64,000 bases of DNA from the NCBI RefSeq assembly GCF_002210095.1, contig NZ_AQQR01000001.1, positions 930,001-994,000 on the forward strand, in the 5' to 3' direction. The translations under genes and the position numbers were made by a program. Below are positions 1 to 64,000 of the stretch, piece after piece. Source of the DNA: Marinibacterium profundimaris (lineage in GTDB: Bacteria; Pseudomonadota; Alphaproteobacteria; Rhodobacterales; Rhodobacteraceae). How positions within the stretch are numbered: position 1 is the first letter of the stretch; every line of letters begins with the position of its first letter. Under the pieces are notes generated by a model. That model was not told the DNA's origin. It worked only from the letters and a program-made list of their open reading frames with translations, and searched no databases.

Positions 1-173
1 CCGAGAGCACCGCGAGCAAGCCGAAATCTTCGTCCTCGTCGCGCACGCGCAGCAACAGCAGCCGCTCCGGCCGCAGCCGCGACGATCAGCATCACGGCAA
101 CAAGGTCGTGGGCATGGGCGATCACCTGCCCAGCTTCATCGCGATGAGCTTCGAGGAACGCCGGGCCAGCTGA
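1..173 (+). CDS. C-terminal tail of an unidentified protein (5' end outside window)
   Basis: Only the last 56 codons are present, ending at TGA 171-173. The tail is rich in Ser and Arg (runs such as KSSSSSRTRSNSSRSGR) and closes with GNKVVGMGDHLPSF followed by FEERRAS. Basic low-complexity tails ending in a short hydrophobic motif of this kind occur on DEAD-box RNA helicases and other RNA-binding proteins. That assignment is only a guess because no catalytic domain is visible. The gene converges on rnj and is followed by a strong terminator. Confidence 0.5.
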   Translation, partial: ESTASKPKSSSSSRTRSNSSRSGRSRDDQHHGNKVVGMGDHLPSFIAMSFEERRAS

Positions 174-195
174 ACCTGCCCCGGGATGGACATGC

Positions 196-230
196 AAAAA
201 ACGGCGGAGCCTTGGCTCCGCCGTTTTTTT
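196..230. terminator. Bidirectional rho-independent terminator
   Basis: Perfect 10-bp arms (202-211 and 214-223; practical loop CTTG) are flanked by an A-run on the left and a T7 run on the right. It can therefore end the plus-strand gene before it and, in the other direction, the long minus-strand transcript ending with rnj. Confidence 0.9.
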
Positions 231-255
231 GTCGTGTTCGGATGAACGGGGCAAG

Positions 256-312
256 CGGTGGGGTACAACCCCACCCTACGCAGCTGGTGTAGGGTGGGGT
301 TATACCCCACCG
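256..312. repeat. GTAGGGTGGGG palindromic repeat, inverted pair
   Basis: Two 24-bp units (256-279 and 289-312) face each other with a 9-base loop and a single mismatch between the arms. Each unit has the form GTAGGGTGGGGTT-N-TACCCCACCG and is itself partly palindromic. Related units occur at 31251-31275 and 50906-50980, so this is a dispersed repeat family. It lies between the terminator and the end of rnj. Confidence 0.85.
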
Positions 313-331
313 CCACCGAGCCGTTCCGGGC

Positions 332-1996
332 CTATCCCAGCCGGCTGATGACCACCATCGCTTCCGGCTTACGCCCGATCTCGTCCATCGCCGTCTTACG
401 CGCCTGCTTGCGCAGAAGCTCTTCCAGCGCATCGTCGTTCATCAGCGTCTTCGCCCCGGCCCGGCCGACAGCCTGGGCCAGGTCGGCCTCCAGCACCTCG
501 GCCAGCGCCGCCTTGGACCGTCCCGTTTCCGGCAGCCCCATCAGTTCGACCCAGGGTTCGCCCAGCGGTTCGTCGTCCTCCAGGATGATCGTCACCACGA
601 CGATCCCGTTCAGCGCCATGCGGATCCGGTCGCGGACGACCCCGTCCAGCGCGCCGATCTTTATCGACCCGTCCAGGTAGGTCTTTGTCACGTCGATGTA
701 TTCCTCGACGGTCGGCGCATTGCCCGACAGGTTCAGCATGGTGCCGTTGGTCGCGATGATCCCCATCCGGCCCTTGCTTTCGGCCAGGCGCACATGTTCG
801 CGCAGATGGCGATGTTCGCCATGCATCGGGATCACCATCTGCGGCGCCACGATATCCTGCAGACGCTCCAGGTCGGGACGGTTCGCGTGCCCGGAGACGT
901 GGTAGCGGCCCGAGGTATCGTCGACGACGTCGATGCCCTTCTCGGAGAACTGGTTGATGATCCGGATCACACCGGATTCATTGCCCGGAATGGTCTTGGA
1001 GGAGAACAGGAACAGGTCGCCCTCCTTCATCTCCAGCCCCAGGTACTTGCCCCGCGCCAGCTGCGCCGAGGCCGCCCGCCGCTCGCCCTGGCTGCCGGTG
1101 ACCAGCAGCATCAGGTTCTCCCGCGGGATCTGGGTCGCGTCTTCCGGGCTGACCACCGAGGGGAAATCGCTCAGCACGCCGCTTTGGACGGCCGCCTCGA
1201 CCATCCGACGCATCGCGCGGCCCAGCAGCACGATCGACCGGCCGGCGCGATCCCCGGCCTCGGCCAGGGTCTTCAGCCTCGCGACGTTGGACGCGAAGGT
1301 GGTCGCCACGACCATCCCGGGCGCGCTGGCCACCAGCTCTTCGATTGCCGGTCCGACCTCGGATTCCGACCGGCCCGGATGGGTCGAGAACACGTTGGTG
1401 CTGTCGCACATCAGCGCCCGCACCCCGACCGAGGACACCTCGGCCCAGAGGTCCGGGTCAAAGGCTTCGCCCACAACCGGGTTGCTATCGATCTTGAAGT
1501 CGCCGGAATGGATCAGCCGCCCCTCGGGCGTGTCGATCACCAGCGCGGCGCTTTCGGGGATGGAATGCGACACCGGCAGGAACCCCACCGTGAAGGGGCC
1601 CGCCTGCACCGTCTCGGGCCAGGCCGAGGCAAGGTGCACCGCATCCTCCGGGTGGCCCTGTTCGGCCATCTTGCGCCGGGCGATGTTGCCGGTGAAGGCC
1701 CGCGCGTAGATCGGTGCCTGCAACGCCTCGTAGTGATGCGCGACCGCGCCCACGTGATCCTCGTGGGCGTGGGTGATAAAGATCGCCTCCAGCCGGTCGG
1801 CACGTTCCGCCAGCCAGGCGATATCGGGCAGGATCAGGTCCACGCCCGGGGTTGTCTCCATATCGGAGAAGGCCACGCCGAGATCGACGAGGATCAGCCG
1901 TTCCTCGCCCTTCTTCCCGTAGCCGTAGACATAGGCATTCATGCCAATTTCGCCTGCCCCGCCAAGGGGGAGGTATATCAATCGTTCACCGCTCAT
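332..1996 (-). CDS. rnj: Ribonuclease J (metallo-beta-lactamase/beta-CASP RNase)
   Basis: A 554-residue cytoplasmic RNase J, which degrades and processes mRNA and rRNA from the 5' end and by internal cleavage. The zinc motif HAHEDHVGA is at residues 76-84. It is followed by the lactamase core (LPVSHSIPES, HSGDFKID), a beta-CASP domain over roughly residues 210-355, and the SGHAN / HGEHRH segment needed for the second metal ligand set. The length is normal for alphaproteobacterial RNase J. Its ATG overlaps the end of coaX by 11 bases, so it is the last gene of the nuo-birA-coaX string and is likely translationally coupled. The stop is TAG. Confidence 0.96.
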   Translation of the reverse strand: MSGERLIYLPLGGAGEIGMNAYVYGYGKKGEERLILVDLGVAFSDMETTPGVDLILPDIAWLAERADRLEAIFITHAHEDHVGAVAHHYEALQAPIYARAFTGNIARRKMAEQGHPEDAVHLASAWPETVQAGPFTVGFLPVSHSIPESAALVIDTPEGRLIHSGDFKIDSNPVVGEAFDPDLWAEVSSVGVRALMCDSTNVFSTHPGRSESEVGPAIEELVASAPGMVVATTFASNVARLKTLAEAGDRAGRSIVLLGRAMRRMVEAAVQSGVLSDFPSVVSPEDATQIPRENLMLLVTGSQGERRAASAQLARGKYLGLEMKEGDLFLFSSKTIPGNESGVIRIINQFSEKGIDVVDDTSGRYHVSGHANRPDLERLQDIVAPQMVIPMHGEHRHLREHVRLAESKGRMGIIATNGTMLNLSGNAPTVEEYIDVTKTYLDGSIKIGALDGVVRDRIRMALNGIVVVTIILEDDEPLGEPWVELMGLPETGRSKAALAEVLEADLAQAVGRAGAKTLMNDDALEELLRKQARKTAMDEIGRKPEAMVVISRLG

Positions 1997-2774
1997 GGCT
2001 TATGGAATTTTCCTTGTTATGCTTATGGATGACAGTCAAGCCATGCATTGTCAGATCGTCTTCGTAGGCATCGAACAGGTCGACGCTTTGCTGGAACAGG
2101 GGCGCCAGCCCGCCCGTCGATATCACCCGCATGTCGCGGTCGCGCTCGCCCTTGATGCGCGCGCAGATTTCCTTGACCAGGCCCACGTAGCCCCAGAATA
2201 CGCCAGATTGCATGCAGGCCACCGTGTTGGTGCCCACCACCCGCTGCGGTTTCGAGATGTCCACATGCGGCAGCGCTGCCGCCGCCTGGTGCAATGCCTC
2301 GAGGCTGAGGTTCACGCCCGGGGCAATCACGCCCCCCACGTAGGCGCCGTCTTCCTCGACCACGTCGAATGTCGTGGCGGTGCCAAAGTCCACGACGATG
2401 ATGTCACCGCCGTACTTGTCATAGCCAGCCACCGTATTCACCAGCCGGTCCGGCCCGACGGCGGTGCCGGCATCCACGCGCACATCCACCGGCAGCAGGC
2501 AGTCGGGCCGGCCGACCACGATGGGGCGCGTGTTGAAATAGCGGTCCGACAGGACCCGAAGGTTGAAGACCACGCGCGGCACGGTCGAGGACACGATCAC
2601 ATCGGTGATATCCGCCTCGATCCCCTGGAATTCCATCAGGGTCGACAGCCACACGTAATACTGGTCTGCCGTGCGCTGCCATTCGGTCGCCGTCCGCCAC
2701 GTGGCGACAAAAGCGGTCCCGTCCCAGATGGAGAACACGGTGTTGGTGTTGCCGCAGTCGATGGCCAGGAGCAT
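1986..2774 (-). CDS. coaX: Type III pantothenate kinase
   Basis: A 262-residue ASKHA-fold kinase that phosphorylates pantothenate in the first step of CoA synthesis. It shows the phosphate-binding DCGNTNT at residues 6-12, a GPDRL segment and a DFGTATTFD motif, as expected for CoaX rather than CoaA. Length is typical (about 255-265). The gene follows birA by 14 bases and overlaps rnj by 11. CoaX normally needs a monovalent cation and resists CoA feedback; that is family knowledge and is not visible here. Confidence 0.95.
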   Translation of the reverse strand: MLLAIDCGNTNTVFSIWDGTAFVATWRTATEWQRTADQYYVWLSTLMEFQGIEADITDVIVSSTVPRVVFNLRVLSDRYFNTRPIVVGRPDCLLPVDVRVDAGTAVGPDRLVNTVAGYDKYGGDIIVVDFGTATTFDVVEEDGAYVGGVIAPGVNLSLEALHQAAAALPHVDISKPQRVVGTNTVACMQSGVFWGYVGLVKEICARIKGERDRDMRVISTGGLAPLFQQSVDLFDAYEDDLTMHGLTVIHKHNKENSISHER

Positions 2775-2788
2775 CGCACCCCTCCTCT

Positions 2789-3544
2789 TCAGAAGAAGAC
2801 ATCCGCCGCCGGAATGGCGACAACGCCCCGGGCGGTCTTTAGGACAAGATTGCCGGCGTCGTCCACCGTCTGAAACGTGCCAGAGGTTTCCGACGTTGCG
2901 GTCCGCGCGGTAATGACCTCGCCCAGCCGGGCCGCGCGGTCAAGCCAGGCGGTGCGGATTGGGCCGAAGCCATAGGTCGTGAAGTCCCTCTCATGGCGGT
3001 CATAGGCGATCGCCAGGTGGTCCAGCAGGGTCTCGGACTCAACCTGTGCGCCGGTCTCGGACAGCAGGGACACCGGGCGCACGGCGCCCGCCTCGACGTC
3101 GGAGGCTGGCGGCGCATCCACAAGGTTCACGCCGATACCGATCAGCAGGTGGCTCATCGCCGTCCCCTGCCCCGCGCTTTCCAGAAGGATGCCCGAGACC
3201 TTGCCGCCGTTCAGCAGCACGTCGTTGGGCCATTTCAGAGCCAGCCCCTGCGCCCGGCCCGACACCGCGGCCAGCGCATCAAAGAGCGCCAGGGCCGTCA
3301 CGAAACTGCGCAGGGCCGCGACCTGAGGCGGCTCAGCGGGGCGCAGCACGAGGGTCGCCGCGAAATTGCCAAGGGGGTTTTTCCAGGCCCGGCCGCGCCG
3401 CCCACGGGGCGCCGTCTGTTCATGCGCCAGGATCCATTCCGGACCGGAAAGAGACGGCGCAAGCCGCGCCGCCTCGTTCAATGTGGAATCAACCGATTGC
3501 AGGATCCGCCGGCCATAGCCGGCGGGCCAGCCATCAATGGACAA
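2789..3544 (-). CDS. birA: Biotin--[acetyl-CoA carboxylase] ligase, monofunctional
   Basis: A 251-residue biotin protein ligase that makes biotinyl-AMP and biotinylates carboxylase carrier domains, here plausibly the MccA at 26974-28914. It has the [10 protein letters not shown] biotin-AMP loop near residue 48, the [17 protein letters not shown] core, and no N-terminal DNA-binding helix-turn-helix, so it should not act as a repressor. The only start that keeps the conserved N-terminus is TTG at 3544, overlapping the nuoN stop by 11 bases. A BirA-like gene after nuoN is known from Paracoccus (the last unassigned frame of its nqo cluster). Confidence 0.93.
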
Positions 3545-4985
3545 GCGTTGCCGCAGCGGCCGCGGCCGCGCCTTCGATGCCGAAGAGGTTCACGATACCC
3601 AGCAGCATCGCCGCCGCCGAGGCTGCCAGGAAGACCGACAGCACCGGTGCCTCGGTCCGGTCCAGCTCCTCTCCGGTGTCCGAGCCGAAGTACATGTAGT
3701 AGACGATGCGCAGGTAGTAGAAGGCGCCGATCACCGAGGCGACCACGCCGGCAACCGCCAGCCATGCCAGCCCGCCTTCGTAGGCGGCGCGCAGCACGTA
3801 GAGCTTCCCGATGAAGCCCAGCATCGGCGGCACACCGGCCAGCGAGAACATCAGCACCAGCATCGCCAGCGCACGCCCCGGCTCCTTGCGGGCATAGAGG
3901 TTCAGCGCGTTGATATCGGTAACCGGCTGGCCGTCCTTCTCCATCATCAGGATGAAGGCGAAGGTGCCGACGTTCATCGCGACGTAGATGGCCATGTAGA
4001 CCAGCATCGCCTGCACGCCGAATTCGGTCCCCGAGGCCAGGCCCATCAGGGCGTAGCCCATATGCGCGATCGAGGAATAGGCCATCAGGCGCTTGATGTT
4101 GGTCTGTCCGATGGCCGCGATCGCGCCCAGGAACATCGACAGCAGCGACAGCATCGCGATCACCTGCTGCCAGTCGCCCACGGCCCCGCCAAAGGCATCG
4201 AACAGCACCCGCGCGAACAGCGCCATGGCGGCGATCTTCGGCGCTGTGGCGAAGAAGGCGGTGATCGGCGTCGGCGCGCCTTCGTAGACATCCGGCGTCC
4301 ACATGTGGAACGGCACGGCCGAGACCTTGAACGCCAGGCCCGAGATCACGAAGACCAGGCCAAAGAGGAAGCCCACCGGCAGTTCCCCGGTATGCGCGGT
4401 CTCCACGATGTTCGAGAACAGGGTCGAGCCCGAGTAGCCGTAAACCAGCGAGGCCCCATAGAGCAGTAGGCCCGACGACAGCGCGCCAAGCACGAAGTAC
4501 TTCAGGCCGGCCTCGGTCGATTTCACGCTGTCGCGGCGCAGCGAGGCCACCACGTAAAGCGCCAGCGACTGCAGTTCGAGCCCCATGTAAAGCGCCATCA
4601 GGTCCCCGGCGGAAACCATGACCATCATCCCCACGGCGGCCAGCGCCACGAGGATCGGGTACTCAAAACGCAACAGCCCGCGGCGCTGCATGTATTCCTG
4701 GCTCATCACCAGGATCGCGGCGGCGGAGCCCAGGATCGCGACCTTGGCAAAGCGCGAGAAGGCGTCATCGTGGAACATGCCGTTGAAGGCCACATGCGTG
4801 GCACCGTCAGAGCGCGTCACGATCCAGATCGCCAGCACGAGCATGAGCCCGGCCGTGCCCCAGACGAGGCCCGGTGCCAGCTTGTCCTTGCCGGTGTAGA
4901 CCGCGACCAGCATGGCCGCCATCGCGGCCAGCGCCAGGATGATCTCTGGCATGATAATGTTCAGATCAGCTGAGATGGAGGACAT
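3534..4985 (-). CDS. nuoN: NADH-quinone oxidoreductase subunit N
   Basis: A 483-residue polytopic inner-membrane protein, one of the three antiporter-like (Mrp-type) proton-pumping subunits of complex I. The conserved core includes [44 protein letters not shown] and [14 protein letters not shown]. The glutamate in MGLELQ and the lysine in KVSAVPFH are the expected channel residues. About 14 membrane segments are expected for the family and the length is normal. It starts 12 bases after nuoM ends, and the stop is shared with the birA start region. Confidence 0.97.
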
Positions 4986-4997
4986 GTCGTCGGCTCC

Positions 4998-6542
4998 TTA
5001 GTGCGAGGAGGCGACCTGACCGGCGGCATCTGCCGCGGCCACAGCCGTCTCGACGGAGGATTGCAGTGCTGCCGTCGCGGGCCCGATCACATCGGTGACC
5101 AGCGACGGGTAGACGCCAAGCAGAAGGGTCATGGCGACGAGCGGGGCAAAGATCCACTTCTCGCGCGCGTTCATGTCCTTGATGGTCTTCAGGCTTTCCT
5201 TGATCAGGTCGCCGAACACGACCCGGCGGTACAGCCAGAGCGCATAGGCGGCCGAGAAAATCACGCCGGACGCGGCCACGGCCGTGACCCAGGTGTTGAC
5301 CTGGAAGGCGCCCATGAGCGTCAGGAATTCACCGACGAAGCCGGAGGTGCCCGGCAGGCCCACGTTGCCCATGGTGAAGAACATGAAGACAAGCGCATAG
5401 GCCGGCATCCGGTTCACAAGGCCGCCGTAGGCGTCGATGTCGCGGGTGTGCATCCGGTCATAGATCACGCCGACGCAGAGGAAGAGCGCGGCCGAGATGA
5501 AGCCGTGCGACAGCATCTGGAAGATCGCGCCGTCGATCCCCTGCTGGTTCGCGGCAAAGATCCCCATGGTGACAAAGCCCATGTGCGCGACCGAGGAATA
5601 GGCGATCAGCTTCTTCATGTCCTCCTGCACCAGCGCCACGAGCGAGGTGTAGACGATCGCGATCGCCGACAGCCACAGAACGAAGGTCGCCATCACGTCG
5701 GACCCCACCGGGAACATCGGCAGGCTGAAGCGCAGGAAGCCGTAGCCGCCCATCTTCAGCAGGATCGCGGCCAGTACGACCGACCCCGCGGTCGGCGCCT
5801 GCACGTGCGCATCCGGAAGCCAGGTGTGCACCGGCCACATCGGCATCTTCACCGCGAAGCTGGCGAAGAAGGCCAGGAACAGCAGGGTCTGCATCCCGCC
5901 GATGATCTGGACTCCGAGGATCGAGAAGGTCTCCGACGCGAATTCATGGGTCAGCAGCGTCGGGATGTCGGTGGTGCCGGCATCCGAGAACATCGCCACC
6001 ATCGCGACCAGCATCAGGACCGAGCCGAGGAAGGTGTAGAGGAAGAACTTGAACGAGGCGTAGATCCGATCCTTGCCGCCCCAGATCCCGATGATCAGGA
6101 ACATCGGGATCAGCCCGGCCTCGAAGAAGATGTAGAACAGCACCAGGTCCAGGGCCATGAACACGCCCAGCATCAGCGTTTCCAGCGCCAGGAAGGCGAT
6201 CATGTATTCCTTCACCCGGTCCGTCACGTTCCAGCTGGCCAGGATGGTCAGCGGCATGATGAAGGTGGTCAGCAGTACGAACAGCACCGAAATCCCGTCG
6301 ACGCCCATCTTGTATTTCAGGCCAAGAAGCCATTCGCCCTCTTCCACGAACTGGAAGCCGGTGTCGGAGGGGTCGAAGCCGAACAGGATGAAAAGCGAGA
6401 CCACGAAGGTCGCCGAGGTCGCAAAGAGGGCCACCCATTTCGCGTTCCGCTGGGCGGCCTCGTCGTCCCCGCGCAGGAACAGCGCGAGGATCACGGCCGC
6501 GACGGCGGGAATGAAGGTGGTAATGGAAAGGAGGTTATCCAT
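4998..6542 (-). CDS. nuoM: NADH-quinone oxidoreductase subunit M
   Basis: A 514-residue antiporter-like subunit of the complex I membrane arm. The start is the ATG at 6542 ([10 protein letters not shown]). It lies behind a clear GGAGGAG ribosome site and shares one base with the nuoL stop (TGATG). A longer open frame upstream is only a shadow of nuoL. Visible motifs are [17 protein letters not shown] (channel Glu at about 141), [15 protein letters not shown] and [14 protein letters not shown]. About 14 membrane helices are expected. Confidence 0.97.
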
Positions 6543-8689
6543 CAGTTCGCTCCTCCGCCGAGCGTCATCCAGGTGATCAGAAGCGCGATGCCGATCACCA
6601 TCGCGAAGGCATAGGTGAAGATGAAGCCCGATTGGGCCCGTCCGGCAAGCCGCGTGAAGAAGGGCACGACGCCCATGGCGATCCCGTTGAGGAAGCCGTT
6701 GATGATACCGACATCCCCGCCTTTCCACAGTACACGGCCGATGGCCACGGCCGGCTTGACGAAGACCGCGTCGTAAAGCTCGTCGAAATACCACTTGTTC
6801 TTCAGGAACAGGTACAGCGGGCGCTGGTTCTCGGCCAGTGCCTTGGGCAGCGCCGGGTTAACCATGTAGAACAGGTAGGCCACGCCGAAGCCAAGCAGCA
6901 TCGCGATGAAGGCCGACAGCTTCACCCAGACCGGCGAGGCATGGGCATCGTCCAGCACGTGGTTGTCGGGCGCCATGTAAAGCGCGCCCTCGCCCGGTTC
7001 GCCGGCGAAGACATAATGATGTTCGCCGCCATGGGCCGCATCGCCGCCTTCCGCGTCGGCATGCGCCTCGTCGGCGGTGCCGTGCTCTTCGCCCGTCTCT
7101 GCGCCATGGCCCGTATCGGCCGCCGCATGACCGTCTTCTTCATGCGCACCGGCCTCGGCCACGGGGATCCCGTAGAACTTGCCGACCTGATCGGCATGGC
7201 CGAAGAAGTTGGAATACCAGATCATCCCGGCGAAGACCGCCCCGAAGGACAGCACGCCCAGCGGGATCAGCATGGTCATCGGGCTTTCATGGGCATGTTC
7301 ATGGGTATGCTTGTCGCCCCGCGCCTCGCCGAAGAAGGTCAGGAAGATCAGGCGCCACGAATAGAAGCTGGTCAGCGCCGCGGCGATCACCAGCAGCCAG
7401 AAGCCGTAGCTGGAGCCACCCGCCCAGCTGCTTTCGATGATCGCGTCCTTCGACACGAAGCCGGCAAAGCCGAACCAGCCGGTCAGCGGGATGCCGACAC
7501 CGGTGATGGCCAGCGTGCCCATCATCATGCCCCAGAAGGTATAGGGCATCTTCTTGCGCAGGTTGCCATAGTTCATCATGTCCTGCTCGTGGTGCATCCC
7601 GTGGATGACCGAGCCGGCGCCCAGGAACAGAAGCGCCTTGAAGAAGGCATGCGTCAGCAGGTGGAACATCGCCGCCGAATACATGCCGACGCCCGCGGCC
7701 ACGAACATGTAGCCCAGCTGCGAACAGGTCGAATAGGCGATGACGCGCTTGATGTCCGTCTGCACCAGGCCGATCGTCGCCGCGAAGAAGGCCGTCGTCG
7801 CCCCCAGCACGGTGATGAAGCCGGTCGCATGCGGCGCGAATTCATAGATCGGCGACATGCGGCAGACCAGGAAGACCCCCGCGGTCACCATGGTCGCGGC
7901 GTGGATCAGGGCCGACACGGGCGTCGGGCCTTCCATCGCGTCCGGCAGCCAGGTGTGCAGGATCAGCTGCGCCGATTTACCCATCGCGCCGATGAACAGA
8001 AGGATGCCGATCACCTCGGCCGCGTTCCATTCGGCCCACAGGAAGGTGATCTGCGTTTCCGCGATGGTGGGCGCCGCCGCGAAGATGTCCGAGAAGGAGA
8101 TGCTGTCGACCAGGAAGAACAGGGCGAAGATCCCCAGGGCAAAGCCGAAGTCTCCGACCCGGTTGACCACGAAGGCCTTCATCGCCGCCTTGTTGGCCGA
8201 GGGCTTGCGGTAATAGAAGCCGATCAGCAGGTAGGATGCGAGGCCCACGCCTTCCCAGCCGAAGAACATCTGCGCCAGGTTGTCGGCCGTCACCAGCATC
8301 AGCATGGCGAAGGTGAACAGCGACAGATAGGCGAAGAACCTCGGACGATAGCTTTCGTCGTCGCGGAAGTTCTCGTCATGCGCCATGTAGCCGAAGCTGT
8401 AGAGATGCACGAGCGACGAGACCGTGGTGATCACGATCAGCATGATCGCGGTCAGGCGGTCCAGCCGGATCATCCAGTCGATCGAGAGCGTGCCGCTTTC
8501 GATCCAGCGCATGATGGTGATCTGTTCGGTCACGCCATCGAAGCCGATGAAGGTGATCCACGACAGCAACGCCGACAGGAACAGCAGCCCGGTGGCGGTC
8601 CACTGGGCGGCCTTTTCGCCGATCAGAGGCCAGCCGAAGCCGCAGATGATGGCGCCCACCAGGGGCGCGAACAGGAGAATGGTTTCCAT
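6542..8689 (-). CDS. nuoL: NADH-quinone oxidoreductase subunit L, with His-rich insert
   Basis: A 715-residue distal antiporter-like subunit, expected to carry the long lateral helix that runs along the membrane arm. The proton-channel signature is intact: FFGWEGVGL with Glu146, AMGKSAQ with Lys238, [20 protein letters not shown] and [14 protein letters not shown]. Residues about 511-560 are an unusual hydrophilic stretch dominated by His, Glu, Asp, Ala and Gly, and a smaller HTHEHAHES motif is at 461-469. These make the protein longer than typical NuoL (about 610-690). It follows nuoK by 7 bases. Confidence 0.97.
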
Positions 8690-8696
8690 GAGCCCC

Positions 8697-9002
8697 TCAG
8701 CCTTTCATCATGTTTGCGTCTTCCACGGCGATCGTGCCGCGGTTGCGGAAGAAACAGACGAGGATCGCAAGCCCGATCGCCGCCTCTGCCGCGGCCACGG
8801 TCAGCACGAAAAGCGTGAAGACCTGGCCAACCAGGTCGTCCAGGTAAGACGAGAAGGCCACGAGGTTGATGTTCACCGCCAGAAGGATCAGCTCGACGCT
8901 CATCAGCAGGATGATGATGTTCTTCCGGTTCAGAAAGATCCCGAAGATGCCGATGACGAAAAGCGTCGCCGCCACCGTCAGGTAATGTTCAAGTCCGATC
9001 AT
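8697..9002 (-). CDS. nuoK: NADH-quinone oxidoreductase subunit K
   Basis: A 101-residue membrane subunit with three helices. The start is [12 protein letters not shown] at 9002, which gives the usual family length; an upstream in-frame extension is not conserved-looking. The two membrane glutamates expected in NuoK are present ([12 protein letters not shown] and [11 protein letters not shown]). It lies 4 bases after the secreted 128-residue gene and 7 bases before nuoL. Confidence 0.97.
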
Positions 9003-9006
9003 GTGT

Positions 9007-9393
9007 TCACCATTCCAGTAGCGGGTGGCCGTGTTTCGCGCAGGCATGCTGAGCGAGCGGGGCAACGGGGTCGCCCTGCTCGAACGTCGCTTCCTGCTGT
9101 TCGGTTACCGGCACCGGAAACGCATCCGGTGCAACGGTGCCCTCGAAGGGCGTCGTGAAGGTCTTGTTGACGCAATCGAACTGGTGCACCGCGTATTGCG
9201 GCCCCGCGTCCGTGTCCTGACGGGAGCTCAGCTGCACCTTGCCATCGCCGAAATACTCGCTCGCCACGTCGAAATGCTTGTCGATATCGGCGATCTCGGT
9301 GTCCTGCGCCAGGGCCGGCCCGGCCAGCATCAGGCTGGTCAGGATCGCCCCGGTACCGGCCGGAATGATCCGATCTGTCAGAAAGCTTTGCAT
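9007..9393 (-). CDS. Secreted two-cysteine protein of unknown function in the nuo operon
   Basis: A 128-residue protein with a plausible signal peptide (hydrophobic residues 15-28, cleavage after PALAQ). The mature chain is acidic and has exactly two cysteines, Cys74 (HQFDCVNKT) and Cys118 (QHACAKHG), which could form a disulfide in the periplasm. No known domain was recognised. It sits between nuoJ and nuoK with gaps of 3-4 bases, so it should be co-translated with the membrane-arm subunits. Its features match four lipoproteins elsewhere in the same locus (two Cys, exported). Confidence 0.8.
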
Positions 9394-9396
9394 CCG

Positions 9397-9555
9397 TCAG
9401 CCCCTCCGCCGTTCGAGCGCATGAAATTCGTCGCGGCGCGTCGCCCGCACGGGCAGGCTCTGTCGCTTCGGCAGGTCCCGCAGGCCCGCACCGGTCATCG
9501 GCAGCATCACCAGCAGAAGCGCCGCGATTGCAAGGATGTGCTCAACTCCGCTCAT
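9397..9555 (-). CDS. Small single-span membrane protein (52 aa)
   Basis: From the ATG at 9555 the frame gives 52 residues: MSGVEHI, a hydrophobic span (ILAIAALLLVMLPMTGAG) and a basic tail rich in Arg. A longer upstream frame exists but lacks hydrophobic or conserved-looking content. It ends 3 bases before the start of the secreted protein gene. The positive-inside rule would place the basic C-terminus in the cytoplasm. No family was recognised. It is one of the unassigned small frames typical of alphaproteobacterial nuo loci. Confidence 0.6.
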   Translation of the reverse strand: MSGVEHILAIAALLLVMLPMTGAGLRDLPKRQSLPVRATRRDEFHALERRRG

Positions 9556-9666
9556 TCCCGTCCTTCCGGCCCGCCCTTGGGCCTGTCCGTCTCTCGTCCG
9601 TGGCAGGCCTGGGCCCGCTCTTTCATGCCGGGCGCCGCGGCGCCCGTTGCGTTCCAAGAGGCGCGC

Positions 9667-9915
9667 TCAGCGCCCGTTCGTTCCGTTCGGCATCCGCCGC
9701 CGCAGCAGCCAGGGTCCGACGCGTGCGCCCATCCGGCCGGGGATCCGCGGCATGAACCGCGCCGCCATCAGCGGCATCCGCCCCCCGGACCGTCTTTGGT
9801 AGACGCGGAAGACCAGCGCGGTCAGACCGGCCTTGACCAGCCAGAGCCCGGCAAGGCCGGCCACGCCGACGGTCTGCAGGACCTGCTCGGCCATGCCGAA
9901 GAGACCGCCGGTCAT
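9667..9915 (-). CDS. Small basic membrane protein (82 aa)
   Basis: The ATG at 9915 (MTGGLFGMAEQVLQ) lies 2 bases beyond the nuoJ stop. It gives 82 residues: an amphipathic N-terminus, a hydrophobic segment (VGVAGLAGLWLVKAGLTALVF split across residues 18-38), then a strongly basic tail (RRRMPNGTNGR at the end). No family was recognised. The placement directly behind nuoJ, in the same direction and with near-overlap, argues for expression. A 111-base gap with a GGGCGCC-type hairpin separates it from the next frame. Confidence 0.55.
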   Translation of the reverse strand: MTGGLFGMAEQVLQTVGVAGLAGLWLVKAGLTALVFRVYQRRSGGRMPLMAARFMPRIPGRMGARVGPWLLRRRMPNGTNGR

Positions 9916-9917
9916 GC

Positions 9918-10520
9918 TCAAAGACCCTGCCCCGGTTTCACGTCGCGCAGCTCAAGCGCCTTGGCCGGATCGCGATAGATCTGGGCCAGGATGTTCTGGC
10001 GCTTGACGTCCTGGCGGTGGCGCAGCGTCAGGACGATCGCCCCGATCATCGCCACCAGCAGGATCAGGCCTGCCAGCTGGAACAGCAGGAAGTACTGGTC
10101 GTAAAGGATAAGCCCCAACGCTTCGGTGTTGTGCCGGTCGACCGGCATCGGCTGCGCGCGCATCGCCTCGGCGGCGCTGTTGGCGTCCCAGGCACCGAAG
10201 GCCATGGCAAACTGCATCAGGATCACGACCCCGATCAGCAGCGCCAGCGGCATGTATTTCGCCATCTCCGCCTTCAGCTCGGCAAAGTCGACATCCAGCA
10301 TCATCACCACGAACAGGAACAGCACGGCGACCGCCCCCACGTAGACGATGATCAGCAGCATCGCGACCAGTTCCGCGCCCAGCAGCACGAAAAGCCCCGC
10401 CGCCGACAGGAAGGCAAGGATCAGCCACAGCACCGAGTGAACGGGCTGGCGGCTGATGACGGTGAAAAGCCCGCCCGCAATCACGCCAAGCGCGAAGAGG
10501 TAAAAGGCAAAGACGGTCAT
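9918..10520 (-). CDS. nuoJ: NADH-quinone oxidoreductase subunit J
   Basis: A 200-residue, five-helix membrane subunit of complex I. The N-terminal half carries the conserved [17 protein letters not shown] and the TM3 signature ([20 protein letters not shown]), which holds the pi-bulge helix in known structures. The start ATG overlaps the preceding CMD-like gene by 4 bases (ATGA). Length is normal. Confidence 0.96.
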
Positions 10521-18752: not shown

Positions 18753-19865
18753 TTAATCCCCGTCGTAAATTCCCTCGTCCTTGGCGCGCTTGGCAAAGTC
18801 GGTTTCCTCCCCCGACGCCAGCTGCTTGGCCTGCGACACCCAGTCGTCGCGCGACACGCGGCCCCGGAAGCCTTCCAGGTTCTCGTCGACCCAGGCGATC
18901 TCGGCCTCGGTCCAGCTGGCGATCTGGTCGAAATGGTAGAACCCCATCTCGTGCAGCAGCTCTTCCAGCTTGGGGCCCACGCCCTTGATCATCTTCAGGT
19001 CGTCGGGCTTGCCGTCGCGCGCGCCGTCCAGCGTATCGGGCTTGCTGGGCGTGGCTTGTGCCCCCGGCGCCGGTTCCGGCGCACTCTGCTGGGTCGGCTT
19101 CGTCTCGGCCTTCATGTCGGTCTTCGGGGCGGCCTTGGTCTTCACCTGCGATGCGCCGTCCTTCAGCCAGGGCGTCAGCAGCGGCACCTCGGTCCCGTCG
19201 ATGCGCTTGACCGTGTCGCCGATCTCCATCGCCAGCGCGACGGAGGCGTTGTACTCTGCCCTGTCCCCGGCGCCCTCGGCCAGGCTGGTCAGCCCGTCCT
19301 TCGGCTCCGAACTGTAGCGGCCGTTCTGCGGGCCGGGCACCGGCACCTCGCCAGCCACCAGCGCGTCAAGCAGCTTGCCGAAGCTCTCGGCGGTCAGGTC
19401 CTCGTAGTAATCCTTGCCGATCTGCGCCATCGGCGCATTCGCGCAGGAGCCGAGGCATTCTACCTCTTCCCAGGACAGTTTGCCATCGGCCGAGATCCCG
19501 TGCGGCTTCGGAGAGATCTTCTCCTTGCAGACGGCCATCAGATCCTCTGCCCCGCAGATCATGCAGGAGGTCGTGCCGCAGACCTGCACATGCGCCACCG
19601 AGCCCGTCGGCTGCAGCTGGAACATGAAATAGAACGACGCCACTTCGAGCGCGCGGATATAGGCCATGTCGAGCATGTCGGCGACATGTTCGATCGCCGG
19701 GCGGGACAGCCAGCCCTCCTGCTCCTGGGCGCGCCACAGCAGCGGGATGATCGCGCTGGCCTGGCGGCCTTCGGGATACTTTGTGATCTGACCTTCGGCC
19801 CAGGCCTGGTTGGCCGGGGTGAAGGCGAAGCTTTCGGGCTGTTCGGGATGAAGACGACGCAACAT
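18753..19865 (-). CDS. nuoE: NADH-quinone oxidoreductase subunit E with C-terminal helix-hairpin-helix-like extension
   Basis: A 370-residue protein. Residues 1-180 are the 24-kDa thioredoxin-fold subunit, with N1a 2Fe-2S ligands Cys96, Cys101, Cys137 and Cys141 ([19 protein letters not shown]). Residues about 240-285 are a Pro/Ala/Lys linker. Residues 286-370 contain [20 protein letters not shown] and [12 protein letters not shown], a helix-hairpin-helix-like domain of the type called 5'-nuclease-related or H3TH-like. Typical NuoE has about 160-240 residues. The ATG at 19865 overlaps the preceding 82-aa frame by 4 bases. Confidence 0.95.
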
Positions 19866-20113
19866 CAGGCTTTTCCTTCCGCAACCGGGGGGCAGACGGC
19901 ACAGGCCGTGTGCTGCGCGCCCGGACATTCTTTCGACTTGGCACGGGCCGCGTCGATTTCGTTGTTCATCCGGCCCTGAGCGGCCCGGGCCCGGACCATG
20001 TCCGTCCCCCGGGGCGACAGGCCCGTAAATTCCCGCGCCGCCAGGGCGCGCCACGAGACCGGCAGGCCACCAGAGGCAGCCCGGGGCAGGATATGACCCG
20101 CCACCCCGCTCAC
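19865..20113 (-). CDS. 82-aa protein with C-terminal cysteine cluster, between nuoD and nuoE
   Basis: The GTG at 20113 overlaps the lipoprotein D stop (GTGA) and the TGA overlaps the nuoE start (ATGA), so both ends are locked. The product has a basic middle ([20 protein letters not shown]) and ends with Cys63, Cys71 and Cys74 in [16 protein letters not shown], a C-x7-C-x2-C arrangement that could bind a metal. No membrane span was seen. No family was recognised. A shorter ATG start exists at the MNNEID segment. Confidence 0.62.
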
Positions 20114-20451
20114 GCCGAACAGGGCCCCGTGGTGATCCGGACGCCGCCCTCTTCCATCCGTTCGGCACCGCCGAAGGCCAGATAGAACTGGGTGATCTCG
20201 ATCACCTGCTCGCGGGTCAGATTGGCCTGGAATTCCACCGCGCCGAACTGGCGCTGGTCGATCAGCACGCAATCGGTCGTCGCCACGGCGGCCAGGTAAT
20301 CATCGCGCTGCTCGGCCGAGCTGGTCGCACCGCCGGCCGCCATTGCATTCTCGTCACAAGCCGTCAGGGCCGAGAGCGCCGCGATCAGCATCGCGCCGCG
20401 CATCAGCCGGCGCCCTTTCAGGCCGGTCATTGCCGTCGTCGTCTTCGTCAC
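20110..20451 (-). CDS. Two-cysteine lipoprotein D in the nuo operon
   Basis: The GTG at 20451 overlaps the nuoD stop by 4 bases and gives 113 residues with lipobox ALSALTAC (Cys32). In-frame ATGs at MTGLKG or MRGAML would give a more usual signal length and cannot be excluded. The mature chain has exactly two cysteines, Cys61 (TTDCVLIDQ) and Cys111 (TTGPCSA), and a helical middle ([17 protein letters not shown]). No family was recognised. It follows the same exported two-cysteine pattern as the other nuo-locus lipoproteins. Confidence 0.78.
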
Positions 20452-21662
20452 CGGTCCACCTCGCCGAACACGATATCCATGGTGCCGATGATCGCCGCCA
20501 CATCGGCCAGCTGGTGGCCGCCCGCCACGTAATCCATCGCCTGCAGGTGCAGGAAGCCCGGCGCCCGCAGCTTCGCGCGGTAGGGCCGGTTCGACCCGTC
20601 CGCCACCAGGTAGACGCCGAATTCGCCCTTGGGCGCCTCGACCGCGGCATAGACCTCGCCTGCGGGGACGTGGAAGCCTTCGGTGTAAAGCTTGAAGTGG
20701 TGGATCAGCGCCTCCATCGAGGTCTTCATGTCCGACCGCTTCGGCGGGGTGATCTTGCCACGTGCCAAGACTTCGCCCGGCTCGGCCCGCAGCTTGGCCA
20801 CGCATTGCTTGATGATCTTGGTCGATTCGCGCATCTCGGCCATCCGGACGAGATAGCGGTCATAGCAATCGCCGTTCTTGCCGATCGCCACCTTGAAATC
20901 GAACTCGTCGTAGCATTCGTAGGGCTGCGAGCGCCGCAGGTCCCAGGCCAGGCCCGAGCCGCGCACCATCACCCCCGAGAAGCCCCATTCCTGGATGTCC
21001 TCTTCGGTCACGACGCCGATGTCGACGTTGCGCTGCTTGAAGATCCGGTTCTCGGTCAGCAGCCCGTCGATGTCGTCCAGCTTCGACGGGAATTCATTCG
21101 CCCATGCCTCGATATCGTCGACCAGCTGCGGCGGCAGGTCCTGGTGCACGCCGCCCGGCCGGAAATAGGCCGAGTGCAGGCGCGCGCCGCAGGCGCGTTC
21201 GTAGAAGATCATCAGCTTCTCGCGTTCCTCGAAGCCCCAGAGCGGCGGCGTCAGCGCGCCCACGTCCATGGCCTGCGTGGTCACGTTCAGCAGGTGGTTC
21301 AGCACGCGGCCGATTTCCGAATACAGAACCCGGATCAGCGAGGCCCGGCGCGGCACTTCCACACCCGTCAGCCGTTCGATCGCCAGGCACCAGGCATGTT
21401 CCTGGTTCATCGGCGCCACGTAATCCAGCCGGTCGAAATACGGCAGGTTCTGCAGGTAGGTCCGGCTTTCCATCAGCTTCTCGGTGCCGCGGTGCAGCAG
21501 GCCGATATGCGGGTCGCAGCGTTCCACGATCTCGCCGTCCAGCTCCAGCACCAGCCGCAGCACGCCGTGCGCGGCCGGGTGTTGCGGGCCGAAGTTGATG
21601 TTGAAGTTCCGGATCTTCTGTTCGCCGGTCAGGGCGTCTTCGAAGCCTTTCGATCCGTCCAT
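20448..21662 (-). CDS. nuoD: NADH-quinone oxidoreductase subunit D
   Basis: A 404-residue 49-kDa-type subunit that builds the quinone site with NuoB and descends from NiFe hydrogenase large subunits. It shows [21 protein letters not shown] (quinone-headgroup His/Tyr region, split here as [13 protein letters not shown]), [14 protein letters not shown] and [16 protein letters not shown]. The start MDGSKGFED at 21662 is backed by an AGGAG site 8 bases upstream; an 18-codon in-frame extension toward the sulfotransferase gene looks non-coding. It is the separate-gene form (not a CD fusion). Confidence 0.97.
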
Positions 21663-21728
21663 GTCAAATCTCCTGAGCCAGGGAAGCCGGTCGGGCGACT
21701 GCGTGCAGCGCGCCAATCTGGTCAGACA

Positions 21729-22601
21729 TCACGATGCTCCTTCCATATTGTGCGCCCATGCCTTGGGCAGTCCGCCGAATCTTTCGGCAACGAATGTGTA
21801 TTGCGGGCCAAGCACCTCGGCCGCCGCGCGGGTATAGACCTCGGGCATCGCCCTGTACTGGCCGACATTCACCCGATTATCGGGCTGGCCGGGCCGCGCG
21901 TTGATCCCGAGGAAATCCGTGATCCGCCCAAGCGTTTTCTCTTCGAAGAGGTCTTCGTAGAAGAGATAGAGACGATCCTCTTCCGGCACCTCCGCGTCCA
22001 GCCGTGACACCGTGCCCGCGTAATCGGACAGCTGTATCAGCTCCGGATCCAGAATCGCCTGCCAGTTGGCGGCGAAATCCTCGATCGGCATCGGAGACTG
22101 CTGGTTGACGTATTCGTAATACATCCGCAGCGCCGACCAGAGCCGGTCGACCGGGTCGCGCATGATGTAGATGAACCGCGTGACCGGGGCCATGGCCCGC
22201 ATGCGCGCGATCCCCTCGGCCTCGACGGTCGCGTAGCCGGGCGTCACGTCTGCGATCACGGGCTGGCCCCTGTAGCCGTCCATCAGCACACCCTGATAGG
22301 CCTCGTCCGTGGGCATTTCATGCATCGCCACGATCTTCCGAAGCACCGAGCAGCGCTGTTGCAACGCCGCGTTCTCCGGATCGCCCTTCAGCCTGGCTTC
22401 GGCCTCGGCCAGCTGCGACTGGCGCCAGCCCGTCACAAGGTCCTTGCCATAGGTGTTCCCGTGCAGGAAGTCGAAGTAATTCAACTCCTTGATCACCGGG
22501 CTGTAGCATTGGGGATGGCGGCGCAGATAGCCGTGAAGCCAGCTGGTCCCGGCCTTCTGCGCGCCCACGACGTAGGCGATATGCGGTGTCTGCGTGGTCA
22601 C
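21729..22601 (-). CDS. PAPS-dependent sulfotransferase family protein inserted in the nuo locus
   Basis: A 290-residue cytosolic-type sulfotransferase. The 5'-phosphosulfate loop is at residues 13-26 (GAQKAGTSWLHGYL). The 3'-phosphate motif is at 148-157 (RDPVDRLWSA), with LYLFYEDLFE further on. It would transfer sulfate from PAPS to a hydroxyl or amino group on an unknown acceptor; heparan/glycan-type relatives are the nearest in style. The GTG start at 22601 has a strong GGAGG site 7 bases upstream, so translation does not depend on coupling, unlike its neighbours. It has no evident link to complex I and may be a later insertion. Confidence 0.88.
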   Translation of the reverse strand: MTTQTPHIAYVVGAQKAGTSWLHGYLRRHPQCYSPVIKELNYFDFLHGNTYGKDLVTGWRQSQLAEAEARLKGDPENAALQQRCSVLRKIVAMHEMPTDEAYQGVLMDGYRGQPVIADVTPGYATVEAEGIARMRAMAPVTRFIYIMRDPVDRLWSALRMYYEYVNQQSPMPIEDFAANWQAILDPELIQLSDYAGTVSRLDAEVPEEDRLYLFYEDLFEEKTLGRITDFLGINARPGQPDNRVNVGQYRAMPEVYTRAAAEVLGPQYTFVAERFGGLPKAWAHNMEGAS

Positions 22602-22692
22602 GCGTGGACCTCCGAAGTCAGAATGACAGCCGGCTGCATGGCCCGATGCGATTGCCCGGCCCGGCAGTGCGTCCTTGTGGTGGCTCGTGCGG

Positions 22693-22863
22693 TCACAGCT
22701 TCTCCAGATCCTGTAGTTTCAGGCCCATCCACCAGATCATCGCGATGGTGCCCAGCGGGATGACGCAGACGGCGGCCCAGTATTTGCTGATTCCGAAATG
22801 CGGCAGCAGTTTCAGCATCGGGATGGTGGCAGAGGCCATGACGGCCCAGGCGAGGAATTCCAT
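22693..22863 (-). CDS. Small two-span membrane protein (56 aa)
   Basis: The ATG at 22863 shares one base with the GFA-gene stop (TGATG). The 56-codon frame reads [15 protein letters not shown], then a second hydrophobic span (AVCVIPLGTIAMIWWMG) and a short charged end LQDLEKL. The hydrophobic profile and clean overlap make it a convincing small inner-membrane protein. It is too short for common length cut-offs. No family was recognised. The 91 bases after it, up to the sulfotransferase start, hold no further frame. Confidence 0.68.
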   Translation of the reverse strand: MEFLAWAVMASATIPMLKLLPHFGISKYWAAVCVIPLGTIAMIWWMGLKLQDLEKL

Positions 22864-23288
22864 CAGGCTCCCTCCACCGGGGGCGCGAACATGGCCATGA
22901 CTTCGGCGCCGGTCATCTTCTTCGTGTCGCCGGCCAGCGCGTAGCTGCCGGGTTTCTCGTCGTAGAATATTTCCGACACCAGCGGGAAGGCCGAGGGATC
23001 TTCGAACGTCTGGACCGACACGACATTCATCTTGCGGTCTGTCGTGCGCCAGGCCAGCGTCGAACCGCAGGTGGCGCAGAACAGCCGCTCGCCCCAGTCC
23101 GAGCTTGCGTAGACACCGACCGGCGCGCCATCGGAGAAGGACAGGCTGTCACCGCAGCCCACGCCGATGAACATCCCCCCGGACCACGTCCGGCACATGC
23201 CGCAATGGCACACGCCCGACGTCGCCTCAGGCACCGCCGTGAAGGTGCAGGCGCCACACAGGCAGGATCCGGTCAGGGCGGTGCTCAC
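22863..23288 (-). CDS. GFA (glutathione-dependent formaldehyde-activating/CENP-V fold) family protein
   Basis: A 141-residue zinc-binding protein. The ligand set is complete: Cys9, Cys11, Cys14 ([10 protein letters not shown]), Cys27, Cys29, Cys32 (VCHCGMCR) and Cys71, Cys74 (FCATCGSTL). GFA proteins bind zinc and sometimes glutathione; most members, including this one, have no proven reaction. The GTG start overlaps the nuoC stop by 4 bases. It sits between nuoC and nuoD, where complex I loci normally have nothing. Confidence 0.9.
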
Positions 23289-23896
23289 TTGGCGCCCTCC
23301 TCCTGCTTCTCGTCGCCGGGCAGGATGTAATGGGCGCCCTCCCAGGGGCTCATGAAGTCGAACTGGCGGTATTCCTGCACCAGGCTGACGGGTTCGTAGA
23401 CCACGCGCTTGAGCGCCTCGTCATAGCGGACCTCGGTATAGCCGGTGGTCGGGAAATCCTTGCGCAGCGGGTGGCCGCGGAAGCCGTAATCGGTCAGCAG
23501 GCGCCGGAGGTCCGGGTGGCCCGAGAACAGGATGCCGAACATATCGAATATCTCGCGCTCGAACCAGTTGGCGCTGGGATGCACCGAGATGATCGAGGGC
23601 ACCAGGTCCTCTTCGCGGACCTGCAGCCGCAGGCGGATGCGCTGGTTCTGGTACATCGACAGGAAGTGGTAGACCACGTCGAACCGCTTGGCGCGTTCGG
23701 GGTGATCGACCGCAGTGATATCCACCAGCGAAGAGAACTTGCACGAGGCATCGGATTTCAGGAAGTCGACGAAGCCCACGATCGAGGCCGGGGCGACGGT
23801 GATCGTCAGCTCTCCGAACGCGACCTCGTAGCCCAGCACGCAATCCGGGCGCTTCATCTCGATATGGGCGCCGAGTTCCTTCAGGGCGTCACTCAT
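23285..23896 (-). CDS. nuoC: NADH-quinone oxidoreductase subunit C
   Basis: A 203-residue 30-kDa-type subunit of the peripheral arm. Conserved segments are [62 protein letters not shown] (here [12 protein letters not shown] and [13 protein letters not shown]) and the C-terminal [16 protein letters not shown] at 23896. It is separated from nuoB by 146 bases rather than the usual few. Confidence 0.97.
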
Positions 23897-24042
23897 CGCA
23901 TGGCCTTTCCTTCTTGCCGGGCGTCCCCGGAGTGGGTCTGTGTCGGCCCGTCTCCGGCCCTTGCGGGCCGGCTCCGGACCCCGGTCCGGGGCATGTGCCG
24001 GAACCGGAAATACGGGCGGGGCCGGTGCTCCGGCCCCGAAGA
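23897..24042. repeat. GC-rich hairpin block between nuoB and nuoC
   Basis: This 146-base gap holds no frame. It contains a perfect 8-bp stem with a 4-base loop (24018-24025 / 24030-24037) directly after the nuoB stop. Nested GGCCCG/CGGGCC and CCGGACCCCGGTCCGG palindromes lie over about 23945-23990. It could stabilise or process the transcript, or be a decayed dispersed repeat. Confidence 0.6.
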
Positions 24043-25019
<977 letters not shown>

Positions 25020-25082
25020 GCGCTGGCTCCTTCTCTGCGCGACCTTGCGGACGCGTCGGTCGTAAAGTCTGGCTGTGACGAG

Positions 25083-25111
25083 TCTCTACTCCCGCCTCCC
25101 CCAAGGGTCAA
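25083..25111 (-). promoter_or_regulatory. Predicted sigma-70 promoter of the nuo locus
   Basis: On the minus strand TTGACC (25106-25111) is followed after exactly 17 bases by TAGAGA (25083-25088). Transcription would start near 25076, leaving a leader of about 57 bases to the nuoA GTG. No other equally good match was noticed in the 172-base gap between the hydratase gene and nuoA. Confidence 0.6.
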
Positions 25112-25156
25112 CCAAAGGCGGCCCCTTAAGGATGCGAGAATCGCCGCAGGCGCCGG

Positions 25157-25168
25157 TTGTGATCACAA
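25157..25168. promoter_or_regulatory. Perfect palindrome upstream of the nuo promoter
   Basis: TTGTGATCACAA is a perfect 12-bp palindrome centred about 50 bp upstream of the predicted -35 element. It resembles a compressed CRP/FNR-type site (TGTGA/TCACA half-sites with no spacer) but does not fit the standard spacing, so the binding protein is unknown. It also lies just downstream of the hydratase stop codon on the same strand. Confidence 0.45.
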
Positions 25169-25191
25169 AGCAGCCCGGTGTTAATCTTTCC

Positions 25192-25977
25192 TTATTGCGC
25201 GACCCACTTTGCGGAGCGTTTTGCAAAAAATGCGGCGATCCCCTCGGGGGCTTCATCGCCTTCCCAGCAGTCGACCAGGGCCGCGATCGTGTGGTCGATC
25301 ACGCGTTCGTCAATGGGCGGGGCCAGGTCGGCGACCAGTTTCTTGGCCGCGGCAACAGCGCCGGGCGCGGCCGAGAGGTAGGGCGCGATCTCTGCCTCGA
25401 CCGCCGCGTCGAGCGCATCAGGAGGCACCGCGCGGGACAGCAGCCCCAGGTCCACCGCTTCGGCCGCTCCGAAAAGCCGCCCCGAAAAGAACACGCGCCG
25501 CGCCCGCGCCGGCCCCATCCGCGCGACGACATAGGGCCCGATGGTGGCCGGGATCAGGCCCAGCCGCACCTCGGTCAGGCCCATCTTCAGCCCCTCGGCC
25601 CCGATCGCCACATCGCAGACCGACGCCAGCCCGACACCGCCGCCAAAGGCATTGCCCTGCAGTTTTCCGATCAGCGGCACCGGCAGCCCGTCAAAAAGCG
25701 ACAGCATCTCCGCCAGACCCCGCGCCTGCCCGGCCCGCGTCTCCGCATCGGCCGCCATCTGCTCCTGCATCCAGCCAAGGTCCGCCCCGGCACAGAAGCT
25801 CTTGCCCGCCCCGGTCAGCACCACGGCGCGCAGGGCCGGATCGCGCCCGATCTTTCGCGCGGCCGCGCGCAACTCGTCCAGCATCGCGGCATTCATCGCG
25901 TTGTGCCGCTCTGGTCGGTTCAGCGTCAGCGTGGCGACCCCGCGGTCGTCGGTCTCCAGCCGAATGGTCTCGAACAT
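25192..25977 (-). CDS. Enoyl-CoA hydratase/isomerase family, probable methylglutaconyl-CoA hydratase
   Basis: A 261-residue crotonase-fold enzyme. It shows NRPERHNAMNAAML, the oxyanion-hole segment GAGKSFCAGADLGWM and GNAFGGGVGLASVCD, with TEVRLGLIPATIGPYV carrying the catalytic Glu position of hydratases. Its place as the last gene after the methylcrotonyl-CoA carboxylase and HMG-CoA lyase genes points to hydration of 3-methylglutaconyl-CoA in leucine breakdown. The family alone would allow other enoyl-CoA substrates. It lies 51 bases after the lyase gene. Confidence 0.88.
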   Translation of the reverse strand: MFETIRLETDDRGVATLTLNRPERHNAMNAAMLDELRAAARKIGRDPALRAVVLTGAGKSFCAGADLGWMQEQMAADAETRAGQARGLAEMLSLFDGLPVPLIGKLQGNAFGGGVGLASVCDVAIGAEGLKMGLTEVRLGLIPATIGPYVVARMGPARARRVFFSGRLFGAAEAVDLGLLSRAVPPDALDAAVEAEIAPYLSAAPGAVAAAKKLVADLAPPIDERVIDHTIAALVDCWEGDEAPEGIAAFFAKRSAKWVAQ

Positions 25978-26028
25978 GTTTGCTCCCTTCCCCGGGCCCC
26001 GAAGCGATTCGAACGGCGGGCCCGACCG

Positions 26029-26883
26029 TTACCCGTCCCGCAGCGCACGCGCCATGGACGCCGCCTCGGCCAGCACCTCGGCATCCAGCCCGGTCTCGTA
26101 TCCCAACCGCTCCAGATGCGCGGCCACCACCTCTGTCGCCACGTTGCCGGCCGCGCCGGGCGCATAGGGGCAGCCGCCCAGCCCCCCGGCCGCGGCGTCG
26201 AAGACGCGCAGCCCAAGGCTCAACGAGGCGTCGATGTTCTCGACCGCGTGGCCGCCCGTGTCATGGTAATGCCCCGCCAGCCGTCCCACCGGCACAACGT
26301 CGCGCACCTTCAGAAGCATCCGCGCGATACTGTCGGGCGTCGCCTTGCCGATCGTGTCACCCAGCGAGATCTCGTAGCAGCCCATGGCAAACAGCCGGTC
26401 CGCCACCTTCGCCACCGCCTCGGGCGCCACCGCCCCGTCATAGGGGCAATCCGTCACGCAGGAGACGTAGCCCCGCACCGGCATGTCCCTGTGCCGCGCG
26501 TCTTCGAGGATCGGCAGGAACCGCTCCAGGCTCTCTTCGATGGTGGCATTGATATTGGCCTTCGAAAATCCCTCGCTGGCCGAGGCAAAGACCGCGACCT
26601 CGTCCGCGCCCGCGGCCAGTGCCGCCTCGTAGCCCTTCATGTTCGGCACCAGCGCCGCATAGCGCACGCCGGTCGCGCGCGTGATCCCGTCCAGCACCTC
26701 GGCGCTGCCGGCCATCTGCGGCACCCATTTCGGGCTGACGAAGGCCGCGCATTCGATCCGCGCAAAGCCCGCCCGGCTCAGGCAATCGACAAGGTCCACC
26801 TTGTCGGCGACCGGGATCTCCCGCGCTTCGTTCTGCAGCCCGTCTCTCGGACCGACCTCGAAAATCTCGACCCTGTCGCCCAT
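26029..26883 (-). CDS. hmgL: Hydroxymethylglutaryl-CoA lyase
   Basis: A 284-residue DRE-TIM metallolyase that splits HMG-CoA into acetoacetate and acetyl-CoA, the last leucine step. Seen are EVGPRDGLQNE (DR motif), AFVSPKWVPQMA, SLGDTIGKATP, the HYHDTGGHAVENI metal motif and the catalytic cysteine loop GGLGGCPYAPGAAGNVATE. Two nearby ATGs exist. The one at 26883 (MGDRVEIFEV) is chosen because GGGGAGG lies 6 bases upstream, whereas it abuts the ATG at 26889. Confidence 0.94.
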   Translation of the reverse strand: MGDRVEIFEVGPRDGLQNEAREIPVADKVDLVDCLSRAGFARIECAAFVSPKWVPQMAGSAEVLDGITRATGVRYAALVPNMKGYEAALAAGADEVAVFASASEGFSKANINATIEESLERFLPILEDARHRDMPVRGYVSCVTDCPYDGAVAPEAVAKVADRLFAMGCYEISLGDTIGKATPDSIARMLLKVRDVVPVGRLAGHYHDTGGHAVENIDASLSLGLRVFDAAAGGLGGCPYAPGAAGNVATEVVAAHLERLGYETGLDAEVLAEAASMARALRDG

Positions 26884-26973
26884 GGGCATCCTCCCCTGTG
26901 ATCGCCCCTTGCCGGGGCATTCATGTTGGTTACCGGACGCCCCGGGGCCTCCTCCGCCCCCGGTGATCCGGCC

Positions 26974-28914
26974 TCAGTCCTGCGGCTCCAGCCGGATCAG
27001 CGCGGCGCCGCCCTCCACCTGATCACCTTCCGTCACAAGCACCTCGGCGACAACCCCGTCGCGCGCCGCCAGCAGCGCATGTTCCATCTTCATCGCCTCC
27101 AGCACGGCCAGCCGCTGGCCCTCGGACACCGCCTCGCCCGCCTTTGCCGTGACCATCTTCACCAGCCCGGGCATCGGCGCCTCGATCAGCGTGCCGTCGC
27201 CTGACGCGGCACTGCCGCGCTCCAGCGGGTCGGACAGGGTGAAGACATGAGGATCCCCGTCGAAGACCGTGATCTCGTTGCCATTCCGGCTGATCTCGGC
27301 CGCGAGCCGCGCGTCCCCGACCAGCCAGCCGCCTGCCTTGCGCGCCAGCTCGACCGTGCGGCCGTCCAGCATCACCTCGAACGCATCCGCTCCCCGCACC
27401 GCGACCTTCGCAGCAATCTCCTGACCCTGATGTGTCAGGAGCACCGGCCAGGCCATCGGCCCCCAGAGCGTGAAGCCCCCCATCGGCCCGGCCCCGTCCT
27501 GCAGCCCCAGCGCCGCGATCGCCGCGATCGCCATGGCCCCCGGCCCCGCCGCCGGCTCGGCCGTCAGCTCCTCAAGGTTCCGCTCGATCAGCCCGGTATC
27601 CACGTCTCCTGTCTGGAAGTCCGCCTGTCCTGACAACCGCGCCAGGAAGGCGATATTGGTCACCGTCCCGCCCACCTGCGTCCGGCGCAGCCCGCGCTCC
27701 AGCATCTTCAGCGCCGCACCCCTCGTGGGGCCATGCACGATGATCTTGGCGATCATCGGATCGTACCAGGGGCTGATCACATCGCCCTCGCGCACGCCGC
27801 TGTCGGCGCGGACATCCCCGGGAAAGGCCAGCCGGGACAGCCTGCCCGTCGCCGGCAGGAAGCCCTTCGCCACATCCTCGGCGTAAAGCCGTGCCTCGAA
27901 CGCATGTCCGGAGAGTGTCAGTTGCTTCTGCCGCAGCGGCAGTGCCTCGCCGGCGGCAACACGCAGCTGCCATTCCACCAGGTCAATGCCGGTCACCGCC
28001 TCGGTTACCGGATGTTCCACCTGAAGACGTGTGTTCATCTCCATGAAATAGAACCGGTCTTTCCGCAACCCGTCCGAGGCGTCGACGATGAATTCGATGG
28101 TCCCCGCGCCCGAATAGCCGATCGCGCGCGCCGCCCTGACCGCCGCCGCGCCCATCGCCTCGCGCATGTCAGCAGTCATGCCGGGCGCCGGCGCCTCCTC
28201 GATCACCTTCTGGTGCCGCCGCTGCAGCGAACAATCCCGTTCGTAAAGGTGTACCGCCTCGGCCCCGTCGCCGAAGACCTGCACTTCTATATGGCGCGGC
28301 TTCTCGACGTATTTCTCGATCAGCACGTCCTCGTTGCCGAAGGCCGTCCGCGCTTCGGCCCGGGCCGAGTCCAGCGCCTGCAGGAAATCCCCGGGCCGCT
28401 CGACCCGCCGCATCCCCTTGCCGCCGCCGCCGGCCACGGCCTTGATCAGCACCGGATACCCGATCCGGTCGGCCTCCGCCTCCAGGTGCCCGGGATCCTG
28501 GTCCGCCCCGTGATAGCCCGGCACCACAGGCACCCCGGCCTTTTCCATCAGCGCCTTGGCCGCATCCTTCAGCCCCATCGCCCGGATCGCCCTGGCCGAG
28601 GGGCCGATGAAGATCAGCCCGGCGGCCTCCACCGCCTCCACGAAATCGGGGTTCTCGGACAGGAAGCCATAGCCGGGGTGGATCGCCTCCGCCCCGGTCT
28701 CCAGCGCCGCGGCGATGATGCGGTCGCCGCGCAGATAGCTGTCGGCCGGGGCCGCGCCGCCGATATGGACGGCGGCATCGGCCATGCCGACATGTTTCGC
28801 GCCCGCATCCGCGTCGGAATAGACCGCCACGCAATCGACCCCCAGCCGATGCGCCGTCTCGATCACGCGACAGGCAATTTCGCCCCGGTTTGCGATCAGT
28901 ATTCTGGAAAACAT
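26974..28914 (-). CDS. mccA: Methylcrotonyl-CoA carboxylase alpha subunit (biotin carboxylase + BCCP)
   Basis: A 646-residue biotin-dependent carboxylase subunit. It contains the biotin carboxylase domain (MFSRILIANRGEIACRV, KAVAGGGGKGMRRV, MEMNTRLQVEHPVTEAVTG), a BT-like linker, and a C-terminal biotinyl domain with LEAMKMEH, where Lys609 should be biotinylated by BirA. Acyl specificity is inferred from the neighbours (ivd, beta subunit, HMG-CoA lyase) as 3-methylcrotonyl-CoA; propionyl- or acetyl-CoA forms look similar. Confidence 0.93.
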   Translation of the reverse strand: MFSRILIANRGEIACRVIETAHRLGVDCVAVYSDADAGAKHVGMADAAVHIGGAAPADSYLRGDRIIAAALETGAEAIHPGYGFLSENPDFVEAVEAAGLIFIGPSARAIRAMGLKDAAKALMEKAGVPVVPGYHGADQDPGHLEAEADRIGYPVLIKAVAGGGGKGMRRVERPGDFLQALDSARAEARTAFGNEDVLIEKYVEKPRHIEVQVFGDGAEAVHLYERDCSLQRRHQKVIEEAPAPGMTADMREAMGAAAVRAARAIGYSGAGTIEFIVDASDGLRKDRFYFMEMNTRLQVEHPVTEAVTGIDLVEWQLRVAAGEALPLRQKQLTLSGHAFEARLYAEDVAKGFLPATGRLSRLAFPGDVRADSGVREGDVISPWYDPMIAKIIVHGPTRGAALKMLERGLRRTQVGGTVTNIAFLARLSGQADFQTGDVDTGLIERNLEELTAEPAAGPGAMAIAAIAALGLQDGAGPMGGFTLWGPMAWPVLLTHQGQEIAAKVAVRGADAFEVMLDGRTVELARKAGGWLVGDARLAAEISRNGNEITVFDGDPHVFTLSDPLERGSAASGDGTLIEAPMPGLVKMVTAKAGEAVSEGQRLAVLEAMKMEHALLAARDGVVAEVLVTEGDQVEGGAALIRLEPQD

Positions 28915-28957
28915 CCGCCCCGTCCCATCGCCTGTTCGGCCCTTGTCGCGCCTTGCC

Positions 28958-29383
28958 TCATCGCCCGGCCTCCAGATCCTCGACCACCCGGAACCGTTCG
29001 CAGATCAGCACCATCTGCGGATCGAACCCGCCGTTGCGCTCGAAATAGGCCTGGTGGTCGCGCTGCCAGCCGGCCAAGTCGTCGTTCTCGCCCTCGGCCA
29101 GGGCAAAGTCCTCGTCCATGTCGCAGAACCGTTTCCGTTCCACCCTCAGCGTCTCGATCACCAGCGCGGGCGTGCCGTCCCAGTTCAGCACGATGTCGCG
29201 CCGCCCGACCACCGGCACCGCCTCAAGCCCTTCGTCAAAGATCGCCGCCGACGCGCAGGTCGCCGTCTTCTTCCCCGCCCGCACAAGTGCCACCAGCTCC
29301 TGACACAGCGCCTCGCCATCGCCGAAGCGGAAACGCTCCGCCCCTGGATAGCGCGCCGTCACCTGTTCCAGCGTCTCGGTCAT
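28958..29383 (-). CDS. ASCH domain protein
   Basis: A 141-residue ASCH-domain protein (PUA-like beta barrel, often RNA-associated). It has the typical RFRFGDGEALCQELVALVRAGKKTATC start and LVIETLRVERKRFCDMDEDFALAEGENDD core (here FCDMDEDFALAEGE). Some relatives hydrolyse N4-acetylcytidine. The start is the ATG at 29383, which overlaps the previous stop (ATGA) and sits 9 bases from a GGAGG; an ATG three codons earlier abuts the site. It has no evident link to leucine catabolism. Confidence 0.88.
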   Translation of the reverse strand: MTETLEQVTARYPGAERFRFGDGEALCQELVALVRAGKKTATCASAAIFDEGLEAVPVVGRRDIVLNWDGTPALVIETLRVERKRFCDMDEDFALAEGENDDLAGWQRDHQAYFERNGGFDPQMVLICERFRVVEDLEAGR

Positions 29384-30345
29384 CGTCTCCATCCTCCGTC
29401 CAGCAGCGCCCTTGCGTCCCGCACCAGCGTCTCGATCACCGCCGCCGCCGGCGGGCGCGAGCGGATCAGCCCGATCGCCTCGCCCACCACGGGGTTGCCG
29501 GTCTCGGCATCCCCCGCGGCAAAGGCCGCCTGCCAGCGCGGACCTTCGGTGGCCCGCGCCGCGCGCAGGCCCTCCAGGTCGCCATGCCAGCGCTCGGTAA
29601 AACGGTTGCCCAGCACGCGGATGTCATAGGGCTCCGGCCAGGGCAGGTCCCGCACCACGTCGACGGCGCGGGTGCGCAGGGTGGCATCGCCACTGGCCTG
29701 CATCGCCGCCTCGATCTGCCCCTCCGGCACCAGCGCCTCGGCACTCGCCCACAGCCGCGTGCCCAGCATCACCCCGTCCGCGCCCAGCATCAGCGCCGCC
29801 GCAAGGCCCCGCCCGTCGGCGATCCCCCCCGCCGCCACCAGCAGCGCATCAGACCCCTTCGCCGCCAGCAGATCCGCAACTTCCGGCACCAGCGTCATGG
29901 TCGCGCGGCGGGCGCCATGCCCCCCGGCCTCGCCGCCCTGCGCCACGATCACCTCGGCGCCCTCTTCCAGCGCCACTTCGGCATCCGCCCGGCTCTGCAC
30001 CTGGCAGATCAGCGTCACGCCGGCGGCCCGGATCTTCTCCGCAAACGGCGCCACCTCGCCAAACGACAACAGCACCGCCCTCGGCTTCCGCTCCAGCACA
30101 TGGTCCAGCACCTCCGGCGCCCCCGCCAGCCGCCATGTAATAAAGCCACAGCCCACAGCCGCATTCCCGGCCTCGCCAAACTGCGCGTCGATCCAGGCCG
30201 CATCGCAATAGCCGCCCCCGATCAGACCCAGCCCCCCGGCCCTGTTCACCGCCGCGGCCAGCCGCCCCCCGGCCACCCCCGCCATCGGCGCCAGGATCAC
30301 GGGATGGTCCAGCCCCATCCTCCGGGTCAGCCGCGTCTCGATCAT
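29380..30345 (-). CDS. Nitronate monooxygenase family (FMN TIM-barrel) protein
   Basis: A 321-residue FMN-dependent barrel. It shows HPVILAPMAGVAGGRLAAAV, AGGLGLIGGGY, VIVAQGGEAGGHGARRATM (FMN phosphate loop region) and LLVAAGGIADGRGLAAALMLGADGVMLGTRLW (here AAGGIADGRGLAAALMLGA). This fits nitronate monooxygenase or the related enoyl-reductase-like class. A detoxifying or unknown flavin role is possible. The ATG at 30345 has AGGAG 8 bases upstream and overlaps a 14-codon leader frame. Confidence 0.88.
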   Translation of the reverse strand: MIETRLTRRMGLDHPVILAPMAGVAGGRLAAAVNRAGGLGLIGGGYCDAAWIDAQFGEAGNAAVGCGFITWRLAGAPEVLDHVLERKPRAVLLSFGEVAPFAEKIRAAGVTLICQVQSRADAEVALEEGAEVIVAQGGEAGGHGARRATMTLVPEVADLLAAKGSDALLVAAGGIADGRGLAAALMLGADGVMLGTRLWASAEALVPEGQIEAAMQASGDATLRTRAVDVVRDLPWPEPYDIRVLGNRFTERWHGDLEGLRAARATEGPRWQAAFAAGDAETGNPVVGEAIGLIRSRPPAAAVIETLVRDARALLDGGWRR

Positions 30346-30386
30346 GACATCGCTCCTGACATCTCCACCGGCGCCACACCTGACAT
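30342..30386 (-). CDS. Candidate 14-codon leader ORF upstream of the nitronate monooxygenase gene
   Basis: The ATG at 30386 has its own GTCAGGAGCT ribosome site and encodes MSGVAPVEMSGAMS, ending in a TGA that overlaps the next gene's ATG (ATGA). The motif GTCAGGAGC-ATGTCA occurs twice here, so the leader contains a duplicated initiation region. It may couple translation across the GC-rich hairpin before it, or be an accidental product of that duplication. Confidence 0.35.
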   Translation of the reverse strand: MSGVAPVEMSGAMS

Positions 30387-30399
30387 AGCTCCTGACAGA

Positions 30400-30466
30400 G
30401 CGCGCCCGCCCCGGGCAGAGCGCTCGGGTGGGCGGGTGGGAGCCGCTCTGAGCGGGGCGGGCGCGC
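30400..30466. other. Long GC hairpin between mccB and the next gene
   Basis: Perfect 14-bp arms (30400-30413 and 30453-30466) enclose a second 7-bp stem (30416-30422 / 30444-30450). The structure starts 4 bases after the mccB stop. There is no U-tract, so an RNA-stability or partial-attenuation element is more likely than a full terminator. Confidence 0.7.
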
Positions 30467-30469
30467 GGC

Positions 30470-32071
30470 TCACATGCGGAACACGCCGAAACGTGTCTCC
30501 CTCACCGGGGCGTTCAGCGCCGCCTGCAACGAAAGCGACAGCACCTCCCGAGACTTGCGCGGATCCACGATCCCGTCGTCCCACAGCCGGGCCGAGGCAT
30601 AAAGCGGATGCGACTGCTCCTCGAACATCTCCAGCGTCGGACGCTTGAACGCGGCCTCCTCCTCAGCCGACCAGGACCCGCCCGACCGCTCGATCGCATC
30701 CCGCTTCACCGTTGCCAGGACCCCTGCCGCCTGCGGCCCGCCCATCACGGATATCCGCGAATTCGGCCAGGTCCACAGGAACCGCGGCTGATAGGCCCGC
30801 CCGGCCATCCCGTAATTCCCCGCGCCAAAGGACCCGCCCACCAGCATGGTGATCTTCGGCACCGAGGTCGTGGCCACCGCCGTCACCATCTTCGCCCCAT
30901 GCCGCGCGATGCCTTCGTTCTCATAGCGCCGCCCCACCATGAACCCGGTGATGTTCTGCAGGAATACCAGCGGGATCCGCCGCTGCGAGCACAATTCCAC
31001 GAAATGTGCCCCCTTCTGCGCGGCTTCCGAAAACAGCACACCGTTGTTCGCCACGATCCCCACCGGCCAGCCGTCCACATGGGCAAAGCCGGTCACCAGC
31101 GTCTCGCCGAACCGCGCCTTGAACTCGTCAAAGCGCGAGCCGTCCACCACCCGCGCGATCACCTCGCGGATGTCATAGGGCGTGCGCAAATCCCCCGGCA
31201 CGACGCCCAGGATCTCTTCGGGATCATAGGCGGGCGGCTCGGGCGCCTGCCGTAGGGTGGGGCTTGCCCCACCGGCCAGCGAGCCGACCGCCCGCCGCGC
31301 CATGGCGAGCGCATGGGCATCGTCCTCGGCCAGGTAATCGGCCACGCCCGACAGCCGCGTATGCACGTCGCCGCCGCCCAGGTCCTCGGCCGAGACCACC
31401 TCGCCCGTGGCCGCCTTCACCAGCGGCGGGCCGGCCAGGAAGATCGTGCCCTGGTCGCGCACGATGATCGTGACATCCGACATCGCCGGCACATAGGCGC
31501 CGCCCGCCGTGCACGAACCCATCACCACGGCGATCTGCGCGATCCCCTGCGCCGACATATGCGCCTGGTTGTAGAAGATGCGGCCAAAGTGGTCCCGATC
31601 GGGAAAGACCTCGTCCTGGTTCGGCAGGTTCGCCCCGCCACTGTCCACCAGGTAGACGCAGGGCAGATGGCATTCCGCGGCGATCTCCTGCGCGCGCAGG
31701 TGTTTCTTCACCGACATCGGGTAATAGGTGCCGCCCTTCACCGTGGCATCGTTGCACACGACCATCACGTCGCGCCCCGCGACCCGGCCGATCCCGGCGA
31801 TCACCCCGGCACAGGGCGCCGCGCCGTCATAAAGCCCATGCGCCGCCGTCGCCCCGATCTCGAGAAACGGCGCGCCCGGATCCAGCAGCGCCGCCACGCG
31901 GTCGCGCGGCAGCATCTTGCCCCGCGACAGGTGCCGCTCGCGCGCCTTTTCTCCGCCCCCCGCCGCGGCCATGGCGGCGGCGGCGCGGGTGGTCTCCAGC
32001 GCGTCGAGATGGGCGGCGCGATTGGCCTGGAAAACCTCCGAGGACGGCACTGCGGACGAGCTCAGCTTCAT
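30470..32071 (-). CDS. mccB: Methylcrotonyl-CoA carboxylase beta subunit (carboxyltransferase)
   Basis: A 533-residue carboxyltransferase that moves CO2 from biotin to 3-methylcrotonyl-CoA. The family core is seen: [62 protein letters not shown] and [20 protein letters not shown]. Around residues 265-275 the segment [10 protein letters not shown] is encoded by a GTAGGGTGGGG repeat unit lying in frame (31251-31275) in a normally variable linker. The ATG overlaps the acyl-CoA synthetase stop by 4 bases. Confidence 0.94.
31251..31275. repeat. GTAGGGTGGGG repeat unit inside mccB
   Basis: The unit CGTAGGGTGGGG-CTTG-CCCCACCGG matches those at 256-312 and 50906-50980. It lies in frame within mccB and is translated on the minus strand as GGASPTLRQ. 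It is the only copy of this family in the window that lies wholly inside a coding region. Confidence 0.8.
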
Positions 32072-33612
32072 GGGGCGGACTCCAGCTCGGCGCGGGCGCG
32101 CGCCTTCAACTCCTTGCGGATCACCTTGCCGGTGACGGTCATCGGCAGTGTGTCCAGCATCTCAATCTCGCGCGGGTAGGAATAGCTGGCAAGCCGCTCC
32201 TTCACCCAGGCCTGCAACTCGGCCGCATCGGCCTGCGCGCCCGGCTTCAGCACGACATAGGCCTTCACGATCTCGGTGCGCAGCGGATCTGGCTTGCCGA
32301 CGACGCCGACGGTGGCGACGGCCGGGTGGGTCAGCAGGCAATCCTCCACCTCCGCCGGGCCGATCCGGTATCCGGCCGAGGTGATCACGTCATCCTCTCG
32401 CCCGACGAACCTTATATACTCGCCCTCGCGGCACCCCCGGTCGCCGGTCAGCAGCCAGTCGCCCCGGAACTTCTCCGCCGTGGCCTCGGGGCGGTTCCAG
32501 TAGCCCAGGAACATGGAGGCCGATCCGCGCCGGACCGCGATATCCCCCTCGCCCGTCGCGGGCGCTCCGGTCTCGGAGATCACCTCGACCACGTGCCCCG
32601 GCACCGGACGACCGATGCAGCCGCGCCGCGCAGGAAAATCGGCGCCGCAGGACGACACGATCATGTTGCATTCGGTCTGGCCGTAGAACTCGTTGATCTC
32701 GAGGCCAAAGGCCCGCCGCCCCCAATCCAGCATCTCGGCGCCCAGAGGCTCTCCGCCAGAGGCGACCGAACGCAGCCCCGGGATCGTCGCATCAGCTGCC
32801 TTGAGCATCCGCAGCGCAGTCGGCGGAAAGAAGACAGTCCGAATCCCGGCCTGCGCAATCAGCTCCGCCGTCGCCCCCGCATCGAACTTCGCCGCGCGCG
32901 CGGCCACCACCGGCACGCCCATCGCCAGCCCCGGCATCAGCACGTCGAAGAGACCGCCGATCCAGGCCCAGTCCGCCGGGGTCCAGATCACGTCACCGGG
33001 CTGGCCCAGGTGATCATGGCTGAGCGCCACGCCCGGCAGGTGCCCCGTCAGGACGCGGTGGCCATGCAGCGCGCCTTTCGGCGTTCCCGTTGTGCCGGAG
33101 GTATAGATGAGCACCGCCGGATCCTCGGGCCCGGTGTCGGCAAAGGGCACCGGTGCGCCCGCCGTCCCGGCCTCCGCCGCCAGCACCGAGGGCGCGAGAT
33201 CGCCCAGCAGCGCCGCGCCGTCCGGATCGGTCAGCACCAGCGCCACGCCCGCATCGCTGACCCGGCTGGCCAGCGCGTCGCGCTTGAAGAGCTTGAACAG
33301 CGGCACCGAGATCGCCCCGATCGTCCAGGCCGCCAGGTGCGCCGCCGCGCAAAGCGGGTCCTGCCCCAGCAGCACGCCGACCCGGTCCCCCGGCCCCACG
33401 CCGCGCGCCAGCAGCCCCCGAGCCAGTGCCTGGCTCATCTCGCGCAGCGCGTCGCGCGTGATCTCGGCCGGTCGCGCGCCGGTCCGGTCAAGGATCGCGA
33501 CCGCCCCGCCCGGATGATCCCCGGACAGCACCTGCGCCGCCATGTTCAGACGGTCGGGCAGGTCCCAGCCTTCATCGGCGCGCAAGCCGGGTATGCGCCG
33601 GGCGAGGGTCAA
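32068..33612 (-). CDS. AMP-binding acyl-CoA synthetase
   Basis: A 514-residue ANL-superfamily ligase. Seen are the P-loop [33 protein letters not shown], the [25 protein letters not shown] hinge region (here [19 protein letters not shown]) and the catalytic Lys in [12 protein letters not shown]. It probably activates an acyl or keto acid for the adjacent leucine pathway (isovalerate, or acetoacetate as in AacS-like enzymes); the substrate cannot be fixed from sequence. No ATG fits the conserved N-terminus; the TTG at 33612 is the start used here. A downstream ATG (NMAAQV) would cut conserved residues. Confidence 0.85.
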
Positions 33613-33635
33613 AACAGGCCTTTTCCGCCAGAGAC

Positions 33636-33649
33636 TTGATGCAGATCAG
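33636..33649. promoter_or_regulatory. FNR-type box between acyl-CoA synthetase and ompW
   Basis: TTGAT-GCAG-ATCAG differs from the FNR/FnrL consensus TTGAT-N4-ATCAA at one position. It lies 59 bases before the ompW ATG and 24 bases before the divergent synthetase start, so it could activate ompW or block the other gene. OmpW is under FNR control in enteric bacteria, which supports the first option. Confidence 0.45.
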
Positions 33650-33707
33650 GTCGCGCCGCCGCGACCCGTGCGACACCCGGCCGGCAAGACACGAAGTGGA
33701 CAGAACC

Positions 33708-34310
33708 ATGAAGACCATCATCGCCACACTCGCCATGACAACCGCGCTGGCCGGACTGGCCGCGCCGCTCGCCGCGCAGTCTCAGGGAGACTGGACCCTC
33801 GGCCTCGGCCTTGGCTACGTCGTGCCGAAGGACGACAACGCCTCGGTCGGCACCAGCACGATCGACGTGGGCGACAGCCTGCGCCCGACCCTGACGGTCG
33901 AATATTTCTTCCGGGACAATATCGGCATCGAACTGCTGGCCGCCTGGCCCTTCGATCACGATATCGAGATTGACGGGACCAAGATCGGCTCCACCCAGCA
34001 GCTGCCGCCCACCCTGTCGGTGAACTATCACTTCCCGACCCAGACGGCGTTCAAGCCCTTCGTCGGCATCGGCGTGAACTACACCACCTTCTGGGATACC
34101 GAATCCTCCCTCGGCGACCTGGACCTCGACGACAGCTGGGGCGTCGCGCTCCATGCCGGCGCGGATTACCAGCTGACCGAGGCCGGCGCCCTGCGCGTCG
34201 ACGTGCGCTGGATGGACATCGACACCGACGCCACGCTGAACGGCGCGCCGCTGGCCGGCGTGGACATCGACCCCTGGGTGTTCGGCGTCTCCTACGTGCA
34301 TCGCTTCTGA
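33708..34310 (+). CDS. ompW: OmpW family outer membrane beta-barrel protein
   Basis: A 200-residue outer-membrane protein. The signal peptide MKTIIATLAMTTALAGLAAPLAAQ is cleaved after AAQ. It is followed by OmpW hallmarks: WTLGLGLGYVVPKDD, SLRPTLTVEYFF, NIGIELLAAWPFDHDI, FKPFVGIGVNYTTFW and a terminal aromatic strand ending in VHRF. The eight-stranded barrel is thought to pass small hydrophobic molecules. The start is the ATG at 33708; an upstream in-frame ATG pair would give a non-signal extension. It lies inverted inside the leucine-degradation cluster. Confidence 0.92.
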   Translation: MKTIIATLAMTTALAGLAAPLAAQSQGDWTLGLGLGYVVPKDDNASVGTSTIDVGDSLRPTLTVEYFFRDNIGIELLAAWPFDHDIEIDGTKIGSTQQLPPTLSVNYHFPTQTAFKPFVGIGVNYTTFWDTESSLGDLDLDDSWGVALHAGADYQLTEAGALRVDVRWMDIDTDATLNGAPLAGVDIDPWVFGVSYVHRF

Positions 34311-34319
34311 TCCCCCTGC

Positions 34320-34343
34320 GGCGGTCCCCTCCGGGGGGCCGCC
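34320..34343. terminator. Terminator-like hairpin between convergent ompW and ivd
   Basis: A 10-bp stem (one G-U) with a 4-base TCCG loop lies between two converging genes, in a 47-base gap. It has no clear U-tract, so efficiency is uncertain. Confidence 0.5.
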
Positions 34344-34357
34344 CGCCCCTTTGGGCC

Positions 34358-35521
34358 TCAGCCCATCGCCTCCATCAACTCGCGCCCCACCAGCATCCGC
34401 CGGATCTCGGACGTGCCCGCCCCGATCTCCATCAGCTTGGCATCGCGAAAGATCCGGCTGACCGGCGCATCCGCCAGGAACCCGGCCCCGCCCAGCGCCT
34501 GCACCGCCTGATGCGCCTGCACCATCCCCTGTTCCGAGGCATAAAGACAGCACGCCGCCGCATCCTGCCGCGTCACCTGCCCCCGGTCACAGGCCTTCGC
34601 GACCTCGTACAGATAGGCCCGCGCGGAATTCATCGCCGTGTACATGTCGGCGATCTTGCCCTGCATCAGCTGGAAATTCCCGATCTTCTGGCCGAACTGC
34701 TCGCGGGTGGAGACATAGGGCATGACCTCGTCCATGCAGGCCGCCATGATTCCCGTGCCGATGCCCGCCAGCACGACACGCTCGTAATCCAGCCCCGACA
34801 TCAGCACCGCGGCCCCGCGCCCCTCTTCGCCCAGCACATTCTCGAACGGCACCTCGACATCGTCAAAGATCAGCTCTGCGGTGTTGGACCCGCGCATGCC
34901 CAGCTTGTCGAAATGCGGGCTGGTCGAAAACCCTTTCATGTCCTTCTCGACCAGGAAGGCCGTCAGCCCCTTGGCCCGCGCCGCCGGGTCGGTCGAGGCA
35001 TAGACCACCAGCGTATCGGCATCCGGCCCGTTGGTGATCCAGTACTTGGCGCCGTTCAGCCGGTAATGATCGTTGCGCCGTTCCGCCCTGAGCTTCATCG
35101 ATACCACGTCCGACCCCGCCCCGGCCTCCGACATGGCCAGCGCACCGACATGCGCGCCCGACACCAGCTTCGGCAGGTACCGCTCTTTCTGCTCGGCCGT
35201 GCCGTTCAGCCGGATCTGGTTCACGCAGAGATTGGAATGCGCGCCATAGGACAGCGCGACCGAGGCCGAGGCCCGCGCCAGTTCCTCGACCGCGATGACA
35301 TGGGCCAGGTAGCCCATCCCCGCGCCGCCATACTCCTCCGGCACGGTGATCCCCAGAAGGCCCAGATCCCCCATCTCGCGCCACAGCTCGGACGGAAAGG
35401 CGTTGGACCGGTCGATCTCCTGCGCCATGGGGCGCAGCCGCTCCTGTGCCCAGCGATGGATCATGTCCCTGAGGGCTTTGACCTCCTCGCCCAGGTCGAA
35501 CTGCATCGATGCCGCGAACAT
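34358..35521 (-). CDS. ivd: Isovaleryl-CoA dehydrogenase
   Basis: A 387-residue acyl-CoA dehydrogenase that forms 3-methylcrotonyl-CoA in leucine breakdown, passing electrons to ETF. It has [64 protein letters not shown], the helix-[12 protein letters not shown] with the glutamate that acts as catalytic base in this subgroup, and [17 protein letters not shown]. The ATG at 35521 has GGGAGGGG upstream. The promoter and palindrome just upstream suggest it is a control point for the pathway. Confidence 0.95.
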
Positions 35522-35540
35522 GGACCCCTCCCAAAGTTAA

Positions 35541-35554
35541 TGAACGCGCGTTCA
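35541..35554. promoter_or_regulatory. Palindromic operator at the ivd transcription start
   Basis: TGAACGCGCGTTCA is a perfect 14-bp palindrome that begins 5 bases downstream of the predicted -10 element of ivd, so it would cover the start site. This is the layout of a TetR-type repressor site, as used in many acyl-CoA catabolic operons. No regulator gene lies nearby. Confidence 0.6.
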
Positions 35555-35559
35555 ATAAA

Positions 35560-35588
35560 TGGATAGCAGCGCCGGTTTTCTCCGTCAA
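35560..35588 (-). promoter_or_regulatory. Predicted promoter of ivd
   Basis: On the minus strand TTGACG (35583-35588), a 17-base spacer and TATCCA (35560-35565) form a sigma-70-like promoter; the start would fall inside the palindrome at 35541-35554. Confidence 0.5.
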
Positions 35589-35665
35589 CAGACAAGGCTG
35601 GCCCCGGCACCCCGCCGCCGCCCCGGAGCGCGTGCCACCCCACCTCCCCCGGCGGACCTGCCGCG

Positions 35666-35695
35666 TTGACAGCCCGCGCCGCCCCTGCACAGGTA
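35666..35695 (+). promoter_or_regulatory. Possible promoter of the secreted protein gene
   Basis: A perfect TTGACA at 35666-35671 faces the secreted-protein gene. The best -10 at 17-18 bases is weak (CAGGTA at 35690-35695), as is common in GC-rich alphaproteobacteria. Confidence 0.35.
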
Positions 35696-35722
35696 GGCGT
35701 GCACCCCAGACCGGAGACCACC

Positions 35723-36502
35723 ATGACCCGTCCCGCCCGCTTCGCCCTCGCTCTTGCCCTCTCGGGCCTCGCACAGGGTGCCACCGCACAGGTCACCACG
35801 GACGGCCAAAGCGCCACGCCCTATGACGACGTGCGCGGCTGGTCGGTCTTCGCGATCGCCTCGGGCGGCACGGTGGTCTCCTGCCAGGCGGTGACCGGAT
35901 CCGGGGCCGACACCCTCGTGCTCGCCGATGACGGCGGGCTTTCGCTGATCGTGCCCAGCACGCAGACAGGCGAGAACGTCGATGCAACCCTCTGGATCGA
36001 CGGGCTGTCCAGTCCGCAGCAGGCCACGCTGTCCGGCGGCTACGCCACGGTCGCGGTCAATGCCGTGGCCCAGAGCGGGCTGGAAAAGGGCCGCGAGATG
36101 GCCCTGCAGATCAGCGACGGCAAGAAACGCAGCTATGCGCTGGCCGGAACCACGGCGGCGATCCTCAAGGCCCAGGCCTGCTATGCCGAGAAGACCGGCG
36201 CCCCGGCCCCCGAAGCGCCCCCCGCGATCACCGGCGAAAACGTCGGCATGGCCTATTTCGACGGCGGCCGGTTCCGCCAGCGCGTCGATGGCAGCTGGAT
36301 CGAGGAAGACGTGGGCGGCGCCACGCGCGAGTTCCAGGAAAGCGCCCGCACCGCCGACAGCGTCACGCTCACGGACGGCGACACCCGCATCCGGATCGAC
36401 ACCACGTCGATGCAGATCCTGCAGGCCAGGGGCAACGGCGCCTTCGCCGAGATCCACGCGATCACCGGGCTCGACACCTACGTCTCGCCCCGCGCCGGCT
36501 GA
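35723..36502 (+). CDS. Secreted protein, N-terminal half IalB-like
   Basis: A 259-residue protein with a signal peptide (RFALALALSGLAQGATAQ, cleavage after TAQ). Residues 23-170 contain GWSVFAIASGGTVVSCQ, LWIDG, GGYATVAVNAVAQSGLEKG and ALAGTTAAILKAQACY. This layout resembles the invasion-associated locus B family of small periplasmic proteins. A Pro-rich hinge then leads to a separate C-terminal domain (AYFDGGRFRQRVDGSWIEED...), a short beta-rich module of unknown function. GGAG lies 7 bases before the ATG. Role unknown. Confidence 0.72.
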   Translation: MTRPARFALALALSGLAQGATAQVTTDGQSATPYDDVRGWSVFAIASGGTVVSCQAVTGSGADTLVLADDGGLSLIVPSTQTGENVDATLWIDGLSSPQQATLSGGYATVAVNAVAQSGLEKGREMALQISDGKKRSYALAGTTAAILKAQACYAEKTGAPAPEAPPAITGENVGMAYFDGGRFRQRVDGSWIEEDVGGATREFQESARTADSVTLTDGDTRIRIDTTSMQILQARGNGAFAEIHAITGLDTYVSPRAG

Positions 36503-36511
36503 CCGCCCGGC

Positions 36512-37549
36512 TCAGGCCCCGGCGCCCGGCGCGGGTTTCCACTCGAACCCCACGCGGATGATCCCGTGATCATTCGTGCCGCTCACCTTGTGATCGTCGA
36601 AATTGAGATGGTCGTTCTGCACGATCATCTCGTCGAAGGCCCAAAGCCGCTTCTTCGAATTGTCATAGAATTCCTGGCTGAACATGATGTGATCCAGGCT
36701 CTCGCGCTGCCCCTCGTAGACATGGGTGTAGTATACATCCCGGGTCGAGCGGTATTCCTGGATGGTCTGGGCGGTATAAAGAGCATTGTCCCCGCCCCCG
36801 GTCGACAGCGGGCCCAGGTAATTGGGCTGTTCGGACAGCACGTTCAGCGTGTTGCTCTCCTTGCCGTCGTTCATGTCGCCCAGCAGCACGACGGGCGTGT
36901 CGGTCTTCTTCATCAGGTCGGTCAGGATCACGCGCAGCGCCGCCGCCTCCGCCGTGCGCCGGATGGTCGAGACGGCATAGCCCAGCGCCTCTTTATGCGG
37001 CCCGTGTAGGTCCTTGTCGTACCAGGCCCGCTCGCGCCAGATATCCGCCGGGCGGCGCGACTTGAAATGACAGACGAAGACATGGATCACCGGCGTCCGC
37101 GGATCGGGCCGCACCTGCAGATGCATGACAGGGCGGGAAAAGCCCGATAGCCGGACCGAGATCTCGGGCTGCTGCGGGTCGTCCCCGGTGGAGCGCAGGA
37201 CACAGGCCTCGGGGAACTCGGTGATCCATCGCGGCGCCTCCACCAGCATGTCGCGGCGCACGGCGGCGGCACAGATGATCCGGTCGTCGCCATGGCCCTC
37301 GGGCACCAGCAGGTCATGGGTGGCGTCCAGGCCCGACCGCTCCATCGCCGGGGCCAGGGCCTCTTCTGACCAGAGCTCCTGAAAACCAATGACATCGGCG
37401 TCCAGCTGACGCAGCACCTGTGCCGTGAACGCGACCTTCCGGTCGAACACCTCCTGCGGCCAGCCGTCGGAATCGAAATAGATCCGCCGCCCGGGACGTT
37501 GGAGATTGAGAAGATTGAAACTGGCGAATGAGATATCTCTCGCGGCCAT
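36512..37549 (-). CDS. Endonuclease/exonuclease/phosphatase-fold protein
   Basis: A 345-residue DNase I-like EEP-superfamily enzyme. Active-site stations occur in order: FASFNLLNL (Asn), VIGFQELWSEE (metal Glu), FVCHFKSRR (His), VVLLGDMNDGKESNTL (Asp/Asn), RESLDHIMFS and the final GTNDHGIIRVGF (Asp-His). The substrate could be nucleic acid, a phospholipid or an inositol phosphate. There is no signal peptide. It converges on the secreted gene with only a 9-base gap. Confidence 0.87.
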   Translation of the reverse strand: MAARDISFASFNLLNLQRPGRRIYFDSDGWPQEVFDRKVAFTAQVLRQLDADVIGFQELWSEEALAPAMERSGLDATHDLLVPEGHGDDRIICAAAVRRDMLVEAPRWITEFPEACVLRSTGDDPQQPEISVRLSGFSRPVMHLQVRPDPRTPVIHVFVCHFKSRRPADIWRERAWYDKDLHGPHKEALGYAVSTIRRTAEAAALRVILTDLMKKTDTPVVLLGDMNDGKESNTLNVLSEQPNYLGPLSTGGGDNALYTAQTIQEYRSTRDVYYTHVYEGQRESLDHIMFSQEFYDNSKKRLWAFDEMIVQNDHLNFDDHKVSGTNDHGIIRVGFEWKPAPGAGA

Positions 37550-38137
37550 GGCACCCTCCGACGCGTTACGCCCCCACCCTACCAGAGATCGCGCGCTGGC
37601 TTCGTGACAGTTTCACGGACCCGGGGGCCGCGCGAAGAGGGCCTGTTGAGAGCGCGGAGGTCAGACCCCGCCGTCGCGTAAGCCGCGACCGTGTCGACGG
37701 AGTATTTGGACAAAGGTGAAGACAGGGGGACGGCGCGAGACGGGATGGGGCAGCCCCGGTTGAACCGTTGCGTTCGAGGTATTTGGGCCAAGAAGAAGAC
37801 AGGGGGATGGTGCGCCGCTCCGGAGCCATGGCGCCACGTCCCCTGCTTCATCTTTGTAAAAATACTCCACTCCGTCCCCTCCACGAGCGCCGCCGCCAGA
37901 CGGTCTTACCCGCCGTCGCTGCACGAAGATCAGGCCCGTCCCCCGATGCGGCGCCCCTGTCTTCTTCTTGGACAAAAATACTCCATCAGGACCTCGCCGC
38001 CGGCGCCGCCCCCGATCCTCTCGCGCCCCGCGGGCAACAGCACCCGCCAACAGGCCCGAATCCTAAGATCCGGTTAATCCGCGCCTGCAAGCCCCTGATT
38101 TCACTGGAGCCGAAACATGTCCCACGCGTGGGACATC
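37550..38137. repeat. Intergenic region with four copies of the GTATTTGG...GAAGACAGGGGG repeat
   Basis: This 588-base gap has no credible gene. Four copies of a 28-34 bp element lie at 37700-37729 (+), 37776-37809 (+), 37840-37868 (reverse) and 37955-37985 (reverse). The core is GAGTATTTGG-CCAA-GAAGAAGACAGGGGG, with variants GACAAAGGTGAA. The two outward pairs form a large inverted array. Two more copies lie at 48245-48277 and 48380-48411. A 20-bp palindrome ends the region. Confidence 0.85.
38117..38136. promoter_or_regulatory. Perfect 20-bp palindrome at the end of the aminotransferase gene
   Basis: ATGTCCCACGCGTGGGACAT is a perfect palindrome one base beyond the aminotransferase stop codon. 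It could be a dimeric protein-binding site, a compact hairpin ending the transcript, or another small repeat. Confidence 0.5.
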
Positions 38138-39331
38138 TCAGGCCGCCTGGTAGACCGCGCCGACCTCGGCCCGGATGATCCGGGCGATCAGCGCGCAATC
38201 CTCTTCCGAGAAGGTCAGCGGCACCCGCATGTCCAGGATCGCCCTGAGCACCCGGTCGCTGTCCGGCAAAGGCTCGGACGGCGCATAGCGCCAGTGCCCG
38301 TAGGTGGAGGTAAACGCCGCAGGCTCCGGCGCGCCGAACCACTTCAGCTCCACCCCCCGGCGGCCACAGCGGGCGACCACCTCGCGGATCGCATCGTCGG
38401 CCCAGTCCAGCAGCAGGAACTGAAAGGACGACCCCACATAGGCCTCCTTCTCGGGCCGCGCGACCAGGCGCAGCCCGGCAGTGTCGCGCAGCTCCTCGTC
38501 CAGCACCCGGTAGCGGTCGTTCCACCGCGCGATCTGGGTCTCGAGATCCTTCAGCTGCGGCCGCAGGATCGCCGCGCGCAGGTTGTCCATCCGGCCCGAG
38601 ATATTGGGCATGTCATACTTGTGCCGCTCGAACACCTCGGGTCCCGGCGCCGCAAGGTGGCGCTCGTACAGCATGTAGGACCCCGACAGCAGCACCGCCC
38701 GCGCGGCGATGTCCGCGTCATCGGTGACCAGCAGCCCGCCCTCGCCGGAATTCATGTGCTTGTAGGTCTGGGTCGAATAGCAGCCTACCGCCCCGTGCCG
38801 CCCCGAGGCGACGCCGTTCCAGCCGCCCCCCATCGTATGGGCGCAATCCTCGATCACGGTGATCCCGGCGCCGTCGCAGATGGCCATGAGCCGGTCCATG
38901 TCGCAGGTATGCCCGCGCATGTGGCTCAGCAACAGCACCTTCGCCTGCCCCGCCCTGGCGGCGAGGTCGTCGAGGTCGATGGTCAGATCCTCGGTCACGC
39001 CGACGAAGACCGGCCTGCCGCCCACCGCGGCGATGGCCCCCGGCACCGGCGCCAGGGTGAAGGCATTGGTCAGCACCGGATCGCCCGGCCCCACGCCCAC
39101 GGCCCTGAGCGCCGTGGCGATCGCGTAGCCACCCGATGACACCGCCAGGCAATAGCGCGCGCCGGTCCAGGCGGCGAACTCCTGTTCCAGCAGCGCCGCC
39201 TGCGACAGCTCTCCGGCGGCGACGTTATAGCGGTGCAGGCGCCCGTTGCGCAGCACGTCCAGCGCGGCCGCGATCCCGTCTTCGGGAATCGGTTCCTGCT
39301 GGGTGAAGGATCCGGTGAAATGCTCGGTCAT
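38138..39331 (-). CDS. DegT/DnrJ/EryC1/StrS-type PLP aminotransferase
   Basis: A 397-residue fold-type I aminotransferase of the sugar-aminotransferase class. It shows VSSGGYAIATALRAVGVGPGDPVLTNAFT (here GGYAIATALRAVGVGPGD), VIEDCAHTMGGG with the PLP-nitrogen Asp, and YSTQTYKHMNSGEGGLLVT with the Schiff-base Lys. Such enzymes aminate keto-sugars for surface glycans or antibiotics, but some act on other keto compounds. No sugar-nucleotide genes are nearby, so the substrate is open. The ATG at 39331 is the first that keeps a sensible N-terminus; the ribosome site is weak. Confidence 0.88.
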   Translation of the reverse strand: MTEHFTGSFTQQEPIPEDGIAAALDVLRNGRLHRYNVAAGELSQAALLEQEFAAWTGARYCLAVSSGGYAIATALRAVGVGPGDPVLTNAFTLAPVPGAIAAVGGRPVFVGVTEDLTIDLDDLAARAGQAKVLLLSHMRGHTCDMDRLMAICDGAGITVIEDCAHTMGGGWNGVASGRHGAVGCYSTQTYKHMNSGEGGLLVTDDADIAARAVLLSGSYMLYERHLAAPGPEVFERHKYDMPNISGRMDNLRAAILRPQLKDLETQIARWNDRYRVLDEELRDTAGLRLVARPEKEAYVGSSFQFLLLDWADDAIREVVARCGRRGVELKWFGAPEPAAFTSTYGHWRYAPSEPLPDSDRVLRAILDMRVPLTFSEEDCALIARIIRAEVGAVYQAA

Positions 39332-39420
39332 GCGCGCTTTGTGCGCCGCCGCCCGGCCAGCGTCAATCGGGCACGCGCGCGGATCCCGCCAGGCGCGGGC
39401 GGCCGCTTGCCGCAGGCGGT

Positions 39421-40086
39421 CTAGACGATCAGCCGATCGGCCATCGCGGGCAGTGCGGCGAACTCTTCGAGCAGCCCCTCCGGCGCCAGCGCGGCCATGT
39501 CCTCGCCCGATGGGCCGAAGGTCACCAGCGCGCAGGGCACCCCGGCGGCGGCGGCCGTCCGCCGGTCGGTGATCGAATCCCCCACCAGCAGGCACCGCGC
39601 CGGATCCCCGCCCGCGTCGCGGGCCGCGGTCCGCAGGGGCTCCGGGTCGGGCTTGCGCACCGCCAGCGTGTCGGCCCCGATCAGCGAGCCGAAGGCGTCA
39701 AGGATGCCCAGCCGGGTCAAAAGCTGCCGGGCCAGCGCCTCGGGCTTGTTGGTGCAGATCCCCACAGCGTAACCGGCGGATTTCAGCGCCTCGACCGCCT
39801 CCATCGCTCCGGGATAAAGCACAGTGTGGCGGTCGATCTCGGCACCATAGGCCTCCAGCAGGATCGGATAGCCGCGGTCGATCAGCGCCACGTCCACGGC
39901 GCCCTGCCGCTCAAGCCCCAGCGTCAGCATGGCCCGCCCGCCCCGCAGCGCGGTGCCCGCGTCGCGCGCTGGATCCAGCCGGACCTCCAGCCCCAGCGCC
40001 GCGAAGGCCGCATTGGCCGCGGCGATCAGGTCGCCCGATGTATCGGCCAGCGTGCCGTCCAGGTCGAAGATCACGTTTCGCATCAT
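39421..40086 (-). CDS. gph: Phosphoglycolate phosphatase (HAD superfamily)
   Basis: A 221-residue HAD hydrolase. It has motif I VIFDLDGTLADTSGD, motif II GICTNKP, motif III KPDPEPLRTAA and motif IV CLLVGDSITDRRTAAAAG with a helical cap. This is the Gph pattern, removing 2-phosphoglycolate that inhibits central metabolism. Other small phosphate esters are possible substrates. It begins with two adjacent ATGs (40086/40083) after GGAAAG. It is divergent from glmU across a 136-base gap. Confidence 0.88.
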   Translation of the reverse strand: MMRNVIFDLDGTLADTSGDLIAAANAAFAALGLEVRLDPARDAGTALRGGRAMLTLGLERQGAVDVALIDRGYPILLEAYGAEIDRHTVLYPGAMEAVEALKSAGYAVGICTNKPEALARQLLTRLGILDAFGSLIGADTLAVRKPDPEPLRTAARDAGGDPARCLLVGDSITDRRTAAAAGVPCALVTFGPSGEDMAALAPEGLLEEFAALPAMADRLIV

Positions 40087-40163
40087 CTGTCTTTCCATTC
40101 GCGGCCGACCCGTGGGATTGTCCCGTATTGCAGCGCCGAAACCTTCTTTGATACCCACCCGGC

Positions 40164-40191
40164 TTGCACCATCGGGTCAGCCCGATAAAAC
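40164..40191 (+). promoter_or_regulatory. Weak candidate promoter of glmU-glmS with hairpin
   Basis: TTGCAC (40164-40169), 16 bases and TAAAAC (40186-40191) lie in the AT-richest part of the gph-glmU gap. An inverted repeat ATCGGG-TCAG-CCCGAT (40171-40186) fills the spacer and could be an operator. Confidence 0.3.
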
Positions 40192-40222
40192 CGCGGTAAG
40201 CTTTTATTAAGGGAACTTCTCC

Positions 40223-41593
40223 ATGGAGACGAGCCTCGTCATCCTTGCGGCCGGCAAGGGCACGCGGATGCAATCGGACCTGCCAAAGGTCCTGCACCAG
40301 GTCGCCCATGCGCCGCTTCTGGCCCATGCGATGCGCGCCGGCGCGGCGCTGCAGCCCGCGCGCACGGTTGTGGTCGCGGGCCACGGCTCCGACGCCGTTG
40401 CGCAAGCGGCGGACGAGGAGGATCCCGATGCCACCGTTGTCCTCCAGCAAGAGCAGCTGGGCACCGGCCATGCCGTCCTGCAGGCCCGCGCCGCCTTGGA
40501 GGGGTTCGAGGGCACGGTTATCGTGCTTTACGGCGACACGCCCTTCATCCGGCCCGAGACGCTGGAGGCGATGATCGCCGCCCGGGCCACCCATGACGTG
40601 ATCGTTCTGGGCTTCGACACGCCAGACCCGGGCCGCTACGGCCGGCTGAAGATGGAGTGCGACCAGCTTACCGCCATCGTGGAGTTCAAGGACGCCTCGG
40701 CCGAAGAGCGCGCCATAACCCTTTGCAATTCCGGCGTCATGGCCTGCGATGCGGCGCTGCTGTTCCAGTTGCTGGACCAGGTGTCGAACGACAATGCGGC
40801 CGGGGAATACTATCTGACGGATATTGTCCAGCTGTCACGCGCCGCCGGGAAATCCGCCACCGTGGTGGTCTGCCCGCAGGAGGAGACGCTGGGCGTCGAC
40901 AGCCGCGCGGGCCTTGCGCGGGCCGAGGCGCTGTTCCAGGCGCGCGCCCGGGCCGAGCTGCTGGAGATCGGCGTGACGCTGACCGCGCCCGAGACGGTCT
41001 TCCTCGCCCATGACACGGTGATCGGCCGCGATGTCTCGGTCGAGCCGAACGTCGTCTTCGGCCCCGGCGTCACGGTCGAGACCGGCGCCACGATCCGTGC
41101 CTTTTCGCACCTTGAAGGGTGCCATGTCAGCCGTGGCGCGGTGGTCGGCCCTTATGCCCGCCTGCGCCCCGGCGCCGAGCTGGGCGAGGACAGCCGCGTC
41201 GGCAATTTCGTCGAGATCAAGAATGCCACGATCGACGAGGGCGCCAAGGTCAACCACCTCAGCTACATCGGCGATGCCTCGGTCGGGAAAGGCACCAACA
41301 TCGGGGCCGGCACGATCACCTGCAACTACGACGGCTTCATGAAGCATCATACCGAGATCGGCGCCGGCGCCTTCATCGGCTCGGACACGATGCTGGTGGC
41401 CCCGGTCCGGGTCGGCAACAACGCGATGACGGCCACCGGCTCGGTCATCACCCGCGATGTCGAGGACGGCGCCCTGGCGCTGGCCCGCGCGCGGCAGGAG
41501 GTCAAGCCGGGCCGGGCGCTGAAGCTCTTCGAGTTTCTCAAGTCCCGCAAGGAGCAGAAGCGCAGGGAAAAAACGCAGCAGGAGCAGGCATAA
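40223..41593 (+). CDS. glmU: Bifunctional GlcNAc-1-P uridyltransferase / GlcN-1-P acetyltransferase
   Basis: A 456-residue enzyme making UDP-GlcNAc for peptidoglycan and lipid A. The N-terminal pyrophosphorylase has LAAGKGTRMQSDLPKVLH and VLYGDTPFI, and the EYYLTDIV segment is intact. The C-terminal left-handed beta helix has hexapeptide repeats and the acetyltransferase motifs NFVEIKNATIDEGAKVNHLSYIGDA (here VEIKNATIDEGAKVNHL) and GAGTITCNYDG. The stop shares a base with the glmS start (TAATG). Confidence 0.97.
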   Translation: METSLVILAAGKGTRMQSDLPKVLHQVAHAPLLAHAMRAGAALQPARTVVVAGHGSDAVAQAADEEDPDATVVLQQEQLGTGHAVLQARAALEGFEGTVIVLYGDTPFIRPETLEAMIAARATHDVIVLGFDTPDPGRYGRLKMECDQLTAIVEFKDASAEERAITLCNSGVMACDAALLFQLLDQVSNDNAAGEYYLTDIVQLSRAAGKSATVVVCPQEETLGVDSRAGLARAEALFQARARAELLEIGVTLTAPETVFLAHDTVIGRDVSVEPNVVFGPGVTVETGATIRAFSHLEGCHVSRGAVVGPYARLRPGAELGEDSRVGNFVEIKNATIDEGAKVNHLSYIGDASVGKGTNIGAGTITCNYDGFMKHHTEIGAGAFIGSDTMLVAPVRVGNNAMTATGSVITRDVEDGALALARARQEVKPGRALKLFEFLKSRKEQKRREKTQQEQA

Positions 41594-43407
41594 TGTGCGG
41601 TATCGTCGGCGTTCTGGGCAACCACGAGGTCGCCCCCATCCTGGTCGAGGCGCTCAAACGGCTTGAATATCGCGGCTATGACAGCGCCGGTATCGCCACG
41701 GTCAACGATGGCCACCTGGACCGGCGTCGCGCGGTGGGCAAGCTGATCAACCTGTCGGACAAGCTGGTGCACGAACCGCTGCGCGGCAAATCCGGCATCG
41801 GTCATACCCGCTGGGCCACCCATGGCGCCCCGAACGAGGGCAACGCGCATCCGCACAAGGCCGGGCCCGTGGCCGTCGTCCACAACGGGATCATCGAGAA
41901 TTTCGGCAGGCTGCGGGACGAACTGCAGGCAGCGGGGTTCACCCCCGAAACCCAGACCGACACCGAAACCGTCGCGCTCATGGCGCAGATGTTCATGGAC
42001 GGCGGCATGAAACCGGTCGAGGCCGCATTCGCCGCCATCGACCGGTTGGAGGGCGCCTTTGCGCTCGCCTTCCTCTTCGACGGCGAGCAAGACCTGATCG
42101 TCGCCGCCCGCAAGGGCTCGCCCCTGGCGATCGGCTGGGGCGATGGCGAGATGTTCGTGGGCTCCGACGCCTTCGCGCTGGCCCCGATGACTGACCGGGT
42201 GACCTATCTGGAGGAAGGCGACCGCGCCGTCGTCACCCGCAAGGGCGCCGATATCTTCGACGCGCGCGGCCACCTGGTGAGCCGCGCCAGCGTGCGGATC
42301 GAGGACAACGACGGTCAGGTCGAAAAGGGCGGCCACAAGCACTGGATGTCCAAGGAGATCGCCGAGCAGCCCTCGGTCCTGGCCGATGTGCTGGCACATT
42401 ACCTGCCCGGCGGGCAGCTGACCTTCCCCGGCGATGCGCTGGATTTCACCGGCATCGACCGGGTGGTGATGGTCGCCTGCGGCACCGGATTCTACAGCTG
42501 CTTCGTGGCGAAATACTGGCTGGAGACGCTGGCGCGGATCCCCGTGGAGGTCGATGTCGCGAGCGAGTTCCGCTATCGCGAGCCGCCGCTGTCGGAGCGC
42601 ACGCTGGCCATCTTTGTCAGCCAGTCGGGCGAGACCGCCGACACGCTGGCCGCCATGCGCTTTGCCGCCGGCAAGTGCCGGATTGCCAGCGTCGTGAACG
42701 TGGCGCAAAGCACCATCGCGCGGGAATCCGACCTGGCCCTGCCGATCCTCGCGGGGCGCGAGATCTCGGTCGCCTCGACCAAGGCCTTCACCTGCCAGCT
42801 GATGGTTCTGGCGCTGATGGCGATCAAGGCGGCCTCGGACCGGGGGACGCTGACGCAGGACGCGCTGAAGGGCCGGATCGCGGCGCTGTCGTCGCTGCCC
42901 GCGCTGGTCAGCCAGGCGCTGGCCGTGGGCCCGCAGATCAACGACCTGGCGCAAGAGCTGTCGGAGGCGCATGACATCCTCTTCCTGGGCCGGGGCGCGA
43001 TGTATCCTCTGGCTCTGGAAGGCGCGCTGAAACTCAAGGAACTCAGCTATATCCACGCCGAGGGCTATGCCTCCGGCGAGCTGAAGCACGGGCCCATCGC
43101 GCTGATCGACAGCCATGTGCCGGTGATCGTGATGGCGCCGTCGGATGCGCTTTTCGACAAGACGATCTCGAACATGCAGGAGGTCATGGCGCGCGGCGGC
43201 AAGGTGCTGCTGGTCACCGATGCCGCCGGCGCCGAGATGGCCGGCCACGGCTGCTGGGGCGTGATCCGCATGCCCGAGGCCGATCCGATGTTCGCCCCCG
43301 TCCTTTATGCCATCCCGGCGCAGCAGATCGCCTATCACACGGCCATCGCCAAGGGCACCGACGTGGACCAGCCGCGCAACCTCGCCAAGTCGGTCACGGT
43401 GGAGTAG
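41593..43407 (+). CDS. glmS: Glutamine--fructose-6-phosphate aminotransferase
   Basis: A 604-residue enzyme that makes glucosamine-6-phosphate, the entry to the pathway finished by GlmU. The N-terminal class II amidotransferase begins MCGIVGVLGN with the catalytic Cys1, followed by GIGHTRWATHGAPNEGNAHPH. Two SIS domains follow (MVACGTGFYSCFVAKYWLE; FVSQSGETADTLAAMRFA), then the C-terminal QQIAYHTAIAKGTDVDQPRNLAKSVTVE tail (end DQPRNLAKSVTVE). The start is the ATG at 41593. A longer frame upstream is a shadow of glmU. Confidence 0.98.
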   Translation: MCGIVGVLGNHEVAPILVEALKRLEYRGYDSAGIATVNDGHLDRRRAVGKLINLSDKLVHEPLRGKSGIGHTRWATHGAPNEGNAHPHKAGPVAVVHNGIIENFGRLRDELQAAGFTPETQTDTETVALMAQMFMDGGMKPVEAAFAAIDRLEGAFALAFLFDGEQDLIVAARKGSPLAIGWGDGEMFVGSDAFALAPMTDRVTYLEEGDRAVVTRKGADIFDARGHLVSRASVRIEDNDGQVEKGGHKHWMSKEIAEQPSVLADVLAHYLPGGQLTFPGDALDFTGIDRVVMVACGTGFYSCFVAKYWLETLARIPVEVDVASEFRYREPPLSERTLAIFVSQSGETADTLAAMRFAAGKCRIASVVNVAQSTIARESDLALPILAGREISVASTKAFTCQLMVLALMAIKAASDRGTLTQDALKGRIAALSSLPALVSQALAVGPQINDLAQELSEAHDILFLGRGAMYPLALEGALKLKELSYIHAEGYASGELKHGPIALIDSHVPVIVMAPSDALFDKTISNMQEVMARGGKVLLVTDAAGAEMAGHGCWGVIRMPEADPMFAPVLYAIPAQQIAYHTAIAKGTDVDQPRNLAKSVTVE

Positions 43408-43477
43408 GCTTTCTCCGTAAACGGTATCAGGCATCGGTTGCAGGCCCGTCAGGTTGCAGGCCCGCCAGGAGGACCAC

Positions 43478-44041
43478 ATGGCAAAACAGTTCGATCACAT
43501 CACCGAGGATCAGAAGGCTTTCGTCGAAGCGCAGCATATGTTCTTCACCGGCACGGCGGCGCCGGACGGGCGGGTCAATGTCTCGCCCAAGGGGCAGGAC
43601 AGCCTGCGCATTCTCGGGCCGAACCGGGTGGTGTGGATGAACCTCACCGGATCGGGGAACGAGACGGCGGGCCACCTGCTGGAACATCCGCGCATGACGC
43701 TGATGTGGTGTTCCTTCGAAAAGCGTCCGCTGATCTACCGCATGTACGGGACAGCCCGGACGATCCACCGGGGCGATCCCGACTGGGCCGAGATGTCGGA
43801 GCTGTTTCCGACACAGATGGGCGCGCGTCAGGTCTATGACATGTCGGTCGAGATGACGCAGACCTCCTGCGGCTATGCCGTGCCCTTCATGGAGTTCGTA
43901 TCGGACCGCGACACGCTGCATCGCTGGACCCTCGACAAGGGCGAGGACAAGCTGCGCGATTACTGGGCCGAGAAGAACACCGTCACACTGGACGGCAAGC
44001 CCACGGGCCTGCCCGCCGGGATGACCCGAACGGACGCCTGA
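43478..44041 (+). CDS. Pyridoxamine 5'-phosphate oxidase-fold family protein
   Basis: A 187-residue split-barrel flavin-binding family protein. It shows AQHMFFTGTAAPDGRVNVSPKG, the NRVVWMNLTGSGNETAGHLLEHPRMTLMWCSF core (here WMNLTGSGNETAGHLLEH) and a C-terminal region unlike PdxH. It may bind FMN, F420 or heme. It is probably not the vitamin B6 oxidase because the PdxH substrate motif is absent. The ATG at 43478 follows a strong AGGAGG. A short direct repeat (GGTTGCAGGCCCG / AGGTTGCAGGCCCG) lies just upstream. Confidence 0.85.
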   Translation: MAKQFDHITEDQKAFVEAQHMFFTGTAAPDGRVNVSPKGQDSLRILGPNRVVWMNLTGSGNETAGHLLEHPRMTLMWCSFEKRPLIYRMYGTARTIHRGDPDWAEMSELFPTQMGARQVYDMSVEMTQTSCGYAVPFMEFVSDRDTLHRWTLDKGEDKLRDYWAEKNTVTLDGKPTGLPAGMTRTDA

Positions 44042-44046
44042 TCGCG

Positions 44047-44718
44047 GTGACGTGCTGGCTTGACCGGTTGCGCGCGCTGGAGGATCCGGAGCGCGCCAAG
44101 GGCGCGGCGGCCTATCACAAGGCCCCCCGCACCTATCTGGGCGTGCCGAACCCGGTTCTGAACGATCTGGCAAAGGAGGCGCGCCAGACGCTGTCCGTCG
44201 CGGACCGGGTGGCGGTGGCGCGGGAACTCTGGGCAAGCGACATCCACGAGGCGCGGATCCTCGCCGCCAAGATCCTGACCCAGGCGCGGATCCGTCCCGA
44301 TGACGCGGTGTGGGAGACCGTCCGAGGCTGGGTGCCCGACTTCGACGCCTGGGCCATCGCCGATCACGCCTGCATGGCCGGGCAGAAGCGGCTCGTGGCC
44401 GACCCGGCGCGCCTGGACGAGATCGAGCGCTGGACCGCGTCGGACCACATGTGGACCCGTCGCGCGGCGCTGGTCATCACCCTGCCCTGGACCAAGCAGA
44501 ACCACCCCAAGCCGGAAGAGCTGGCCGCGCGCGACCGCGTGCTGGGCTGGGCGGCGGGCTATGTGGACGACCGCGACTGGTTCATCCAGAAGGCCGTGGG
44601 CTGGTGGCTGCGCGACCTGTCGAAACACGATCCTTCGCGCGTGCGCTCCTTCCTCGATGAGAATGGCGGGCGAATGAAGGCATTTGCACGAAAAGAAGCC
44701 TCGAAATATCTCGATTGA
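44047..44718 (+). CDS. DNA alkylation repeat (AlkD-like HEAT) protein
   Basis: A 223-residue all-helical HEAT-like repeat protein. It shows YHKAPRTYLGVPNPVLNDLAKEA, LWASDIHEARILAAKIL, DFDAWAIADHAC, MWTRRAALVITLPWT and DRDWFIQKAVGWWLRDLSKHDPSRVRSFL (here FIQKAVGWWLRDLSKHD). AlkD-type members excise bulky or cationic alkylated bases. The Trp and Asp residues expected for that family are present in the WWLRDLSK region. GTG start, 5 bases after the previous stop. Confidence 0.85.
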   Translation: MTCWLDRLRALEDPERAKGAAAYHKAPRTYLGVPNPVLNDLAKEARQTLSVADRVAVARELWASDIHEARILAAKILTQARIRPDDAVWETVRGWVPDFDAWAIADHACMAGQKRLVADPARLDEIERWTASDHMWTRRAALVITLPWTKQNHPKPEELAARDRVLGWAAGYVDDRDWFIQKAVGWWLRDLSKHDPSRVRSFLDENGGRMKAFARKEASKYLD

Positions 44719-44819
44719 GTCGCCGGACGCGGCCCTGTCGTAATCCTTCGCCAACCTGCCTGCGTCAGTCTGCTTCGACGCGACCCGGGACCATTCCGGC
44801 CCGAAGCAGGAGACACGCC

Positions 44820-45197
44820 ATGGAGATCACCGCCCCCGCAGACAGTCCCGCGCCCACAGGCCCCGGCCGCAGCGCGCAATCCACCGGCCACCAGGCAAAG
44901 GCCGCCGTGGCCGCGGCCCGCGAGGCGGGCATCGAGCTGCCGAAGAACGCCCAGGGCCTTGCCGCGTCGCAGATCGCCCGGGGGGTCGAGGCGGCGCTGG
45001 TCTTCCAGCCGCCCGAGCCGCCCGCCCCGGATGCCGCGCCCGGGACGGACCCTGTCGATGGCACCGCGCCGACCGGGACGGACATGCCCGATGCCGCGCC
45101 CGAGGCCGGCGGCACGAATGATGCAGAGATGGCCCTTGCGCTGCTGACCGCCGCCGCCGGATACGATGCCGCCGCCGAGGCTCTCGCCCCGCAGTGA
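44820..45197 (+). CDS. Hypothetical Ala/Pro-rich protein (125 aa)
   Basis: The ATG at 44820 follows AGGAG at 8 bases. The N-terminal half has a short conserved-looking helix (AKAAVAAAREAGIELPKNAQ, ending LAASQIARGVEAALVF). The rest is Pro/Ala/Asp-rich low-complexity sequence with another Ala-rich helix at the end. It has no signal peptide or membrane span. No family was recognised. It converges on the lipoprotein gene that follows. Confidence 0.6.
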   Translation: MEITAPADSPAPTGPGRSAQSTGHQAKAAVAAAREAGIELPKNAQGLAASQIARGVEAALVFQPPEPPAPDAAPGTDPVDGTAPTGTDMPDAAPEAGGTNDAEMALALLTAAAGYDAAAEALAPQ

Positions 45198-45271
45198 TCC
45201 TGCCCGGTGACCACGGGGATACGGCGGCCCGGCGAGGTCAAACTGCCCGGTCCTGAGACCCAATTCGCGCG

Positions 45272-45730
45272 TCAGCGCGCGCCGGTCACGCTGACCTCGA
45301 TCAGCTCGGTCAGGGGCGCGCCCAGCGCCTGCATCGCCAGCAGCGACAGGCGGCTGCCGCTGCCCGGCTCTCCGCCCGTGGGCCGCAGCGTCAGGGTCAC
45401 GGTGGAGCCCTGGTAGCGCACCTCGCCAGTCTGTTCGCGCCTGGTCAGGGGCGTTTCCATCCAGAGCCCAGGGCTTGCCGGGTCGCCCAGCGAGGCCACC
45501 GTCGTGCCCAGCGATGCGCTGCCCGACACCGGAAGCGCCACGGGCACTTCGGCCTGGGGCGCCGTGTCCGCCGCATCGGCCGGCGCGGCCGCCCCGACCA
45601 CGGGCGTCGTGCCCTGCGCGGTGCCATTCGTACCGGGGCCACCGAAGATGCCGTCGGACACCCCCTTGACCGTATCGCAGCCCATCAGCGCCAGCGGCGC
45701 CACGAGCGTCATTGCCATCCAGAGTTTCAT
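45272..45730 (-). CDS. Lipoprotein of unknown function
   Basis: A 152-residue protein with signal MTLVAPLALMGC (lipobox LMGC). It is followed by a flexible Gly/Thr/Ala region and a C-terminal module with SLGTTVASLGDPASPGLWM, TPLTRREQTGEVRYQG and LSLLAMQALGAPLTELIEVSV. This module is found in several envelope proteins of the group, but no function was recognised. The start ATG at 45730 follows AAAGGGGGG. Confidence 0.75.
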   Translation of the reverse strand: MKLWMAMTLVAPLALMGCDTVKGVSDGIFGGPGTNGTAQGTTPVVGAAAPADAADTAPQAEVPVALPVSGSASLGTTVASLGDPASPGLWMETPLTRREQTGEVRYQGSTVTLTLRPTGGEPGSGSRLSLLAMQALGAPLTELIEVSVTGAR

Positions 45731-45881
45731 GCCCCCCTTTCTAGGGCCCTGCACCCCGCAGGTCCATCGCGTCGCGCATGGAAATGGCGGATCGCTGCCA
45801 CGCCCGGGCGCCCCCTCCGCCCGCCGCACCATTCGTTAACGCCCCTTGTCGCAACCTTCGCGGAGGTTTACCTCTTGCCCC

Positions 45882-46892
45882 ATGACACAGGCGCCCCTCA
45901 TCGATCCCTTTGCCCGCGCGATCACCTATCTGCGCGTTTCGGTCACCGACCGCTGCGATTTCCGCTGCGTCTATTGCATGGCCGAGAACATGACCTTCCT
46001 GCCGAAGAAGGAGCTTCTAACGCTGGAAGAGTTGGACCGCATGTGTTCGACCTTTGTCGGCATGGGTGTCGAGAAGCTGCGGATCACCGGCGGCGAGCCC
46101 CTGGTGCGGCGCGACATCATGACCTTCTTCCGGTCGATGTCTCGGCACCTGGACAGCGGGGCCCTCAAGGAGCTGACGGTCACGACCAACGGCTCGCAGC
46201 TGGGCCGCTTTGCCAGGGACCTCGCCGATGCGGGGGTGAAACGGATCAACGTCTCGCTCGACACGCTGGACGAGGAAAAATTCGCCCGCGTGACCCGCTG
46301 GGGCCGGCTGCCGCAGGTGCTCAAGGGCATCGATGCCGCGCTGGACGCCGGGCTGAAGATCAAGATCAACGCCGTCGCGCTGAAGGGCTTCAACGAGGAA
46401 GAACTGCCGCGCATCACCGAATGGTGCGCCGAGAAGGGCATGGACCTGACCTGGATCGAGGTCATGCCGATGGGCGATCTGGGCAACGAGGACCGCGTGG
46501 GCCAGTTCTGGTCGCTCAAGGATGTGCGCGCCCGGTATGAAGAGCACTATACCGTCACCGACCTGGCCGAGCGCACCGGCGGCCCGGCGCGCTACGTGCG
46601 GCTGGAGGAGACGGGCCAGAAGATCGGCTTCATCACGCCGCTGTCCCACAATTTCTGCGAAAGCTGCAACCGCGTGCGGCTGACCTGCACCGGCGAGCTT
46701 TACATGTGCCTGGGCCAGGAGGACATGGCCGACCTGCGCGCGCCGCTGCGCGACTGGCCCAACGACGACCGCCCCCTGCAGGAGGCGATCCGCGCGGCGA
46801 TCGGGCTGAAGCCCAAGGGCCATGATTTCGATTATTCGCGTCGCCGGGCGGACGGCCAGGTGTCGCGCCACATGAGCCACACGGGCGGCTGA
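45882..46892 (+). CDS. moaA: GTP 3',8-cyclase (molybdenum cofactor synthesis)
   Basis: A 336-residue radical SAM enzyme making the first molybdenum-cofactor intermediate from GTP. It has the SAM cluster CDFRCVYC and the C-terminal cluster in [21 protein letters not shown] (ligands in CESC and the later Cys of RLTC). The GGEPLVRRD strand is intact, and a terminal Gly-Gly (SHTGG) is used in catalysis. The ATG at 45882 gives a normal length; GGAGG is 15 bases upstream, rather far. The stop shares a base with the kdtA start (TGATG). Confidence 0.96.
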
Positions 46893-48199
46893 TGTCCCGC
46901 AAGGGTGGCAAAAGGCCGTCACCGACACCGCTTTACAAGGTCTATTCCGGGCTGACCCGTCTTGCCGCGCCCATGGTGCTGGCCCATGTCGGCCGCAAGC
47001 TGGCCGCGCAGGGGGTGGAGCCCGAGCGGATCGACGAACGCGCCGGCCATGCGACACTGCCCCGCCCCGAGGGCGAGATGATCTGGTTTCACGGGGCCAG
47101 CGTGGGCGAGAGCCTGTCGGTCCTGTCTGTCATCACGCGGCTGGGCCAGAGGCTGCCGGGGGCAGAGTTCCTGATGACCTCGGGCACCGCCAGCTCGGCC
47201 CAGATTGTCGGCCGCCGGCTGCCGCCGCGTACCCGCCACCAGTTCGCGCCGATGGACGCGCCGCAGGTGCTGGACCGCTTCCTGGACCACTGGCGCCCGC
47301 GCGCCGGGGTCTTCGTGGAAAGCGAGCTTTGGCCCGGGATGCTGATCCGCGCCCGCGACCGGGGGGTGAAGCTGGCGCTGCTGAACGCGCGGCTTTCGGC
47401 CAGGTCGGCACAGGGCTGGGCGCGGTATCCGGACACGGCGCGCTTCGTGCTGGACGCCTTCGAGGTGATGCTGACCCAGAATGCCGAGATCGCGCAGCGC
47501 CTGCGGTCGATGGGCGCCGATCCGGACCGGCTGCAGGTCGGTGCGAACCTCAAGGCCACGGCCGAGCCGCTGCCGGTGGACGAGCTGACCCTGTCCGAGC
47601 TGCACGAGGCGGTGGGCCCCCGCCCGCTCTGGGTCGCGAGTTCCACCCATCCTGGCGAGGAAGAGATCGTCCTGGAGGCGCAGTCGCGTATCCTGAGCCA
47701 GCGCCCCGGCGCGCTGCTGATCCTGATCCTGCGCCATCCCGAACGCGGCGATGCGGTCGAGGCGATGGTCCGCGAGGCTGGCCTGACCTGCGCACGCCGC
47801 AGCACGGGCGAGCCGATCGGGGCGGAGACGCAGGTCTATCTGGCCGACACCCTGGGCGAGACGGGCACCTGGTACGCCGCGGCGCCGATCGTGCTGCTGG
47901 GCGGCTCGCTCCTGCCGGAGATCGGCGGGCACAACCCGTTCGAGCCGGCGGGCTCCGGCGCGGCGGTGATGAGCGGGCCGCATGTGGTCAATTTTAGCGA
48001 GACCTTCGGGCCGATGTTCTCGACCGGGGCCGCGACCGAGGTGGCAACGGCGGAGGATATCGCCGGCGTGGTCCTGGGCTGGCTGGGGGATGCGGCGCGT
48101 CTGGAGACCCGGCGCGAGGCGGCGCGGGATTTCGCGCGGTCAGGGGCGGCGGCGCTGGATCACGTGATCGACGTGCTGGTCGAGCAGCTGGGGCTGTGA
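46892..48199 (+). CDS. kdtA: 3-deoxy-D-manno-octulosonate (Kdo) transferase
   Basis: A 435-residue GT30 glycosyltransferase that adds Kdo to lipid A precursors at the inner membrane. It shows IWFHGASVGESLSVLSVI, VFVESELWPGMLIRAR, LLNARLSARSAQGW, WVASSTHPGEEEIVL and LLGGSLLPEIGGHNPFEPAGSG (here GGSLLPEIGGHNPFEPAG) with the conserved C-terminal UDP/CMP-binding style glutamate. The first residues are polar and no long membrane anchor is obvious. It is translated directly after moaA, an unusual but purely positional pairing. Confidence 0.93.
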   Translation: MSRKGGKRPSPTPLYKVYSGLTRLAAPMVLAHVGRKLAAQGVEPERIDERAGHATLPRPEGEMIWFHGASVGESLSVLSVITRLGQRLPGAEFLMTSGTASSAQIVGRRLPPRTRHQFAPMDAPQVLDRFLDHWRPRAGVFVESELWPGMLIRARDRGVKLALLNARLSARSAQGWARYPDTARFVLDAFEVMLTQNAEIAQRLRSMGADPDRLQVGANLKATAEPLPVDELTLSELHEAVGPRPLWVASSTHPGEEEIVLEAQSRILSQRPGALLILILRHPERGDAVEAMVREAGLTCARRSTGEPIGAETQVYLADTLGETGTWYAAAPIVLLGGSLLPEIGGHNPFEPAGSGAAVMSGPHVVNFSETFGPMFSTGAATEVATAEDIAGVVLGWLGDAARLETRREAARDFARSGAAALDHVIDVLVEQLGL

Positions 48200-48533
48200 G
48201 CGTGGTGCCCTGCAGCGGCGTGGCGCCGGTGGCGGGCGGCGCGTCGAAGTATTTGGACAAAGATGAAGACAAGAGGGCGCGCCACGTGGTCTGGCGGAGC
48301 GCGGGGGGGCTCGTGGTCGGGGATGCCCCTGGCGGCGGGCGGCCTCTTCGGGGGACCGGCGCGAAACCGGGATGTCGGATGAGGTATTTGGGCCAAGAAG
48401 AAGACAGGGGGTGGGCCCCGCGGCTGCGTGGCGCCTGTCGAGATCAGTCTTGATGGCTGAGGTTCGGTTGTAGTTAAGACGGTCCATCCGCGGTCGTGGT
48501 GGCAGCGGATGGACCGGTGATAGAGGGCTGGGC
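48200..48533. repeat. Intergenic region with two copies of the GTATTTGG repeat and a hairpin
   Basis: This 334-base gap has no gene. Copies of the repeat lie at 48245-48277 (AAGTATTTGGACAAAGATGA...) and 48380-48411 (GAGGTATTTGGGCCAAGAAG...), both on the plus strand. They match the four copies at 37.7-38.0 kb. Confidence 0.82.
48481..48515. terminator. Stem-loop after the first M20 gene
   Basis: Perfect 11-bp arms (48481-48491 and 48505-48515) with a 13-base loop lie 18 bases beyond the minus-strand M20 gene. There is only a weak T-run (GTCTTAACT), so termination is plausible but unproven. Confidence 0.45.
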
Positions 48534-49697
48534 TCAGGCGGCGGGCATGCGCTTCTCGGCGATCTCGGCGTACCAGCTGCAGCCGGCGGGGATGATCTCG
48601 TCGTTGAAGTTGTACTTCGGGTGATGCACCGGCGAGGTATCGCCATTGCCGACGAGGATGTAGGCGCCGGGGCGTTCCTCGAGCATGAAGGCGAAATCCT
48701 CGCCGCCCATGACCAGCGGTGCATCTGCGCACTCGCCCGAAACGGAGCGGGCGACCTCGACGGCGAAATCGGTCTCCTGCTCGGAATTCACCATCACCGG
48801 GTAGTTGCGGACATAGTCGATCTCCACCGTGCCGCCGAAGGTTGCGGCGATGCCGTTGCAGATCTCGATGATCCGCGTCTGGGCCAGGTCGCGCGTCTCG
48901 GGCGCCAAGGTGCGCACGGTGCCGCGCAGCGACACGCCCTGAGGGATGACGTTGAAGGCCTTGGACGAGGTTTCGAAGGAGGTGACCGAGACCACGACCT
49001 GGTCGACCGGGTCGGCGTTGCGGCTGGCGATGGTCTGCAGGGCCAGGATCGCCTGCGCCGCCATTACCGTGGTATCGACCGTCTCGTGGGGTTTGGCCGC
49101 GTGGCCGCCCTTGCCCTGGAAGTCGATCTCGAACACATCCGTCGCGGCGAAGAAGGCACCGGGGCGGATCGAGAAGGTGCCGGCGTCCTGGCCCGGCCAG
49201 TTGTGCATGCCATAGACCTCCTGGATGCCCCAGCGGTCCATCAGGCCGTCGTCGCACATGGCCTTGCCGCCGGCGCCGCCCTCTTCGGCGGGCTGGAAGA
49301 TGACCACCACGGTGCCGTTGAAGTTGCGGGTCTCGGAGAGGTATTTCGCGGCGCCCAGCAGCATCGCGGTATGGCCGTCATGGCCGCAGGCATGCATCAC
49401 GCCGGGGGTTTTCGACGCGTAGGGCACGCCGGTGTCCTCGAGGATCGGCAGCGCGTCCATGTCGGCGCGCAGGCCGATGACACGGCCCGAACTGTCGCTG
49501 TTGCCCTTGATCACTCCGATAACGCCGGTACGGCCGATGCCGGTGACCACCTCGTCGCAGCCGAATTCCGTCAGCTTGTCGGCCACCAGCGCCGAGGTTC
49601 GGTCGGTTTCGTAGAGCAGTTCGGGATGTTCGTGGATGTCGCGGCGCCAGGCGGTGATTTCGTCGTGGAGCTCGGCAAAGCGGTTCTTGACGGGCAT
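48534..49697 (-). CDS. M20 family amidohydrolase (hippurate hydrolase-like), copy 1
   Basis: A 387-residue dinuclear-metal amidohydrolase of the M20D type, acting on N-acyl amino acids. It has GLRADMDALPI, the metal-binding HACGHDGHTAMLLGAAKYL, IFQPAEEGGAGG (bridging/catalytic Glu pair) and the GGHAAKPHET dimerisation-domain His. The C-terminal MGGEDFAFMLEERPG is also metal-related. It is a clear tandem duplicate of the next gene with the same length. The substrate (acyl-amino acid or peptide) is not determined. Confidence 0.93.
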   Translation of the reverse strand: MPVKNRFAELHDEITAWRRDIHEHPELLYETDRTSALVADKLTEFGCDEVVTGIGRTGVIGVIKGNSDSSGRVIGLRADMDALPILEDTGVPYASKTPGVMHACGHDGHTAMLLGAAKYLSETRNFNGTVVVIFQPAEEGGAGGKAMCDDGLMDRWGIQEVYGMHNWPGQDAGTFSIRPGAFFAATDVFEIDFQGKGGHAAKPHETVDTTVMAAQAILALQTIASRNADPVDQVVVSVTSFETSSKAFNVIPQGVSLRGTVRTLAPETRDLAQTRIIEICNGIAATFGGTVEIDYVRNYPVMVNSEQETDFAVEVARSVSGECADAPLVMGGEDFAFMLEERPGAYILVGNGDTSPVHHPKYNFNDEIIPAGCSWYAEIAEKRMPAA

Positions 49698-49720
49698 GGT
49701 CGTGGTCCTTCTCGGTCGTC

Positions 49721-50884
49721 TCAGGCGGGCATGCGGCGTTCGACCAGTTCGGCGAACCAGCTTGCCCCCAGGGGTATGGCCTCGTCATCGAAGACGTAAG
49801 CGGGGTGATGGCACATCGGCGTGTCGCCGTTGCCGAGGAAGAGGTAGGCGCCGGGGCGTTCCTCGAGCATGTACGAGAAATCTTCGGATGGCATGATCGG
49901 GTCGCAGGCCTCGTCCACGTCGGGCGAGACGGCGCGCGCGGCTTCGGCGGCAAAGGCCGCGTGGTCAGGGGAATTGACCGTGACCGGGTAGCCCGGTTCC
50001 CAGATCAGCTCGGCCGTGGCGCCAAAGGCGCTGGCGGTGTCTTCGACCACCCGGCGGATGCGGGTCTCTGCCAGCTTGCGGACCTCCGGGTCCAGGGTGC
50101 GGACGGTGCCGGTCAGGCGCGCGGTCTGCGGGATGATGTTCGAGGCGCCGCTGTCGGTCTCGAAGGTGCCGACGGTCAGAACGGTGGGTCTCAGCGGGTC
50201 GACGTTGCGCGACACGATCGAATGCAGGGTGACGACGATCTGGCAGGCGACGAGGGTGGTGTCGATCGCCTCCTGCGGGGTGGCCGCGTGGCCGCCGCGG
50301 CCGGTGACCCGGATCTCGAATTCGTCCGAGGAGGCCTGAAGTGGACCCGGGCGCGTGTGGAAGGACCCCACCGGCAGGCCCGGCGCATTGTGCAGGCCAT
50401 AGACTTCCTGAATGCCCCAGCGGTCCATCAGACCGTCGCGGCACATCGCCAGCGCCCCTGCCCCGCCCTCTTCGGCAGGCTGGAAGATCAGCACGACCCT
50501 GCCGTCGAAATTGCGCGTCTCGGAGAGGTATTTCGCCGCGCCGAGCAGGATCGAAGTGTGGCCGTCGTGGCCGCAGGCATGCATCACGCCGGGGGTGTGC
50601 GAGGCATAGTCCACGCCAGAGGCTTCGGTGATCGGCAGGGCGTCCATGTCGGCGCGCAGGCCGATGACCTTGCCGGACGTGTTGGACTTGCCCTCGATCA
50701 CCGCGACGACGCCGGTGCGGCCGATGCCGGTGGTGATGTCGGTGAGGCCGAAGTCCTTCAAGCGCTCGACGACGAAGGCCGCGGTCTCGTGCACCTCGTA
50801 CATGAGCTCGGGATGCTGGTGCAGGTGGCGGCGCCAACCGGTGATCTCGTCCTGCATCTCGGCGAGGCGGTTCTTGATGGGCAT
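49721..50884 (-). CDS. M20 family amidohydrolase, copy 2
   Basis: A 387-residue paralogue of copy 1 with the same catalytic stations: GLRADMDALPI, HACGHDGHTSILLGAAKYL, IFQPAEEGGAGA, GGHAATPQE and MPSEDFSYMLEERPG. It is diverged mainly in the substrate-facing and lid regions (for example VTGRGG versus FQGKGG, and different tails after YPVTVNS versus YPVMVNS). This suggests a different acyl or amino-acid preference rather than a recent copy. It lies 23 bases upstream of copy 1. Confidence 0.93.
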   Translation of the reverse strand: MPIKNRLAEMQDEITGWRRHLHQHPELMYEVHETAAFVVERLKDFGLTDITTGIGRTGVVAVIEGKSNTSGKVIGLRADMDALPITEASGVDYASHTPGVMHACGHDGHTSILLGAAKYLSETRNFDGRVVLIFQPAEEGGAGALAMCRDGLMDRWGIQEVYGLHNAPGLPVGSFHTRPGPLQASSDEFEIRVTGRGGHAATPQEAIDTTLVACQIVVTLHSIVSRNVDPLRPTVLTVGTFETDSGASNIIPQTARLTGTVRTLDPEVRKLAETRIRRVVEDTASAFGATAELIWEPGYPVTVNSPDHAAFAAEAARAVSPDVDEACDPIMPSEDFSYMLEERPGAYLFLGNGDTPMCHHPAYVFDDEAIPLGASWFAELVERRMPA

Positions 50885-50905
50885 GGGTGTCGTCCTCGCA
50901 ATGGG

Positions 50906-50980
50906 CGTAGGGTGGGGTTACACCCCACCGCCCGCGAGAGGGTGCGGCGGCGAGGCGGTGGGTTGAAAACCCACCCTACG
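50906..50980. repeat. GTAGGGTGGGG repeat, inverted pair overlapping the argE stop
   Basis: Two units (50906-50930 and 50956-50980) in opposite orientation repeat the arrangement seen at 256-312. The outer end of the second unit contains the TAG that terminates argE (50976-50978). Confidence 0.82.
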
Positions 50981-52139
50981 AAAGTCGCTCCAGCAGGTTT
51001 TCCATAAACGCCTGCCCGGCTTCGAATTCGGCGATGGAGAGGAACTCGTTCTCCTGGTGCGCCTGTTCGATATTGCCGGGGCCGCAGATCACCGCGGAAT
51101 AGCCGGCGTTCTGGAAATGGCCCGCTTCGGTGCCGTAGCTTACCACATGTGTGCCGTTGTCGCCTGTCACCTGTCGGACGAGCGCCTCGGCGCTGCCGTC
51201 GGTCTCGGGCATCAGCGGCGGCACGGTGAAGAAGGGCTCCAGCTCGATCCAGGCTTCGGGGCGCACCGCCTGCATCTGTGCCTGCACCTCGGCCACGGCG
51301 GCTTCGAACCCGGCGCGCCAATCGTCCAGATCCTCGCCCGGGACCAGGCGGCATTCCACCGCGAAGGTGCAATCGCGCGCGGTGATGTTATGCGCCGTGC
51401 CGCCCTGGATCATGCCAACATGCTGCGTCGTCCAGGGCGGGGTGAAGAGCGAGGCGATCTCGGACGGGGTGCGCGCCATGTTGGCCGCGTTGCGGTCGTT
51501 GACCCATTCGATCAGCTTGGCGCCATACATGATCGCCGACACGCCGGTGTGCACCAACGAGGAATGCACCTCGAACCCGTGCACATGCACATGGTAACCG
51601 GTGCCGCCCTTCTGGCCGGTCACCGCCTTCATCAGCGAGGGTTCTCCGATGATCGCATCCGTCCCGCGCGGCAGCACGGCGGCCATTGCCTCGATCAGGG
51701 GCATGGCCCCGGTGCAGCCGATCTCCTCGTCATAGCTCAGCGCGATTTGCAGGGGCCGCTTCAGGCCGCGTTTCGCGCCCTCGACCAGCGCCCAGATCGC
51801 AAGCGCGTCAAAGCCCTTCATGTCGCAGCAGCCACGGCCGTAGAGCAGCCCGTCCTTCTCGACCACCTCGAAAGGGTCGGTATCCCAGGCCTGGCCCTTC
51901 ACCGGGACCACGTCGGTATGGCCCGAGAGCACGACGGCGCCCTCTTCCATCGGCCCGACATGGGCGAAAAGCGCGGCCTTTCGTGGGTCGTCCGGCTTCA
52001 CGAAGCGGTGGCTCTCGATCCCGTGGGAGGAGAGGTAGTCCTGCACCCAGTCCACCAGCGGCAGGTTGGTCTGGTCGGAAATCGTGGGAAACGAGACCAG
52101 CGCCTCGAGGATGGCGCGGGGGCTTAAGGTATCAGTCAT
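50976..52139 (-). CDS. argE: Acetylornithine deacetylase-like M20 peptidase
   Basis: A 387-residue M20A enzyme. It shows VLSGHTDVVPVKGQAWDTDPF (metal His-Asp; here SGHTDVVPVKGQ), YGRGCCDMKGFDAL, LSYDEEIGCTGAMPLI with the catalytic Glu pair, and QNAGYSAVICGPGNIEQAHQENEF (C-terminal metal His). This fits ArgE, which releases ornithine in arginine synthesis; related succinyl-diaminopimelate or N-acyl deacetylases cannot be excluded. Its stop codon is supplied by the adjacent repeat element. Confidence 0.85.
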   Translation of the reverse strand: MTDTLSPRAILEALVSFPTISDQTNLPLVDWVQDYLSSHGIESHRFVKPDDPRKAALFAHVGPMEEGAVVLSGHTDVVPVKGQAWDTDPFEVVEKDGLLYGRGCCDMKGFDALAIWALVEGAKRGLKRPLQIALSYDEEIGCTGAMPLIEAMAAVLPRGTDAIIGEPSLMKAVTGQKGGTGYHVHVHGFEVHSSLVHTGVSAIMYGAKLIEWVNDRNAANMARTPSEIASLFTPPWTTQHVGMIQGGTAHNITARDCTFAVECRLVPGEDLDDWRAGFEAAVAEVQAQMQAVRPEAWIELEPFFTVPPLMPETDGSAEALVRQVTGDNGTHVVSYGTEAGHFQNAGYSAVICGPGNIEQAHQENEFLSIAEFEAGQAFMENLLERLS

Positions 52140-52145
52140 GTTGGG

Positions 52146-53969
<1,824 letters not shown>

Positions 53970-54057
53970 GTCCGATACTCCCGTTCTTCAATGCTGAACG
54001 CTATGGCGGCGCCTGCGGCAGTGTCAAACCCCAGAGACGCTTTCCCCGTCGCCACCC

Positions 54058-54088
54058 TTGCAATTTTCCGAATCTCTGTTTCGATAAT
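54058..54088 (+). promoter_or_regulatory. Possible promoter of the binding-protein operon
   Basis: TTGCAA (54058-54063), a long 19-base spacer and GATAAT (54083-54088) lie in the 268-base gap between the divergent transporter genes. The -10 is good and the spacer suboptimal. Confidence 0.35.
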
Positions 54089-54237
54089 CGGCGTATCTGG
54101 TGCAGGGGAGACCGACCGGCGCGGCACCGGGCCATTGGCCCGTGACATCCCGGGCGGACGCACGCATCGGAAACGAACGGCCGCCGTCAGAGCGGCCCGG
54201 AAAAGGCACGAAAATCGTGTCCAACATGGAGTGTAGT

Positions 54238-55962
54238 ATGACCCTCAGAACCCTATTGCTCGGCGCGACAGCCACGTTTGCGCTGGCCGGAACGGCATTT
54301 GCCGAAGGCCACGAAGGCGAGCGCGGGCGCGATGGCAATGTCAGCATCATCTACTGGCAGGCCCCGTCGATCCTGAATCCCTTCCTGTCCGGCGGCACCA
54401 AGGACATCGAAAGCTCGTCGCTCGTTCTCGAACCGCTGGCGCGCTATGACGAGGCCGGCAACCTCGTGCCCTGGCTGGTGGACGAAGTGCCCACGGTTGC
54501 CAATGGCGGGGTGAGCGAGGATCTCACCACCATAACCTGGAAGATCTCGGAAGGGCTGGTGTGGTCGGACGGCACGCCGCTGACGTCGGCCGACGTGAAG
54601 TTCACCGCCGAATACTGCATGCATCCCGAGGGCGGCTGCGCCCAGGGCGCGTTCTTCGACGGCGTGGAAACGGTCGAGGCGGTCGATGACCTGACCGTAA
54701 AGGTCACCTTCAACCAGCCCAAGCCTAACCCCTACGGCCCCTTCGTGGGCGGCCAGTCGCCGATCCTGCAGGCGGCGCAATTCTCGGACTGCCTGGGCGC
54801 CCGCGCCCCCGAGTGCACCGAGGCGAACTTCAACCCGATCGGCACCGGCCCCTTCAAGGTGGTCGAGTTCAAGCCGAACGACGTGATTACATTCGAGGCG
54901 AACGAGAACTTCCGCGAGGAAGGCAAGCCCGCCTTCCAGACCGTGACCTTCAAGGGCGGCGGTGACGCGGCCGCGGCCGGTCGCTCGGTGCTGGAAACCG
55001 GCGAATTCGACTATGCCTGGAACCTGCAACTGGCGCCTGACGTCATCGCCTCGATGGAAGCCGCCGGCAAGGGCGTGGCCATCGCCGGCTTCGGCCCGCT
55101 GGTCGAACGGATCGAGATGAACCTGACCAACCCCTCGCCCGACCTGCCGCCCGAGACGCGCGCGACCGTGGCCGAGCCGCATCCCTTCCTGAGCGATCCG
55201 GTGGTGCGCGAGGCGCTGTCGATGGCCATCGACCGCGAACTGCTGGTCGAAGTGGGCTATGGCAAGGCCGGCAAGCCGACCTGTGACCTGGTCCCGGTGC
55301 CTGACAATTACGCCGCGCAGAACACCGGCTGCTTCGCGCAGGATATCGCCGGCGCCAGTGCCATGCTGGACGAAGCCGGCATCGTCGACACCGACGGCGA
55401 CGGCATCCGCGAGAAGGACGGCGTGCCGCTGGAAATCCTCTACCAGACCTCGACCAACGCCGTCCGCCAGGACTTCCAGGCGCTGATCAAGCAGTGGTGG
55501 TCGGAAATCGGTGTGGAAACCGAACTGCGCAACGTCTCCGGCTCGGTCTTCTTCGGCGGCGACCCGGGCTCTCCGGACACGTTCCAGAAGTTCTATGCCG
55601 ACGTGGAAATGTACGCCAACACCTTCAACGGCACCGATCCGCAGCAGTATCTTGCCCAGTATCGCTGTGGCAACGAACCCAAGCCGTCGTCGCAATGGCA
55701 GGGTGAGAACATCAACCGCTTCTGCGAGGAGGAATACGACGCCCTGATCGACGAGCTGGCCCGAACCGGCGACATCGAGAAGCGCGGCGAGATCGCCAAG
55801 AAGATGAACAACATGCTCACCGTGGACAGCTGGACCATCGTTCCGCTGGTGCACCGCGGCCGCGTGTCGGCGCATTCGCTCGATCTGGGCGGTGTCGTGC
55901 TGAACACCTGGGACAGCGAGCTGTGGAACGTCGCTGACTGGTATCGCAAGAAGGGCAGCTGA
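54238..55962 (+). CDS. Peptide ABC transporter substrate-binding protein
   Basis: A 574-residue SBP family 5 (DppA/OppA-like) periplasmic protein. The signal peptide is MTLRTLLLGATATFALAGTAFA. It has the family signatures VLEPLARYDEAGNLVPWLVDE, WSDGTPLTSADVKFTAEYC, FNPIGTGPFKVVEFKPNDV and EALSMAIDRELLVEVGYG. Several cysteines (for example CMHPEGGC) could form disulfides. The ligand is unknown: peptides or other amides are suggested by the nearby M20 enzymes. The start is the ATG at 54238 with GGAG 6 bases upstream. Confidence 0.94.
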   Translation: MTLRTLLLGATATFALAGTAFAEGHEGERGRDGNVSIIYWQAPSILNPFLSGGTKDIESSSLVLEPLARYDEAGNLVPWLVDEVPTVANGGVSEDLTTITWKISEGLVWSDGTPLTSADVKFTAEYCMHPEGGCAQGAFFDGVETVEAVDDLTVKVTFNQPKPNPYGPFVGGQSPILQAAQFSDCLGARAPECTEANFNPIGTGPFKVVEFKPNDVITFEANENFREEGKPAFQTVTFKGGGDAAAAGRSVLETGEFDYAWNLQLAPDVIASMEAAGKGVAIAGFGPLVERIEMNLTNPSPDLPPETRATVAEPHPFLSDPVVREALSMAIDRELLVEVGYGKAGKPTCDLVPVPDNYAAQNTGCFAQDIAGASAMLDEAGIVDTDGDGIREKDGVPLEILYQTSTNAVRQDFQALIKQWWSEIGVETELRNVSGSVFFGGDPGSPDTFQKFYADVEMYANTFNGTDPQQYLAQYRCGNEPKPSSQWQGENINRFCEEEYDALIDELARTGDIEKRGEIAKKMNNMLTVDSWTIVPLVHRGRVSAHSLDLGGVVLNTWDSELWNVADWYRKKGS

Positions 55963-55972
55963 TCGTCTGCCC

Positions 55973-56003
55973 ACGGCCGGTCCTTTTGTCAGGGGCCGGC
56001 CGT
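55973..56003 (+). terminator. Intercistronic hairpin between binding protein and permease genes
   Basis: An 11-bp stem (ACGGCCGGTCC with GGGGCCGGCCGT, one G-U) with a 9-base loop, then ATTGTTT. Such elements let the binding protein be made in excess over the permeases. Confidence 0.55.
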
Positions 56004-56070
56004 ATTGTTTCTACTGCCGCCGCAATGCTGGCCATTGCCCCTGCACTGAACGCAAAGGCATCCTCCAAGA

Positions 56071-57078
56071 ATGCTGACATACACAATTCGAAGGCTGGTC
56101 CTGGCCATACCGACGCTGATGTTCATCAGCCTGGTCATCTTCCTGCTGCTCGAACTCGCACCCGGGGACCCGATGGCCCAGGTGCCGCTGACGGTCCCGC
56201 CGGAGGTCAAGGAACGCATGCGCGAGGCGCTGGGGCTGGGCGAGCCCCTGCACGTGCGCTTCGTCAAATGGCTCTACCAGTTCTTCGTGATCGAGCCGGC
56301 CGTCTTCATCGACACGATGTTCGGCACCGACTGGGCCGAGGGCCAACAGCGCGTCATCTCGTGGCAGACCCGGTCGCCGGTGATGGAGATCGTCGTGCAG
56401 CGCCTGCCGCAGACCCTGACCGTCGTGGGGCTGGCCTATCTGGTGGGCGTGCTGATCGCCCTGCCGATCGGGATCTATTCCGCCTACAAGCAATATTCGG
56501 TCTTCGACCAGGCCGGGACCTTCATCTCGATGGTGGGCTTTTCCGTGCCGCCGTTCTTCTCGGGCGTTCTGGTGATCGTGATCTTCTCGGTCCAGCTGGG
56601 CTGGTTGCCGTCGATCTACGACACGACGCTGACGGTCAACAGCTGGGAGACGTTCTGGCAGCAGGTGCGGCAGATGGTGATGCCGGTCATGGTGCTGGCG
56701 CTGCAGACCACGGCGCAGATCTCGCGCTTCATGCGGGCCTCGATGCTGGACAACCTGAACCAGGATTACGTGCGCACCGCCCGGGCCAAGGGGCTGTCGG
56801 AGGCGACCGTGGTGCTGATCCACGTGCTGCGCAACTCCATGATCCCGGTGATCACGGTCATCGCGCTTGGCGTGCCCGCGATCTTCGGCGGCGCCATCAT
56901 CACCGAGCAGGTCTTCAAGGTGAACGGGATCGGCCAGCTGCTGATCACCGCGATCGAGGCCAACGACCTGCCCATGGTCCACACGCTGACCTTCATCTTC
57001 GCCGTGCTGATCGTGACCTTCAACCTGATCGCCGATGTGCTCTACGGCGTGCTCGACCCGAGGATCCGCTATGACTGA
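56071..57078 (+). CDS. Peptide-type ABC transporter permease 1 (DppB-like)
   Basis: A 335-residue inner-membrane permease with about six helices. It shows the classic start LTYTIRRLVLAIPTLMFISL (here YTIRRLVLAIPTLMFIS), FLLLELAPGDPMAQ and the EAA loop RTARAKGLSEATVVLIHVLRN. It pairs with the next gene to form the pore. ATG at 56071; the stop overlaps the next start by 8 bases. Confidence 0.95.
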   Translation: MLTYTIRRLVLAIPTLMFISLVIFLLLELAPGDPMAQVPLTVPPEVKERMREALGLGEPLHVRFVKWLYQFFVIEPAVFIDTMFGTDWAEGQQRVISWQTRSPVMEIVVQRLPQTLTVVGLAYLVGVLIALPIGIYSAYKQYSVFDQAGTFISMVGFSVPPFFSGVLVIVIFSVQLGWLPSIYDTTLTVNSWETFWQQVRQMVMPVMVLALQTTAQISRFMRASMLDNLNQDYVRTARAKGLSEATVVLIHVLRNSMIPVITVIALGVPAIFGGAIITEQVFKVNGIGQLLITAIEANDLPMVHTLTFIFAVLIVTFNLIADVLYGVLDPRIRYD

Positions 57079-58084
57079 GGGCAACGAAAGCCGCGTCACC
57101 GCCGTCACCTCGGCCATGGTGACAGAACCGCTGACCGATCCGGTCCCCTCCGCTCCGCCGCGCAGCCAGTGGGTGGATGTCTGGGCGCAGTTCCGCCACC
57201 ACCGGGGCGCCTTTGCCGGGCTGATCGTCTTCATGACGATCATCCTGGGCGTCTTCCTGGGGCCGCTGCTCTATGCGCAGGACGCGCAATACGTTCCCAC
57301 GGGCCGCGACTTCCTGCGGCTGAAGGATATGCGGCCGGCCTACATGCTGCTGTGGGACAGCGGGGTGAAGGCCGAATGGGCGCATCCGCTGGGCACCGAC
57401 AACATCGGCCGCGACACGCTGGCCCGGCTGATGCAAGGCGGACAGGTGTCAATCACCGTGGGGCTGGCCGCGATGCTTCTGTCGCTGTTCCTGGGCACGC
57501 TGATCGGGACGATGGCGGGCTATTTCCGCAAGCTTGACGGGCCGCTGATGCGGCTGACCGACCTGTTCCTGGCCCTGCCCCTGCTGCCCCTGCTTCTGGT
57601 CACCGTTCTGCTGTTCCGCGAGCCGCTGAAGCAGGCCTTCGGGCCCGAGGGCGGGATATTCGTGCTGATCGTCTTCATCGTCGGCGTCACCTCCTGGATG
57701 CAGACCGCGCGGATCGTGCGGGGCGACGTGCTGGCGCTGAAAGAGCGGGAGTTCGTCCTGGCGGCGCAGTCGATCGGAACGCGCAGCGGCAAGATGGTGA
57801 TCCGGCATATCCTGCCCAACGTGCTGTCGCCGATCATGGTCTCGGCCACGCTGGGCATCGCCACCGCGATCATCACCGAATCCGCGCTGTCCTTCCTGGG
57901 CTTCGGCTTTCCGCCGGATTTCCCGACCTGGGGCCGGCTGTTGAACGACGCGGTCGACCGGATGACGCTGTTCCCGGAACGCGCGATCTTCCCGGGTGTG
58001 CTGATCTCGCTCACGGTGCTGAGCGTGAACTACATGGGTGACGGGCTGCGCGACGCGCTCGACCCGCGCATTCGCGGACGCTGA
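57071..58084 (+). CDS. Peptide-type ABC transporter permease 2 (DppC-like)
   Basis: A 337-residue permease. A cytosolic N-terminus of about 50 residues precedes helix 1 (AGLIVFMTIILGVFLGPLL). The loop HPLGTDNIGRDTLARLMQGG is the DppC/OppC hallmark, and the EAA loop EFVLAAQSIGTRSGKMVIRHILPN is present (split: LAAQSIGTRSGKMVIRHIL). The ATG at 57071 overlaps the first permease by 8 bases. No ATPase follows, because the fused ATPase is on the opposite strand upstream. Confidence 0.95.
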   Translation: MTEGNESRVTAVTSAMVTEPLTDPVPSAPPRSQWVDVWAQFRHHRGAFAGLIVFMTIILGVFLGPLLYAQDAQYVPTGRDFLRLKDMRPAYMLLWDSGVKAEWAHPLGTDNIGRDTLARLMQGGQVSITVGLAAMLLSLFLGTLIGTMAGYFRKLDGPLMRLTDLFLALPLLPLLLVTVLLFREPLKQAFGPEGGIFVLIVFIVGVTSWMQTARIVRGDVLALKEREFVLAAQSIGTRSGKMVIRHILPNVLSPIMVSATLGIATAIITESALSFLGFGFPPDFPTWGRLLNDAVDRMTLFPERAIFPGVLISLTVLSVNYMGDGLRDALDPRIRGR

Positions 58085-58605
58085 GACCGCCCGGCGGCAG
58101 GGGCGGTGCGCCCGTCCCTGCCCTCATGCCTTGCCGGCCACCAGCCCCGCGCCGACCGCATGGCCCGTCTGCACGTCGCGCATAGGTATCGCGCCAGGTG
58201 GCAAGACACCGCTCAGGTTGAAAAGCGTATTTCCGCACACCGCGAGGCAAGGGATTCCAGGCGGGCCGTGACGGCCCGAATCTGACCCAACGCTGGTCAT
58301 CGGAAACAAAGAAGGCGCAGATGGCCCTCCTCGGATCATCTGCGCCCTGCCGCTTCAACTATTTGATTTCCCGCACTTTTCGCGGGGCGCCACCCCGGCG
58401 GGGGCAGCCTGAGAACGACTGTGCCGGGCGATCCGGTTCTATCTGAAAGTAATGTAATCTTCTAACGACCCCCAATCCCCGAGATCGTACTTTCACTTAT
58501 AAGAGATTCGCCCTCTCGGCGCTAAACCACTTATTGCCGCAACGTCGCATTCGGCGGATAATTGCCCATTGACGTAACGTAATATTGTATTTCCCTGCAC
58601 GGTTC
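58085..58605. other. 521-base intergenic region with hairpins, no clear gene
   Basis: It contains a 7-bp hairpin right after the permease stop (58086-58107, no U-tract), a perfect 10-bp hairpin (58314-58323 / 58337-58346) and a distinctly AT-rich stretch from about 58430 to 58590. A minus-strand frame at 58124-58339 (ending with PMRDVQTGHAVGAGLVAG) has no ribosome site or recognisable domain and may be a gene remnant. A small RNA could be encoded here but no signature proves it. Confidence 0.6.
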
Positions 58606-58616
58606 CTAGTGCAGGG
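58593..58616. terminator. Stem-loop overlapping the DUF3422 stop codon
   Basis: CCCTGCAC (58593-58600) pairs perfectly with GTGCAGGG (58609-58616) around the TAG of the DUF3422 gene. No U-run follows, so it may act as a stability hairpin. Confidence 0.45.
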
Positions 58617-59883
58617 ATTTCCGGACACGCCGCAACGCCAGCCAGACTCCCAGCACGACCGGCACCGTGACCAGTGCGGTCAGCGCGCCCTTGGACAGGT
58701 CGAGCGCCCCGGCCAGCGGATACAGCAGGTAGCTGACCAGCGACACGGCGTAGTAGCTGATCGCCACCACCGACAGCCCCTCGACCGTGTGCTGCAGCCG
58801 CAGGGCCATGTCCGCGCGGCGGTCCATGCTCTCCAGCAGGGCCTGGTTCTGCGCGCTGCGTTCGACGTCGACCCGGGTGCGCAGCAGGTCGCCGGCACGG
58901 ATCGCCCTGTCGGCCAGACGCTGCAGCCGCGCCTCGGTCGATGTGACGGTGCGCATCGCCGGATCGAACCGGCGGCCCATGAACTCGCCAAAGGTCGGGC
59001 GGCCGTTGAACCGCACCTCGCACAGGGCGACGATGCGTTCTTCGACGATTGCCCGGTAGGCCCCGGTAGCCCCGAACCGGAAGGACGCCCGCGCGGCCAT
59101 CGTCTCCAGCTCGGAGGAGATCGCCAGCAGCTCGGTCAGGATGCGATCGGCGGGCTCGGTGCCCTCGGTCATCTCCATCATCACCTCGGTCAGGCGCGTG
59201 TCGAGCTCGCCTATCCGGTCCGACAGCGACCGCGCGCGGGTAAAGCCCAGCAGGGACATGGTCTTGTAGGTCTCGATCTCCAGCAGGCGCTGCACGGTGC
59301 GCCCCACCCGGCGCGGCCCCGCCTCGGGGCGGGTGAAGACGGCCAGCCGCACGTGGCCCGCCGGGTCGATCCGGTAGTCGCTGGCCACGATGGCCGTGTC
59401 ATCCAGCACCTGGCTGACCACCGTGCTTTCCGGCACGAACCAGCGTCCCAGCGCGTCGGTGACCGCCTCGTCGGTCTCGGCCGCGCAGATCCGCACCAGC
59501 GCCGAGGTCAGCCGCTGCCCCGGCGCGCGCGACAGCCAGTCCTCGGGAAAGACCTCGAACTCCGCCGGGTCGAAGGGCCTTGGGCTGACCCCGTCGCAGA
59601 ACGCGGTGTAGGTGACGAACTCGGTATGCTGCTCCCATTTCAGCAGGTGGCGCCCGATCTGCACCGAATGATGCGTGGCACCCGGCTGCGGATGCGCGGC
59701 GCCGTGGCGGTCAAGCAGCTCGGTCAGATGCGCAAGATCCACGCCCCGATCGCGCGCCACCGCTTCCGTGGGCTGCTTGATCGCCAGGAAGACCGCGGTG
59801 GTCGGGGTCTCAAGGCTGGGGAACGGGCGCGCGTGCAGCTCGTTGGCCAGGCGGTAGCGCAGCGGGTGGTCTTCGATGGGCAT
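58606..59883 (-). CDS. DUF3422 family membrane protein
   Basis: A 425-residue protein with the family start HPLRYRLANELHARPFPSL, a middle coiled-coil-like region (LSDRIGELDTRLTEVMMEM) and two C-terminal membrane segments (VVAISYYAVSLVSYLLYPLAG and LTALVTVPVVLGVWLAL). Function is unknown. Relatives are widespread in proteobacteria and their tail anchor suggests an inner-membrane location. The start ATG at 59883 follows GGAGAGG. Confidence 0.9.
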   Translation of the reverse strand: MPIEDHPLRYRLANELHARPFPSLETPTTAVFLAIKQPTEAVARDRGVDLAHLTELLDRHGAAHPQPGATHHSVQIGRHLLKWEQHTEFVTYTAFCDGVSPRPFDPAEFEVFPEDWLSRAPGQRLTSALVRICAAETDEAVTDALGRWFVPESTVVSQVLDDTAIVASDYRIDPAGHVRLAVFTRPEAGPRRVGRTVQRLLEIETYKTMSLLGFTRARSLSDRIGELDTRLTEVMMEMTEGTEPADRILTELLAISSELETMAARASFRFGATGAYRAIVEERIVALCEVRFNGRPTFGEFMGRRFDPAMRTVTSTEARLQRLADRAIRAGDLLRTRVDVERSAQNQALLESMDRRADMALRLQHTVEGLSVVAISYYAVSLVSYLLYPLAGALDLSKGALTALVTVPVVLGVWLALRRVRKSLH

Positions 59884-59991
59884 GCCGGTCCTCTCCTGGG
59901 CATCATCCCCGCAGCATAGCAGGATCGCGCCCCTGAGAGGACCTGAAAAAACGCGTTAAATCATCGCGTTACAGAAATACCTTGGTATACA

Positions 59992-60369
59992 TCACCCCGC
60001 CTCCGCGCCAAAGACCTCAAGCGCGGCGTTCAACCCGTTGATCGCGGCGGGCATCCCGCCATAGACGGCCATCTGCCAGATCACCTCGAGGATCTCCTGC
60101 TTTGACGCGCCGGCGGCGCGGGTGTGTTCGATGTTCACCTTCAGCTGCGGCCCGGTCTGCCCGCCAAGCGCCGTCAGTGCCGCCACGGTGCACAGCTGCC
60201 GCGTCTTCAGATCGAGCCCCTCGCGCGTGTAGTGGCGGCCATAAGCCCATTCCACCAGCGTTTCGGCCATCCCCGGCACGGCGCCGTCGTAGCGCTCGGC
60301 CAGAGCGGCCTCGAGCCCCGGGTTCATCTCGCGCAGCAGCGCGCGGCCCTTGTCCAGCGCCTCAGACAT
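59992..60369 (-). CDS. Carboxymuconolactone decarboxylase family protein
   Basis: A 125-residue helical CMD-family protein. It has [60 protein letters not shown] (here [20 protein letters not shown]). It lacks a CxxC pair, as does the nuo-locus relative at 10517-10927. Its ATG overlaps the MerR gene by 8 bases, so the two are one operon and this protein is the likely target of that regulator. A decarboxylase or detoxification role is possible. Confidence 0.88.
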
Positions 60370-60742
60370 CGGCCACCTCCATCGCGGCCTCCGCCTCCAG
60401 CTGGCGGTACATCTCCACCTTGCGGTCCATCAGCGCGCGGGTCTCCTCCAGCTCGGCCTGCCGCGCGATGACCACGTCGCGGTGCAGCTCGAGCATCCGC
60501 CGCCGCTCGGCATAGCTGGCCTCTCCCTGCCGGCGCAGGGCGGCATAGCGGATGCGGTCCGCCTGCTTCATGCCGGTGGCGTTGAGCTTGTCGAGAAAGC
60601 CGATCCAGGTCAGCACCTCCTCGGGGTAGTCCCGCCGCCCGGCGGCGTCGCGCGGGGGCGGGTCGATCAGGCCGATCCGTTCATAGAAGCGCAGCGTATC
60701 GATGCTGAGCCCGCTGCGCGCGGCCACCTCGGATATCTTCAT
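60362..60742 (-). CDS. MerR family transcriptional regulator
   Basis: A 126-residue regulator. The winged helix-turn-helix [26 protein letters not shown] is followed by [21 protein letters not shown] and a long dimerisation helix. There are no cysteines in the effector region, so metal sensing is unlikely; a small-molecule or aldehyde sensor is more plausible. The ATG at 60742 has AAGGAG at 8 bases. It should bind its own promoter (60770-60800). Confidence 0.92.
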
Positions 60743-60769
60743 CGGCTCTCTCCTTGATGAGTCGCAGAC

Positions 60770-60800
60770 AGCGTAGCGGCTGGAGTGCACTCCAGCTCAA
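60770..60800 (-). promoter_or_regulatory. MerR-type promoter with 19-bp spacer and perfect operator
   Basis: On the minus strand TTGAGC (60795-60800) and TACGCT (60770-60775) are 19 bases apart. The spacer contains the perfect 18-bp palindrome GCTGGAGTGCACTCCAGC (60779-60796). Over-long spacers with a central dyad are the hallmark of MerR-controlled promoters, so the merR-CMD operon is probably autoregulated. Confidence 0.75.
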
Positions 60801-60809
60801 GCGTTTTCT

Positions 60810-61175
60810 TCAGCCCGGCGGCGTTGCCGGTTCCCACAGCTCGACCGGGTTGCCCTCGGGGTCGGCGATGCGGGCAAAGCGGCCGATGTCGCTGTCCCAC
60901 TCGGGCCGGGTCTCGACCGCGATCCCCGCCTCCGTCAGCTGGGCGGTCATCGCATCGAGGTCATTGACCCGGAAGTTGATCATCCAGCCCTGTTCGGGCC
61001 GGCCAAAGTAATCGGTGTCCTCCGGGAAGGGGGCGAGCACGGTATAGCCCTCCTCCTGCCGCCAGGGCGCGGTGCTGACCGGCGTGACGCCCAGGTGCCG
61101 GTCGTACCATGCCATCAGCGCCTGCGGGTCCTTTGCGCGAAAGAACAGGCCGCCGATGCCCGTGACCTTCTCCAT
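60810..61175 (-). CDS. VOC (glyoxalase/bleomycin resistance) family protein
   Basis: A 121-residue vicinal-oxygen-chelate fold protein. It shows GIGGLFFRAKDPQALMAWYDRHLGV at the start, WMINFRVNDLDAMTAQLTEAGI in the middle and DPEGNPVELWEP with the terminal metal Glu. The family includes glyoxalases, dioxygenases and resistance proteins; the reaction is unknown. It lies 10 bases upstream of the MerR promoter on the same strand, so some read-through is possible. Confidence 0.88.
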   Translation of the reverse strand: MEKVTGIGGLFFRAKDPQALMAWYDRHLGVTPVSTAPWRQEEGYTVLAPFPEDTDYFGRPEQGWMINFRVNDLDAMTAQLTEAGIAVETRPEWDSDIGRFARIADPEGNPVELWEPATPPG

Positions 61176-61260
61176 GCCGTTCCTCCCCCCTTTTGTGCCC
61201 CGAGGCTACGTGAGCCGCGAGGCCGGCCGCAAGGCTGGACAAGCACGCCGCCCGCACACG

Positions 61261-61290
61261 AAAAAGGGCGCCCCGAAAGGCGCCCTTTCC
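61261..61290 (-). terminator. Rho-independent terminator after pntB
   Basis: On the minus strand AAAGGGCGCC-TTTCGG-GGCGCCCTTT is followed by a short T-run. The perfect 10-bp stem lies 20 bases past the pntB stop. Confidence 0.85.
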
Positions 61291-61309
61291 GAAAGGTATC
61301 CGCGTCAGG

Positions 61310-62743
61310 TCAGTCGATCATCGGCAGCAGCTTGTCCAGCGAGGCCTTGGCGTCGCCGTAGAACATACGCGTGTTGTCCTTGAAGAACAGCGGGTTCTCG
61401 ATGCCCGAATAGCCCGTGCCCTGGCCACGCTTGGAGACGAATACCTGCTTCGCCTTCCAGCATTCCAGCACCGGCATCCCGGCGATGGGCGAGTTCGGAT
61501 CGTCCTGCGCCGCCGGGTTCACGATGTCGTTCGACCCGATCACGATGACAACGTCCGTCTCCGGGAAGTCATCGTTGATCTCGTCCATCTCCATCACGAT
61601 GTCATAGGGCACCTTGGCCTCGGCCAGCAGCACGTTCATGTGCCCCGGCAGACGGCCCGCAACGGGGTGGATGGCGAAACGCACTTCCTTGCCCGCCGCG
61701 CGCAGCTTCTTGGTCAGCTCACTGACCGCGTTCTGCGCCTGAGCCACCGCCATCCCGTAGCCGGGGATGATGATGACGCTGTCGGCCTCGTTCAGAGCAG
61801 ACGCCACGCCGTCGGCCTCGATGGCGATCATCTCGCCCTCGACCGCCATCTGCTCGCCCGCCGGACCGCCGAAGCCGCCCAGGATGACCGAGACGAAGGA
61901 CCGGTTCATGGCCTTGCACATGATGTAGGACAGGATCGCACCCGAAGAGCCCACCAGCGCACCGACCACGATGAGCAGGTCGTTGCCCAGCGAGAAGCCG
62001 ATCGCCGCCGCGGCCCAGCCCGAGTAGCTGTTCAGCATCGAGACCACCACCGGCATGTCGGCGCCGCCGATGCCCATGATCAGGTGATAGCCGATGAAGA
62101 ACGCCAGAAGCGTCATCAGGATCAGCGCCCAAAGCCCGCCACCGGCGAGGTAGACGAACAGCAGGATCAGCGAGACACCCGCCGCCGTGGCGTTCAGGAT
62201 GTGCCCGCCCGGCAGTTTCTTCGCCGCCGAGGTCACCTTGCCCGCGAGCTTGCCGAAGGCGATGACCGAGCCGGTGAAGGTCACGGCACCGATGAAGACA
62301 CCCAGGAACAGCTCGACCCGCAGGATGCCGATCTCGACGCCGGACTTCTTGGCCAGCAGCGCGGCAAAGCCCTCAGCCGCATAACGCTCCTCTTCGCTCA
62401 TGGTCATGACATGGCCCAGCTCGATATGGGCGTTGTAGCCCACGAAGACCGCGGCCAGGCCGACCAGCGAGTGCATTGCGGCGACCAGCTGGGGCATTTC
62501 CGTCATCTGCACGCGCTTGGCGACGACGAAACCGATGGCCCCGCCCGCGATAATCAGCAGGATCGACAGCCACCACAGCCCCGAACCGGGGCCGATGAGC
62601 GTTGCGAAGACCGCCAGCGCCATGCCGGCAATCCCGTACCAGACCGCGCGCTTGGCGCTTTCCTGGCCCGAAAGTCCCCCCAGAGAGAGGATGAAGAGAA
62701 CGGCCGCGACCACGTAGGCCGCCGTGGTAAATCCGAATTCCAT
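61310..62743 (-). CDS. pntB: NAD(P) transhydrogenase subunit beta
   Basis: A 477-residue inner-membrane subunit of the proton-translocating transhydrogenase, which reduces NADP+ with NADH using the proton gradient. It has the helical membrane domain dII, then the NADP-binding dIII with [47 protein letters not shown] (here [18 protein letters not shown]), [24 protein letters not shown] (here [19 protein letters not shown]) and [11 protein letters not shown]. It lies 15 bases after pntA. Confidence 0.97.
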
Positions 62744-62758
62744 TGCTCTGCTCCCCCC

Positions 62759-64000
62759 TTAGGATTTCTGGAACATGGCGAGCATGCGCCGTGTGACGAG
62801 GAAGCCGCCGAAGATGTTGATGCCGGCCATGAAGACCGACAGGGCGGCAAGCAAAACAACCCATCCCGCACCGGACCCGATCTGCATCAGGGCGCCGAGG
62901 ATGATGATGGACGAGATCGCGTTGGTCACGGCCATCAGCGGGGTGTGCAGCGAATGCGCCACGTTCCAGATCACCTGGAAGCCCACGAAGACGGCCAGCA
63001 CGAAGACGATGAAGTGCTGCATGAAGCTGGCCGGCGCCACGAGGCCCAGCAGCAGCATCAGCACGGCGCCGATACCGATCAGCGTGACCTGGTTCTTGGT
63101 CTGCGCCTTGAAGGCGGCGACCTCTGCGGCACGCTTCTCTTCCGGCGTCAGCTCCTTCACCTTCTCCTTCGGCTTGGCCGCGATGGCGGCCACCTTGGGC
63201 GGTGGCGGCGGGAAGGTGACTTCCTTCTCGTGCGTGATCGTCGCGCCGCGGATCACGTCGTCTTCCATGTTGTGATTGACCACACCGTCCTTCTCGGGCG
63301 TGAGGTCGGTCATCATGTGACGGACGTTGGTCGCGTAAAGCGTCGAACTCTGCGTCGCCATCTTGCTGGGGAAGTCGGTGTAACCGACGATGGTCACGCC
63401 GTTGTCGGTGACGATCTTCTCGTCCGGCACGGTCAGGTCGCAGTTGCCGCCGCGCTCGGCGGCCAGGTCGACGATGACCGATCCGGGCTTCATCATCTTG
63501 ACCATGTCCTCGGTCCAGAGCTTGGGCGCCGGACGGTTCGGAATCAGGGCGGTGGTGATGACGATGTCGATGTCGGGCGCAAGCTCGCGGAACTTGGCCA
63601 GCTGGGCCTCGCGGAACTCGGGGCTGGACGGGGCGGCATAGCCACCGGTCGTGGCGCCGTCGGTCTGCTCTTCGTCGAACTCCAGGAAGACAAACTCGGC
63701 GCCCATGGATTCGATCTGCTCGGCCACTTCGGGCCGCACGTCGAAGGCCAGGGTGATCGCCCCGAGCGAGGTCGAGGTCCCGATGGCGGCAAGCCCGGCC
63801 ACGCCGGCGCCGACAACCAGAACCTTCGCGGGCGGCACCTTGCCGGCCGCGGTCACCTGGCCGGTGAAGAACCGGCCAAAGTTGTTGCCGGCCTCGATCA
63901 CGGCCCGGTAGCCGGCGATGTTGGCCATGGACGACAGCGCGTCCATCTTCTGGGCGCGGCTGATCCGCGGCACCATGTCCATCGCGATGACGGTGGCGCC
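62759..64000 (-). CDS. pntA: NAD(P) transhydrogenase subunit alpha (5' end outside window)
   Basis: The last 413 codons are present. They contain the NAD-binding Rossmann motif VLVVGAGVAGLAAIGTS, DVRPEVAEQIESMGAEF, GGYAAPSSPEF and TTALIPNRPAPKLW, then a linker rich in Pro/Lys (PPPPPKVAAIAAKPKEKVK) and four hydrophobic C-terminal spans ending in LVTRRMLAMFQKS. This is the single-chain PntA type with the membrane part attached. Its supply of NADPH complements the NADH oxidation by complex I. Confidence 0.96.
   Translation of the reverse strand, partial: GATVIAMDMVPRISRAQKMDALSSMANIAGYRAVIEAGNNFGRFFTGQVTAAGKVPPAKVLVVGAGVAGLAAIGTSTSLGAITLAFDVRPEVAEQIESMGAEFVFLEFDEEQTDGATTGGYAAPSSPEFREAQLAKFRELAPDIDIVITTALIPNRPAPKLWTEDMVKMMKPGSVIVDLAAERGGNCDLTVPDEKIVTDNGVTIVGYTDFPSKMATQSSTLYATNVRHMMTDLTPEKDGVVNHNMEDDVIRGATITHEKEVTFPPPPPKVAAIAAKPKEKVKELTPEEKRAAEVAAFKAQTKNQVTLIGIGAVLMLLLGLVAPASFMQHFIVFVLAVFVGFQVIWNVAHSLHTPLMAVTNAISSIIILGALMQIGSGAGWVVLLAALSVFMAGINIFGGFLVTRRMLAMFQKS

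Follow-up and report, generated by a model that had tools for sequence, protein, structure and literature searches.

A candidate gene 3'-end signal with genome-specific words in the Rhodobacteraceae

The 64-kb window, by which is meant the whole stretch of DNA analysed here, contains a short repeat in two intergenic clusters, at 37.6-38.0 and 48.2-48.4 kb (Table 1). An earlier note on this DNA had described six copies, and all 6/6 were recovered at the same positions, the first cluster consisting, as that note had it, of two forward copies facing two reverse ones (strands +, +, -, -). Allowing at most one mismatch, GAAGACAGGGGG occurs four times in the window against a shuffle mean of 0.27, with 0/100 shuffles reaching four; Rfam gave 0 matches in the window at gathering score. 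The minus-strand gene ending at 38138 faces the first cluster with its 3' end, such that copies 3 and 4 lie in the sense orientation 272 and ~157 nt past its stop, respectively, while copies 1 and 2 are not sense relative to the upstream gene. Copies 5 and 6 follow the stop of a plus-strand gene by 49 and 184 nt, and we take the product of this gene to be similar to a KDO transferase (waaA). In genome G485, the first cluster is absent, the ortholog of the facing gene ending without a box, and the end of the second gene's ortholog is also boxed, with the word changed; in a loose scan, the waaA gene end of genome G486 had no box.

Table 1. Repeat copies and adjoining genes in the 64-kb window
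Feature	Position	Core	Strand	Word	Remarks
Box copy 1	37700-37729	37702-37721	+	CAAAGGTGAAG	Adjacent hairpin absent
Box copy 2	37776-37809	37779-37798	+	CCAAGAAGAAG	Adjacent hairpin absent
Box copy 3	37840-37868	37846-37865	-	CAAAGATGAAG	Adjacent hairpin absent
Box copy 4	37955-37985	37961-37981	-	CCAAGAAGAAG	Spacer 4 nt (usual, 3); adjacent hairpin absent
Gene facing the first cluster with its 3' end	38138-39331		-
Gene with copies 5 and 6 at its 3' end	46973-48199		+		Longest reading frame from 46892
Box copy 5	48245-48277	48249-48268	+	CAAAGATGAAG	Adjacent hairpin absent
Box copy 6	48380-48411	48384-48403	+	CCAAGAAGAAG	Adjacent hairpin absent

Within the Rhodobacteraceae, the repeat belongs to a family of boxes in which RTATTT is followed by about three variable bases, an 11-base purine word and CAGG; the earlier note placed similar words in other members of the family, and they do occur there, though their letters differ by genome. 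A genome-wide motif search, proposed earlier as a check, found 123 exact copies of GTATTTNNNNNAAGANGAAG in the own genome (G000) and 0 of the reversed control. The own-genome set used below comprises the 75 copies in the stretches read (1.2 Mb, approximately one-fifth of the genome), a density of about one per 16 kb. The words are nearly confined to boxes, being preceded by TATTT in 23/24 occurrences of CAAAGATGAAG, 15/15 of CAAAGGTGAAG, 25/27 of CCAAGAAGAAG, 7/8 of CCAAGGTGAAG and 5/7 of CCAAGAAGAAC; only six occurrences of these five words in the 1.2 Mb lack TATTT, three of them coding and three between genes, two of the latter in damaged boxes with TACTT. The core, GTATTT-N3-word, is non-palindromic, and palindromes come from two facing copies. 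One of the main words lacks an ATG, which led to rejection of a start-codon or Shine-Dalgarno role (GGAGG...ATG). The element is undescribed among the literature matches listed for repeats, terminators, triplexes, roseobacters and uptake-sequence dialects, its sequence strings had no literature match, and a term search of PMC3733652 returned no Rhodobacter, Roseobacter, Ruegeria, Paracoccus, alphaproteobacteria or terminator.

The boxes have a marked position and strand with respect to genes. In the own genome, 60/73 intergenic copies are sense and just past stop codons (null 0.46, p 3e-10), the other 13, including window copies 1 and 2, are not sense to the upstream gene, and 2/75 copies are inside gene calls. 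The same placement holds for 19/25 copies in G485, with one more inside a gene call, for 57/69 boxes with a called upstream gene at loci fetched by name (in 80/114 of those loci), and for 11/12 at annotated plasmid loci. Several copies are found within apparent operons, a few bases ahead of the next start, as in bchX-bchY and rfbB-rfbD.

Sites are conserved, and words are not. When 117 orthologous gene ends were compared between two congeners, 13 had a box in both species, 5 in only one and 99 in neither (Fisher p 9e-13), so that position is common to both congeners at 13 of the 18 box-bearing ends. Of the 13 ends boxed in both, 5 have the same word class and 8 a changed one, and therefore the sites are inherited and the vocabulary switches. 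Each genome is near-uniform in employing one or a few words, and different genomes have different words; across ten genomes, word entropy is 0.23 bit within versus 3.15 bits across. Combinations are not free (chi-square p 7e-13), the missing ones being other genomes' words. A distribution random with respect to genes, together with a lack of conservation outside the two clusters, had been named earlier as grounds for giving up the idea of a functional repeat; what was found instead is a gene-end bias and orthologous sites.

On this evidence, the repeats are probably a gene 3'-end signal, serving termination or end processing, with a word that would be read by a lineage-specific factor. The T-rich RTATTT, the three or so free bases, the purine-rich word and CAGG would act as a sense-strand mark shortly after stops, and the box would most likely fix the transcript's 3' end, through the stopping of RNA polymerase or through processing of the end. 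Because the word is nearly uniform within a genome, different between genomes and changed at the same end in sister species, its reader, either a protein or a small RNA, is expected to be sequence-specific, trans-acting and different from lineage to lineage. Of the three candidate readings in the earlier note, the 3'-end signal is thus the best supported, the mobile mini-element fits poorly, and the protein-binding array is possible, genome-specific words suggesting a sequence-specific reader. Several observations sit uneasily with a 3'-end signal: over half of the own-genome copies, the window's six included, have no adjacent hairpin, the T stretch is short, a full stop would be damaging in apparent operons such as bchX-bchY and rfbB-rfbD, and there are the 13 copies lacking sense orientation, the cluster missing from G485 and the boxless waaA end of G486.

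A broader proposal is more tentative, being possible rather than probable: a family-wide gene-end code of the Rhodobacteraceae, in which T stretch and word are read by a co-evolving lineage-specific factor, the words at inherited sites are exchanged for others, and one subclass carries a three-stranded Hoogsteen terminator fold. If true, bacterial gene ends would carry a word that is near-uniform genome-wide and rewritten at inherited sites, this would call for a reader, and the ends of transcription units or of processing could be annotated from sequence across a large bacterial family. Pol I terminators, in which a T-rich stretch lies near a sequence-specific box for TTF-I or Reb1, offer a parallel in their architecture, but the boxes are bacterial and their reader is only inferred.

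The RNase E cleavage consensus is RN|WUU, with which RTATTT agrees, and a somewhat unlikely alternative is that the box is an element of mRNA processing or stability, namely an RNase E site ([AG]U|AUUU) behind a protective hairpin. Such a site would give transcripts a defined 3' end and let the genes of one operon be expressed unequally, consistent with the copies inside apparent operons, and the word would be the pairing site of a small RNA or the binding site of a factor; no small RNA gene with the exact complement of a word stood out for the five words in the 1.2 Mb (about one-fifth of the genome). Many RNase E sites of Rhodobacter sphaeroides have A/U around the cut, yet only ~2% of the mapped sites are in 3' UTRs, according to PMC6238624. 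Furthermore, a general enzyme leaves the genome-specific words unexplained, and more than half of the own-genome copies are without an adjacent hairpin.

It is unlikely, to a slightly greater degree, that the boxes are plain intrinsic (Rho-independent) terminators whose word has arisen by drift or because RNA polymerase prefers certain downstream DNA. By sequence pattern, 31/75 own-genome copies have a hairpin just before the T stretch, and the gene-end position and sense orientation after stops are those of terminators; however, the hairpin is absent in 44/75, all six window copies among them, and is thus a property of hairpin subclasses only. Unlike intrinsic terminators, the boxes have a conserved word after the T stretch, near-fixed within and different between genomes despite a conserved RNA polymerase, and one class of their hairpins is accompanied by a third pyrimidine run in parallel register.

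It is improbable that the boxes are mobile mosaic repeats like those of the REP/BIME/REPIN families, which would settle at gene ends and have the words as subfamilies. Like these repeats, which go with RAYT transposases, boxes are short, intergenic, at gene ends, paired and of few sequence classes per genome; pairs are often similarly spaced (e.g. 38-42, 76-78 and 131-136), though 51, 67, 115 and 121-126 also occur, some share linker sequences, the 60-bp surroundings of the two copies at C1a 166314 and 249883 are near-identical, and the first window cluster is missing from G485. Against mobility stand the non-palindromic core, the position shared at most box-bearing orthologous ends, the rather independent variation of hairpin, spacer and word, and the Y1 (RAYT) transposase, PF01797, which has no match in the own genome and matches in 18/198 family genomes.

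In one class of hairpins, the purine arm is followed by a third pyrimidine run, which among the 229 matches listed is in parallel register in 193, antiparallel in 2, all C in 6 and otherwise in 28, on which antiparallel pairing was rejected. In this hairpin subclass, the run tracks A at purine-arm positions 2, 3, 4 and 6, and it is seen in parallel at 15 separate loci where the linker is 3 nt; a Hoogsteen third strand would be expected to behave in this way. G-run and C-run are equal in length in 43/49 and, in the second-stem class, in 45/55. Twenty-three boxes have A in the purine arm; of the 16 without a second stem, 13 match fully and 3 are mismatched (L153, L166 and L190), and in the 7 with a second stem the A, which is terminal, is matched in only 1/7. 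Parallel complementarity between the third run and the purine arm, which a pyrimidine-motif triple helix would require, is found in the hairpin subclass only. The predicted fold, in which the run folds back along the purine arm, could bring the stem near the T stretch; against it, C+.G-C triplets require protonation, and there are the boxes in which the purine-arm A is unmatched. A small local hairpin (CC..GG ahead of the T stretch) may exist as well, but it leaves unexplained that the third-run T follows the position of the purine-arm A. Third strands along stems are known from RNA major-groove triple helices, e.g. the SAM-V riboswitch (PMC6061858); the box fold is C-rich, at gene ends, in many copies and inferred from covariation alone, and, if true, would provide a naturally recurring example of a predicted RNA triple helix located where genes end.

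Alternatively, the mirror-symmetric runs might act as H-DNA, in DNA rather than RNA, and arms X' and X'' are indeed mirror repeats. This is quite doubtful: a separate purine arm is unnecessary for H-DNA, yet one accompanies all 14/14 asymmetric pyrimidine mirror repeats next to RTATTT, in a search not requiring it, and most of the three-run folds are in sense orientation past a stop (G000 4/4, G485 1/2, named loci 39/42). DNA uptake sequences promote uptake through a pilin receptor and occur in coding DNA too and at high density, and an uptake or self-recognition role for the boxes is scarcely credible, since, for all the likeness in genome-specific dialects of one or a few words and in some inverted gene-end pairs, boxes are nearly absent from coding DNA, strongly biased to the sense strand and sparse, unlike the Neisseriaceae dialects (PMC3630211). 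The mobile-element and uptake readings both fit worse than a 3'-end signal.

All 6/6 three-run folds in G000 and G485 carry a box. In a separate control of 507 hairpins, with nested hairpins counted apart, 34 entries were parallel versus 10 antiparallel; of these 10, 4 stand before TATTT and are sub-hairpins of L208 and L223, the remaining 6 being located elsewhere. The arms of L208 and L223 are nearly symmetric and match in parallel too.

All six repeat copies that the earlier note had described, namely two forward copies facing two reverse copies at 37.6-38.0 kb (copies 1-4) and two more at 48.2-48.4 kb (copies 5 and 6), are present where it placed them. Within the window, the tail GAAGACAGGGGG has four matches at ≤1 mismatch versus 0.27 expected, and the core GTATTTNNNNNAAGANGAAG has 123 occurrences across the 6.15-Mb, 60-contig genome of Marinibacterium profundimaris (G000; window at C1:930001-994000), its reversed control none. 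Aligned copies, here termed boxes, consist of a T stretch ([G]GAGTATTT or GAGGTATTT), a spacer, an 11-base word and (A)CAGGGG, with conservation declining along the last. The 1.2 Mb of G000 that was read holds 75 boxes with one of five words, other spellings being left out of the count: CCAAGAAGAAG (25), CAAAGATGAAG (23), CAAAGGTGAAG (15), CCAAGGTGAAG (7) and CCAAGAAGAAC (5). Their spacer has three free bases in 64 of the 75, four in eight and two in three. In the same 1.2 Mb the five words are seldom seen outside boxes, free combination is rejected (independence test, p = 7e-13), and no box uses the combinations CCAAGATGAAG and CAAAGAAGAAG, which are words of other genomes. Among the matches listed from open-access papers, no description of the element was found.

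Boxes lie mainly behind genes and in their sense. By the gene calling done for this report, as distinct from public annotation, 60 of 73 intergenic G000 copies are sense to the upstream gene (null 0.464, p = 3e-10), two further copies lying inside called genes, and boxes occur in 18/106 convergent, 24/337 tandem and 5/149 divergent gaps of at least 60 nt. In 0.4 Mb of the congener G485, 19 of 25 are sense (p = 0.001), with one more inside a gene call. Among loci fetched by name (80 of 114 analysed), the figure is 57 of the 69 boxes having a called upstream gene; of 84 boxes in all, eight are inside gene calls and for seven the locus shows no gene upstream. On publicly annotated plasmids (13 of 20 matches viewed, one without annotation), the element is sense in 11 of 12 loci, about 18 to 147 nt past a CDS, some of the 12 being the same place in sister strains and those sense after a CDS comprising eight distinct loci; in the remaining locus it sits between the parA and parB genes of a Marinibacterium plasmid.

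The association with gene ends is shared between congeners. G485 and G000 have a median protein-pair identity of about 83 %. Orthologous ends were compared where each genome has 60 nt or more of flank (117 ends), and a box was counted within 200 nt of the end if its word belonged to a vocabulary fixed after inspecting both genomes: both have a box at 13, G000 only at two, G485 only at three and neither at 99 (Fisher p = 9e-13). Word class CCAAGAAGAA is kept at five of the 13 shared ends, two of which differ in the last letter, and word class has changed at eight; one shared end reads GCAATGCCTTCGGCAGAG-GTATTTTTG-CAAAGATGAAG-ACGGG versus GCGATGCCTTCGGCAGAG-GTATTTTTG-CCAAGAAGAAG-ACGGG. The waaA-like gene ahead of copies 5 and 6 has a shared end with a changed word, and of the two ends with a box in G000 only, one belongs to the gene ahead of copies 3 and 4. 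In a further genome, G486, loose scanning of the waaA locus showed no box. Just past the stop codon of the minus-strand gene that ends at 38138, and at the same place in G485, sits a second repeat, a perfect 18-bp palindrome, whose core GTCCCACGCGTGGGAC is found at about 20 sites in the 1.2 Mb of G000 and at eight in the 0.4 Mb of G485 (strand matches halved) and also lies within several box pairs at 131-132 bp spacing.

Sense position, near absence from coding DNA and conservation at gene ends together suggest a role in the transcript or at RNA polymerase, and on this sequence evidence we commit to reading the box as a putative 3'-end signal. A serious alternative is processing or partial termination instead of a full stop; it is favoured by six plasmid views in which the element falls between two genes on one strand with the next start 4 to 34 nt further on, copies that are placed as inside operons.

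In a minority of copies a hairpin precedes the putative 3'-end signal. A G-run hairpin plus another C-run accompanies 18 of the 75 own copies, and CCTCCGGCGGGAG, exact or nearly so, another 13; the remaining 44, which include all six window copies, carry neither type, so that only the box part of the account holds in the window. Family-wide, the first hairpin class runs X, loop, X', 3 nt (or a second stem), X'', GG and RTATTT, where X' pairs with X in Watson-Crick fashion and X'' is the complement of X taken in the same direction (parallel). In pattern searches that let X'' be any six pyrimidines (295 genomes per search), X' is exact in 229 of 260 among the matches listed; in these 229, X'' is parallel in 193, antiparallel in two, all C in six and other in 28, the 193 not being independent events since matches within one genome are related. 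X'' follows A at four positions of arm X, and run lengths agree in 43/49 and 45/55 boxes. Outside Rhodobacteraceae, none of nine stray matches (209 genomes) obeys the parallel rule. A fold-only search gave four matches in G000 and two in G485, all six with T stretch and word behind, as have 39 of 43 in the named loci, which were selected for containing a box; asymmetric pyrimidine mirror repeats beside RTATTT, sought without requiring X, had X in 14 of 14. The terminal A of X is matched in only one of seven cases where a second stem separates X' and X'', and 3 of 16 boxes without that stem fail the full match. A stem lying about 13 nt upstream could be drawn towards the T stretch by the third run.

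Hairpin and box recur in Tropicimonas marinistellae (L177) as five tandem copies in exactly 264-bp steps. A 96 % match to the first 26 bases of the hairpin composite (E = 7e-3), in an inovirus sequence recorded from a pig sample (H21), may be chance. In G485, a stem of ~17 bp (by eye) that includes GGTATTT connects two outward-facing boxes whose words differ, an arrangement resembling a two-way terminator.

Arm sets of the first hairpin class and places of other features
Feature	Place	Sequence	Remark
X/X'/X'' set		GAGGGG/CCCCTC/CTCCCC	
X/X'/X'' set		GGAGGG/CCCTCC/CCTCCC	
X/X'/X'' set		GGGAGG/CCTCCC/CCCTCC	3 matches only
X/X'/X'' set		GAGGGA/TCCCTC/CTCCCT	
X/X'/X'' set		GAGAGG/CCTCTC/CTCTCC	
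Second repeat	window 38072-38135	GGTTAATCCGCGCC...TGTCCCACGCGTGGGACA	
Linker-word pair	C1b 146508 (C1:806508)	TTTGCAGATGTCGG	
Linker-word pair	C1b 203932 (C1:863932)	TTTGCAGATGTCGG	
Tandem hairpin and box	L177 5605-6712		
Inovirus match	MT135286.1 4183-4208		
Outward-facing boxes	G485 C1:3726743-3726855		
Tandem pair	G485, stretch named X, 80794-80852		
Tandem pair	G485, stretch named X, 83509-83567		
Tandem pair	G485, stretch named X, 92796-92869		

The strict GTATTT form is found in 74 of 198 Rhodobacteraceae genomes, our own included, and the GATATTT form, counted separately, in 62 of 198, the reversed control matching one genome for each. Named carriers include Salipiger, Paracoccus, Rhodovulum, Ruegeria, Roseovarius, Loktanella, Thioclava and Mameliella. 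Outside the family, 285 genomes were sampled and nine gave one match apiece, similar to the reversed control (seven genomes); the four of 80 listed loci labelled from outside the class (L152, L155, L156 and L192) appear to reflect chance or contamination. In ten genomes picked for clear listings (8 to 20 listed matches each), the entropy of the word is 0.23 bit within genomes versus 3.15 bits pooled; two or more words are mixed in others such as G039, G154 and G181, as in G000. Box spelling is thus genome-specific, and this vocabulary is the strangest part of the account. Core enzymes are conserved between genomes, yet the words are near-uniform within genomes and different between them, which calls for a putative reader that changes with lineage.

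The linker word TTTGCAGATGTCGG stands between or after boxes in pairs of one stretch of G000 (C1b), with four exact copies there and none in the other two stretches, C1a and C12a. In the 0.4 Mb of G485, the word AAGAGAAAGAAG precedes a GCCRGAAWGAA-type word in three of three tandem pairs, 58 to 73 bp apart.
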